Shown: positions 1-64,000 of the stretch, piece after piece
Numbering within the stretch: position 1 is the stretch's first letter
Layout: the number at the start of each line of letters is the position of its first letter
Source of the DNA: Lunularia cruciata
Lineage: Eukaryota > Streptophyta > Marchantiopsida > Lunulariales > Lunulariaceae
Direction: 5' to 3'
Length of the DNA: 64,000 nt
Assembly: GCA_948567375.1 (NCBI GenBank)
Contig: OX419757.1
Location: 69,633,836-69,697,835, forward strand
The notes under the pieces: model-generated
Told to the model about the DNA's origin: nothing
Seen by the model: the letters and a program-made list of their open reading frames with translations, nothing else
Databases searched by the model: none
Position numbers and translations under genes: made by a program

Positions 1-299
1 GATCTTTCACTACTACCATGAATTAGATGGACTATCATTGATTACATGAAGTTGATTGCACATCTTTATCTAATTGCTTAAGCAGCCAACATAAAGAAGG
101 CAAGATCTCATGGAGAGCTCAAGAAGACCAAGTAGTAGTTCCAAAGCAAATAAGAAACTTGTCATGAACACACAAAAATGATGGACAACTAGACGAAGGT
201 ACAGCAAGCAAGATCAAAGATATACAACAAAAATCTGTGGAGAATGTAAGCCAAGGTCTAAGTCTTCAACCTCATAATTGATCAACAAATAACTTTGTG

Positions 300-900
300 T
301 CAAAGATGAAGAAGTGGTTACACTAAAATCCAAATTGGAGCAAGCTCAAATCAAGATTGCTACCAATGAAATCATACATGGCAACTACAAGGACCTTGCC
401 AAAGTTTTCATGAGGACCAAACAAAGCAAGTTGATGAGCAAGAAAGAATAACTCATTTTCATAAAAGCAAAGCAATAGTTAGAAGGAGAAATGTAGGCCA
501 TGCTTTTGATCTTAGAGGAAGAGCATACCCAAATACTCACAAGTATTTAATCTAAGCCAAAGAGATGATAGAGCATGCTAAGAAGTTATAAAAAGACTCT
601 TTTGCATCAAGTAAAATTGCATTCTTCAAAGTCATAAATTCGCACGTTGGAAGCAAATGTGCACAACAATGAACAATTATAGCACTTGCTTGCTTGTCTC
701 AAAGTGCACATGAGTAAGAAGCTGAAAAATATGCTAAACAAGATGCTTGTCATGTTTGAGGTAAATGTGTATAAAAATGAACAATTAGAGCACCTTGCTC
801 ACTTGTCTCAAAGGACGCATGAGCCAAAATTTTGACAATATGCAGAACAATATACTTGTCAAGTTTGTGTACTACAAGAGAAAGGTCAAACTGCTCCTAT
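300..900 (+). pseudogene. Decayed coiled-coil ORF remnant
   Basis: A plus-strand frame reads as charged, helix-forming protein (for example KLEQAQIKIATNEI followed by YKDLAKVF), then breaks repeatedly at stop codons. Many stops are one transition from Gln codons. The wording resembles a minus-strand remnant at 15.7-16.3 kb, which has an IKIVATKACYKN-like stretch, so both appear to be copies of one repeat family. I do not recognise the parent protein; a gag-like or non-autonomous retroelement ORF is possible. Confidence 0.4.
652..868 (+). repeat. Two-copy tandem repeat of about 109 bp
   Basis: Two adjacent diverged copies share the order 'aatgaacaatta', then 'cttgtctcaaag', then 'catgag', then an aacaa/cttgtca block. 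They lie inside the decayed coiled-coil remnant, so they probably duplicate part of its coding sequence. Confidence 0.55.
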
Positions 901-3900
901 GGATGGTGAAAATTGAAGGAGGTTCTTTGCAATAGTTCTTCATGATAGTTTATAAATTCTAAAGTCATAAAATGTAAAATAGTCTAAGTCAATTGATCAT
1001 TGGCCTAATAGAGTAAAGATAGAATCTTTCATGCTAAAGATATTTGTGATTGTAAAGTAACGACTCATAACATTTTTTTTCGGGGTCAATTTTGTAGTGA
1101 AGACCTTCATGATCATTAGCCAAAGGAAACAAATTAGAAGTATACAACAAAACCATGGAGTTGATCTGGCATTTGCATCTATGAAATCTTTAATTAAGTA
1201 AGATTAAGATAAGATAAGGTCATGAGATATGATTAGCAATCAGTTATATATATGTAATTTGGAGATTTCTAGTAGATTATAGCCAATTTATTTTCTTTAC
1301 AAAAGAGTAATAGTATTACAAGGGGCTTTGGTTCAATGAAAACAAGATTCATTTTTTCACTCAACTCAATCATGGAATCAATTTTTGTTAGCAAAAGTTA
1401 TTACTCAAAGACCTCTATGATCTTTTATGTATGATTTTTGCATTCTATATGATGGTTTTTTTGCTTGGAGTGAGTAGTGGTGAAGAACTTGAAGTAGAAA
1501 CGTGAGTGTTGGAGTGAAGTGAATCACTTGCACTTGTCTATAGTGTTGGATCTTTGAGGTTTTGGAAGTCAAGGCAATGCAAAGAGAGGCTAACAAGACC
1601 ACGAGCATAGTAAAGTACCACAAAAACAAAAATCTAGGTGACATGGTCCATCTACAACTCCTTTAATATTTCATCTTTTGGGAAGTATGCAATTGCTGTT
1701 GTTGTAGTCATCAGAATGATAAGACCTTCATGGTGAAACTTCCAAAGAAGTAGGCACAATAATTGGCATGGGCATGATACACATGACACTAATAACCTTT
1801 GGCACATTTGAGATAGTCATAACATTCACAACCTCTAAATTTTTAACAAAGAGCAAGCACCAATGACCATCAGTCCAATTGTGCCTTTGGTGTGGAGTGC
1901 TTTACAAGCAAACTGACTTTTGTGACAAATGAACTAGCACCTTCAAGACTAATTTAGAGCAAATCTTGAGTGAAATTGGTTTTTGTTTTCCCTTCTGGAA
2001 TTGTGCTATTGGGGTGAAACTCCCCCTCTTTTGGGAGTGATTTTGACTTTTGCACAAGAGGTTAAACATGAAACAATAAAGAAATCACCATTTGTTACAC
2101 ATTTCCTTCATCTTTTAGTCATTTCCAACAAGTATCTCCATTGGAATTACTTGCTTTTATTGTTTACCACGTTTTGATTGACATTGAGTCAGTACAAGTA
2201 AATAAAATCTCATTCTATGAAATCTAACTTTGTTAAAATATTTTGTACAAATATCATTTTTTAAGTATGTATGTAGCAACTTGCAAGGAGAACTACAGTC
2301 TAAGTTTAAGTAGTTATGTATTTTGATAATTCAATATACATAAGCATGTGGTGTATGTAGTAACAACATTGAATTTTTATAAAATTACTATCAGTTTCAG
2401 ACTTCATTATAGTAGTAAAACAATGAACTTTCTACAATTATCTTTAGAGTTTAATTATCTTCTGACTTTTGCAAGGCTATCCAATTCATGATTGGTAGTT
2501 GAATATTTTATATCTTCATTTTGTCCATATTAATTAATTATTTTATTTTATATTTGTATCAATAGATTCAGTTCTTGTCATGTTAGGAAAAGTGTAAAAA
2601 AGCTTAAAATTTTTAGCTGAATAAAATTATATAAGAGGATCAAGGCTTTTCAAAATGCATTAATTTTATAGGTGGCCTCATCACATATTCCTCTAAAATA
2701 CCTAGTTGCGTCTTCTAAACTTTCAAGAATTGTATTCCATGCTTGAATGTGCAATCTCCTCAAATTACCAATGATCAATAGGTTACTTATTGTACTTTTT
2801 TAATGATTTTTCGACTAATACAAAAAATGTGAAACTTTTTCAAGAAATGAATAAATCTAGGACTGTTATATATGAAAAATATAAACATCCATCAAAGAAA
2901 TGACAAAGATGTAAGGAGAATAGTTTGTTAATCGTAATTTTTTAGAACAAATTGGACCTCAAAAATATAAGATTAAAGTATGGATCACATTTGAAAATAC
3001 TTACTAGTTTGAGTGGATTTACACTTATTTGAAGGAATATTCTTTTTCACTGATGAATTTATCTCCATATATGAATGAAAATTGATGTTTACATTTTTAC
3101 ATTAATAGCAACTTCCAAGATATATGAAACAGTCAGTAGACCTATTTTTTGTATTCTATCAATATTTGGTTTATTCCTCTTGAATTTTTACTTCTTGTGG
3201 ATATGAAATAGCCCATACATAGGATTTGATGTCAACCTAAGATATTGTTATTTGACTTGCATGCTTTTGTGTAGAACTTTGGTAAATTAGCATAGTAGTT
3301 TCTATCATTATAAACTTCTAGGAAATATAATACAAAGCTATTTTAAATATTCTATAAATAGCATTGAGAATTACCTTGACTTCTTCATATAATTTATTAG
3401 GTAACTTAATAAAATATCTAATAATCTTCTTATAAATGACTTGAGTTTGAAGAGGTTACGGAACCTTCATATGAGAGACCATCATTCCATATGAAATGAT
3501 GAACTCTCATAAGAAAGTACAAGTTGACTTTTGGGACACACACATCCATTTGTTATAAGTATAAATAAAATATCTTTGACTATCTTTTGCACTCAAAGTA
3601 CATCCTTATTAATTCTTACCTTCCTTTTTCATGTATTTTCCCTAATTACTCTCTTGGAATTTGGTCTTTCCAAGAAAAAAGAGTACATTCTACTTAATAC
3701 TTGGTTGATCTTTTCTAGTTATCATTATTCCTTCTTGCTTTCTTGGACTTTTGCTCATACATTTGGGTTGCTATCCTTAGTACTTATTTTTTCACGATGA
3801 CATATAATATGAGGGTTTGTTTATAATGTAGAGCTTGTCGTTGCTAGTGTTTCCTTACTTGTAAATTAAAGTTTAGCGGATGTTAATTTTGTTTGTTTAC

Positions 3901-6900
3901 ATGTGTTATTTGCATATTCATTGTGTTTATTTGTTTGAGTGTTTGCTAGTTGTGTTATGTTTACTTTTTAATATGTCATTATTCACTGTCACACCTTTTG
4001 AAGATTAAGTTTAAAGAAAAATATAGCTTCTTATATTTGGATAGATTTCACTCAATTTGGTAAAGGAAATGTCATTATCAATCAAGTGGAGAAATATACA
4101 AGATACCATTTCAAAGAGGAATGTGAAGAAACATCATCTTTATAGAAGAGTTTTTTCCTTAAATAGATTATAGGTAAGAAGGTAGATGGCAAGAGAGTAC
4201 AATCATTCTTCACTTAATCACTTAAAGAGATCACATCAAGTAAGTTCACCTAATTCTTGATTAATTTTTTGCCTCATTGAACTTCTCATTGATATTTATT
4301 TAAATAACTATTCATAGGAGAAAAATTTAATCCATAATATCCATTCTTTTAACCTTGATGATTTCAAGATTTTCTCCCCTCTTGATAATAAAGCCTTAAT
4401 ATCTATTTCTTATTATTCTTATATCTAAAGTTCTTAAGCACTAAAATATGAATCCATTTTCTCCGCAGATCTACTAGAAACTCTCTATCATTTGATTATA
4501 TAAATATTTTCATATTTTATAGATTCACATAAATTCAATTACAAAGTTTCTCAAATTTGTTGATCCTTTGAGATTAGCTATGAATTTTCTTGTTTTTTGA
4601 CCATCCAAAGAATTCCCCGGTATTAGGTTGTATAAGGTATCCATTTTGAAATAGTAAATTTCATTCATCTCCATAATTACTAATAATTATCAATTCTTTT
4701 ATTATTTATTCTTGAGATTTTTGAGATCCATACCTTAACTTTAAGTATAAGTGTATTCTTTAACTTTTTGTGTGTCCACTTTGATCTTCAAAACATATTT
4801 CAGCACTATATTACTATAATGTTTTAGCATGCTATATATATAATCTTGTTAATGTTACATCATATTTTTATACATAAGTAAATGAAGCTTGTCCATGTGA
4901 TTGGACCTTCGATTAAGGTTCAAACTCATGTTGGAATGCTCTTTTTGAGATCTTAAGCATGTTTTAAGATTGCCCATGTAGCTATAAACTATTTAAACAT
5001 TTTTATTTTTAAACAATAATGAATATTTTTTAGGAGACAAATGATAGGTCAAATGTCAGAATCATGCATATAGCACTCTTTGACATCTTAATCGTGAATT
5101 TAAGAATGGATTTAAGACATTCAATATTTTTTCTATTTATTTAATTTATATTAAACTTGTGTCGGTAGCTATAAAATTTGCAAGAATTACTTTCTAGACA
5201 AGGATGATTAATTCTCAACAGAAAGATGATCATTTTGTAAATAGGAATCATGGGGATAGCACATTTTGATGTCTTCATTTTGAAATTCAAAAAGGATTTC
5301 ACAAAATAATATTTTCACATAATTCTTTAAAGACCAAAATACATCTAAATATACTGAAGGAAACCAACATAAAGTTAAAAGAATCAAGAAAATTTGCATT
5401 TTAGTGCTTCAAATTTGATTGCAGCTTTACAACTAACAAACCCAAGTATATATTATACACATTTCTAAGTTCAATTAAATCTCTCATTCAAGACAAAATG
5501 TTTTATAAACCTTCAATGTTACATTTCTTACACAAGAGTTACTTTATATTTGAATATTATACATTCTTACAACATCGTTTTATGTTGAAGGTTAAATGAT
5601 CAAATGCATTAATACATAATAAAATTTTATATACAATTTTAATTTCAATTTAATGCAAATTGTACTTATATAGACATTGATGTCATTGCTCTTATGTATA
5701 TCAATTAAGTTATAAAAGTGTATAGGATACAACTAGTACTATCACTTTCAACACATAAGATACAAACACACATTAGTGTAAGTGACATTAGATAATATGA
5801 AAGATAGTAGAATAGAAATCAAAATCATAAAAATGTGTTTGTTTGTATGGGATTGTCATGTAGTCATATAAAATTCTTATAAAAGTACAATACAAGTTGT
5901 TGCGTCAAGTGATGTGAATATGTAAAATATATTAATAGAAATTTAAACGCATTCATTGTTATTTATTTACTATAACATATTTATTTGTTGAGATATAATA
6001 TTAAAATGAGCCTTAAAATAAAACTTATTAAGAGCATGTACTTCTAATTTTTAAAACTTAAAACTTGGTTTATTGAACTAATAAAAGCATCCAATTCAAA
6101 GTAATTTGTTTGAAAGCTCTCCACATGCAGTTCCAATAAAAAGATGGATGCTTAAGATTGATTTGAAACAAATCTATAATTAATCACCCTTCATTTTTTA
6201 ACATATTCAAATTAGATATAAAACATAATAAAAACTACTTTTTTTTATCAATGTTGATGTTTGATTGAGTCAAATTAACAATAAGCCTCGTGTATTATTA
6301 CATTGAAGTTCTAGTAAAGATTACATCTATATGTCATAAGTTTATCTTTATTCATTCCCAAGGATTCTCAAGGATATATCTATATCATGTATGTATATTT
6401 ATGTAATTAATTAGTCACTTAATTTACTTTGTTTTTAAGGAAAAAGTAAAACAATAGGAATTAGGAACATACTATTGTGTTGTTTAACACTTGGAACCAT
6501 AAAATAGTTCTATAACTCCAATGGTTAACAACCTATCATTTAATTATTAAAGAAACGGTATACTGTATCTAAAGTAACAAAAAAAGTTTATTCTCTCAAA
6601 GAAAATGTACTCTTTAATCCTCATATGAAGTATCTACTCCTTTTATCTTAAATTTTTTTCCAATCTACTTTCACAAACATAATTAGAATATGTTTTATGT
6701 TAGAAGATGTTTCCATTTCTTGTTAATATCCGTTTCTATTTTCTTTAGATATATAGAAGTATAGATATATCAAAAACTAATATTAAATATTTTAATATTG
6801 TTTTCCCATTTTATTCTAGTCATTTTTAATTCCTAAGTGGAATTTTATTTGAAGCTAATATCAGCAAACAATATTATATTTACAAGATAGGAAAAATGGA

Positions 6901-9329
6901 TTTTTTATGATATGAATGACTTAAGGATAAGGTATTGGACTTTGAATTGCTAAAGGAAGCACATAAGAAAGATTCATTGTATTTGGAGAAAGAATAATAA
7001 AAGTAGGTTTGAATTTACTTAAACCTACCAACTAATAGATAAACAATATAAAACAACCATGCATAATATGAATAATGTTAGATAAATTACCTAATTAAGA
7101 ATATTACATGCAATCTATGAATGCTTGTAGTGGACTTATGGTGATATTATTGTTAATAATAATTCAAAATGCAATTTCAAGAAAAATAGAATCAATTTCA
7201 TACAAAAGTGTACAAATACATCTTGAATAGATTCATTGCATATGGAACCACATTATATTCAATTACTCTTATACCGTGCAAAATAAAGCTGATTGATATC
7301 TTATATTATTGCTTACTAAAATCTTGAATTTGAGAAGATTGATCAACCAAATTGAAGTAAATTCTTTGCTTCAATAAAGAGAAAGAAGAATTTTGTGCAA
7401 AATGAAATAAATTCTTAGTTTTAAAGAATATTATATTGTAGATATATCATCCTTCATATCAGATGAATTACACACCATAAAGAAATGGAGCACGTGCTGT
7501 TTTTTGTAAGGTTGGATTGGGTATGGAATACTATTGGCTCAAGAGTTGATTGGTGAAAAGAACAACAAATGGATTAACTCCATAATATATTTGTATTGTA
7601 TAGTAGCAATATATTGAGATGCAAGCATAGGAAAAAAGTATAATGCTTCCTTGTAATCATGTTTCATCCATAATTTAAAGATCATGGTGTACCATTATGA
7701 TCATTGTCAGGTGGGTTAATCCTATCCCGCAAACAAGAGTAGAGGATGCTATAGGGACACATAAGTGCAAAGACACTTCCGGTTTGGATGGCAGTAATGT
7801 GCTCTTGAAATTGTATATAGCCAATGATCCCATTGTAATCTATGTGTAATTTACAGTAATTGTCTTGGGCATAGATCTTGTAGCAATCCTTGATTGAACG
7901 TTTGATAGAGTTGACCCGTAGACACTTATCCCAAGAATTGGCTCATAGGGTTGTCCCTCTATAAGCAACTTGGTTTCCTTGGTTGTCACCCTCCAGGTGA
8001 GTTAAGAAATGCTATAAGCAATGTTGGTGACACTTTAAGATCTAAACAAGCATGCAAGGAGCACAATAAGTAGCATCAATTTACACATAACACACATTTT
8101 TTATAAACAAAACAAGAAAAAATGAAATTGGCACACAAACCATTGATAGATAGGATGGTTTCTTATAACATTCTCTGCTCGGCAAATCCGCAACATGTAC
8201 TCTTACAACCATAACTCGTATTCACTTTAATTTGTGGACTCAATGATTGTATAAGTCCCTTTGCCACTCAATAACATTCACTCAGTCCCAACAGGTTTCT
8301 CTTATGTAGAAAGAACATGAACCCCAACCTCTCACCATATGATTATAGAGAAGAAAAAGTTACTTTATATGGTGGATGAACCTCCACTAAGTGGCTTGAG
8401 CTCCCTTATATACTAACAACCTACCCCTAATATTGATTATACTACAGTAGTTGTATCCTCTTTAATTACCACTATTAATGCAAATTAGCTCCTAACCATT
8501 CATATCTAATAGATTACAAATTTGACATCACAAAAGCATCATCTTTGCTTTACTTACCTACCTTATTACTTCTTGTAGTGTATGTTTCCATAAGGTGCAT
8601 TTCCTTTACTAGTATACAATCTGTAGAGGAGTTCTCCTACAACTCCACTACTTTGCTTGTAGGTGGCTATGTTGCACATGTTGTAGATGGTCTTCTTGTT
8701 TCAACTAAAATTCTTCTTGGAGAGAACAAATCCCACACACATCATGCTCCTTTTTGCTCATTGATCATAACTGATAGATAAAGTATTAATAATAGATTTA
8801 AGAAAAAGCAAAGCATATATCATAGTTATTATAGAAGTGTATTATATAATTTTCATCTCTTCATTATGATCTTTAAAGAAAATCACTATAATTTATTGTA
8901 AGGATCAAATTTTTAACACCATTTGAGATATGGAGAAAAGAAAAGAAAAGAAAGTGCTAACACTTATGATAAATAAGGATTAGGAAGCCATTGATTTGTT
9001 AGTAAATATATCACCTCACTTTGGGTAGGATAACTTATATTGCATCTTTTCTTACTACACGTGAACCTTTATACAAACAACCTTGCAAACCTCAATTTTT
9101 GCACAATATTGCAATTGCTTTTCATACTAAGTTCAAGATAATACTAGATAGCTGCATAAATTCAATTTCATCAATTTAGTATTACAAGAAAGCATACTTA
9201 TAAGGTTTTTGTGATGATGAAGAAAACCTCTAGTATGATACTCTTATGCCTCTTCAAAAAGAAAAATTGTACAAACTTAAAACAACAATGTGCAAGTGTA
9301 AAGACAAAGTGGAAAAGATTAAAGGAGAG

Positions 9330-9738
9330 AAATAGAAGAATGGAACAAAAGAGTGGAAGACCATCTTACAACTCTCAAGTGATGGAAAATTCAAATACCT
9401 AGCCTAAGTTTGGGCTTTAGTATTTATAGGGAAAACATACAACTCTCTTGGGAAGCTTCCAAGGTAACTTTATTCTAGAAGCCTCCTTCTTGGAGTGCAA
9501 GCTAAGCTAGCTAAGAAGCTTCAAAGTAAACTTCCTTGTAAAAATTGGTAACTTGGCATGCAAGTTAAGCTGGATGGGAAACTTCCTCCTAAAATCTGCC
9601 TACTTGGCATACACATTACTTGATACTTGGAAGGTATCAAGACGCTTCATGGATGCCTCTAGAATATTTTAGAATTCTTGGCTAATTTGCTAACTTACTA
9701 AACTCAACTAACTTAATTTCTAACTCCATATTATTACA
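9330..9738 (-). repeat. LTR-like repeat, copy A
   Basis: Diverged copy of the repeat also seen at 12730-13113 (same orientation) and about 16530-16880 (opposite orientation). It contains a minus-strand TATA-like box near 9410-9430 and the shared 3' landmark. Its position after the integrase remnant suits a 3' LTR. Confidence 0.5.
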
Positions 9739-10379
9739 TATCCTTTGATTGCGAGTTGGTGACATCCTCATTGCTAAGAAGTCTTCAAAAACTTGGAGGC
9801 CGCTTGAGCATTCTGGAGGTGAGAAAGAGGTTTCCATGTGGCATCATGAAGAGAATACCCTTTCCCAAGGACCTTATACTCCCAATGTCATTGGTGGCCA
9901 TGTTGGATGTCACAACATGCAAGTATACAATCAACTTTGTATTCTTCATGATCAGTGGTAGGGATGGGAGGAGGAGGCAATTGGATATGAGTGGAAGAGG
10001 GATATAGATTAAAAACAACACATATGACTAGGTAAGATAAGATAGTATGCAATAAGAGAAATGATATGAGTAACATCAAATAGACTTATCTAATTATGAG
10101 CAAGTTTATGAAATTGGGCATCAAATGGGAGAGAGAGGTTATAAGAAGAAAAAATGACCCAATCATCTAGTTGAAAGATGAGATTTTGATGATGCTAATT
10201 AACATATTGCTTTTGCTGAATGAGAAGATGAGACTTGGATTGGTGTCAAAATTTAGATAACATGGATAAGAAGGTGGAAGTATGAAGAAAGTGAGATGGC
10301 AAGGGAGCAAGAAGGGAATCTAAAACCAATGGGTCTTGCCCAAAATTAAGGAAGAAAGAGAGAACTTGGTGCTTGCATA

Positions 10380-10810
10380 TCCAAATTATTGTAGGTGAAC
10401 TTGGCAACTACAAGATAAGTATCCTAGTTGGTATTCACATATTCTAAGGTGAAATTTCTGCATTTGGTTTGCCCATTAGTTTGAGGATGGCCATATATAA
10501 AGCAATTTTAGTGTTGAGTAGCTTGAAGAACACTTGCTAAAATTTATTTTAGCAAGTGTTCTTCAAGTAAGTAGTAGCAAGTTAGCAAGTGTTAGTAAGG
10601 ATCATGGTCAAATATGAGAACATTGGGCATCCCAGGATGCTTGAAGACATTATCAAAGTAAATATGGGCCAACATTGGAGCATCCACTATATTAGAGTAT
10701 GGTGCCAAATGAATTTGCTTGCTAAGCTTGTTAAAGAGCAACACAATTCTTGTATTACCATGGTTTGTCTTTGGTAAGGACGTGATGAGATCTAAGCTCA
10801 CATGTTCTCT
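10380..10810 (-). pseudogene. Ty3/gypsy integrase core remnant
   Basis: On the minus strand the region reads as an integrase core: SLDLITSLPKTNHGNTRIV, LSKQIHLAP and then FDNVFKHPGMPNVLIFDHDP. This matches the conserved 'DFI..LP....' and 'F...G.P..I.SDRDP' signatures of Ty3/gypsy integrases. Downstream, after a break, a GHPQTNGQT-like stretch matches the 'YHPQ.DGQTER' motif. Frameshifts and an inverted-repeat insertion (10522-10567) disrupt it. No function remains. Confidence 0.8.
10522..10567. repeat. Perfect 21-bp palindrome with 4-nt loop
   Basis: Arms at 10522-10542 and 10547-10567 are exact reverse complements, with 'ttta' between them. It sits inside the integrase remnant, where one arm duplicates integrase sequence in reverse. 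This suggests a fold-back duplication and not an original element end. Confidence 0.9.
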
Positions 10811-11299
10811 TCAAGAAAATAAGATTAAGAGTGGTTGGAGTAGTTTGCTTGAGTTTTGGTCAATGAATTTGTTGCATAGGCAACTCTCACAAGATAAAAA
10901 AAGTCACAAACTTCACATGCATGTTTGACCACCACCATTAATGCTATAAAGTACCCAAGGTCTTGTCTGCTCCAATTTATTGTGTAATTAGTAAATCATG
11001 TGCTTGAAGTGGCACCAAATGTAGATCTCCCATAGTTAGAATATAGACACAATTCTTGCAAGATAAAAGCATATCTTTGATTGAGTTGATATTGATATAG
11101 ATCCTGATATTGATACTCTTGTTGCCCAAGCTTCTTTTGTGCTAGTTGAGCAGATTCATTTAAGTGGAAATGATCATGCAGACTGTGATAAATCATGAAC
11201 AGAACATCTCTTATGAACATATCATCCAAGCTGGTTGACCATAACAAGTCAGGAAAATGCATGAAATAATCACATTGTAGTAGTCTCAACATACTTAGT

Positions 11300-12130
11300 G
11301 CTAGGAATTGTGCCTATTGAAGAGCCTCCAAAAGATCCTCAGATTCTCACTTGCCACTATTACACTTCTAAGAGATATGAGTTGTACAATGGACGTGACT
11401 TGAGTTGCCAAACATGCATCCACATACACATATTTTAGATCATGGCTGCCTCAGAGAGTCAAGCATAGTCTTCACACCTACCCACCCTTCAATATGTAAG
11501 TGGGTTAAATGAGAAAGTTGTCCTACAGAGTCAGGTATATTCTTGGGTGATATACATCCTTATATAACCAATATCTTTAGAGCTGCATTGTTTCCTATAG
11601 ATCATGGTAAGTTCTTAAGAGCTTTGCACTCAATTATCACAAGGCTTTTGAGTGTAATTGCTTGTCTTAAAGACGTCATGTCTGGCATATGGCTTAAAGG
11701 ATCACACTATTTTATTCTTAGGTTTGTTAGTGCTGGCATTTTCCATAGTAAGTTGAGGAGATGCACAAAGTTCTCACCCATCGAACATTAACTCCTTTAG
11801 ACATGTCAGGTGTCTAAGGCTTGTTGGTAGACTAGCAAAAGGCCATAACTCTTGAACATACCAGCTGTCCAAGACACTTGAGTACTTTACAACTGTTTCA
11901 AGTACAAAGCTTTGGATGATTCAACTTCTAGGAAGTGGGGTATTAGTTATATTCATAAGCGAGAAACACTCTTTTATGCAAATGAACTGGAAGAGATGTG
12001 AGTTGCCCTAAGGAATCAGGTAGGTTCTCAAGGGCCTTACACTTGGCTGCTTTGAGATATGTCAGCGTGATGAGTTCTCCCAAGGACTTGAGTAAATATC
12101 TCAATCTTTGATTGATCCATTGAGTTTGCT
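11300..12130 (-). pseudogene. Leucine-rich-repeat (resistance-gene-like) remnant
   Basis: The minus strand reads as plant LRRs: LKSLGELITLTYLKAAKCK with ALENLPDSLGQLTSL at about 11990-12095, then LKSLVIIECKALKNLP and NIPDSVGQLSHLTHLHIEG at about 11480-11650. The spacing (L..L.I..C.AL..LPDS.G.L..L) is that of NBS-LRR proteins. In-frame TGA and TAA codons interrupt it, and I find no convincing NB-ARC motifs upstream. It lies between the two LTR-like repeats, so it was either captured by the element or is a resident gene cut up by insertions. Confidence 0.7.
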
Positions 12131-12729
12131 CTACCCAAAACTATCACTATAACTTGGCCACTTCATTTAATTTTCTCAAAGCCAAGGGAATCTATCCTTC
12201 TTCATCCACAAGATTTATGGCTTCAAATAACATTTACAATCAAATACAAAATTCTCCATTACACTTGATAGATTCTTATTGTCAAACTCTTTTTGCTTTG
12301 GAAATTGGACTCAATCTTCTCTTTCTAAAAATGCTACTCTTTCTACATGCTTTGTTATTGACTATTAGGATCTCTCTCTTCCAACAATCAAGTAAGGTGC
12401 TCAATCTATTATTGCATAACAAGGATAACTTTGTGTATCGCCACCATGACTATTACTCTGCCAACCTACTTACTTGTAATTATCTAAGTTAACACATATG
12501 AGAAACATGTCTATTGCTCCTTGTAAGTTACAATTGGTAGAATCAATGGTCCATAAGATAAGGTGATCACATTTAAAAAATTTACCCAAACATGAAATGG
12601 TGAATTATGTGAAATGATTGACATAGAAATCCTAATGATTTAGAGAAAATTTATTTGGTAGTCCATAGATTCTATCCACCCTATTCCTTCTTTCATACCA
12701 ATTCATAAGATAAAGAAAAGAAACAAGAC

Positions 12730-13113
12730 AATGGAAGACAAGAGTGGAATATCACATTCAACTCTCAAGTGAGAGAAATTCCAAATACCTAGCATGAGCG
12801 TGGGCTTTGGTATTTAAAGGGAAAATATACAAGGCTCTTGAGAGGCTTCCAAGGATAATTTATTGTAGAATTCTTTTTCTTGTAGTAAAAGCTAAGCTAA
12901 TTGGGAAGCTTTGATCTAAAAACTATACTTTGCATGTAAGCTAAGCTATACAAGAAGCTACCCACTTGGCATACATATTTCTCAATAATTGGAAGGTACC
13001 AAGAAGCTTCATAGAGGCTTCTAGAACATTCACAGAATTTCTTTGCTAATTTGGTCTATTTGCTAACTCATTAGCCTATAATAACTCACATGCTAACTCC
13101 ATATTATTACACA
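12730..13113 (-). repeat. LTR-like repeat, copy B
   Basis: Partner of copy A with the same internal landmarks and orientation. The adjacent minus-strand TTGGTATGAAAG resembles a primer binding site, so on the minus strand this is the likely 5' LTR of the decayed element. Confidence 0.5.
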
Positions 13114-14923
13114 AATATTAGTTCAATTGTGTAATAATTTGGAAAGAACCAATTGGTCTCACAACAATATAAGTTGGAGTTGATCAAAAACAATATAAAA
13201 TGTCACAATGATTACTATCTACTGCTTAGTATTTAAACTCTAGGGTAGAGTCATTTTGAGAAGAGGCTAATGTCACCTCACCAAGAAAACTAAAAAAGTC
13301 TAATAATTAGAAGTAATTATGCTCACTATAAATCTAATCCAAACTTTTTCTTGAATGTGATGGCTCATTTTTAGTGAAGGTCACTTTACCTCAAATTTCA
13401 CTCTCTTCCTCTTGTACAATTGGATTTTGGATTAATATTATTGAGACAATCATCCGTATTTAGATTCTTGTTTGCATCCCAGTTCTTGTTTGCATCACAA
13501 AGCTTATATGATATCAATAGCACTATGAAGTACTACAAGAAATATCCTAGAATGCACAAACAAAGAGGGAGTAGGATCCTCCAAGTGTCCAATCATCTTG
13601 ACAACTATGACAATGAAGTAACATTCAATTCTTCATAGAAAACACTATAACATAGGCTTGTGCATGTATGATTTTTTGTATATATAACTTGGTATTATAA
13701 TTAGTTGAAGATATTGTTTATATGGAGTTTAACCAAGCTTCTATATCACTCATAATTAACTAGATTTAGTCATAGTCAAGATAGAGAGTACTCTACTTAG
13801 GAGGAAGGTGAAAGAGTGAGCATCACTATTTTGAATTCTAATATTGACTATTGACTTTTTATTATTCTTGGATGTTTGGTTCTGCAATAGAGTTAGAATT
13901 TTTATGTCCTCTAGCTTTTTTGTTTGGATTTTTCTAGTCAAAGGATAACCAATGTGAAAAAATCCTTGACTTAGTTATTGGGTCAAGATAAAATTACATG
14001 CTTAGTGGATTATACCCATGAGTTTGGATATTACCTTAGACTTTTGAATTTATATTACATTTTTCCTAGTAATTTGAGTTATTTTGATACTTAGTAACTT
14101 TGGTGTGTAACTATTTCACAAGTATATAAACTAGAGGCAAGGAAGTACTCATTATCATTCCATTTGCATCTATCTTTCTCTCATTAAGTTCTTTAGCGAG
14201 TAATGACTTTAGTCTTGGAGGTACCTTGGAGGTGTGTGATGGATTTTTGATTCTTTGCCTTCTTAGTATACGGTGTGCTACCTAAATAGCCATTAGAGGT
14301 TTATTTTTCACAAGAGTCTTGAATAGATCATGTTGCTTAATCGTACAATCTCATGTTACTTTAAGATACCCATGTGTTTGGCAGTCTATTACTATATTGT
14401 CCTTGACCTTTGCAAAGCTCCTAAAGATTAATATTCTAGTTCCACAACAAATGATTCCACTCACTCAAGTACTTTAGCTCTTATGTCAAGATTCTTCACT
14501 TCTACTCAATTAAGCATACAATCATTCATACAAGGCATAGATGAGTATACATAGACCAACTCAATTGTCTTGATGGTATAAACTTCATTTACTAGAAAAG
14601 AAGGACATATCAAATGAATATGGTGAACATCAGGCCAACAATTTTTATACATTTCCTACTTAGCTTAGAAAGAAATCCAATGGCCAAAATGTCTTAGAGA
14701 TCTTCTAATCACATATCTTCCTCATTAATCCTATCTTTATTGTATCTTAATCTAATCTAAAGTAGGCATGGTTCACATGGAATGGCTTCCTTAGTCTCTT
14801 GTCTTTACCACCATTTTGTCTTGTAGGTGTCTACAAAAGATTGTGTTTGACTAAGTTTGACAAGTATGTACATGTATAAAGAACCTTGTGTTATGATCAC
14901 AAGGTCCATCCCATATTGTAATA
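13114..14923. other. AT-rich sequence without recognisable feature
   Basis: No protein-like reading frame. A TATA-like 'agtatataaactagagg' near 14120 followed by 'ctctcatt' could be an LTR or promoter relic, but nothing downstream supports a gene. Confidence 0.5.
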
Positions 14924-15215
14924 TCAATAGCTAGACATATGATCTAGAGCTAAAATTTGGTTTGGTAACATTTGAGAGGATGTTATACATGATGTACTAA
15001 GTAGATTAGACAGAGGTATCACCAAAAGAGTACATCTACTAATAGGTCAAAAATTGAAACATGCTTGAAGACTTTAGAATCAATAGCTAGATATATGATC
15101 TAAAGGTAGAATTTGGGTTGGTGATATCTGGAAGGATGGTACACATAATGGATGAAGTAGATTAGGTAGAAGGTATCACCAAAAGAGCACTTTCTACTAA
15201 TAGTGCAGAAACCAA
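14924..15215. repeat. Tandem duplication of about 156 bp
   Basis: Two adjacent diverged copies begin 'atcaatagctaga.atatgatct' at about 14924 and 15081. Both run through 'tatcaccaaaagag' and 'tctactaata'. Differences are mainly transitions. Confidence 0.7.
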
Positions 15216-15700
15216 AATAGGCCTAAATGGATGAATTAGGCCTCAAAATATGCAGATTCACCCCAATAGAGGAAAAGCTGGCCTTCCCTTCCCCTTGATT
15301 TGTCTCACGGAGAGCTTTCCAATGGTACCTTACCCACGTGATTTTAAGATTTGTACAAGAAGATTCCCTAAAAGATTCCCTATAGTCAAAGCCTGTTCGA
15401 CCAACCAGATGGGACCCAAATTGACATGTCACCCATCCAAGCAAGTAATCTAAGGGTGGAGCTTACCTATAGGTCACCTATCTATGTACCTAATCCTATT
15501 GTGGAGCATCCTTGGAGGAGATCCCCTTTGGGCTATATAATAAGGAGAAGGTGCTCCCTTGAGGCACCAAAGTTTGAGTGTGAAACCTATGTTTTTCTCT
15601 TTTGTGTTTCTCTACTATCTTCAGAATATTACACATACTAACTATGAGATGTATCATAATATTTCTTTATTGAGTGAATTTTTGATTGTATTGTATGAAG
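15216..15700 (+). promoter_or_regulatory. LTR- or promoter-like segment with TATA box
   Basis: A slightly GC-richer stretch contains 'gggctatataataagg' near 15530, followed about 30 bp later by a possible transcript start zone and a pyrimidine-rich leader ('ttttctcttttgtgtttctc'). It resembles the 3' half of an LTR, but no partner copy or coding region was found. Confidence 0.3.
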
Positions 15701-17880
15701 TTAATTGATGATTGTTTGTACAAGGTCATTACTTGTTTGCTTCACAATTTGATGGTACTTGCAACAAACTACCCTCTCCTTTGCATATTTGGATGAGCTC
15801 TTTGAGCTCCTCCTTGTGACCACCAACTTCTTGTATAAAATTGGTTTGCATTTCATGGAACTTGGAGGTGGTGTGGGCAAGCAGCTTGACATAGAACATC
15901 TTGAGTTGGTCTTTTGTATAGATCTTTCTCTCCAATGCATCAATTTGCATCTTGAGGTCCTTCAATTTCATATGATGTGGGTATTTAATTGTTATTCATT
16001 CCAATTGCTTAAGAAGTTAAGTAGTAGTATGCTCTAACATTATGAGTAGACATGCTCATTTTTTCTCCAAGTTTGAATCCTCACTTTGGAGCTCTACAAT
16101 CACTTCATCACAAACGTTTGCCTTTAGCTCATCTTCCTTCTCCTTTTGATGCTTCAGGCTTGTAGTGAGTTCCACACAAAGGTCTATAATCTCTTTGTCA
16201 TTCTTATAGCATGCTTTGGTTGCAACGATCTTGATCCATGCTTCTTCCAACTCCATCTATATTGACACCACTTCTTTATCTTATGCTTGTATTTGGTCAA
16301 CTTGTCTTGTTTGTTGTTGGAACACCTTATTGTTGAGATTATTGATATTTGCTTTCATCTTCTATAAGATTGTCTTGTTCTTCTTCCACCATGCTATCTT
16401 GTCCGTTGGTATTTCTCCAATATCTGGTCTTTCTCTTGAGAATGATCTCAATCTCAAGCTTTTCCTTGATCCTTGGCACACAATTGAGCCAACTGGTGTA
16501 GATGTTGTATGAGTGTTATTATAAAAATATGGAGTTTAGCAACAAAAGTAGTAGGGCTAACAAAGTAGCAAATAAGACAAATTAGCCTAGTATACTCTAG
16601 AAGTATATAGGAATTTTCTTGGGAAGCTTCATGGCTAGCTTAGCTTGCATCTCAAGTAAGTAAGCTTCTTGAGAAGCTTCCTAAGTAACTTGGCTTGCAC
16701 TCCAAGAAAGTGGCTCAAAGAAACTTCTTGAGAAGCTTCTCAAGAGCCTTGTATGATGCTTATAAATATAAGAGCCGAAGCTCATGCTATGCATTTGGAG
16801 TTTTCCCTCATTCAAGTGTTTCAATGTGAGCGTCCATTCTCCTATTTCTCTCCTTGATCTTGGTCTTTTACAATTATGGTATGGTCTCTGATTGAAGTTC
16901 CTTGTAGAATAACATGAATTCCTCCAAAGCCTTCATCATTTATGTAACCATGTTAATAGTGTATACCGCCATCAATTATGGAAGTGAGTTGCTATCATAT
17001 TTATATATCATATGATGTCCTCTATTGTGTTGATAATCTTCATCTATTCATTGCTTGCTAGCCATTGATCCGCAAGTTGATCCTTAGGATCCTTCTCTAT
17101 CTTCTTGTGTGTTATGGCCGTGTCGTTGGCTGCACTTGCATCTTTCCTCTTGTTTTGTGGTTGCTCCCATGTGGACTGCTTTTACTTCAATCTTAAGCCT
17201 TTTGTCCTTTGTGGATGGTTTTCAATAACATTCATGATCATTTTGACTTTTGGGGTGGCCTTACTTGTCATCATTAGCACCTAGGATGACATTGAGGATT
17301 GTGGTAGCTTTCTTTGTTGTCTACTTCAACTTTGCAATAAGAACTTCTTTGTCTTCTCTTGTCATTGTGTTCTCCTTAGCCGGAGAGCCACCCATGTCTT
17401 CATATTTGTTGTTTTGTTGGGACAACTTAACTTTGTCATTAGGCTTTCTCATGTACATTGTGTGTGTGTTATTGGTTCAGACAACTATGCTTTATTGTTT
17501 GAGTCTCTAACATTTCCTTTGTCCTCCAAGATAGTTGACAAGCTATTGTTTTTAGATCCATTAGTACTCTTGGAGATGGTTTCCCACAATCCAAGGTGGT
17601 TTGTGATCCACGGCGACCTACTTTGTCCATGTTTTCTATATTTCCTTTGTTTCTCTCATTTTCTCCTCTATTTCCATTTTCTTTTGAAGATACATCTATC
17701 ACTTGGGCAGTTTGTTTTGCTTCTTGGAGGTCTTACTTTGCGTCATGCGGCTATTGTCTTCTTTTAAGTGCTCAATGTGTTCTAGTACATGTGTATTTGT
17801 GCAAACTTCCTATAGCCTGTATATGGAATGACCAAGTGTCATCTATCTTTGTAATATTCCGATAAGAATAGATTGGGTCC
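15700..17880 (-). pseudogene. Decayed coiled-coil ORF remnants, minus strand
   Basis: Several minus-strand frames are rich in Lys/Glu and helix-forming: LKDLKMQIDALERKI near 15.95 kb, ELEEAWIKIVATKACYKN and HQKEKEDELKANV near 16.2 kb, and a basic KENGNRGENERNKGN stretch near 17.68 kb. The first resembles the plus-strand remnant at 0.3-0.9 kb. An LTR-like repeat interrupts the set at about 16.53-16.88 kb. Frames are short and broken. The parent is unknown; a gag-like ORF of a non-autonomous element is one possibility. Confidence 0.4.
16530..16880 (+). repeat. LTR-like repeat, copy C (opposite orientation)
   Basis: It carries the same landmarks as copies A and B, now on the plus strand: repeated 'gaagcttc' blocks, 'cttataaatataag' as a TATA box, 'ttttccctcattcaagtg' and 'ctatttctctcc'. 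About 16877 onward reads TGGTATGGTCTCTG, again similar to an initiator-Met primer binding site. It could be a solo LTR or the 5' end of an element that has otherwise decayed. Confidence 0.45.
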
Positions 17881-18124
17881 TTCAAGGATATAAGTTGAAG
17901 ATGATTAAAAATGAAATAAAATATCTATTATTTTGTGTTTAATCACATTATAATAGATAATATCTTGTGGGTAGAGTCATTCTCAAAAGAGAATAATATC
18001 GTTACTTGCGTTACTAAAAAATAAATCAAAATTAATCACACTCACTACAAATTTATTATAAATTACAATTATTCATCTATAATGAAAGTCACATCAAGTA
18101 TTCAAATATGTTCAAATATGAACA

Positions 18125-18171
18125 GCACGTGAGTCGCGTTCCAAACAGCGTCCAGACTCAGACTCACGTGC
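18125..18171. promoter_or_regulatory. Inverted pair of G-boxes
   Basis: GCACGTGAGTC at 18125-18135 is matched exactly by its reverse complement GACTCACGTGC at 18161-18171, giving two CACGTG G-boxes in mirror orientation. They lie about 530-570 bp upstream of the HMG-box start codon, at the point where composition shifts from AT-rich desert to gene island. bZIP or bHLH binding is the usual reading of such sites; regulation of this gene is inferred. Confidence 0.5.
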
Positions 18172-18346
18172 CGTGTCACGCACCGTGCAAAAGATAACGG
18201 GTTGCTTATTATCCACGGCCTGCGGGCCGGCCCGGCCGGGTCGAGAAGTGGAACTGGAGCGAGCGGGAAACCAGCCCGCAGTATCTTAGTTCATTGTTAC
18301 TCGCGTGAATCCGAGTTACCAACATACTTAGACAAAACCTCGAAAC

Positions 18347-18357
18347 TAGCCGTTGGG
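18347..18357 (-). promoter_or_regulatory. MSA-type mitotic promoter element
   Basis: The minus strand reads CCCAACGGCTA, a full match to the plant mitosis-specific activator consensus YCYAACGGYYA bound by three-repeat MYB factors. It lies about 340 bp upstream of the start codon of a 3xHMG-box gene, a family known in Arabidopsis for mitotic expression. A second AACGG core occurs at about 18196-18200. Confidence 0.55.
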
Positions 18358-18697
18358 TCGTTGCGTTACAATACTGTGCCCGATGGTAGCATATTCAAAA
18401 TTCAAATCCTTAATCGTCGGATTCACGTGTGATCGCTGAGTCGTCGTCCCGCCTCTCTCTCCACGGACCAGAGGCACTTTTGTTCACGAAGACTCTATTC
18501 CAAGTTTCAGTTGTGAATTATCACTCCACAAATCTTTCCCCATTCGTGCGGGTGGGCTAAACTTTGTCGAGCCTCTTTTCGGCGGTGGTGAATTGAGTTT
18601 TGCCTTGCCACTTGTGAGCGGAGACGAGAGCGTTTTGTGGGTGGTAATTTTGAGCCGAATTTTGATTGTGAGTGGTGGATCGAGAGATTGAATCATC

Positions 18698-21158
18698 ATG
18701 CCTCCCCGAGCGAAGAGGAATGCGGGTCCGAAGGCAGCAGCAGAGGTGAGTGCTGTTGACAGTGAGAAGGAGAATTTTGGGGCTGCCAGAACTTCACAGG
18801 CCCAGAATGCGTCGCTGGCGGACGAGTTAGAGGAGATGATGAAGAAGTTGAACTTGGTAAGTGCTGAGAAGGAGAAGGCACTTTCTCTCGTGAAGGAGCG
18901 CGAGGCGGAGATTGAGCTGAAGAATGCGGAGGAGGTCAGACTGCAGGGGCTCCTTTCAGCTAAGGAGCAAGAGCAGAAAAAGCTTGCCGAGAAAGTCCGG
19001 AAACTTCAAAAGATAAAGGAATTTCACCCCACCATTGTAAGACTCGCGTTTGTTTCGACTGTCAAATACTAGTGGATGAGAGGCTGATAATGAGATATAT
19101 TTTGCTGACCAGTTTTATGTTTGGATGTTTTGTTAGGATGTTCCTACTGAGACTGCAGCTGGAAGCAAGGATGCGAAGAAGAAGAAGGAAGCCAAGAAGG
19201 ACAAAGTGAAGAGGCCAATGACTCCGTTCATGATGTGGTGCAAGGAACAGCGCCACCAGGTGAGTAAACTGGTACAGAGTCGTTTTTTCACTTAGCCATG
19301 ACTATGCTCCTAGTGGGTCTGTTTGCTCCTCTGTCCAATATACACGAACTGCAGTCTGATCCGGGAATTGTGACTCCCATTGAAATTTCTGCAGATCAAG
19401 GAAGAGAATCCAGAAGCGTCGTTTGCTGAGATGAGCAGGCTGCTGAGTGAGAAGTGGAAGACAGTGTCTGACGTCGAGAAAGAGCCTTACGTTGAACGCT
19501 ATAAAATCGAGAAGGATGTATACTTGAAGGTGGGCCCTGTCACCCAGATATTTCGTACTAACCTGAGGCGTAAGCACCTGCTTGTGTGCCATCGCAGCCA
19601 TTTTTGTATTGCCTTCTCAAATGAATTTCTTTCCCCCGCTTTCAGATTATCGGGAATGAGAAGCGCGAGGTCGAAGCTATGAAGCTTTTCCAAGACGAAC
19701 AAAACAAGAAGAACGCAATGGAGCTTCTCGAGCAGTATCTCCAATTTAAGAAGGTCTGTCCTTGTCGATTCTGTAGTTGGTCAATACCCCATGCACAACA
19801 CTGTCAGGTCCCGCTTGTATGAACCCAACGTCCTGGACGGAACTAACATCTGCTCCCGTTATGTCTCAGGAAGAGGTCGACGATGGGAAGAAGAAGAAGA
19901 AAGAGAAAGACCCATTGAAACCCAAGAAGCCGACATCTGGGTTTTTCGTCTTTGCAAATGAGCGCCGACCTGCGATGCTTGCCGAGAAGATGAAAATCAC
20001 AGAGGTGAGAAGATTTGATTGGATGATAGCTACAATGGTGACTTACATAATCCTAGTTGTTAACCAGTATTCTCTGCTACTGAGCATTGCAAGTTATACA
20101 GATTGGAAGGAAACTTGGAGAGGAGTGGAAGGCACTTGGCGAGAATCAAAAGCGACCTTACGAGGCTGAGGCAGCCAAAGATAAAGCCCGCTACGCCACT
20201 GAACTCGAGGCATACAAACTCAAGAAAGCAGGGGTACGAATATAAGCATCTCCCATACGACGAATGAATCCCTCAAGGCATATATAGTAGTCGATTGTTA
20301 AAAGTAGTAGTTTACTCAACGATAAAGTTTCCAAAATGTAGTTGTGATTTGTTACACAAGATCTGTGATACTACAGGAAATGAAGGAAGCCGAAGATCAG
20401 AGCAAACTGCAAGCCAAGGTCGTGAAAGCGCAGGCCTTGCAGCTCCTTAAACATAAGGAGGAAATCGACCAAGTGAAGAAGGTCAGCTAACCCAACAAAC
20501 CTGCTCTCTTGTTTCAACCTTGGAACTTCCGGATGATGACGACTTTTCCTGCTCTCTACCAAGTGTTTCTTCTGCGCTTCAAATCTCATGCCTGTGGTTG
20601 TGCCTTCAGAACCTGAAGGACGAGAAGCTGAAGAAGAGAAAGGACAAGGCTCCGGTCGATCCCAACAAGCCGAAGAAGCCTCTGTCGTCTTACTTGCTGT
20701 TCACGTAAGCGTGACTTGTCCATTTAAACGTATTTTCTGTAAAGATTGTGCTTCTCGTTTCAAGGCCGTGTCTCTCCGACTCATGAATCGTTTGTATTTG
20801 ATCAGCATGGAGAACAGGAAGTTGATCCAGCAGGAGAAACCTGGCGCAACCTTCACTGAGATAAATGCTACCATGGCCATCAGATGGCAGGTATGTCTCA
20901 CTGCTTTGTTTGGCGACAAGATATTTCAATGGCATAGGAGAGGAAATGCTGTATCTTCACATAGTAACATTCAAGTCCAACCTCATTTAAGCTTATGCAT
21001 TTCTCTTTTATCTCGTTGTTGACTTGATGTCGCTACTACTATTTCAGGAGCTCCCTGAGGCTCAAAAGCAAGTCTGGACAAACAAGGCTAACACCGCTCG
21101 AGATACCTACAAGCTGGCACTTGAAGAGTACAACAAGCAGGTCCCTGTATCCGCATAG
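18698..21158 (+). CDS. Three-HMG-box chromatin protein (3xHMG-box / HMGB6-HMGB13 type)
   Basis: Ten exons: 18698-19036, 19137-19259, 19395-19529, 19646-19753, 19870-20004, 20102-20233, 20377-20481, 20610-20704, 20806-20890 and 21048-21158. All introns are GT-AG, phases close, and the product is 455 aa, close to the roughly 450 aa of Arabidopsis 3xHMG-box proteins. The N-terminal third is basic and then coiled-coil (ELEEMMKKLNLVSAEKEKA). HMG boxes follow at about residues 137-205 (KRPMTPFMMWCKEQR), 250-318 (PKKPTSGFFVFANERRP) and 375-443 (PKKPLSSYLLF). Lys-rich linkers separate them. Such proteins bend DNA without sequence preference and associate with mitotic chromosomes. The start is the first ATG of an open exon, with no competing upstream ATG in frame. 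Confidence 0.95.
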
Positions 21159-22187
21159 TACTGTGGAATGCGGCATACACGAGTAGGTTGTCAAACGGAA
21201 CCGGGACTTATGTTCAAGCATTGTTGTTGAACACATGATGTCGAGCACGTCATCATACTCTGAAACACTTTGGTCAATTACATGTATAAAGGATGATACT
21301 CATTAACAAAATACTGTACCGGTTGAGATGCTTTATATTTCAGTTTGCAAAATTTTCAGCTTGGTCCATCTGAGACTACAGGTCTTCTTCATCCATGACC
21401 TGTTGCAATTTCAATCATGATCAAGTTTTGTATTTGAACCGAACGATGATCTTACGTTAGAGCGGAAAGCATCGTTGGTTCCACTATCAGTGGATGTGGA
21501 ATCTAATTAATGAGAACACAAATTGGGACATAGGACGAATAATTCAGACCATCTCCTTGAGCCCATCAAGCCCCACTGCAAAGTATAAATATATACTGCT
21601 CGTTGGTTCCACTATCAGTGGATGTGGAATCTAATTAATGAGAACACAAATTGGGACATAGGACGAATAATTCAGACCATCTCCTTGAGCCCATCAAGCC
21701 CCACTGCAAAGTGTAAATATATACTGCTCGTACAGGATGACCGGCATAATGCATGGCTTATCTTTATCCTCAAACTAAAATGGCATGCGAAACAGTTGCA
21801 GCGGACAAAAATTCTCCCTAAATACAGCGGTACAAAAGATTTTGTTGAATCTGGGTAGTGAGTAACGTGAAGTTGGATATTACACAGTGGAACAAGTGAA
21901 ACGTCGTGCTACATGGTGAAGATAAGTACGGTTACATACCGGCAAGTTTCATACTCTTGCTCACCAAATCCGTCTCAGTTCTTTTCCCTGGCCAAGCGAA
22001 GGTCATCTTCCTGGCAAATCTTTGGGTGAAACAGAAATTCCTTGGTAACCTTGTGGAGGGAGGTCTTGAGCACTATAAGTTTGCTCAGTTTTTTACATTC
22101 TGTGGTCAAAAGGAAAAAAATTGACTGGTTGCGATGTTTAATCTGAGAATGTTTCCATAGCATCAAAACTGATGTCTCCTGCTCCTC
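21159..22187. other. Convergent intergenic region with 3' ends of two genes
   Basis: It lies between the stop of the plus-strand HMG gene and the stop of the minus-strand glycosylase gene. It holds both 3' untranslated regions and the 128-bp duplication listed separately. No coding frame of interest. Confidence 0.6.
21473..21728. repeat. Recent 128-bp tandem duplication
   Basis: Units 21473-21600 and 21601-21728 are identical except for one base (aagtataaat versus aagtgtaaat). The near-identity means the duplication is recent. It lies just beyond the HMG-box gene's 3' end. Confidence 0.95.
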
Positions 22188-23012
22188 TCATGTATGTTTA
22201 TCTTGATGGGAAACTTTCACTAGAGGTACGGGCCAAACATATGGGAGCGAATCTGGCTCTGTCCATCCAAATTGTCCATAGTGCTCTGGTTCCTTCCTCA
22301 GCAGATTCGATCGATGGGAAGCGTGCACTGCATCGTCACCTGGACGAAACCAGGGGAAACCTTAATTTCAGGTTAATCACTTTGAACCAGGAAAAAGCAC
22401 GTGCACCAGTTGAAACATTCTCCTACACAAATGCCAACAGTTGGGGGAGGATTTGAAGAACTTGCCAAGCCATGGGGGCATGGTCGGAGCAGCGTCTGCC
22501 AAGAGAACAATGGGTTGTAGAAGAATGTTCCGACAGCCCCGACGCTCCCATTCCTCCAAGCACAGATTGTAATAAACAGCGAGTGCATCGCTATGGCCTC
22601 GCCACATTCGTACAACTGGCGCGTTCACCCAGCCTATTCGCTTCACTTTCTCCTCTGGCGGTGGAGCAATTGATGGGACTACGAGAAGTTCTTCAACAAT
22701 TGTTGATGGGTTGTTGAACAAGTGTTTCGGCGGAGATTCTGACGGCAGACCCCGATTCACTGAAGGAGGATTAGTGTTTATAACATTCAATATCTGCATA
22801 GCCTCAACTCTTTGTTTGCCCAAACGTCGCTTGTCCAAACATTGGATACTTCGTTCGAAGCTTGGATATGGCAAGAACGTGTTCAATGCACGTATCTGCA
22901 GCCTAGGCCTAGACCTTGGTTGGTGCGAGCTGCTGGGCAATAGCTTCCTCGAGATCGGAGCGTAGTTGTGGAGTGAGGACAATGTCAATTGTACAGAACC
23001 CAATCGAGCCAT
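22188..23012 (-). CDS. Pyrimidine-dimer DNA glycosylase (T4 endonuclease V-like), organelle-targeted
   Basis: Exons 23012-22466 and 22339-22188 give 232 aa. The core matches the Pyr_excise family: NTFLPYPSFERSIQCLDKRR, LGKQRVEAMQILN, GWVNAPVVRMWRGH, PPWLGDDAVHASHRSNLLRK, EPEHYG and a DSLPYVWP C-terminus. These enzymes cut the glycosyl bond of UV-induced cyclobutane dimers and nick the backbone. Residues 1-42 are Ser/Arg-rich with almost no acidic residues, like a plastid or mitochondrial presequence; 'IRA' just before LNTFLP suits stromal cleavage. Compared with bacterial members there is an insertion of about 40 residues (79-125). The intron uses GC-AG ends (CTTG/GCAAGT ... CCAG/GTGACG); joined this way the conserved WLGD motif is restored in frame. 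A bacterial or organellar origin is inferred. Confidence 0.85.
22340..22465 (-). other. GC-AG intron in the glycosylase gene
   Basis: The donor reads G/GCAAGT and the acceptor TTTCGTCCAG/G. A GT donor here would leave the exon running on without the conserved C-terminus, whereas GC-AG splicing joins WLG to DDAVHASHRSN exactly where the family continues. GC-AG introns make up roughly one percent of plant introns. Confidence 0.8.
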
Positions 23013-24028
23013 GCTTCGACCTTCAACTCCGGAGAGACAAATTTACGTCATTCTCATTCTCGAAAGGCGAGAACATGGACATCGATGCAGTGATTGTATG
23101 ATCAATTCGGGAGGTATTCAGGAGGAACTGTATGAACAATTCAGGAGGAAGTGATTGGAAGTAGTAGTAGTGATTGGAAGTCGGGAGTAGATCCAGAGGA
23201 ACCGATGGTGATAGGAGATTCGTGAGGTGGCCATGAGATTAAGGCGGCCAAGTGGCAGCAAATTGAGGAAGGGAGTGAACAGAATGTGCCACCGCGAATA
23301 CGCTCCACGCTTACTTATGGATCAAGGAATGGTAAACACAAAATAGCACTGCTAACTACGGAGGCTCAACTTGGAGTGTTTCTCTAGAAGCCGGAAAGCT
23401 TCAAGTAATTGTAACAAAATTTCGTTCAATGATTGAACCAGAAGGCTTTGTTCGAACTCTTGCCGTATGGAGGCCTTGTGAGTTCGAAAACCATCACAGT
23501 AGATGCATGGGTCACTCGGAACACGGTGCATCTGAAACATACCACGAATTCGAGAACTTGCTGGTCCAGTGTGCATGAAACGAACGGTGTCTGTCACAAC
23601 ATTCGAGAGAAGTGATATACAGAATCTTACATTGTGTCAGACTCTCGGAAGGAGTTTGTAAGACGTCTTTTCGGCGAACATGGAAGTTGCAACACAGGTT
23701 AAGAGGTTTCTGCATAGGAACAATAGAGAAAAGGCGACCGCGTAGGATAACAAGTAGAATGGGACCATCAAGGCATACAAGGCAAAAACATAAGAGGTAA
23801 AATGGGGCCTGGCCCCAATAGTGTGAAAAAGGGGCTAAGCCCCACCAGGAACCGTAGGAACTTTGTGCATGTGCATACTTCTTCAAGGGTAACTTAAACT
23901 CGAATCGAGGAAGAGCACTGGGAGGAAACTCTGATATATGAGAGAGATGGATATTTTGCTTCGATAAGGGTTAATTTACATGAAATTGTACAAACCATTC
24001 ATTTCCTAGTAAAATTCTTTCAGGTGAA
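23013..24028. other. Upstream region of the glycosylase gene
   Basis: It lies between the glycosylase start and the stop of the JmjC gene, both on the minus strand, so it must contain the glycosylase promoter and the JmjC 3' UTR. A minus-strand frame ending at 23352 (LNEILLQLLEAFRLLEK) is protein-like for about 80 codons but unrecognised. Two small GC-rich palindromes (ggggcctggcccc, ggggctaagcccc) occur near 23803 and 23832. Confidence 0.4.
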
Positions 24029-27000
24029 CTAGCTGAACAATGCATCTTTCTCCATTTTACGTCTGATTTTGGGCCCGGGTAAAGGTGATTTTGGATCTAT
24101 TCCACATTTTTTCAGAAGCCTACCCCTAACTCCCAGATTAAGTGACTTCCCAGGTTTCTGGGCTACTCTAGGTGTTCTATTTGATAATGGGGCTGGAGAT
24201 ACTGCACTCTTCTTTTGACCGGAGAAGTTGGCACATTTCTGCCGCGTGCTCTGCAGAACATATCAATCAATTAAAGATCCTCGAAGAGTTAGCAAAACCC
24301 AGAGCTTCAAGATTGAAGATTCAGAAGAGATTGAAACTATGCAACGATCCACACAGGCATACCAAAGAATCTAGAGAGTCCACCAAGTTAGTGAGGAGGA
24401 AAAAGGGAACAAATATAAATACTATTCTACTTGGTAATGGTAAACAGCTATGACAAACTCTAGTCATATTTAACAAACCTTCTTTGCTTTGGTTCGACTT
24501 GAAGATGGAGAATCATCATCCACACTGAAATCTTCATCATCTTCGTCATCATCGGCTTCTTCTTGGGGGTCGAATTCTTCTTCATTATCTTCAAAAATCT
24601 TTATCACTTGATCTGGCTGCTAAGAGGTACGCAACTTCCATTAAAAACTTCTATGAAGAACTACCATATAATAATCACACTTCAGGTGATGGTGCATAAT
24701 GTCAGATACATGATTTCTTGATTCATCAGAAATATTATGTATTCTCTTATAGAAGATTGATAAAACTCTATAGAAGCTAAGTGAAGATTTTTATTTGGGG
24801 GTTTTGAAAGGTGACACAATCTGATTTGATCATAATAGAGACAACTACCATGCTTTAATATGTATGATGCTTTTGAAATACTTGAAATATCTTTTCCACA
24901 ATGACAGTTCAAAATAATACTCCGGAAGGAACTATTCATGAAGCTTTCTAAATAGAAGTTCCGGCTTAAACTTACCAGTCGCACTCCAGGATTGTCAAGT
25001 TTTTCAGATGAAGGTAGACTTAACTGTAGATCAAAACGGAAAAGTAAGAATCAGCTGGATTTCTTGATCAGAAGTCAGATATTGGGAAAAGTAAAAGTTA
25101 TTTTTTCTGAACACTTTGTTGACATGTGATTGATTAATTTCATTTTTGCTGACCTCACTGAAATTTGATGGAAGGTCACAGGAGTCGGCTAAGATATGGG
25201 ATGGAAACTCCTTCTGCAATAAAACGGTCCGTATTCTGAATCAAGTTAATATTCTTTCTTGGAAGTGTGTTTAATAACAGATCACATGTTTTGATATCTA
25301 AACTGCTTCTCACATACAATGGATGTACAGCTCATGCAACATAAGAAGGAAACTGGATGTACCAGTGCCCGTTGAGAAAGTTCTTCCACCAATATATGTC
25401 CAGTTTGAGCGATTTCTTTGGGGACTTCTGTGCTATCTTTCATCTGGAAGTCAGAAATAGAGTTTAGTATAAACAAAATAAAAATAAAAACTTCAACCCG
25501 ATTTAAACAAATCTAAGAAGCTGATTCTAAGAAATTTTTTAATCAGCATGAAATACAACTGGATCGGGTACTTGAAATTTAAAATTTAGAATAAACTACC
25601 TGGCGAAGCCAATAAGTTAACCATTTGATGAGACTATGGATTCCATGTCGTTCCCAATTGGTGACATCTTTAATATTAGTTTTTAGTAATTCCAAATAGT
25701 ATGCTCCTGACCGCCTGCGTCCACAACAGCAATATAATTTCACCATAACAATTTATTCAGATACGCTTTAGATTGTCCATTTCAACTATCAAAGCACAAT
25801 CCTCTAACAAATCGAGTGAAGAATGTAGAGCTTGAAATAATACTTAGTCAATCAGTAATAATTTTTATTCTATAGCTATATAGTTGTCATGTGTGATAAG
25901 GATGCGGGAAGTTTATAGGAATTGGAAAACTCACCACATTAATTCTTTGTAGAATGGAAATCGAAATTTGGATTTCACTTTTAATCTTTCCTCCATTTGC
26001 CATGTTTTCTGATGTGAAGGTCAAATGCATAAAATTTACTCGGAAATTTAGGAAAAAATACCAGCTACGGCTGATAAATATATTTTTCAAAGTAAAAAAT
26101 CAAGAGAAATTAAATTGAGGAGGATATATCTCAAGTTGCAACGATAAGTTATATCCCGTCAAAAAATTTCCTCCCAGTACTACCGAATCCATAGGGGTGA
26201 CAACGCAATGAGACCACCCACCTGGCCTGTATATCAACAATAATTCAATCAATTGATACACATATGATTAATGAACTCTAAACTCGTTCGAGCTGCAGTA
26301 GAATTTGAAACCACAGAAGTTTTTCTTACTTTCAACATAAAATCAAAATGATCAATTTTTAACTTCAGTTGTCATTAATGATAAAATACTCTCTTTGTTT
26401 TAAATACCATCAAATTGCATACATCTAACTATCTGCTTACCCCGTACAAAGTTGTATCTTTAACACGTAATAGCAGAATACTTACAGTAGAAGTGTGTCT
26501 CCTGCAGCTAATTCTAACTTTTGACATCCGCTTACTCGATCTGCGAAAAATACACTTGCCTGGAGAACTTGTAAAGATTAAACCTGGTTAGCAGCTGATA
26601 ATAATTTCGTGGTTCTGATGGACACATCGATCGCTCATTTTATGACGATCCGAACGCAATAAGGATCAACTCTAAAATAAATAAACAACTGTCTTATAAT
26701 TACATCAAAAGTGACCATTCGTTAAAAGGTGATAACTTGACATTTTGGGGAAAAAGGTGATAACCTGAGGAGACTTGAGTAAATCACTGCCAAGATCCTG
26801 AGTAAAGATTTAAATACCTTCGAGAACATTTTTGTGCTGTCTTTGTAAGGTTAAATTTGGACGAGATTCAGAAATCAAAATACATGAAACTCGGTCAACA
26901 AGAAGTCCGTTCACTTTACTTAATGATCTGTGTGGTGTCCAGACCACAATTCTCTGTGTCATGAGTCGCTGAATTAGGCACGGGGTGGATGTCCCTACTC

Positions 27001-30000
27001 CTTAGATGTAAACGAGCCCCCAGTTTACCAGGTCGTTTTGAACATTGCTCGATGGGAAGTCGATCGAGTTTTCAATGTTTATTTGACCTTCCGCGGAATG
27101 TTTACACATGTCGGGCCCGTAAGAGAATCGTGCATGGGTCGAGTGCAAGTAGGAGTGGCTTTATCTTTGTGCGTGCTATACACTGTAGGTATACCACATC
27201 AGGGGGAACTTACGGCTTCGGCAAGTTCAGCACGAAAAATTGGCAATCGTGGGCCATTACAATCCCAAACTCCTGCACTTGAGGAGAATAATAAGAGGAG
27301 CCTGAGATAGGAGTAAGCACGGGTTGGGTTCGCCGGTGTGTGGCAGGATCTCTGTTTACCGCCTCACCCAGTAAAAGGCAATGGCGACAGACTGTCGGTG
27401 AGTGAAAGCAAATACTGTCTCAAATGTGTCGGCAGAATAATTGACGCTTTTTACCAACCTATGGCCAATATCGTCGATCCTCATCCTAGCGGTCAGATTT
27501 CAGTCGAGTAAACATTCCATTCATAATCAGCGTCACCTCTGGGGGTACGTTGTTTCTGAATAAGACAATAGAAGAAACTTTCTATGCTTGACTCTCCGCT
27601 GGAATAGAACAAAAGAAGAGCAAATGGAAAATCGTACCTGCCTGTCGGAAGAAGCCCATTCTTCGAATGCCATTAAATTGCCGCGTGTCGGAGGAATTAC
27701 CAGAAACACCTTGCGTCCGCTGCCAGGAAATCATCCACGATACAATTATATAAAGAAAAACGCAGTAAAGAGCGTCTCTCAGGAGCTTGAAGCCATTAGT
27801 ATTAGTCTATTTCATATGACGACAGGAAGGCTGGCCATGGCCAAGTGGTGGCCACAACCACACTTATTTCTCGGCCGTCCCGGATATAAAGCAGCGAGGA
27901 AGTCCGCGGATGTCTTTCATTAGCTTTCCTAGCTTATTTGCATCATAAAATTTATGAATTGCAAGAAGGAACACCTGTCTTGCGTTCTACACCAGGAGGG
28001 AAAAGGACGAGAACATCACAAGCCCAATAAAATCCTTTGGAACTTCTCGACTACGGGACTACCGTAGCACACAGTACTCTCCACACACTTAGTATGGGCG
28101 TTTGCTCAATCAACTACTGGAGGTTGTAAGAGAACGAACACCGGGGTCGACCCTGGATTCGGGAAATAGCATGCTGAAGCATCTGCGGTAGAATTACGCT
28201 GAAATTGGAAGACTTCCCGACATCAGAATTCAGTATTATGCTCAGATGTCGGGAACGGGAATTTGTGTCAAACATACCTCAGAACGTGATACCAAACAGA
28301 GGAGCCACCAAAGTCGATGTGGAAGTCCATAAAGCTGCCTGCGGCGCTCATCAATGTGTACAGTTGGACCTGAAACAAGTTCGCCAGATTTAGTGCCTAA
28401 ATGGCCGCATATTTAAGTTAGAATAAAGTGCAGGTGCAATGCCCTCAAGAATCTCGTATTATTAGGACTAGGTAATTTGCCTAATCGTTAACCGAGCGTA
28501 TCTGAATCCTTCATATTACTTGTGTTGAAGGAGTCCATTTCCTGTATCTCCTAATTCACACTCTCCGGCAAGCTTGCAATTTCCCATTGGCATGGACTAT
28601 CTTGAGGCTTCAACCCAGGATGTTTTTCCCTGGATTTCCATGACGATTGATGGAATTGGAAAAGAGTCGAGGTCGGATGCTATTCGCGACAGAATATGAT
28701 TGAGAACGTATTTAAACAGTGGCAATCCAATTAGCTAATACACATGAATCCGGTTTCTCTAATATTTTCCTCACGCGAATCCTAATCCTTGGAAGTTCGG
28801 ACAGCAGGAGTCAATCTTGCAAGCGATTATGTTTCATCAAGGGTATCGACTTGTTTGACAGTTCTTTCATGAAAACAGTATGAGGCATGCGGCAGTAGTT
28901 TGCAGACGTTCTGTACTATCCTCTTGGTCGTGACTCAAATTCCCACGCGGCGTACTGTATGTGTTGACAAGGTGAAATCCAACTTGCCAAGTTGAGATTA
29001 TCGTATTACAGATTTGCCTGAATATAGCTAGCTAAGAGAAGTGAAAAAACTGGCCACTTGCCATGCTTTACAAGAACTCCAGTTCACTACAGGACGCTTG
29101 GTTGCACGGTAAAGGGGTCACCTTAGGAGACGGGGTTACAGAAGCAGGCCATGCCTTGTCGACTAAATCCAGCTCTTTGACCATATCTGGCGCCGAGACC
29201 TGCAATTGCGACGTTGTCAGCCTGTAGACTTTTCGGCAGTTAACGATTTCGGTGTGTGCCCGACGCGCGCGATGTAAGGTCGCTTGAAAGTTACAGAATA
29301 CCATCAGCAATCACTTCGAAGCCACATCAAGCGGATCCAAAGTCTAGACTGAACGATTATTTTCAGACAGTACATTCAGGGATTTCAACTCTGATCTAGA
29401 TGTTTTGCCATGCTGACATGCAAGCATTCACACTCCCTTGGACTCATATCCATAAGACGTGATCGAGTTCAACCATTGTTTCTGTCTGGCATCACGGTCA
29501 AGATTCATCGGAACATACGACAAGCATCTGCTTCCCTCGATAAGCTTTCCTAACAGTACCGGGGCCTACTGGAAGGGTTTAGATGTACCATTGTTTGGAG
29601 GAATGTATTCGCAAGATCCAATGAGACGACATTCAGCAATGGCTTTCTGGGACTTGGAGCTGCAAAATACTCAACCCATTCTTGCATGGTATAGATTGGG
29701 CCTTCTGACTGTGATTAAACGGTACACACAGCAGTCCCAAAATGTTAGTCTCCGTTTGGAACAAGAGCAATCCTAAGTGCCTTCAACAGATAATTGACCG
29801 TTGAACCGTCATACTTCACTCCATTCTGAAAATTAGCATTAGCTTTCATGATAATCTGAAGTGCTCTTTCTCATTATTTCTTGTGCGACAGGTCAATCCG
29901 TTCAGGCAGCCTCATGATGACAAGGTTACAAATGTCAATAATCGACGCAGTTAAATATGGTTTCTGAAACGCGAAATGAAGGAAAGCCTCCTCTACAAAT

Positions 30001-31436
30001 CACCAGTCCTTCCGAGGACTTACGGTCCATCTCCAAAGGAAATCCTTGAAATTTGGAGAGTAGAGAATTCTTCATTTCGTCCTCAAGCTCTGAACAAGTA
30101 TAGAAAAAAGAAAATCGGCCCGAAAGGATTCCTTCGGGCAGCTTACCTGAGTAGTTACATCGATTGTATTAATAAGCCGACTGCGACCTACAAGGTCTGC
30201 GATCCGTTCCACTGTCAATTCCCCTTCGGGCACTCTGCCAAGTTACCAGAATATAGTTAGGAAATCCGGCTTTCAGGCAAGTCTGCAGAAAAGCATATGC
30301 CCTACACACCTGCTTGATTTTGCCCGATAGACAGCATCAACTAGAATTCCGCAAGATATTGACCTCTCTATGCTAGCAATGTGAATAGATCCAAGGTAGA
30401 TATATTCAGGCCAGCCGTTTGACGGACAGCGTTCAGGTCTTCAAGTAGGCGGCTGCGGAGATTTTAGAGGGTGAACTGCTCCAGCTCTAGAAGATCCAAC
30501 GGCTAATGTAGGTAACTAACTATCTCAATTGCGACGAAGTCCGTTTTCAATTTCGGCCTGGGTATGGCAAGAAAACTTGCTCGTGCTCGTTTCAACTCGT
30601 GGATGAATTTTCAAAGCAAATACGGAATAGGTCTCAGTGAACCAAAAGCAACATTGAGATGATAAATTCTTTAACAGAATTGACAGGAGAATTGACCATC
30701 GTGCACGATTCTATCCTTGGAATGGAAAGGGTTATGTGCTTATGGGTATACAGGAAAGTACGTGGCATTTCCTGATTGAAAGTCACCATTCAATCGACCA
30801 TCTTATTGATTGACCATGGTTCAATATCCGAGGAATGATGAACTCAAGCGAGTTGACTAGAGTTCAAAGTTCCTAATCAAGTCACTTCCAAAGGTTTATA
30901 AACCCTAGAGAAGCCAGTCCAGCCGTGAGGACCCCTCAAGCTTCTGGCAGCAGATTCAGTCCAACGCATGCTGATTGAGGTGAGTCTAACTTAGTGCAGA
31001 GTAGCAGAAGACATCTGCTGATACCGCCACATGGTCCGTGATAGTTTGTTGCCTCTTAATGAGTCGTTTTCTACAGGTTAATTAGAGTAAGCAATGTAGG
31101 TACTGGGGAGCAAGAATGAACTGGTGAAGGAAGGGGAGGGGATCAGTTGATTTAAAAGAAAGTACACCTGATACCAAGAGCAGATGGTGGAACGTTGGAA
31201 CTCCGCACAACACATGGATTTCGGAAGCCAGTGGAACGGACATGATCGGCAAGTTCAGTTGCTCCAATATAATCCACGGTAAACTTTTCGACAGATGGCT
31301 GCTCCTCAAACTTAAGCACTGCCCGTGCCAACTTCTTATGCTGAACACGCAAAGAATCAGAGAAACCTGTGCTATCCAGGCGCGCATAATCGACTGGCAC
31401 CCTAGCCCTTTTAGAGCGCCGTGTAACTTGCTCCAT
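24029..31436 (-). CDS. JmjC histone lysine demethylase, KDM2/KDM7 (JHDM1) type
   Basis: Fifteen exons: 31436-31168, 30234-30147, 29708-29589, 29199-29122, 28369-28278, 27719-27638, 26559-26486, 26226-26128, 26003-25935, 25714-25600, 25443-25363, 25213-25154, 25023-24976, 24616-24479 and 24250-24029. Phases close and the product is 544 aa. The order matches KDM2/KDM7: [56 protein letters not shown], then the JmjC core. Iron ligands are H202, D204 ([14 protein letters not shown]) and H274 ([11 protein letters not shown]); K219 ([11 protein letters not shown]) should bind 2-oxoglutarate. After the core come [12 protein letters not shown], an acidic tract (about 435-458) and a basic tail. No PHD, CxxC or F-box is present. 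The Thr before the HxD motif in animal enzymes is Met199 here. Likely nuclear. Confidence 0.88.
26004..26127 (-). other. Probable U12-type AT-AC intron in the JmjC gene
   Basis: On the minus strand the intron would begin ATATCCTCCT, close to the U12 AT-AC donor consensus ATATCCTT. It would end CAGAAAAC, with a branch-like CCTTCAC (consensus CCTTRAC) whose A lies about 11 nt from the 3' end. This join gives QLEIWQMEERL, with exactly the four-residue spacing seen in KDM2/KDM7 (QLKIYNIEDR). An AT-AG alternative ending at the nearby CATCAG would insert an extra Lys. No GT donor fits the frame. Confidence 0.65.
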
Positions 31437-33400
31437 GACAATGTGCTCTACTTTCTTGCAGATTCTCGCGTACCTTGTGAGGATACCACAATCATGCCAT
31501 ACTTCCGGAAAGCTTCATTCGCAGGGCCAAACATAGTCCTTTCTAATTTGCTTGGCACCCCGGGGCCAAAGCTTTGAAGACAAAACAGATGACCTCTACG
31601 AAGAGAAGCAGCCGAAGAACCAGGAACTGAGAAAACGAAGAAGAACAATGGCAGGAGAAGCGAGAACAAAAAAATTCAAATAAATACGGGTAGGACAGAA
31701 TAGAAGCTGTCAACAAGGACAGATGAGCATGACAATGTATCAGGCCCTAGACAATGAACTGCAAATTTCGATAAGTATGTGCGCTCGAACAACAATTTTA
31801 GCGTTACAAAAAACATCACATAACGTCCGGAAGATTGCCCGAGAGAGAGGAGGAGTAAATAACAATCGCAAGAAGCTGTCAAATGTCTAAAAGTGCATGG
31901 ACGCAAATTCTCGCCATTGCACACTCGTCCATAATAAGAGTTTACACTGAACCAAATAGCGAAAGATCTGGGTCTGCCTGAGAACCTTAACGTGGTGCAC
32001 GAAGAAAAGATCCGAGTACAACAATGTTCATAAAGAGTGTTTCTACAAGCTAAAGCCGAATCGCGTCAGGTTTGGATGGAATGCAAAACAAGAATAGGAA
32101 CGAGATGAGGTTCGGAATGCAGATTTACCTCACCGAACCACAAGAATTCAGTCGGACTTTATAGACTTGACAAAATGAGGTTGGGTGTGGTTGATAGCTT
32201 ATCCGAACCGGCGAGAATTCAGTCGGACTCATCTACTTCATCAAAGTAGGTCTGGAAATGTAAGTTCCTGCAACCGAACCGGACAGAATCTTACTCGGCG
32301 TTTATTTACTTTACCATATGAGGTAATCTCCGGAACAGAACCGGCAAGGGTATACACAGCCTTGATATACTTCACTAAACGAGGTTTGGGACAGAACCCA
32401 ACCCAAAACACAAGAGTGGTTCGAACCGAACCAGATCCCACCCCAGTCAACCAAGCGCGCTGCCACACGGTCTCTCTCAGACTGGGCCGCGCGTGCGAGA
32501 TTCCATGGCTCTTTCTACCTCCTTGTTCTTATCTGGTTGGATGCATGAGTTAAGTAAAATCCTACGAAATCAGTAATAGTGAAGTCCCACTTGGGCTGCT
32601 CGAGTCTCCACGCTGGCCCACAACCGCGGCCGAATCGCGGAGACAAAGCGAACCCCTCCTTTAAAACTCCCCGGATTAAAGCACCCGTGCCACGAGGCTT
32701 TCAGGTGTGGTCCCGGACCTGGTCTCAGGACACCTGTCTGTCAAGGAGATTCTGACCTTCCGATGTGGGATGAACTTTACCGTGCTAAAGTACCAACATC
32801 TTCCAAGAACTATATAGCGTGGGTAGACATTAGAAACAACATTAAAAAGTTACCAACATTAGAAAATTTTACTGAGAAGCTCAATCTTATCTGATAAGTA
32901 GGAAAGTGGTAGGTGATCTTTCTATAGTGGGGAAAAGTCACCTCTTCTCTATTGGTGTGCATAAGGGTATGGAATGGCAGCGGTACGAGGAAGAATATAG
33001 GCTTTGTTTGGGTTTCCATCTATATCGTACAGGGGAATATTATGCAGACGTGTATACATCTGCCAATTAAAAATAAGACAAGTTATATTCATTCACAAGT
33101 ACATGATTATATCAAAGCATTTGTTAAAAGTACATGAACATTTGGATTAGTGTGCTGTATCTCCACAACCATGAGCCAAGCTGGAAATATGTTGGGAAGG
33201 CGGTACTTATCAAGAATAAAAGAATAAAGTTCTTACTGTGTTACCGATCTCTTCTCAATTGGATTTCTCTTCTGAGAAATCAAAATCGATTCGATCAAGT
33301 TTTAAGGTTAATCTAACAAGTTTCTCGTTTTTATCTCCAAAGCGCGAGTAGAAATGGAGTAGTAGAGTGACAAGAAGATGTCACTTGAATATAAATTATC
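31437..33400. other. Upstream region of the JmjC gene, no gene seen
   Basis: It contains the likely promoter and 5' leader of the minus-strand JmjC gene and a degenerate minisatellite (listed separately). The short frames show no recognisable domains. Confidence 0.45.
32125..32425. repeat. Degenerate minisatellite, period about 65-80 bp
   Basis: About four diverged units each contain 'ccgaaccggcgagaattca'-like sequence, then 'ggactcatctacttcat', then a 'gaggt' block. Unit length drifts, so the array is old. Confidence 0.5.
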
Positions 33401-36066
33401 TTTACTTCCTTTTGCAAACATGCAGGATCTTACGGATTATACAGGTATGGTGCTGAATTAATGCTAAAGACACTTCTTCCCTTGTTGAATTGTGAGGGTA
33501 CAGATATGGTGGTCGCAGGGTCAGAAAATTCTGGACGAGGAGGAAGGTTCCGTGCCCATACTGCTGCCCATGCTCCAGGAATGTCCCAATCTGGAAGCAT
33601 CATTACTTTAGAAAACGCTTACTTTCAACTGATCTAACTTCAACGTTCTCAATCTGCGTTGGAGGGCAAGGAGAACACTGTCAAGTAGAATACGTGAAAG
33701 AAAAGACGAACGAGTACATGGTGGTGCAACTGCAGGAAATGGAAAAGGACGAGGCTTTGATGAGGAAGGTGGAAAGCACAGGGCCCATAAACAACAGCCT
33801 CAGGATCCTCCCTAGAGATGAAGTCCAGAGAAATGAACTGCAACAGATGGGTATATGTTCGGTCGAGTGTTCCCCGTGTAGACGTGATTGGTGTTCTATG
33901 GTCGCCGTGGGACTTCAATTTCTATTTGCCCTTCTGCGTGAACTCAACACATGAGAAGGACATACGATGATCGAAATTCTTAATCAGAGTATGATGTGAG
34001 CGTGGCCTGGAAAACCACCATGGTTCCTCTCTTCCTCTGTGCCGACTTTTACATCAATCCATCCAAATAACCAAAGATCTTAACTACCTAGGCACAAAGA
34101 CAGTGGACCTTGTTCCCGCGGTGGCAATGGTAACAGCACCTATTTATGAGACAGACCGTGTAAGTATGGCACTCCATATCGGGTGGTCGAGAAGCTGTTA
34201 TCGCCCGTGTGGACAAGGAGACATATCCACGGCAAGGTTTGGAGGTATGCCTCTCCAGAAAACTCGATCAAACTCGAGGGAGCAACAAGACAATTCCAAA
34301 TTGTCGGACTATGTTATGGGTCCTTGCCAATAATCTAACAAAAGGTTTGATGACAATTCAATGATGCACATATATACTTGGGTAACAAAGCAATTTTGTC
34401 ATATAGCCAACTAACTAGTAACTGTACCATCGTTGCGTCAAACTCGATCTTTCAATTTCACCAATTTTGAAGGTTGTCTTACCAGAACGGTGATAAAGGA
34501 TTTCTAGATTGGCAACATATATTACCTCTTCCGCTGAAAAGGCCGTTCAAGTGTCCTCCTGTACCGCGCGTCCAGGAATGCACTTCAGTATATCCCGCAT
34601 GAGTTGTCCACAAGCTTCAATTTTCACCAGATTGGACCCTCAAACATTCCACAGGTTTACTTTCTCAAGCAACTTGGACCACCTACTGTACCTCAGTATG
34701 AGGTCTAGGAGCATTGACTCAAGCGTGGTCTGTTGGCCAGTTGTAAGCATAAGAGTACTCCTTGTACGATCTTCTGTTACCATCGCTTACCTCCAATCAT
34801 GATTGCAATAATCCCATTTATGGAACTATTCCATTGGTAGTTAGATACGGTCAGACAAAGGCAATTGTATTAACACGCAGAAGTGACAGTGAACGCAAAA
34901 TGTATTTATTCCTGCGCAGTGAACTTACCGTTGAGAATGCGGGGACAGCAATCGCATCTGTATGGAGAAGGGTTTAGCAGACAAAATACGAATCCCGTGC
35001 TTCTTGTTTTCATGTAGAGTTTCTTGCCTTTCAAGTGATGGAAAGGGAAACGAACAGTGAAGGCGGCTGGGAATGCCCATCAAGCCGTCCAACAAGAACA
35101 GAGGTATTTGGTATTCAATCTCTTTAGCATTTCTATGGCTGCGGGTAGAGAACATCACCTTCCAAGGCAACAAGACCATTCACTTTCCTTACCGTCATTG
35201 GAGTTATAAGGATATTCCGGTTCGTTCACCACAGTACTACTCCATGCCCAAATTCATTCAATGAGTTCTGGATCACCCGTTTGATGAACGGCATCTGTCC
35301 TCATTCTCTATATCCATGCCTAGACACCATTCTCTCCTGTCCTAACATAGCCGATGTCACATACAAGAGAGAACCAATGTATTGTGTGGCTTTATACCCA
35401 CGGTTCCCCACCCCCCCCACTTATACTTCAGGCTGCATGAAATTAGAACTTCATCGCTCTAATTCAACTTCATGCTGCATAGGACCATACATATTGACAG
35501 ATATCCAAGTAAAAGTTGGGCCGTAACTTGTATCTGGTAACAAACAAGAACTCCAATATAGGACTCGGAGGTCGCCCATCCAACCTTAGGTTTCATGATG
35601 CAAGAATCTGTTCTTACTAGAGTTACCTTCGTAAGCGCAATTCCCAGGCAGACAATGGGAAACCTCTGCCCTTCCAAAGCTCTAATCTAGGCTTTCAGTG
35701 CTCCTATGACATGAAATACGTAGTCTCTGATACTTCTTTCGTTTCGAATAAAGTGACAAGTGGTATCCTGAAGTGACAAGCTAGGGGTGATGCAGCCATC
35801 TGAAGCGGGAATTGAATAACCTGAGAAAAAACCAGCAAGGGTCTTCAGCAACTCCTCTACTGTCATTTTCTGTAAGTAGACGCTCAAGACTTCCGTCATC
35901 CGTCAAAAAGAATAGGTCGTTTGCGAACCACTTTTCCTTCATTTCTTCTGGTAGCGCAGAAACTTCCACGAATGAAATGCTCGAAATACCTGACAGAATC
36001 TCCCAAACTGTGCCGGCGTAAACTTATCATACACGCTCGTAGGATTTGCAATGTCAAATCATGTAC
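33400..36066 (-). other. Unassigned candidate exons, minus strand
   Basis: Several minus-strand stretches look like exons with plausible splice ends, but I cannot name the protein. At about 35.97-35.82 kb, SFVEVSALPEEMKEKWFAND leads on to LFFLTDDGSLERLLTE. LEGQRFPIVCLGIALTK ends at a GT donor near 35.63 kb. IQVTAQLLLGYLSI follows a CAG acceptor near 35.54 kb. HRNAKEIEYQIPLFLLDGLM lies at about 35.14 kb and MLPDWDIPGAWAAVWARN at about 33.6 kb. The leucine-rich helical pieces would suit a HEAT/ARM-type protein. I could not join them into one consistent frame, so this may be a pseudogene or a gene with exons I missed. Confidence 0.35.
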
Positions 36067-37581
36067 TTATGCTTGCGACGACTTGGTGGATTCAGAGGAA
36101 GCTTGCTGCTGAGAGTCAGTCAAACTCCTCTCCAGGCGGCGAATGGTTGCAGTAATGCCATCTATCTCTGGCTCCTCCCCAGTTGCTGGCAATTTTTTGA
36201 CCTTGGCCTCAGCTTCCTCAGCTTGCAGCTTCAAAGTAGTTTGTAGGTAGCCTGGTTTGAGCAAGCAAATATCAGCGCACCTGTTTGATAGTGAAAGTTT
36301 GTTCACTAGCCAAACTACATTTACTTGATCCGATCTTGCCTCTCATGCAAGTCACGCAATGGATTCCAACATTTAGTTATTGGTCCAGTTTCTCCCTTTG
36401 TCATCCTTGGTCTACCCTACAGCAATAAGTTGTAAGTTACAAGTAAATGGACAACAACAGCTGTTGGTAAACTTCAGACCTCCAGTTGCTCCAAGGTTGT
36501 CCATAAAGATAAGCTCAAAATAGAACAATTGATCGTACATCACTTACCGAGGGGAAAGCAAAAAGCGGCTCCAAGAACGGAACCGAGTGCTGCAGCCCTC
36601 ATTCGTGATGGGAAAGAGCCTGGTACTGCAAATGTAACATCAACAGTTGCAGTGGTAGCAATGCAGAACTTTTGCACCTACATGTCAAACGATTCAACAA
36701 ACTTGTACACTTGATCTATGACGGAAGTGGTACATGGTAGAGAAGCTACATGCAAGATTGAGTCTGATGGCTACTCTAGGGTTACTTGCTGACATGGGTT
36801 CATAATTGCCAATAAACAGGACCAAACAAGGAGTTGGATTCTTACATGCTAGCCCAAATGCCGCAGCGGTTGTGCAGCCTGCGGCTGCTACATTAGAGGT
36901 ATCTCGAAGGTTAAACTGTCTGGCGTAACACCATTGAGCTCCGCAGAATATGGCAGTGAACACCCCTAATCTGGCACCACCTAGTACACTCCCTCTCGTT
37001 ATTCGTATAAGCCTTTGCTCCATCATTTCTCTCCACATAAATCTCTGCGTTCTCAAATCCTTCCCTGCCTGCATGGGCGGAAGGACCTCTCCAAAGTGCT
37101 GCAGAAGAAATACAGCGTATTAACAGAAACTGTTGTTACACTACCAAGACAAAGAGTACTCTATGTGCTCCTCAACACTCGCCAGAACAAACTTTTCAAC
37201 TGTTTGTGGCCCTTAGAATATAAATTCTAAGATTACCTACGCTACAAAGCAGTGTGATCCTCACCGAACAGCATCTTCAGAATTCAGAAGTATTCCACCC
37301 TAATTACTAATTTCTTTACTTTTGCAATTCAGCTGTAGATCACGATTCGCACCAGTATTAATCGCCCGAATTGCAGGTGATCACCACTAATGTGAATAAT
37401 GACGCAGAGCTGGAAGTTGGGAAGAAAAAGAACGATGAACGCTATGAATGACATAAGGAGGAAGGTTGAAGGAGCTTACAGAAGATGCGAGGGCTTCTTT
37501 ACATCCTCCATAGAGCATGCCTGCAAGAACACCGAATGAAGCCTTGCTACCCCAATCATCAAATTCTTCGCTTGTAGTCAT
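36067..37581 (-). CDS. TIMMDC1-like Tim17/22/23-family membrane protein
   Basis: Four exons: 37581-37480, 37098-36846, 36625-36548 and 36251-36067. All are GT-AG, phases close, product 205 aa. Glycine-rich membrane segments typical of the Tim17 fold are visible: SKASFGVLAGMLYGGCKEAL (about 12-31), GGARLGVFTAIFCGAQWCYA, NVAAAGCTTAAAFGLALPG and RAAALGSVLGAAFCFPLGYL. The 'R.GVFT..F.G.Q' pattern and the charged coiled tail (LKLQAEEAEAKVKKL) resemble human TIMMDC1, a mitochondrial inner-membrane assembly factor of respiratory complex I. Other plant Tim17-family members (HP20/HP30, OEP16) are alternatives. The start ATG lies in a longer open frame; MTTSEEFDDWG was chosen because upstream codons do not look conserved. 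Confidence 0.8.
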
Positions 37582-39591
37582 CGAAATTAGACAGCAAGAC
37601 GGAGAATTATGAACCCTGAATCCCTCAATCAAGCTGACATCTCCTCAATTCAATGAAGATGACAAAATTTGCGATCAGCGATCACCAGTGTAGAAAAGCG
37701 AAGCTGGTAAGACTGTGAAATCAAACACCAGAAGAAGACGAAGAGCCGCAAATACAGCCAGTCATTCAGCTAAAACTTCTCCCTCTCCTCCAACTATGGA
37801 TCGAAGGGAGAAGTAAAACCCCAGGACAAAGCCAGGACTCGGGAAGAACCGGCGTTCAGAGCAAGACGTTTGACGGACTCTGAAGCTTTCTTCAGTTTGA
37901 ACTTAATAGCCGGGAATGTTTCCCGATATTCCTACTTTGCTAATCTAAGTTGCCATAGTTTCCCGATACCACGTAACTAATCTTAGTTTTTGCCCGGCAG
38001 CTTTCTACTCCTATCGGGAAGTTTACCTGCCCACAAAGTCTCCTCGAACCCTGGGAGGAGCTGTGACGGGGAACGAGAGTAGGCAGGATCCTTCACTATT
38101 ACTACCCGGAACCAAGCGGTAGTTCCGGTCTAGGTATGTAGTGTATAAAACCAATTCGACCAGTAGCAGCTGTGATTGTAACAGGGAAAACCAGTATTCA
38201 GAGGATGGAATTGTGTGTTTGACAGACTGAGTCCGTGTTAGACTGATGTACTGAGTTGAAGGAACTTGTTTGATTGTGTCTGGAATTTCAACTAGTGGAT
38301 CCTTCATGTGGGTCATTTTGTGAGATTAGGCTGGGTATATTGGCACATTCTGTGCCCCGGTGGAAGTGTACGTTGTAGAGAACGGAAGGTTTCTCGGCTT
38401 TGAGTAAGCTTGACAACATGAGCAGACATAAGATCTGGTGGAAATGTGCATGTCGCGAAAAGAGCAACGATTCCATCTCTTGCTGTCTGACTCTCCAACC
38501 GCAGATACAAACCATCTCCCTATGGCAATCTTACAAAGATATGTACGGTAACAGTTATAAGTAATCAGACACAATGCAATGTGTAAAGGGAATGAATGAC
38601 GGAATATATGGGATGGTGTATTTATGGTAGAAGATGGTACGATGGTGGTATTTGAACTGGGTTTTCCCACCCACATATGACTAAACACGAGTATCAACAT
38701 GGCATAAACGATGACCGCGGTAGGGCCTCTCAAAGACCGGATTTTCAGTTCTTAGAAGTCTTTTAGATAATGTTTCGGTGTATGAAACAGGAATGAAACG
38801 TGAACACGAGGGAGAGAAAAAGCTCATCAACTCAGCTTCAGATGTGCTCTCTCTTGTTTCCTGAACAATGAATGACTCACTCTTGTAGTGTCTCAAGCTA
38901 TTCTGGTCCCACTCTTCACCAGTATACCCTAGGCTTTCCATGTCACCTCGTAGAAAGATGGTAGTCCCCGTTTCTCTAGTTCCGAAGTGTGAAGTCTATG
39001 GATATCAGTATTTCTCACGACTCCGAATTTCAATGGGACTTGTAAGATCTTTGCAGCTATCAAGCTACCAATCTGCACGGATGATTCAAAGGGTATATAA
39101 TCTGCACGTATACAAGTTGAAAGATTGCTGTTCCAAAAGCCTTGTGAGAGTCAAAGATAATGCACTAACTCCCACTTAAGTTCTACCATTCAGAGGAATT
39201 TGATTGGAAGCCACAATTAAAGGGCGGTCGACAGCGACCAGAAGCAGCTGAAAGACGTCTCTCAAGAGTGTTGAGCGCAATATTCAGTCCACATGTTTGA
39301 AATATTAGGATTTGGTTTGGAGGACTCACGGCATAACACAAATATTCTCCATTTAACAATTGTGTCTCAGATTATGGAGTCGTAGTGCATCTAATTCTCC
39401 AAAATTCTCGCAAATCTCCATGTTCTTCCAACATCTACGTTCAGATGAAAGCCTCATCAATCGCAGTAGCTGGTAAAGAATTAACTTAATGGTCCGATTT
39501 CACATATTCAAGTAGACATGTCATCCCCGAAACAATTAATTACAAGTTCCATCTCACCTTCATCTACAATTACAAAGCACACTTCGGCAAC
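37582..39591. other. Intergenic region between PIMT and TIMMDC1-like genes
   Basis: It should hold the TIMMDC1-like promoter and the PIMT 3' UTR. A minus-strand frame at 38941-38681 (MESLGYTGEEWDQNSLRH) has protein-like wording for about 50 codons but no recognisable family and no splice partners that I can defend. Confidence 0.4.
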
Positions 39592-42500
39592 TTAGACAAG
39601 AGGAACATAGCGCACTCCCATCTCGTGCTTTTGCTCAATGGTCCCATCAGGTCGCTTGTCAATGATAACCAGATCCTGCGAGAACAAGATAAGAAACGAA
39701 ATGAGTTAAAAATTCCAGCCTGTTTGACGCTTGGGAAATAAAAAGTGCTCCCCTGATGGCCTAGATGAAAACCAAAAGCTTTAGCCGCAACATTCTCTTG
39801 ATTTAAAACCATCTACCTTTTCATCATCTTCCACCTGCATACCAAGGTTGACAACAAAAGAAGTAAGGGAATTGTGAAGTTTATCAAGATTGAGGAAAGA
39901 ACGAAGGGACAAAAAACTGTCACAAAGATAAAGAGCTTCTGCTGCAATCTTCTCAGAGGGTAGTGTGTGCAGTGTTATCAACAAACGGACACCCTAAAAT
40001 GCTAGGCACTCCCTAGATCAGGACTTTCTCTAAAATTACCTGATTATTTTTCCCGACAGGAATAACCATGCGACCACCTGGTTTCAACTGATCCACGAGT
40101 GCTTGCGGTAATTCTGTTATCTCATGATAATACGGGGACAGCATCAGCAGTTCGATCATGATGCTACACGGATAACGCACTCATAGAAGCACCATGCAAT
40201 CCACAGAATCCTCACATAGCAGGTTGAGCATCTAAGACTATGTTGCACGTTGTTACAGACTGATTGGCATGAAATAACAACTAGAGGTTTCTTACACACA
40301 GATTCTCTCATATCAGGTGGAAGACGCGATGCTTCACCTTCTCTGTATGTTGGACTACAAATAATTACAGTATAAAAGCTCAACTACTGCATTCTTTTCT
40401 CTATGAACTTTGCACTATAGGTTGACTTGCTAGAGTTAAATTAACCTGCTGCTGCAGCTCCGACGTGGATGGCGTTGTAAGGTGCTGCATCTGGCCAGCC
40501 TTCCTTACCATCTGCCACTGGAGTGTTCAAATACGGAAGTTACATGTGCAGGTATTTTCCAAAGTCGATAGACTGTATGTCTGGAAAGTCTCTCTTTTCG
40601 TTAAGAAAAGACTCTCATCCGCATCACGGATCCAACTAGATGTAGATAAACCAATCACAATGGCCAACGTTTGCCACAATGCCAGGACTTGCTTGACTGA
40701 AAAAATTGCAGAATTGCAGCGAGAACTTAATAGAGACTGCACGCTTCAACAATTCACTCTGCTTACCATGAATCTCAAGTTGCCCATTCTCCAGCAGGTA
40801 TCCAGCTGCCCCACGCTTGATGGCCTGTATAGACTTATCAACCAGCTCGGGAATGTGCTCTACTCCGATAATTTTTCCACTTTCTCCCACCTTACATCGC
40901 AGACACAAGCAAAGATTAGAGAAAGGATGCCAATACATGCAGATGGATCAACGAATTAGGTAGAGCATATTAATTCTGCAGAACTGAATGCAGTAAGAGA
41001 TGGCCATTACTAGAGGGTGGACTTATGAACAGCCAAACAATGTGCAGCTTCTATGCCAAATCACAACCAACAAGTGTGTGGTTACTACCAAGCGAAACAA
41101 CTCTGACTGAAGGTTCAACTGCGAATATCAAAGCCAGATCATAGACAAATCAAAATCCTTAAACCAGTCGTTACCATGACGGCAAATACTGCAGTTAGGT
41201 AGCCAGATCCAGAGCCCACATCTAGGACATGCATTCCTGGCTTCAGGTGGTCCGCAAGTAGAGAGAGGCAGTAGCCGTGCTGTCGAAAGATATTTCAAAA
41301 GTCTGATCAGGCAAGTCTGATGTGCACCATGCTTAAATCATAATGAGCCAAACCAAACGTATTTGATTGATGGGAGCAGAAGCCAAACGAAACATATTCT
41401 ATATTCATGCTAAACGTCCATATGACCGTTTAGACTGTGGAAGTCAAATCAAAACAGAAAGAATACAGGATTTGGCTCACTGGTCTTCATCCGTATCGAA
41501 GGCAATTTTTGCATGAATTTTTAGAAATAATAGATTACAGGCAACATATCGTGACGAGTGACTCGGAGAACACTGGGGTCTCAAAGACGTCAAAAGATGT
41601 TGCATAGCATCTGCAGAGACGTGGTTGCCAAATAGAATTCCGCACAGTTCAATTCAGTGTTATCCAGTGAATAGAGTGTGCTCATTCTCCTAGATTTTGA
41701 AGGCATACCATGTGTGGTGCCGAGATAGTTGCGCCATATCCTGCCACGTTCATATAGAAGCGTAAGTTATGTGGAACTTTCTTGAAATCAAACGGCTAGT
41801 CTCTGTCATTGTACAGATATGCAAAGACGTTAGCAAGCCTATCTTTGAACAACATCTATAACCTTAAGAGAAGAACAAAATTCATGATCGAAACATTACT
41901 TACCTATGCTCTGTGGGGCGTCATCATATGCGAAACCACCAAGAGGCACGAAATGTGCTCTGTCAATCTTGGCCATAGCTGCTCCCGCCTCGGGTGACGT
42001 GAGGATGTCATGCTCTTGAAAAAGACAAAATTAATGGTCAGTCCAGAGAAGCTCGCACTCAGATATACTATGCTTCGTGCATTTCTTGATGATTCATAAG
42101 GTGATGTGACATACTGGCCATCCCAATAACGTCTTTCGGACTCCCACACCTAGATTTAGCTTCACTGGGATATGACGTGTTTGACGTTATATCCCAGTGA
42201 AGCTAAATCTGCTTGAGGCTTACTTTTTCCCCTAGGATCTACAGAACGAAATCCATCGCACCAGGTGAGCACGTGAATAACTTGTTTGATCGAGAAAGTA
42301 TCAGTGAATTCAGAAAGTTGAAATACATAGATCAACTCATCACCGGAAAGCTTGGACAAACTAAGGCACCGCAAAAGAGCACAAAGTTTAATAGTAGATA
42401 ATTTTCAAAGCAAAGGCCAGGTTTCGGAACTTTGGCTCTGCTTGTTCTCCCATTGGAAGAAAGAGCCTACTGGATTGAGGAAAGCAAGGCATTAATGAAA

Positions 42501-42688
42501 GGTGGTGAACTCAAGGCATGAGAAGCGCAAAGAGAAAGGGATGACAATTGGCAATCGACTGCAGCCACCTTCGTATTTCCAAATTTTGACGGACTCAAGA
42601 AAACTACTATCGGAGATAGTTATGAGACCTTACTCTGGAGATTTGCCACAAGCTCTGTGTTGTTCTTGCCATGACACCTCCAACTCAT
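39592..42688 (-). CDS. PIMT: Protein-L-isoaspartate O-methyltransferase
   Basis: Eight exons: 42688-42634, 42014-41904, 41740-41709, 41279-41175, 40890-40767, 40511-40446, 40113-40040 and 39675-39592. All are GT-AG, phases close, product 216 aa, slightly shorter than the usual 230. It uses S-adenosylmethionine to methylate isoaspartyl residues and so starts repair of age-damaged proteins. Conserved blocks in order: MSWRCHGKNNTELVANLQ start, AMAKIDRAHFVP, DDAPQSIGYGATISAPHMHG (substrate loop), VLDVGSGSGYLTAVFAVM (SAM motif I), GKIIGVEHIPELV, APYNAIHVGAAA, LVDQLKPGGRMVIPVG and VRYVPLV at the end. The DGKEGW segment replaces the more usual GDGR. No signal peptide is visible, so a cytosolic or nuclear form is likely. 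Intron 1 contains the hairpin described separately. Confidence 0.95.
42152..42210. repeat. Long near-perfect hairpin in PIMT intron 1
   Basis: Arms 42152-42178 and 42184-42210 (27 nt each) are reverse complements except for one position, separated by a 5-nt loop (gtttg). In RNA the mismatch could be a G:U pair. It could be a foldback element relic or a hairpin RNA; the loop is shorter than in typical plant miRNA precursors. Confidence 0.9.
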
Positions 42689-45339
42689 TTCATCCCTTTG
42701 CTTTCTGCTGCTTGAGAAACGAAGCCGCGAAGGAACTGCTTCCAACAGATTACGCGTTTGAATTAGGACTTGGAGAAAGATCAGAGCAGAAATAGGAGAA
42801 AGATCTCAGTATAGTATTTCATAAAGGAGGTACGATTTCGTCAGAATCGTACCTCTTATTCACCAAGCAATTTGATATGTCTGTAAGCAAGAAATGCCAG
42901 ACAAGAAAGGCCAATGCCACAGACCGGTCGGGCGACGACAAAATGGTGATAGCAAACCAGATAACGCGATCCGGTTTATGATACCACTCACGGGATTTAC
43001 ACAAGAAGGATAATTTACTCAATCGAGAAGTCTGGAAGGCAGTTTTTGCTCCTGTAGACAAGAGAATACGCCCCGGCGCTGATGCTGGATGTGAGCATAA
43101 ATTACAGAGTGAAGAGATCAATCAGACGGTGACGAGATGAGAGGAGGCGTGAGGAAAGCGAATCTAAACCGCAAATTGCCTCTGAGGTTACGAATTATGA
43201 CAATTCTCTTGAAGAAGACGTTATGGAGAAAGTGACACTGTTGCAATTCTTTGATACGGGCGGGACCCGCCTATGCACTGGAGACCATTCAAGAGACCAC
43301 TGACTCCCTTCTTCACGCTACCTTAGGCTCCTCGTCAGTGTAAGCTCTACGCACAAGGGATACTAACAGTATTGGCACAGTCCAACAAATTATTCACTAG
43401 TCCCATCTAAAAACCGAGCACTGTTGTTCCCCTTGATTCTCTTCAAAAATATATGTGCCTCCTCTTACTGCTCTTCCAAAGCAAATAACTCCCGCGTCCC
43501 GCCTCTGAGGTCAAAGAGCTCTACGATTCACTACGAGAAACTCCGACAAGAGTCTCATTTCTAAAGCCTCAATTCACCTACCATCCTCTCATCCTATCCT
43601 CGCATCACGACTTGTTTAATTCCTCGATCATAAATCTCTCCTCTCTCCATTCTCATCGCTAGCGATGAGAATAGAACGAAGTTGAAGCGCTAGCGCTAAT
43701 TGTCGTCTTTACTTCAACTACCACAATGACTTTATCTACTCATCATCATGTACCACAATGAGCCACTCTACAATGCGCTAGAAACAAAGGCTACATGCAG
43801 TAGAGGACGTCACTCTTAGTCTTCACATTGCAAACGTACAACACATTCAATAGAGTACAACACCATCCAGATTACAGACAATTTTGTCTTCAGTACAATT
43901 TTCTCACATAATAATTCTACGAACTTCTTGCAGATCAACCAGACAAGCTGAAAAGTTTGAGCTGTAATACGCTTAAGTTTAGAGATGAAGATTACATTCC
44001 CTAATTCGTGTCGCGAAGTATCGGTGAAGAGAAGTTAATTTGCTTGAAAGCATGAGTGACCGGCAGAGTCAGAACACTGATCAGTATGCTCCTGCAGTAC
44101 CTTCACTGAATTCCTTCGTGCGTCTGAACCCTGTGAAGTTTTTCGTTCTCGTTTCTCGGCAGGCAGTTGTTTAAATCCCGTCACAGGAGTTGCGGTAGAC
44201 AGGTCATCTCCCCTACGTCACTACGATTGCCTTCGTGGAAGAAGTCCGTTTCTTGAGAAATCATGAGAAAAAGCCTGTCCTCTTAAATCTCATTGGTCAT
44301 GGTGAGTTTCTTAAGAGAACCTGACAAGGCATACTGTCTAGCACAGTCTTGACCACGAAGAAACCAAGAACGAGCGCGAAGTGTCAAGCTCAGATTCCTT
44401 TCCTGAAAAGACAGACCAGACCCAAAGTTTGTGTAGCTGTCCTGTCGCTTGTGACCCACCTGTCTGATGTCTTTCTAACAGGAGTTGGCTTGAAACAAGT
44501 TGCCAAGAAAATCAGAATTGTTATTTTCTCGATGTTTATTGAACAATCCTAGCAGGAGGAAAGAGTTCATTGTTAGTTCCAAGAAGAGTTGCTGAAAGGC
44601 AGGTTGATTCCTCACAAGCACCAGTTTGTAGGATGATGATGCCAGAAACTCTTGTTCCAACTTCGACGGGCCCCACAACTTTCACGATCGGAAGTCCAGA
44701 AGCGTTTTTACCAGGACCAGACTTCCAATGATGCATGTTATTGAAGTCCGGATAAAGTAATCGGAAAATACACGTAACAGAGGTCAGCAAATTTGTCGAT
44801 TGCGCCAAGATTCAGTCGACAGGCGAGTATTTTATAGTACAATGCAACACGATTGGAAGTAATCGACAATGGCACGGGAGTCGCTCGGTTCAACGGATGT
44901 GTAGGCTAGGAATTCAGGGTCCTCTATAGACGTTCAAATATGAGCAAGCGAATGAGGAGAATCTGGATGTGAGTCGTTTGAGATCTGATTATCATGTCCG
45001 TGGCAGCACCAGCTAAAGTTACATTTAAAGTGGGAGATAACTCCTGAAGAGTTTCTCTGCGCAGCTATAGCAAACTATGACGAGAAATTTGCAGTAAGTA
45101 GAACAGATAGATGCACTGGAAGTGTAAACACAACGGGGATTCTAGAATCTACGGAGAAACCCATGAATCTATACACTGTTAACTTCTATAGCCTCTAAGC
45201 GCCTGGGATTAAGCTTGAGGGTCTTCCATCCAGTTGTCACTTCCCATATGGCAGAAGGGCTAACTTATGAAAGCAGACGGTGACTTGAATCATCTTCGAA
45301 TTGGATAGCATAGTGCTCAACCTGAATATCATCTCCCTA
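42689..45339. other. Intergenic region upstream of PIMT, no gene recognised
   Basis: It contains the presumed PIMT promoter. A minus-strand frame near 43.1-42.8 kb is open for 100 codons but has no family resemblance, and a minus-strand frame at 44.8-44.5 kb is likewise unrecognised. A small palindrome (tagcgatgagaa / ttctcatcgcta) occurs around 43650-43675. Confidence 0.4.
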
Positions 45340-47220
45340 CTGTTTGTAGTTCCGTCATTTCTTCTTCTCATGAAGTATCCATAATTGACAGGTGAATATC
45401 TTGCGGGTTGTCATCACTCAATAATTCTGGAACAGAGCCGACATTTGTTTCAGGGTGAGGGCTGGAAAAGAGAGGGAAACAAAGTCGTGCTTTGTTTGTT
45501 GTCGTGCTCATTTACAACCATTCGGTGCTCGATGCTTTGGAATCTGTCACTGCTCCATACCTGCAACGCACAGCCAGATTGCAGACAACGAGTGAGGCCA
45601 GGATCTCTATGCTCGACCTGCAGATAAAAACCAGTAGTGAGCAGAGCGTTAAAGTAGTAAGAAAGTAGTCACGACTGCTCTAGTCAATTAGACAGGCAAC
45701 AAGAAAACATCTGATTCAAGCATAACCAAGAGAGGGCAAGCACCCGAGATAAAAAAACCAATTTTTCGAGTGGCATGTTAGCAAGGAGGAATTCAATAGT
45801 AGATCTGAAACAGGCATATAAAAGTATCTAGAAATTGATATCAAAGTTCAAAGTGCGGGCAGACTGATGTGTGGACGTGGATGATGCTGAAACGACCTGG
45901 AGTCCCTGCCTTTTGAGAGAGAGAAAGTATCAAACCGTAATCCTAGAATATTTGATACCCAACATACGATTACCTGAAACATGACACCTATATTGCCCAC
46001 AAAGGCGTCCCGCATGGGTTTAACACCAATATATTCACCGTCGCTCTGTCCCCTCCCACCTCGTCTTGCATTAGAATAGTGAAAGCATCAGGGTCTTTAT
46101 ATCTGCTCACACCGAGGGTCCGATCGGCAATTGGGCAAACTTGACAACAGTTGAGGCGAATCAACGAAGTGCGGTTGTCAAAATATTTGGAAAGTACCTC
46201 TGCTTGAAGACCTAGGCTTTGGGACAGAATCTTATAACTCAGCACCTTGCAAGCTTTACCATATTCTCTCGCAAGCTTTCCTACGATCATCCAAGCGACT
46301 ACCATATTCAGATGGTGATACCAAGGACTTTGAAAGCTTTTTATGAATTCATTACGCATTGATATTAATCACACAATCATGTACAGAACCGGTTCCTCGC
46401 AACCTATGCATGAGACTTGCTAACAGTGAAACGAATAACAGAGAGCCATATACTCTGTATTTATACTACTGAAACTTTATCTCGGCCAGCAAGTCCTATC
46501 GTAGAGTTGTTTCGGAGAAACACACCAAACCTGTGGAGATTCACGACCTTTGACAAATTTAATCTTTTAACTATTTGATAAGTACATAAACCGGCTTGTA
46601 GACCAGAAGGAAATGCACCTCAGTCCTGGAGGATTCTGCGGCTCTTGATTTGTTGGTGTGTTCAACGTTGCGCCGCTCTCGTCTGGCAGCTGGGCACAAT
46701 CTCGGACGAGATAATCAACACCTCGTTCCACTCCATGTGAAACTTTGTGACTTCGACACTGAATGACCCACATGGTTGCTCAAAATATTTTATCACCTTT
46801 GCCTTCTTTCTCCTCAGAGTAAGCGCGAAAAGCGCTGCGGATTTTCTCTCAACCTCATCTATCCGACTCAGAGGAACACCATGATTCAGAACTTGAAGAA
46901 ACCCCACTCCTCAGCTGCTTTCCCAACAGCACCAACGACGTTCTTCACAGCCTCTTCGTACCAGAGTCGAAAGGGTCCTAGGATGATAACTGGTATCTGA
47001 CCAGTAGGTGATCCGAAGTACTCAATGTGCTTGATTTGAGGCGGATTCTGGGTCCAGCACAAAAATAGAATCTTCGGGGTCCAGCCCTTGAGGAGGAGAA
47101 CAATCTTCAATTTTGTTTTCTCCAAAGCGTCTACCAAAGGGCTTTCAAGCCCCATTCTAGCTACCTTTAAACACCTGCAGCTCAAACATAGAATTTCGAG
47201 AATCGACTTCAACTCACCGT
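45340..47220 (-). pseudogene. 2-oxoglutarate/Fe(II) dioxygenase pseudogene
   Basis: The minus strand carries the pieces of a plant 2OG dioxygenase in order. The N-terminal domain reads IPVIILGPFRLWYEEAVKNV, AEEWGF and VLNHGVPLSRIDEVERKSA (about 47.0-46.75 kb). The core reads SLGLQAEVLSKYF, TSLIRLNCCQVCP and LGVSRYKDPDAFTILMQDE (about 46.3-46.05 kb), then DGEYIGVKPMRDAFVGNIG. The last exon from 45560 reads VWSSDRFQSIEHRMVVNEH and ARLCFPLFSSPHPE. Breaks include a 1-base loss in 'EEWGF', another frameshift before DGEYIG, missing core sequence and a frameshift near the C-terminus. The first iron-binding His (HxD) is Tyr, and the RxS motif has become RLC. Substrate unknown. Confidence 0.85.
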
Positions 47221-48886
47221 CTTCGATGAACGTGATACCTCATATTGAAAACTCAAGAAGGAATTCACAAATCAGATAAATTAAAAGAAAAGGTTCTAGT
47301 CAAATGTTATCCAAAGCTAACTGAACATACTAACTTTGTGGACGGAAAATATCGTTTAATCAGCTTTAGCTGGGAGTTCAATTCAGCAGGATCACCAGCG
47401 ACAAACCTCTTGCAGTTAGGAAGTAGAGGTCCGACCGCACATAACAGTACCAGACTTCCTTCGTAGCAGTTTCCGCTGAATTGGAGAGCGTCTCAAGATT
47501 CGCAGAAGTAAACGAGAGGGACTCAATGCGCGAAAGCACGATAACAAACTCAAAACTCAGTTGTTGCAGAATGTGATCAATTCATAAGACTTACTTGTCA
47601 GCCTGTGCAAAAGAAATCTCATATCTTAGAACTTCTTTGTTCTATTCCGAGCTAACAGCTCAAATTCACCTTCATATTTACGTGCGTTGTTACACATCGG
47701 GAATCCGAGTACAAGAACTGACCGCACTGACCAGAAGTCGAATTCAGAATTAGAAGGAGTCGACAATGTAGGAAAATCAGCTCAAGTTCTGCAAATCGAG
47801 CCAGATTGTGGAGAAAACAGCAAACAGAGCAGCAGTGTCCTGTGATGTGCTCATGCACGTTCATTTCTATTGTAGTCGTGGGTTGTTTATTCCAAATCTA
47901 CGTTCTCTGGTTTTGTTTCGCTACTTTGTACCTCCCTCCATCTGCGTTTATCAGATCAGGCCTCCCATTCCATTGTCATCGTTGGATTTGGCTTACCTGA
48001 TCACGTTTTGCTTCAGTGCGCAAATTTTACCGACTTCTGCACGGATCTGCTAATCCTCATACAGTGGTGATTCCAATTGCATTGTTTTCCTGCACAGAGA
48101 ACACCTGCTTTATGGACTGAATGTGTTTTGAAAGTAGCAACTTGACGACTGAAACCAAAACAGCCGTAACCAATATCGGCAAGTAACGTGAGGAAACCTA
48201 CCTCCGAATTCAAACATGTGCTGGTGAGATTACCTTCCCAGACTATCAGTAGCTAGTTCGCGACACGTCCAATCATTTCGTGGGCTTTTCCCCGAATTCC
48301 GTGACTGACGCCCTTGCGATACTGTAGTCTTCGCTACTCCGTGACCTTTACTGAAAATTTTGGTACCCCTAAGAATCTGTTTAACGACCATGAGAAACTA
48401 ACGGCTTCGACAGGCATCGCTTTCGAAGGTGTGAAGAAGCCCTACTGTTCGAAACTCCAAAAAGCCAATGGCTACGTTCGGCTCCCAAGCCAACGGCTAC
48501 GTTCGGCTTAAAGTTTGTCCAAGTTCGTCGTGCAAATCCAGAGAATATGCCCGAACGTCGGGTGGCAGAGCCGATAAATCCTGGTAATTCTGAACGGACT
48601 GGTAATTTTGAACCTAGAGCTAAATCTAGTAGAGTGAAGAGTAACTTAACAAACATGATGTAAAAAGTTCCCTTGGACGTGCTTGATGGGGTATTTCCGT
48701 CTCTTCTGTGTTCTATGTGGTTACCTTTATCGAAAAAGTTGAAACAAAAGATTTTGGAGCGAAAGGTTTTATTGGATTGGAGCAAGACTTCTCATGTACT
48801 ATTCCCCTATATGGATTCATCTCGAACAGGTCCACGGTAAGAGCAAGGACCGGACGGTGCCCCTTAGGTCAATCATGGTATATAAA
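47221..48886. other. Intergenic sequence, nothing recognised
   Basis: Short frames only. A small direct duplication occurs at about 48465-48510, where 'ggctacgttcggct' appears twice. Confidence 0.4.
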
Positions 48887-49420
48887 TAATTGATGATATT
48901 CAAAATATGTTATTAAAAAAATATATAAATTTATTATTTTAATAATTTGAAATAAATAATTATATAAATATATATTTTAAATTTAATAATATAAAATGTA
49001 ATAATTAAATATTAATATTTGAATAAATATTATAATATTTATATTTTTAATTTAATTTTTAAATTAAATATTAATTTTTAATTAAAATATAATATATATT
49101 CTATAAATAGATATATAAGATAAAAATATTTATTTATTATTTTAAAATATAAATTATAATTATTAAAATATATTAAATTTTATTTAATAAAATATTTAGT
49201 ATAATAATAATTATTATATATTAAAATAAAAATAAAAAATAATAACTATAATAATTAATAATTTTGATATGTATTTATTTTACAAGAATATAAATAAAAA
49301 TTAAAAAAATATTAATTATTTTTTCATTTGTAATTATTTTTTTTCATTGAATTTTATAATGATCAATATATTGAATTTTGAAATATTAATTTTGAAGTAA
49401 TATGATGGAGTTGGGGTTCA
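48887..49420. other. Extremely AT-rich block
   Basis: Roughly 500 bp composed almost only of A and T, with 'aaatatatt'-type words and practically no G or C. It begins abruptly after the last GC-normal sequence and ends at the start of retrotransposon-derived DNA. It could be an expanded low-complexity spacer or a matrix-attachment-like region; no gene. Confidence 0.8.
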
Positions 49421-49474
49421 TTGTCTACTTAATCCATGATGTGTTATCATAATAATATTAGAGGTTTATTTTGA

Positions 49475-49660
49475 GTGAGAGACGGACCGACTCACAAATT
49501 AGTTTCATTCATTGAGTTATTGAGACCTAAGCAATCCAGTTTTGGTATGGTATACTGGACAAAGAGTTGCGATATAAAGTTTGTGATGCTACATTATTAC
49601 AAGCTACTTTGCCTATTTTGGCGGTGGTCTTTGGTTTGGCTGAGCATTATAGTAAGGAAA
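49475..49660 (+). pseudogene. Decayed gag fragment of the DNMT-bearing Ty3/gypsy family
   Basis: It aligns by eye with 59420-59600 of the younger element: 'caatccagttttggtatgg', 'atactggacaaagagttgcg', 'gatgctacattattacaa' and 'gtggtctttggtttggctgag'. Differences are mostly C-to-T and G-to-A changes, with several CpGs lost. It is an isolated fragment with no open frame. Confidence 0.85.
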
Positions 49661-50224
49661 GTAATCTACGTGAACCATTGGTGCATTTGGTGTGAAAGTT
49701 TTGTTGACTTTACACGTTACAATGACTTCGATATTTTATTATGTTATTGTATCTTGAGAATATCTTTCATGTTTTTGTAAAGTCAAAAATTATTGTGTGT
49801 TGTCATAAGCCTGAGGAAGTTTCAAGGATTGAATAAACTCAAAAGTACTTTTATGTTTCAAGAACTCAGAGGGTTTGAAAAATGATACATGAGCTCAAGA
49901 GTTTCTTTATGCTCCACCAACTAAGGACTTAAATTTATGTTACATGAGCTTGGGATTTTGTTTATGTTATTGAACTTTGAGAGTATTTCATTTTAGTACC
50001 ATTTGAGAAAATAAGTCTTGTGAGAGTATTTCATTTAGTAATTTTGAGCAAAATAGTTTGTTTGAGATTTTCCATGTTGAGTAGTGACAAAGTGGCCTAA
50101 GAATACTTTTTGCGTGGACAAAGGCTGAAAAAAATGTCTTGAAAGGGTTTGGTGGTGACATGGCCAGAGGAGGGAAGACATATGTTTTGAGAGGCTTGCT
50201 GATTGGAGAGGGACTACAAAGGCT

Positions 50225-50671
50225 TATGGACAAGAATGTTTTTTTGAGTTAGAGAGGTCAATGTAAGAAAGAAAGCAAGTAGTGTTTTTCCCGCAAGAAT
50301 GGAGGAGTGCAAGCTTGGACAGGAGTGAATTTTTGAGTTAGAGAGGTCTGTGAAGGAGAGAAGGCAAGTAGGGTTCTTCCCGTAGGAATGGAAGAGTGCA
50401 AGCTTAGACATGAGTGAATTTTTGAGTTAGAGAGGTCTGGGTAAGAAAAAAAGCAATAAGTTCTCCTGCAAGAATGAAGGAGAAGAAGCTTGGACAGGAG
50501 TGAATTTTTGAGTTAGAGAGGTTTGTGCAAGAGAGAAGGAAACTAAAGTTTTTCCCGTAGAAATGGAAGAGTGCAAGTTTGGACAAGAGTGAATTTTTGA
50601 GTTAGAGAGGTCTGTGCAAGAGAGAAGGCAAGTAGGGTTTTTCTCGCAAGAATGGAGGAGTGCAAGCTTGA
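50225..50671. repeat. Minisatellite, five units of 86-89 bp
   Basis: The shared 'ttgagttagagaggt' starts at about 50244, 50333, 50422, 50508 and 50597. Each unit also holds 'gtgcaagcttggac' and 'cgcaagaatggaggag'-like segments. The array stops exactly where the old LTR (50672) starts, so the element inserted into it or the array belongs to an adjoining element. Confidence 0.9.
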
Positions 50672-52014
50672 TGTCACGCCATTTGTAGTGTTGCATCTAG
50701 ATTGCTCGGACACTAAAGTTGCAGTGATATCAGCTAGAGTTATTTTATCAGTTTCTCAGAGACTACTTTCCGACGGTTAGATTTCATGTTTGGGTATTGA
50801 CTTCACGGTAGAGCCCACCATCACTTTGTATCATTTGCACCGTCAAGTGTGCCGTCAACAAGACCGTTAGGGTTTAGACTTAGCTCGGGTCCAGGGGGTA
50901 TCCTTTTGAAGTGCAGCTCCAGAGAGCTCACTTCTCTGATGTTGAGCCTTCAAGTTCTTGGCTATGGTGGACAGAGGCCAGCGAGCGTCACTTGGATTCT
51001 TTATATTAGAATGGGTGTGACTTGACTGTAATTAGTGCCCAGTTGTTTGCACTTTATAGAGTGACAGATCAAGTACTGATCTGAGGTGAGTTGAGTTGAA
51101 AGTGGTAAACAATCTGATTACATCAAAGAAGTGAAGTCAGGGGAAATTGAGTATAGAATTGTAAGTGTTGGTGATATCTCCAAGCTCATTGGATCGTTCG
51201 TAGCTTGATTCTAGTTTAGTTTTTCCCTAGTGTACAAAAGCTCATTCAATTGATGCAGATTTGGCAATAAGGCAGACAATATGCGGAAGCACTGGCCAAT
51301 TTTTGAGCATAGAAGGAGCAAATTTTGAGCAATGGTTATAATTTTGAGCTCAAGAGGTGAATGCAAGACTAATTTGTTGCGAGTTGAGCTTAGAAAGTCA
51401 AATTGAAGGTGGAGTTGGGAAGCTATTTTCATGAATTTGTGATTTGGAGAAACTTGTGTTTTCAATTTGGCTCGAGTGGAAAGTTAGCGGGGGATTTGGC
51501 GATCAACCAAATTTAGGGTTTACGTCAAATTTTACATCAGATTTTGGCTGGATTTTACGTTTGATTTTGGCCACATTTGGAGGAGTTTTGCTAGTTTAGA
51601 GTATTTTTGCAAGTTTGGAGGAGATTTGAAATGGTAAGAAGAAATGCCTCATTTGGGTATTTAGAGGCTTTGAGGCATAGGGCTATGGGCTATGAGAGAC
51701 TACAAAGGCCTAGAAGAGCCAAAAGGGCTAGCAAGCCAGCTTGCTGGCGTGAGGCTAGCTAGTTTAGAGTAGATCTTGGTCATTGGTTGGCAAAATTTGC
51801 CTTTCCCGTTAGATTGTGTGCGAAGAGGTTTGACCCATAGATCTCTTGTTCATAGACTGGTGCAAATTAGCTAATTGGTCCACTCTTACTTGTTGTCCTA
51901 GTGATTGTGCCACTATTATCTATACACTTGTAGCTTTGGCTAGGAGAGGTAGTTTGATCCCATTCTTGGTGATCTAGGTAACTTAGGACTTAGATACAAA
52001 CTTCTCTTATATCA
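50672..52014 (+). repeat. Old LTR of the DNMT-bearing Ty3/gypsy family
   Basis: It starts TGTCACGCCATTTGTAGT and ends ATATCA. It aligns over its whole length of about 1.34 kb with the younger LTR at 56903-58263. Differences are dominated by CpG-to-TpG/CpA changes (for example gttcgggt to gtttgggt, caccgtcac to caccatcac). It is followed by a primer-binding-site-like TGGTGGTAGAGTC and about 260 bp of family leader, so it was a 5' LTR of an element since truncated. Confidence 0.85.
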
Positions 52015-52280
52015 AATGGTGGTAGAGTCAATCTCGTGTTGTTTTATGAGATGGAGTGTTTCGTTTAGATTTCTTGTGATTGGATCCCTTTCATTCTTTG
52101 CTTCTTGTTTGTGCACCGTGTTTGTGTGAGGTGCCCTGACTTTTGAGCGTTGGTGCTTTGGTGTGCTCTCGATAGTGAGGCTGGAGTGATGACCAATCAG
52201 ACTACCTTTGTTTCTCTCCGGTGAGGTAGGAAGTGATGACCTGTAGACCGTTGTTGTGGGGATTGTAAGGTCTTGAGAAT
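52015..52280 (+). mobile_element. Truncated leader of the old Ty3/gypsy copy
   Basis: It matches the leader of the younger element from 58264 to about 58510 (primer-binding-site-like TGGTGGTAGAGTC, 'gtgattggatccc', 'gaagtgatgacctg'). Similarity then ends, marking loss of gag-pol. Confidence 0.75.
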
Positions 52281-52938
52281 GCACTAGGCACCTGACTTCT
52301 TGCGCTTATGCTGGCTTGTTCATCATAAGCTTGGCATTGGTTCTATTTTAACCTTTGTGACAACAACTTCTCTCGGCAGACTTTTTGCTATTGTATCGCG
52401 TCTAATATTCCTGAGCTGTTATTCTAGACTATTTCTTACTCTAACCTTTTTAGGAGAGTGATTTGTTTTGCTGTAACATCTGGTCTAGCCAAGGACAAAC
52501 TCAAGGATTTGAGGACTAGTCCATAGGTCATGCAACTGACTCAACTCCAAATTTTTGTTCCATGTCATGTTTGAATTTTGTAGCCTAGTTGAATACCGTG
52601 GCATTCATTCCATTCTTATTATTGTTCTTATTTTGTACACATACATTCAATAACGGGAAATCACTTCCATCTTCATATCAAGTTTCAAAGCAGACCTAAC
52701 TGCATAATGTTTACATCTAAGCACACTGCCTAGTCAAGCATGTATAGAACACAAAGTTAGCTTGATCTTAACTCCTATCTCTTATAGTTTTTGGTTTCTT
52801 GCTTGTAGTCTCCGCCTGATGTCTCTAAAGTCTTCATTACTCGGTAGAATTCCTTTGGTTTTTCCATCTTGTCCTTATGAGTCCATACGGTCTCCTTCTC
52901 GAGTATTTCTCTCCTCACACTCCAATTCTTGACCTCCC
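52281..52938. other. Unassigned sequence between repeats
   Basis: No coding frame or repeat that I can identify. Composition resembles the flanking repeat DNA. Confidence 0.4.
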
Positions 52939-54490
52939 TTGATCTTTTCTCTCGATTATTCTCCTAACCTTCTATCACTTGAAGCTCCTCCAAAATCCCT
53001 CTTTGTTCTCCTGAAACACTTCTTCTCAAAACCTCTCTGCCACTTCCCAAAACTCCTCTCTAGCCCTACTAATCCTCCGAAATCATTTCCTGCCAAGAAC
53101 CTCTCTATCAACCTTCAACTTCTTCTTGAAACTCCTCATTGTTCTCCTGCAAAAAATTTCTCCTCAAAACCCCTATGCTATTTCTTGAAACTCCTCTCCA
53201 GCCCTACTGATCTTCCAAAAACTCCCTATCATGGACCTCTCCACTCGAAGTTCTTCTCAAAACCTCACTGATCTCTCGAGATCATTTTCTACCAAGAATC
53301 TCGGTCAACATCAATCCTCTCTCACTCAAAGCTTCTCTCTAGCCTTTCTAGTCTCCCAAAATACCTCCTGCATTTCTCTCCACTGTCTAACCAAAGCACT
53401 TCTAAATTTCTCTTTTCCTGCTTACCCTATCTCAATTCAAAAATTCATGTACATTCATGTTTTCCTTTCCCATTGTCCGACACAAAAGTACTTCTAAATT
53501 ACTGCTTACCCTATCTCAATTCAAAAATTCATGCACAACCCTTCTTCCTTCTCCCACTATCTTGCACAAGAGCACTTCCAAAATTTTCCTTTCTCATGCA
53601 CACCTTGTCTTAATCCGAAAATTCATGCACATCCTTCTTTTTTTTCCCACTGTCTTGCACAAGAGCACTTCCAAAATTTTCCTTTCTCATGCACACCTTG
53701 TCTTAATCCAAAAATTCATGCACATCCTTCTTTCTTTTCCCATTGTCATGTACAAAAGCACTTCAAAAACTTCTTCTCTCCTGCACACCCTATCTCAATT
53801 GAAAATTTCATGCACAACCTTTCTTCCTTCTCACACTGTATTGCACAAGAGCACTTCCAAAATTGTCCCTTTTACTTCAGTTCATACACATGCCAACTTC
53901 TCAACTCAAAATTTCTTCTTTCTTGTCACTCCTTTGTCCTCCCTAGACATCTCCCAAAAAAATCATTTTCTTTAGTTCCTGCACAGGCCAGCTTCTCAAC
54001 TCAAAATTTCTCCTTTCCTATCATTCCTCCGTCCTCCCTAAATATCTCCCAAAAAAACCCTTTCTCTTTAGTTCCTGCATAGGTCAACTTCTCAACTCAA
54101 AATTTCTTCTTTCTTGTCACTCCTCTGTCCTCCTTAGACATCTCCCAAAAAAAACACTTTTTCTTCAGTTCTTGCAATCCTTCATTCCTTCGAGAAAAAC
54201 CACTTTCTCTCCCCTACACTCTCAAGCCCTAACAGTCCATGCAAACATTTCTCTTTTGTCCAAGCACTCCCTTTTCTGCACATCCTTCATTCCTTTGAGA
54301 AAAACCACTTTCTCTCCCCTGCACTCTCAAGCCTTAACAGTCCCTAAGAAAATTTCTCTTCTCCCCCAAGCACTTCCTCTCTGCACATCCTTCACTCTTT
54401 CGAGAAAAACCACTTTCTTTCCCCTGCACTTTCAAGCCCTAACAGCCTTACAAAAATTTCTCTTCTCCCCCAAGCACTTCCTCTTTGCTA
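52939..54490. repeat. Block of three pyrimidine-rich minisatellites
   Basis: 53460-53880 holds units of about 95 bp sharing 'ttgcacaagagcacttccaaaa' and 'aaaattcatgcaca'. 53896-54170 holds three units of about 95 bp with 'acttctcaactcaaaatttc' and 'catctcccaaaaaaa'. 54178-54490 holds three units of exactly 105-bp spacing starting 'tccttcattcc.t.gagaaa'. Several words (gagaaaaacc after cattc, aactcaaaaattc) are the reverse complement of words in the 50.2-kb array, so these appear to be inverted relatives. Long open plus-strand frames here are produced by the repeats. Confidence 0.75.
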
Positions 54491-56579
54491 TCTAGATTTA
54501 CTTGCTCAAATGACACTAAATAAATATTCTCGAGATTCCAATTCCATAAACAAGTCATGTGTTGGTAGATCACAAAGTTGAGCTCCAAGTGTCGTGTAAC
54601 ACAAAGAAACTTTTGATATTAAGTATTACAAAGGGAAACTCTAGAGCTCACCAAATAGCACTAACGCTTTATGAATCAGTTTCCTGACGACACTGTAAGA
54701 GTACATTGTCGTGTTCTGGTTTGCGTAGCTCGTAAAAAGTGACTTATCATAGTTTATCTCCACGTTAGTGGGGTAGGTTGCATGCTAGATCCGACGGATG
54801 AGATGTTGCCATGTGAGCCATATATGAACATGTATGTGATTGGCCACGTGGGTTACAATCTTATCATGTTTGAGGGCTTTGATGAATAAAGATGAGGGCG
54901 AGTAGAGAGACGGGTGTGTATTAGTTTGGAGAGTCTCAAGGAGAGAAGGAAGTTGGGAGAGAGTTGTAGCAGAGAGCAAGTGTTAGAGCCTCAAAGGAAG
55001 CATTCGAGCATGAGATGTCCCATGCTCCCAATCTGCCACTCCCGAATCCTTTTCTCATCAGGCTTCAGATTTTACACTATGACAACTTACGGGATTGGTT
55101 GGTAGCACGTTACGGGATGGTATTTGTGGAGTCGGTGATGGGAAACCTAGATCATATCGTCCTTCTGGTGCTTACTTATGAGAATGTTTGGGACTTGACA
55201 ATTTATATCCTTCTATAGTTGGGGAATGCCTAAAATTTCGCTCATAAGCTTCAAGGTGGAGTTGTGGGGTCCATTTGTCAAAAAGTAAAAAGAGTAAAAG
55301 AAAAATGTGCAAGAGCTTGGGTCCCAAGAGAGAAGTCAGGAGTTTTTCAACCATCGGGAGAGTTTGGTGAGGCCATTTGGGGAATAGAGGACATAGTTGG
55401 AAAGAGCAGATGACAAGCTACAATTTGCAAACAACAATCATACAATGTGAGCTGAGTATGAGAGGGATATAATCAATTGAGTGAAGGGGGGTTGAATTCA
55501 TACACAAGAGCACAAAGTAGTCAATTGAGGGAGCTTTTTGAGACTTTTTCACTATCTATCAATGGGATTGGAGAGTAGACAATGTTTTTACAGTACTGAG
55601 TGTAGTAAATTCTAGTTTTGGGCCAATCTCAAATCAGATCCAATTGATTGAAGTTGAAGCTTATGGGATGTAAGGTGTTGGAGAAGAGCTAATGATCAGG
55701 TTTGGAGTTTTGGTCACTCCCCAAGTTGAAATTTGAATTTCTTTATGAAAATTTCCAGAGTTGTTGGTGGATAAGTTTAGCACCTCTGTGTGAAAGTTTC
55801 ATGTGAATTCTTTAAATAGAGAAATCAAGGTATTGGATCAAGTATACATGGGTCTGTAGAGCTCACAAGTTAGCACTGCTCAGGAATTTATCCACATCTA
55901 AAGATTGGAGTTGGATTAGACTACAAAAATTTGCAAGAGTTTAGAAAAAAACACAAACAACTATTGTGGAAAATTTTGTTGGTTCTAGATTTGTGAAGAG
56001 TGAGATCTGATGCAAAACATTGTGCTGAAAATACTGTCATAAGCTCGGTAGAGCAATTTTTCCTTTCATTTTGATTGGATATCAAATCTCATGTCTTGTG
56101 ACTATGATTGAGAGTTTCAGGTTGCCAGAGTGTTTTTGAGGATCAAATGTATTTCTGAATCAGAAATCTGGGGAAAATTTGCCAAGAACTAGGAGCAAAC
56201 CCAAAAAAGAAGATTTTGAAATTAGGGTGAAGTAAAAAAAACACTGGCCAACTTTGAGAGATTTTCAGGAGAGTTGTAGTGATCTAAGTGAAGTGTATTT
56301 TATATCATTGGAAAAATTATTTTACAGGCTTTCCATTGAATCCTAGACCACTTGAATCCAAGCTATGTAAAAATAGTTACTTGCATATGAGTTGCATAGA
56401 GTTTTACCCATCAAAAAGACATAAAAAATCCCCACATGAAGTAGGAATTTGTTGAGATTTGAATTACATATGGGAGGAGGCTTGGAGTACAGGTTGAAAT
56501 GAGCTTGATGACAGAACAAAAAAGCTCTGAAGCTCTTTCCCAACAAAAAGTACAGAGAGTTGTTGCCTTTTTCTTGTGA
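54491..56579. other. Repeat-derived sequence, no gene recognised
   Basis: Non-coding by composition. Possible TATA and leader remnants of another LTR occur, but no paired repeat was found within the window. Confidence 0.4.
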
Positions 56580-56775
56580 TTGGATCCTCTCTGTACTTGT
56601 ATGCATGTTTGTATGCCCAGTTGGCTTGGATTGGTGTGCGGGCATTGCGCTCCAATTATTTCCTTCTAGGAGTGCTATGTATTTCTCCTTGGTTATGTTG
56701 GAAGTGATGACCAGTAGACCAGGAGTGCATGTTGCGATGACATGTCAGGTTGCCCAGTACTATCCTTCCCAATAA
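56580..56775 (+). mobile_element. Fragment of a related Ty3/gypsy leader
   Basis: 'gtgattggatcc', 'gaagtgatgacc', 'agagtgcatgttgcgatg'-like and 'caggttgccc' words match in order the leader at 58337-58550, with much divergence between. It is probably the leader of a related family lying just upstream of the intact LTR. Confidence 0.5.
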
Positions 56776-56902
56776 CAAGAATATTAGTCATGAGAAAGAA
56801 GGGTTCCGACGATAAGGGTCAGATGCATGTTTTGTCGAGTCATTACGAGTTTACCTCTAGCCTCTGATCTGTAGTCTCTACAGCTAGGTACCCTATGTGT
56901 TC

Positions 56903-58263
56903 TGTCACGCCATTTGTAGTTCCGCATCTAGATGCTCGGACACTGGAGTTCCAGTGATGGTAGTTAGAGTTATTCTAGCTGTTTCTCAGGGACTACTTTC
57001 CGACGGTTAGATTTTGTGTTCGGGTTACTGACTTCACGGTGGGGCCCACCGTCACTTTGCACCGTTTGCACCGTCGAGTGTGCTGTCAGCGAGACCGTTA
57101 GGGTTTCAGGGCTAGCTCGAGTCCAGGGGGTATAGTTTCGAAGTGAGCTCCAGAGAGCTCACTTCTCTGATGTTGAGCCTTCGAGTTCCTGGCTATGGTG
57201 GACAGAGGCCGGCGAGCGTCACCTGGATTCTCTATGCTTGAGTGGGTGTGGCTTGACTATAATCAGTGCCCAGTTGTTGGCAGTTTATAGAGTGACAGAT
57301 CAAGTACTGATCTGAGTTGAGTTGAGTTGAAAGTGTTAAGTAATCTGATTACATCAGAGAAGTGAAGTCAGGGGGAAATCGGGTGCAAGAATGTTGAGTG
57401 TTGGTGGTATCTCCAAGCTCGGTGGATCGTGGTAGCTCGATTCAGGTTCTATGTTTCCCTAGTGTGCAGAAGCTCGTGTAGTTGATGCAAATTTGGCAGT
57501 TAGGCGGACGGTGTGCGGAAGCGCTGGCCAAATTTCGAGCAAAGAAAGAGCAATTTTCGAGCAGTATTGTGATTTTGAGCTTAGGAGGTGAAGGCAGGAC
57601 CAATTTGCTGCGAGTTGGGCTCAGAAAGTGAAATTGAAGGTGGAGTTGGAAAGCTCTTCTCATGAAATTGTGATTTGGAAAAACCCGTTTTGTCAATTTG
57701 GCTCGAGTGGAAAGTTAGCGGGGGATTTGGCGGACATCCATCTTTAGGGTTTACGTCAGATTTACGTCAGATTTTGGGCCAGAATTGGAGGAGTTTCGCT
57801 GTTTGGCCAGATTTGGAGAAGTTTCGCTAGTTTGGAGGAGTTTCGCAGATTTGGAGAAGTTTTGCCAATTTTGGAGGAGGTTCGAAGTGGCAACAAGAAA
57901 GGCCTCATTTGGCTAAATTTTGGCGTTTCGAGGCTATGGGCTATGAGAGGCTACGAAGGCCTAGAAGGGCCAGAAGGGCCAGCAAGCCAGCTTGCTGGCG
58001 TGAGGCTAGCTAGTTTAGTGTAGATCTTGGTCATTGGTTGGCAAAATCTACCTTTCTTGCTAGATTGTGCGCAACAAGGTTTGACCCCTAGATCTCTTGT
58101 TCCTAGACTGGTGCCCTAGCCAACTGGTCCACCCTCACTTGTTGTCATAGTGACTGTGCCACTGTTATCTATACACATGTAGCTTTGGCTAGGAGAGGCA
58201 GTTTGATCCCATTCTTGGTGATCCTGGTAGCTTAGGACTTAGATACGAACTATTCTTATGTCA
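56903..58263 (+). repeat. 5' LTR of the DNMT-bearing element
   Basis: It begins TGTCACGCC and ends TATGTCA (TG...CA), about 1.36 kb. Ends were set by comparison with the older copy at 50672-52014 and by the primer-binding-site-like sequence that follows. It keeps many CpGs that the old copy has lost. Confidence 0.8.
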
Positions 58264-58272
58264 AATGCCAAA

Positions 58273-58290
58273 TGGTGGCAGAGTCAGTCC
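58273..58290 (+). other. Likely primer binding site
   Basis: TGGTGGCAGAGTCAGTCC lies about 10 nt after the LTR end. It agrees at 9 of 12 positions with TGGTATCAGAGC, the usual initiator-Met tRNA primer site of plant LTR elements. Confidence 0.5.
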
Positions 58291-58647
58291 CGTGTTGTGT
58301 TATGAGATGGAGGGTTTTCGTTTAGATTTCGTGTGATTGGATCCCCTCCATTCTCTGCTTCCTGTTTGTGCACCACGTTTGTGTGAGGTGCCTTGACTTT
58401 TGAGCGTTGGTGCTCTGGTGTGCTCTCGGTGGTGAGGCTGGAGTGATGACCAGTCAGACTACCTTTGTTTCTCTCCGGTGAGGCAAGAAGTGATGACCTG
58501 CAGATTGTGAGAGTGCGTGTTATGATGGTAGGTTACAGGTTGCCCTTCCCCTAGTGTAGTTATCTCGGTTAGAGTTACATTAGTGGGTGGTGTCTAGTTG
58601 GTGTTGGCACTTGGTGGGGCACTTGCAGTTGCGACTTGCGGTTGTAG

Positions 58648-60483
58648 TTGGTGGTTTGGGTTTGCTGTTGTAGTTACGTGGTCACGACGGAGTTCTTTGG
58701 AGATTCCAGAGGAGTTAGCCTTGCAGTACGCAGTGGGTTTACTCGGAGTGGTACTCGGTATCAGCCTGTATATCAGGTCCCAGTGAGGGAGGAGATTGAC
58801 TCTGAGTTGGAGTTCGACACAGGAGCTGATTCAGTTGAGAGTGCACTTGGTGTGTCCGCACCGTTGTTGTGGGACATGGACAAGATTTATGGGGCCTCCA
58901 AAGGCCCTAGGCGTTACTCTGGTACAGTGGGTACTATTGAGTTGGATGATTTCATCCAGGAGTTCGGTAGTTGGTGTGATCTGCAGCAGATGCGGAACCC
59001 GACTTTGTTCACACCCTTCATGGCATGGAAGGGGTTGTTTCAGCACTTGGAGGGTCCACCGATGGACGACTACCATGAGTTCAGGAGAGCTCATTTGGAG
59101 GAGATTGAGTTATGGAGACAGTATTGGTCTCCTCACTATGTCTCTATCACTTCAGGCTCGGTGGCCAGGAGTAGATCGGCTGTACCTACGAGTTCTAGCT
59201 CGAGTAGTGTGGGTGGAGCTAGTGGAGGTGCACTAGCTAGAGATAGTGCTACTACGAGTGGAGGTACCGCTGCAGGAGGTGGTGTGGTACCGGGGTTTAA
59301 CCCCATGGTTGAGTTCTTCCTATGTTTGAGGCAGAACTACCAGGGAGTGCGGACTGACAAGCTGAGGAGCTTGCAGGAGTTCTAGCGGAAGGCTGGAGAG
59401 AGCCTACGCGAGGCATACACTCGCATGAGGCGGCTGATCGGTTTCACTCAGGGAGTTACTGAGGCCCAGGCAGTCCAGTTTTGGTATGGGATACTGGACA
59501 GGGAGTTGCGACGTAGAGTTCGTGATGCTACGTTGTTGCAGGCTACTTCACCCACTTTGGCAGTAGTCTTTGGTTTGGCTGAGTGCATTGAGCTCAACAT
59601 GGTGGAGGAGAGAGTGGTGACAGTTGGATTTGGTAGAGAGACCTCATCCACGGTTGTGACTTCTTCTAGAGTGCAGCAGAGTGCACCACGCCCAGTTGGT
59701 TTTTGAGGACAGGGTGGACAGCCCAGATCCTATGGAGCGAGTGGAGGGCCTAGTGGAGTTAGACCCTTACCCTCATTTTCGAGTCAGCAGCAGCCAGTGA
59801 GTGGTGGTGTTGCTTGTTGGACTTGTGGTGGACCTCACCATAGGAGAGAGTGTACTCAGGGCAGCGGACCTGATACCTCTGGTGCATCACAGCCAGCACA
59901 GAGGCAGTGTGAGCACTGCCATAGATTTGGTCATACTAGTGACCGGTGTTTTGACCTACACCCGGAGTTACGGAGTGGTAGGGCTGCTATGACAGGTAGT
60001 AGAGGAGCTCCAGTTCATGGAGGACGAGGTGGTAGAGGTGGTGGTAGAGGATCTACACCTAGTAGGGGTGCAGTACCTGCCCTTACTTCTGACACAGCTA
60101 TGGCTACTCGGATTGAGCAGTTGGAGCAGAGATTGGCTAGTATGGCTATTGCTCATAGGAGATCAGATTCAGGTGCTGAGGCTTCCACCTCATATGCTAG
60201 TGATAGAGATGCTTTGGACTTCATGTGCGGAGCAGCACAGGTGGATGCATCTGCAGCAGTGACTAGGAGTGCAGTACGTGCTCCAGAGCCTAGAGGAGCA
60301 TCAGTGGAGTTGGACCCACAGAGAGGAGAGGTTGGGAGACAGGTCAGACTTCCCCAGTCTTTCACGCTATCTGAGGCATTGCAGACGACATCCATGGTTC
60401 CTAGACGTCCCAGTGCAGGTGTGGTAGGTGGTGATGGAGTACATGATGGACTACCTGCTAGTCAGCCACCTGCTACTACATAG
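58648..60483 (+). pseudogene. Gag polyprotein (stop-interrupted)
   Basis: One frame with stops at 59383 (TAG), 59704 (TGA) and 60481 (TAG), each explainable as one C-to-T change from CAG or CGA. The capsid-like part (about 58860-59640) contains FIQEFGSWCDLQQM, AGESLREAYTRMRRLIGFTQ and FWYGILDRELRRRVRDAT, typical of retrotransposon gag. Two zinc knuckles follow: CWTCGGPHHRREC (CX2CX3HX4C, 59815-59853) and CEHCHRFGHTSDRC (CX2CX4HX4C, 59908-59949). An RGG-like basic tract (GGRGGRGGGRG) comes next. Gag packages RNA in the virus-like particle. The true start is uncertain; 58648 is simply the first ATG in frame. Confidence 0.8.
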
Positions 60484-60495
60484 ACTGAGTCTAGC

Positions 60496-62868
60496 ATGAT
60501 GTTGGGGGCGGCTCAGCTGATTATGCGGCATCCTTTATTTTCAGCCAGTGACATGTTTACATTGGGAGTTGACCCAGCCCCAGTGTTCCGGTTGGCTGCC
60601 ACGTTGTGTGAGAGTAGGGATGGTGCAGTTCCTACAACTAGAGCAGAGGTGGTTGGTAGTGGAGCTGACTTGGTTGAGGAGCATGGGATCCGTTCAGCGA
60701 CCAGTGGTTTATGGCAGGCAGCAGCAGCTAGACTGGAGGAGTTGCCAACTAGACCGGCCTTTGAGAGAGCGCGGTTTACACCTGGTGTTGTCCTATTGGA
60801 TAACCAAAGGGGGATCTTTTGTTTGGTGGGACCTTCAAGGAAGGTCTATACACCACAGAGAGTCTTGTTAGACTCTGGTGCGCAGCCCCTTATGTTGGGG
60901 AAGGCTGCAGTTGTTGGTCTAGAGTTACGGAAGACCGATGTGGAGAGGTGTCCATTTCAGATCCAGACATCTCTAGGTGGTGGTTCGACACAGTACATCA
61001 CACGTGGGGAGCTTGTTGTCCAGGTTCAGCCTGGTCATCCGACTGATAGCTCAGTGGTGAGAGCTCAGGCTATTGCGATGATAGCTGAGTCATATGATGT
61101 GCTAGTTGGGGGAGCAGTGTTATACCCTATGGGTTTCAGTATTGACTATTGGGAGGAGACAACCTCTTATAGACCTGGTTGGCAGTCTGGTGAGGGACGG
61201 GTATGTCGCCTACCAGTACGCTTTAGTAGTGGCAGTCTTGGCTCACTACAGTCCGGGACCATGGCAGCATCAGTTTTGGCTTTCAGCGGTGCAGTTACTT
61301 GGCCTGGTGACTTGTTGGAGGGGAACGCCCATGCAGAGGATACTCCAGTACCAGAAGAGATCACTCGGATATGGTCTACGAGTGGGATTGTTCCATCCAC
61401 CTTGGATGTTCCATTGTGGAGTTCAGAGGAGGCATTGCAGCAGCATGCGGATCAGTTGGTGCAGCATGCTTGGAGTGGAGCCTTCGTACCATCAGGGGAT
61501 GAATGTGAGGATGAGCCTCCAGAGGCGATTGCTTTGACACCTCTGGATACCACACTCATTGCTTGGCAGTATCCAGTAGAGGGGATATGTCTATTAGAGT
61601 TGTTTGGTGGGATCAGCACCGGACTAGCTACGGTGTTACAGGCGGGTATCCGAGTACAGAGGTACTTGTATGTAGAGAGAGATGAGACTGCTAGGCGAGT
61701 CTCTCTACATCATGTGGCACACTTGGCCTATCGGTACCCGGAGTTATTACCGATGTCAACAGTCAGAGGTTACCAGAAGGCCTTACCAGGAGACATTTCC
61801 TTATTGGGAGCGCATGACCTAGAGAGACATGGGCCTATTCACTTGGTGATTTCAGGATGGCCATGTCAGGGACATACACGTGCGGGCCGTGGTTTGGGTC
61901 TTGAGGATCCTTGTTCTGGTGTGTTTTGGGAGATGTTACGGATACTACGACATCTCCAGGTTCATCAATCTGTTTCTCCAGCTTACCTTTTGGAGAACGT
62001 TCCATTGATGGGTGATTCTCGCACTAGAGTGGTGGCGAGTACACATCAGGTCCATTCTTGGATGGGACCTGCTGTATTGTTAGATGCAGCCAGAGTGGGA
62101 TCACGGGCTCATCGTCTTCGTCTTTGGTGGACGAACCTCTTACCCAGAGAGGTTCTACAGCGTAGTTATGATGGGATTCAGCGACTAGACCACATTCTTG
62201 TTGATGATATCTTGGATGTTGGGCGTCAGTCTCAGACAGTGGTAGTGGCTGATAGGTCACCTATGGCAGTGGTGAACCTAGTTGGACAGCCTAGAGCTGC
62301 ATTTCCCACACTCATGAGTTTCCCAGGCTCTCATGCTTTTCGAGAGGGAGGACCTGGACTTCTTTGGGACTCACAGTTACAGCAGTTGGTGGAGCCCAAT
62401 GCTGATGAGAGAGAGTGGGCGATGGGTTTTCGCACTGGTATTACCGCTGTTCCAGCAGTGTCAGAGGCATCCAGGCGTCAGGTGTTAGGTCAGGCTATGG
62501 ACCTAAACTGTTTGACCTGGATTGTGAGCCTTGGTTTGGCAGAGCAGCGTAGGATGCGCTTGATAGGCATCACCACTCGGACACTTGTGAGCCCTGTGCC
62601 TATCGAGACGATTCAGGCACATGCTGGGGGCGATGGACCGAGTGGACATGGTATTCTTGGGACACATCCAGTAGCTACTAGGGAGAGTGGTCTACTTGGA
62701 GTCCATCCAGGTGAGCGTGGGCTACTTGGATTACACCCTTGGTCCACATGGGATGCAGCCAGAGGACGTATGGAGCTTGCAGCCAGAGTGGAGGGAGTTT
62801 TTCACACAGAGGTTGGGACCTCTAGTGGTCGGGAGCATGACACCATTGCTCCCAAGGGCCCAGTGTAG
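60496..62868 (+). CDS. Pol N-terminal part: aspartic protease plus DNMT3-like C5 cytosine methyltransferase
   Basis: An open frame of 790 codons, unbroken. Residues about 115-225 are a retropepsin: VLLDSGAQPL (catalytic D126) and DVLVGGAVLYPMGFSIDYW. Residues about 361-681 carry a full C5-MTase: motif I LLELFGGISTGL (366-377), VERDE (393-397), motif IV GWPCQGH with catalytic C457, DPCSGVFWEMLRIL (471-484), motif VI LLENVP (E500), motif VIII AHRLRLWWTNL (538-548) and motif X VLGQAMDLN (663-671). The colinear order and the AHRxR..W.NL form resemble DNMT3 and not circularly permuted DRM. All catalytic residues I can check are present. It likely methylates element DNA, perhaps CpG as shown for related elements; specificity here is unknown. 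It is the middle of gag-pol: the same frame runs in from gag and on into RT. Confidence 0.92.
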   Translation: MMLGAAQLIMRHPLFSASDMFTLGVDPAPVFRLAATLCESRDGAVPTTRAEVVGSGADLVEEHGIRSATSGLWQAAAARLEELPTRPAFERARFTPGVVLLDNQRGIFCLVGPSRKVYTPQRVLLDSGAQPLMLGKAAVVGLELRKTDVERCPFQIQTSLGGGSTQYITRGELVVQVQPGHPTDSSVVRAQAIAMIAESYDVLVGGAVLYPMGFSIDYWEETTSYRPGWQSGEGRVCRLPVRFSSGSLGSLQSGTMAASVLAFSGAVTWPGDLLEGNAHAEDTPVPEEITRIWSTSGIVPSTLDVPLWSSEEALQQHADQLVQHAWSGAFVPSGDECEDEPPEAIALTPLDTTLIAWQYPVEGICLLELFGGISTGLATVLQAGIRVQRYLYVERDETARRVSLHHVAHLAYRYPELLPMSTVRGYQKALPGDISLLGAHDLERHGPIHLVISGWPCQGHTRAGRGLGLEDPCSGVFWEMLRILRHLQVHQSVSPAYLLENVPLMGDSRTRVVASTHQVHSWMGPAVLLDAARVGSRAHRLRLWWTNLLPREVLQRSYDGIQRLDHILVDDILDVGRQSQTVVVADRSPMAVVNLVGQPRAAFPTLMSFPGSHAFREGGPGLLWDSQLQQLVEPNADEREWAMGFRTGITAVPAVSEASRRQVLGQAMDLNCLTWIVSLGLAEQRRMRLIGITTRTLVSPVPIETIQAHAGGDGPSGHGILGTHPVATRESGLLGVHPGERGLLGLHPWSTWDAARGRMELAARVEGVFHTEVGTSSGREHDTIAPKGPV

Positions 62869-64000
62869 CAGCCAGTCAGTACGTCTTCCACTCCTACTAT
62901 AGTCACAGAGGATACTTGGGAGCCAGATCTTGGACCCAAGCTTACTGGAGAGGAAAGACGGAGGGTTTGGAGGTTCTTGAGGAGTCACACGAGTTGTTTT
63001 GCCTTCAGTATGAAGGATTTGGGTGCTCTGAAGGGACCTGGTATACGGATTGAGCTGACTAGCGACACACCTGTTTTCCGACGTCCTTATCGATATAGTG
63101 AGATGGAGAGGACATTGATTCAGAGCCGGAGTAGTGACCTTTTTGAGGCTGGTTTGGTGGAGATTTCACATGGAGAGTATGCATCAGCGACAGTGATGCC
63201 AGCCAAGAAGGATATGCATGGCAACTATACAGATAGGCGGATGTGTGGAGATTACCGTCCTATCAACCGACAGACCAAGGATGATCGGTATGCCATGCCT
63301 AAACCGGAGGAGATTTTTGATGCGATTGGGCATGCAAAGGTCTTCAGTACTTTGGATCTTCGAGCGGGATATCATCAGTTGCCGATCAGGGAGGAAGATA
63401 AGTCCAAGACATCATTTTGGGCTATTGATCCTCACGGGCAAGGATGTGTTATATCAGTGGAGATTCTTACCATTTGGGTTGAAGAATGCTCCTGCTGAGT
63501 TCCAGAGGGTCATGGATAGGATCCTAGCTGGACTGGATTTTGCTCGGTGCTATATTGATGACATTTTGGTGTATAGCACTACTGTGGAGGAGCATGAGCG
63601 ACAGTTGTTGGAGGTGTTTGAGAGGTTGAGATCTCATGGACTCAAATTATATCATGGGAAGTGTAGGTTCTTCCACGAGCAGGTTGAGTATTTGGGTCAC
63701 ACTATCTACCCCGGAGGACTTGGTGTCCAGCAGACCAAGGTGGAGGCTATTGCACTTATTCCTCGGCCTACGGATGTGAGCAGAGTGCGAGCATTCCTTG
63801 GGTTGGCGAACTTCTATCGCCGCTATGTTAGAGGATTTAGTGCCATTGCCAAGGCCTTGACGAAGCTGACCAAGCTTACACAGGAGTGGTGTTGGGGAGA
63901 TGAGTAGGAGAGAGCTTTTGTAGAGCTCAAGGAGAGGTTGACATCTGCTCCTATTTTGAGGAGACCGATCAGGGGACGACCATTTCAGGTTCACACTGAT
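62869..64000 (+). pseudogene. Reverse transcriptase and start of RNase H
   Basis: It continues the gag-pol frame after a TAG at 62866. RT motifs: VFRRPYRYSEMER, GEYASATVMPAKKD, RRMCGDYRPINRQT, VFSTLDLRAGYHQLP, FLPFGLKNAPAEFQRVM, CYIDDILVYS (catalytic YIDD at 63551-63562), LYHGKCRFF, YLGHTI and FLGLANFYRRYV. One extra G in the GGG at 63436-63438 shifts the frame, and a TAG lies at 63905. RNase H begins at PFQVHTD, where the window ends. RT copies the element RNA into DNA inside the particle. Confidence 0.93.

Follow-up and report, generated by a model that had tools for sequence, protein, structure and literature searches.

Organisation of the element

The window, the whole 64,000-nucleotide stretch of Lunularia cruciata DNA analysed here, belongs to a genome of 565.8 Mb in 74 contigs, eight of which account for about 558 Mb; the contig that contains it is 76.8 Mb long. 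A 580 Mb assembly and bursts of Gypsy elements are described for this species in the available text of PMC9985172. The element in the window, located on the plus strand, is one of the many copies of a Gypsy-type retroelement. The order of its parts can be given with near certainty: repeat A1, gag, protease, DNMT3-like methyltransferase (MTase), an in-frame UAG, reverse transcriptase (RT), RNase H, integrase, PHD finger, and finally repeats B1, A2 and B2.

Repeat A1 (56903..57351, 449 bp, reading TGTCACGCC...GATTA) forms the 5' end of the element. It is followed by a non-coding leader (57352..58647), which extends to the first gag frame. The gag region (58648..60483) consists of a capsid-like part and then of Cys motifs resembling zinc knuckles. 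Its frames matched no Pfam family; compared by eye, it resembles the N-terminal part of the Marchantia protein P0004. The earlier note had placed a protease and a complete DNMT3-like MTase in a single frame, in phase with gag upstream and RT downstream, and this was confirmed for the open frame at 60484-62868 (+). The aspartic protease, a retropepsin, has approximate limits at 60769..61233, with DSGAQ at 60871-60885, and the DNMT3-like C5-cytosine methyltransferase (61579..62529) contains motifs I to X with its catalytic Cys461 at codon 61864. A C-terminal tail (62530..62865) leads to the predicted leaky stop (62866..62874), an in-frame UAG followed by CAGCCA. The RT (62869..63907, RVT_1 6.6e-23) reaches the end of the window. 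When the copy was extended past this end (locus L032), RNase H (1.3e-35), H2C2 (1.6e-18) and rve (6.4e-13) domains were found, as well as a PHD-like motif at the C terminus of the integrase, interrupted by a stop.

The window copy is decayed, with in-frame stops in gag at 59383, 59704 and 60481 and a shift of the RT frame near 63.4 kb, yet its methyltransferase is intact. Among 30 copies, the stop in the surveyed gag end (60046-60483) is present in the window copy only. In contrast, the stop at 62866 is common to the copies examined. This shared UAG, the integrase PHD finger and the split direct repeats are observations that go beyond the earlier note.

Motifs I to X of the MTase are colinear and unrearranged, with a motif VIII of the DNMT3 type (AHRxRxxWxN). 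Among C5-methyltransferases with solved structures, DNMT3 is the nearest by both profile and structure: profile comparison gave 2e-24 for DNMT3A/B versus 1.8e-4 for the best DNMT2-type chain, and the predicted structure matches DNMT3A/B, with about 18-26% identity to their catalytic domain. Motif IV reads PCQ, whereas it is PCN in DNMT3A. In 67 well-covered rows, it was GWPCQ in 50, GWECQ in 7 and another sequence in 2, the pattern being absent from 8. As motif IV is not Pro-Cys-Asn, the enzyme is named DNMT3-like. Pfam detected no PWWP, ADD or other extra domain in the open frame.

Repeats and mode of integration

Repeat A1 stands alone at the 5' end, and the 3' end consists of B1 (107 bp), A2 (about 449 bp) and B2 (107 bp). 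In the window copy, A2 lies beyond the window end, at the equivalent of 66260-66708 (+), and its comparison with A1 gave a 450-bp match of 97.8% identity (56902-57351 versus 66259-66708). The window copy and ten sister copies were inspected. All 11 have B1, A2 and B2, with an identity of 97 to 100% between B1 and B2 in each copy. A1 was seen with differing 5' flanks in the ten sister copies, the A repeats being shortened in L003. Exact 4-bp target duplications surround the A1...B2 interval in 8/11 copies, versus 2 of 110 mismatched pairs used as a control. Inverted end-to-end matches were seen in L006 and L007, and an extra partial A repeat in L011.

PAT/Ngaro-type elements have split direct repeats. 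The ends of the present element are split direct repeats of this kind, and its insertion is by a DDE integrase; the tyrosine recombinase that is the hallmark of DIRS, PAT and Ngaro elements was absent from the Pfam matches of the scanned frames. Compared with a strict Ty3/gypsy element, the DDE integrase (rve 6.4e-13) with a short, 4-bp target duplication is present, and identical LTRs at both ends are not found, since A1 is at the 5' end, A2-B2 at the 3' end and B1 is internal.

Alternatively, this could be an ordinary LTR element, whose ancestral 5' LTR lost its B part and whose B1 arose by a chance duplication, the split repeats being irrelevant to replication. The A2-B2 unit does look like an LTR, starting with TGTC and ending with GACA, and the target duplications point to normal integration. 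We nevertheless find this explanation doubtful, given that B1, A2 and B2 recur in every copy inspected with B1 and B2 so alike, and that the repeats of the Klebsormidium nitens element KnitGypsy-Dnmt3 are structured as in DIRS, according to a figure legend of de Mendoza et al. 2018 (PMC5890265). The 11/11 copies and the Klebsormidium repeats together indicate that the split arrangement replicates. Its combination with a DDE integrase raises a second question, that of the mode of reverse transcription.

Divergence between A1 and A2 was 0.009 to 0.034 in nine copies (L006 and L012 were excluded because of gaps, and L003 was measured over 319 bp only). At 1.3e-8 substitutions per site and year, the insertions would be roughly 0.3 to 1.3 million years old.

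In the ten sister copies, the PHD-like motif was unbroken in seven, broken in two and not found in one; Pfam, run on two sister copies, recognised a PHD domain at 3.3e-11 and 2.8e-12. This finger would probably read histone H3 and so steer integration.

Other remains of the family surround the element. An older copy, represented by A1 and leader 84% identical to those of the window element, lies at 50672-52247. Its match to 56903-58504 was first taken for an ordinary LTR of 1.4-1.6 kb, which was dropped because the 3' copy ends at about 449 bp and is then followed by the same B2 in sister copies. Upstream of the older A1 are a gag fragment (49498-49644, of which 49502-49644 shares 83% DNA identity with 59441-59583) and, adjoining A1, a tandem array of units of about 89 nt (50227-50670). 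An imperfect tandem array, whose units measure about 93 to 105 nt, occupies 53390-54488. Past B2, in window-equivalent coordinates of L032, 66816-73165 appears to contain another retroelement (frame 66864-67724), and 70716-73165 corresponds to A1, leader and gag start of another copy of the family (88.8%).

Conservation of the methyltransferase and of the stop codon

A genome search with the MTase protein, 340 residues long, gave 119 scored places, all of which match the whole query or all but one residue, with 96 to 98% identity, the window itself apart. These places are the scored part of 13,748 first-look candidates, so that the count is a lower bound for the family. A search with PF00145 listed 123 places, many of them outside the MTase list. 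The best-scoring few, from 80 to about 38 bits, are possible host genes; most of the others look like copies of the element, judged solely by the stretch of profile matched. Six of the lesser places were inspected, and all proved to be copies of the window family, with 95 to 98% DNA identity. No host DNMT3 was isolated from the 123 matches. With more than 100 near-identical copies, the enzyme cargo has at least not halted the spread of the element.

To avoid selecting copies through the MTase itself, 30 copies were fetched by their RT DNA. They share some loci with another set of 30, chosen by MTase. The copies are near-identical (98% DNA identity). In the RT-chosen set, the MTase is at least 90% complete in 30/30 copies and its frame is unbroken over the full length in 16. 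All 30 keep the catalytic Cys and the motif-VI Glu, and 29/30 the motif-VIII Arg.

The earlier note held that the enzyme is kept under selection, and the variants point the same way. MTase variants found in at least three RT-chosen copies comprised 12 nonsynonymous and 13 synonymous changes, for 716 nonsynonymous and 235 synonymous sites, a depletion of amino-acid changes (ratio 0.30, one-sided p 0.003) obtained on a small sample. Singletons, expected to reflect mainly decay after insertion, were 68 nonsynonymous and 35 synonymous (ratio 0.64, p 0.02). For variants present in just two copies, the counts were 15:8 plus four stops, and one stop variant was common to at least three copies. The MTase-chosen set, which is biased by its selection criterion, gave 10:15 for variants in at least three copies (ratio 0.22, p 0.0002; one shared stop) and 50:32 for singletons (ratio 0.51). 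Shared variants were also depleted of amino-acid changes in the protease and linker (18:15, ratio 0.39, p 0.007). They were not in the gag end (14:6, ratio 0.81), and were too few to judge in the RT (5:3, none in the other set). Relative to Marchantia P0004, the MTase is the best-kept region, with 73% identity versus 59% for the protease and 49% for the linker. In our view, conservation at this distance is a stronger argument for selection than the variant counts. The MTase is very probably under purifying selection.

The domain could instead be a fragment of a host methyltransferase that one or a few copies picked up accidentally and that has no function for the element, and the window copy is indeed a decayed one. 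This explanation has hardly any chance of being correct: a one-off capture is ruled out by the presence of the domain in all 30 RT-ascertained copies, the MTase follows the protease in elements of several genera, and its catalytic residues are kept. A single-copy insertion, absence of the domain elsewhere and neutral variants, the outcomes named beforehand as refuting the selected-enzyme proposal, were all sought and none was found.

The MTase frame ends with TAG in 30/30 copies of the MTase-chosen set, followed by CAGCCA in 29/30, and TAGCAGCCA was found in 29/30 copies of the partly overlapping RT-chosen set. UAG-CAGCCA was also present in six of six further copies. In 12/30 copies of the MTase-chosen set, the RT frame continues in phase from the UAG up to the locus end. 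A UAG followed by CAR-YYA is the readthrough context of the tobamovirus type, as described in PMC2754532. Within the gag-PR-MTase frame of the window, CARYYA occurs in frame only 4 times in 1405 codon steps, so its presence directly after the stop is probably no coincidence. RNA folding downstream of the stop gave nothing beyond chance (z -0.03). Many of the relatives' predicted proteins stop 60-130 residues past the MTase, some of them because of contig ends. Since the copies are young and alike, finding the same stop, context and catalytic residues throughout a single genome is weak evidence when taken alone. From its context, the UAG is predicted, with fair confidence, to be read through at a low rate. 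As the MTase lies upstream of it, the enzyme should be made at the level of Gag.

Relatives and possible role of the enzyme

Protein searches matched 58, 158 and 23 proteins. The named matches came from Marchantia polymorpha, Calypogeia fissa, Riccia sorocarpa, Sphagnum species and Closterium strains, many rows being nameless. Relatives in liverworts (Marchantia, Calypogeia, Riccia) and in a moss (Sphagnum) agree with the proposal, made from the window alone, of a land-plant lineage of retrotransposons with a DNMT3-like enzyme. Among the matches listed (58, the best 120 of 158, and 23), many of them nameless, no row was named Klebsormidium. In domain trees of 95 and 38 rows, the window MTase groups with bryophyte and uncultured rows, and ten Closterium rows form a separate group in the larger one. 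A tree uniting the named liverwort rows was rejected (38 rows, p-AU 9e-39). Because Calypogeia is represented by two lineages, and uncultured rows are intermixed, no conclusion on horizontal transfer is drawn from this rejection.

Two layouts were found. The first is gag-PR-MTase (P0004, P0021, P0032, P0062), with RT downstream of the MTase where the gene model continues (Marchantia P0009 and P0020, Closterium P0161). The Closterium elements (P0057, P0146-P0164), known here as gene-model proteins, resemble the window family in the zinc knuckles, protease and MTase of P0057 and P0161, and in the RT, RNase H and integrase that follow the MTase in P0161. The second layout, RT-RH-MTase, was seen in the uncultured P0044, P0048 and P0054, whose homologous MTase is in a Gypsy-type polyprotein, but after RNase H and not after the protease; integrase comes next in P0054. 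P0088 and P0047 are MTase-INT-PHD proteins, with integrase and PHD as in the window family, and in these two and P0054 the MTase is located ahead of the integrase. Prokaryote genome contigs gave 71 pattern matches, none of which was confirmed. Of two scans of a viral collection, the second gave one distant match, a C5-methylase (6.9e-45) on an IMG/VR contig (L001:9992-11242), only 27% identical to the window family.

The closest described element is KnitGypsy-Dnmt3, a Gypsy element with a DNMT3 domain whose Ka/Ks is below 0.2 (PMC5890265). As far as it is described there, it has in common with the window family a DNMT3-type domain inside the gag-pol coding region, a Gypsy composition (protease, RT, RNase H, DDE integrase), DIRS-like repeats in place of plain LTRs, and purifying selection on the DNMT domain (in the window family, 12:13, ratio 0.30). 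It differs in host lineage and copy number. As the window family agrees with it in each feature tested, we file it with the DNMT-bearing Gypsy elements of that kind, to which it adds a wider host range and a high abundance. The comparison with KnitGypsy covers the features named above; the Gag-side MTase ahead of a UAG common to the copies, a PHD finger and target duplications around split repeats are further traits of the window family. SymbioDIRS-Dnmt3 of dinoflagellates (PMC5890265) also has a DNMT3-type enzyme. It belongs to another retrotransposon class, that of DIRS, whereas the window family has a DDE integrase and 4-bp target duplications.

Among the papers listed by literature searches, none dealt with DNMT-bearing retroelements of bryophytes. 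The available text of PMC12344493 refers to the 2018 paper for streptophyte and dinoflagellate elements, 'LTR Copia and DIRS', that contain DNMT3, and the supplements of PMC12344493 may include bryophyte cases. DNMT-bearing elements are not mentioned in the accessible parts of PMC6453930, PMC9516144, PMC8566409 and PMC8594673, and the main text of PMC6317226 contains neither methyltransferase nor PHD. The Gypsy version in the 2018 report, in the sections at hand, rested on one alga. It is now joined by an abundant family, with the MTase in every copy examined.

Methylation is a means by which hosts silence transposons, and it is paradoxical that an element should bring along and keep a de novo-type methyltransferase of its own. 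Ribosomes would mostly halt at the UAG and yield bulk Gag-PR-MTase, while occasional readthrough would supply RT-RH-IN-PHD. The MTase would then be packed into the particle at a Gag-like dose and methylate the new cDNA or the insertion site, before or at integration. Such pre-methylated copies would resemble resident, silenced DNA, and the element could last longer through protection of its cDNA, through camouflage, or through a restraint that spares the host, the last two being options already named in the earlier note. Activity of such domains has a precedent, as those of two dinoflagellate DIRS copies methylated CG de novo in yeast; the Klebsormidium domain gave no methylation in the same assay, a result that its authors deem inconclusive (PMC5890265). 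Methylation of the cDNA or insertion site by the element's own enzyme is plausible, and we put it forward tentatively. The explanation as a whole, comprising the anatomy, an enzyme at Gag dose and methylation of new copies, is the one we moderately favour. The predicted leaky UAG offers a concrete and checkable route for the bulk supply of enzyme to particles.

Two other roles were weighed. The MTase might act in trans on the host genome, for instance by silencing competitors or by shifting the methylome so as to hide the element. The high copy number and the position upstream of the predicted leaky stop, which would make the enzyme abundant, are consistent with this, and a host-wide effect in dinoflagellates is suggested by de Mendoza et al. 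(PMC5890265). As a part of Gag-PR, however, the MTase should be confined to particles, and the Klebsormidium methylome is reported in the same paper to be similar to that of land plants; action in trans thus seems unlikely. The domain might also bind nucleic acid or methylate RNA during assembly or priming, with no role in DNA methylation. The yeast result with the Klebsormidium domain, inconclusive in the eyes of its authors, and motif IV, PCQ, would fit such a role. The proximity in profile and structure to the de novo DNA enzymes DNMT3A/B and the catalytic Cys in all 30 copies argue against it, and we hold it to be quite improbable.

Returning to methylation of the element's own new copies, a broader proposal, to be taken as speculative, is that of an ancient, streptophyte-wide lineage which combines split-repeat replication and a DDE integrase with a DNMT3-like writer, made at Gag dose owing to the leaky UAG, and a PHD reader, each new copy being self-methylated as it is made and placed. 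Relatives in Marchantia and Sphagnum, which are model bryophytes, make it possible to test in transformable land plants how a transposon benefits from methylating DNA.

Elsewhere in the window, exon-like frames were noted at 18692-20166 (+), one with a weak match to HMG-box (0.002, under the cut-off). A frame on the minus strand at 22380-23042 contains a pyrimidine dimer DNA glycosylase domain (Pyr_excise, 2.6e-19) and is a possible host gene.
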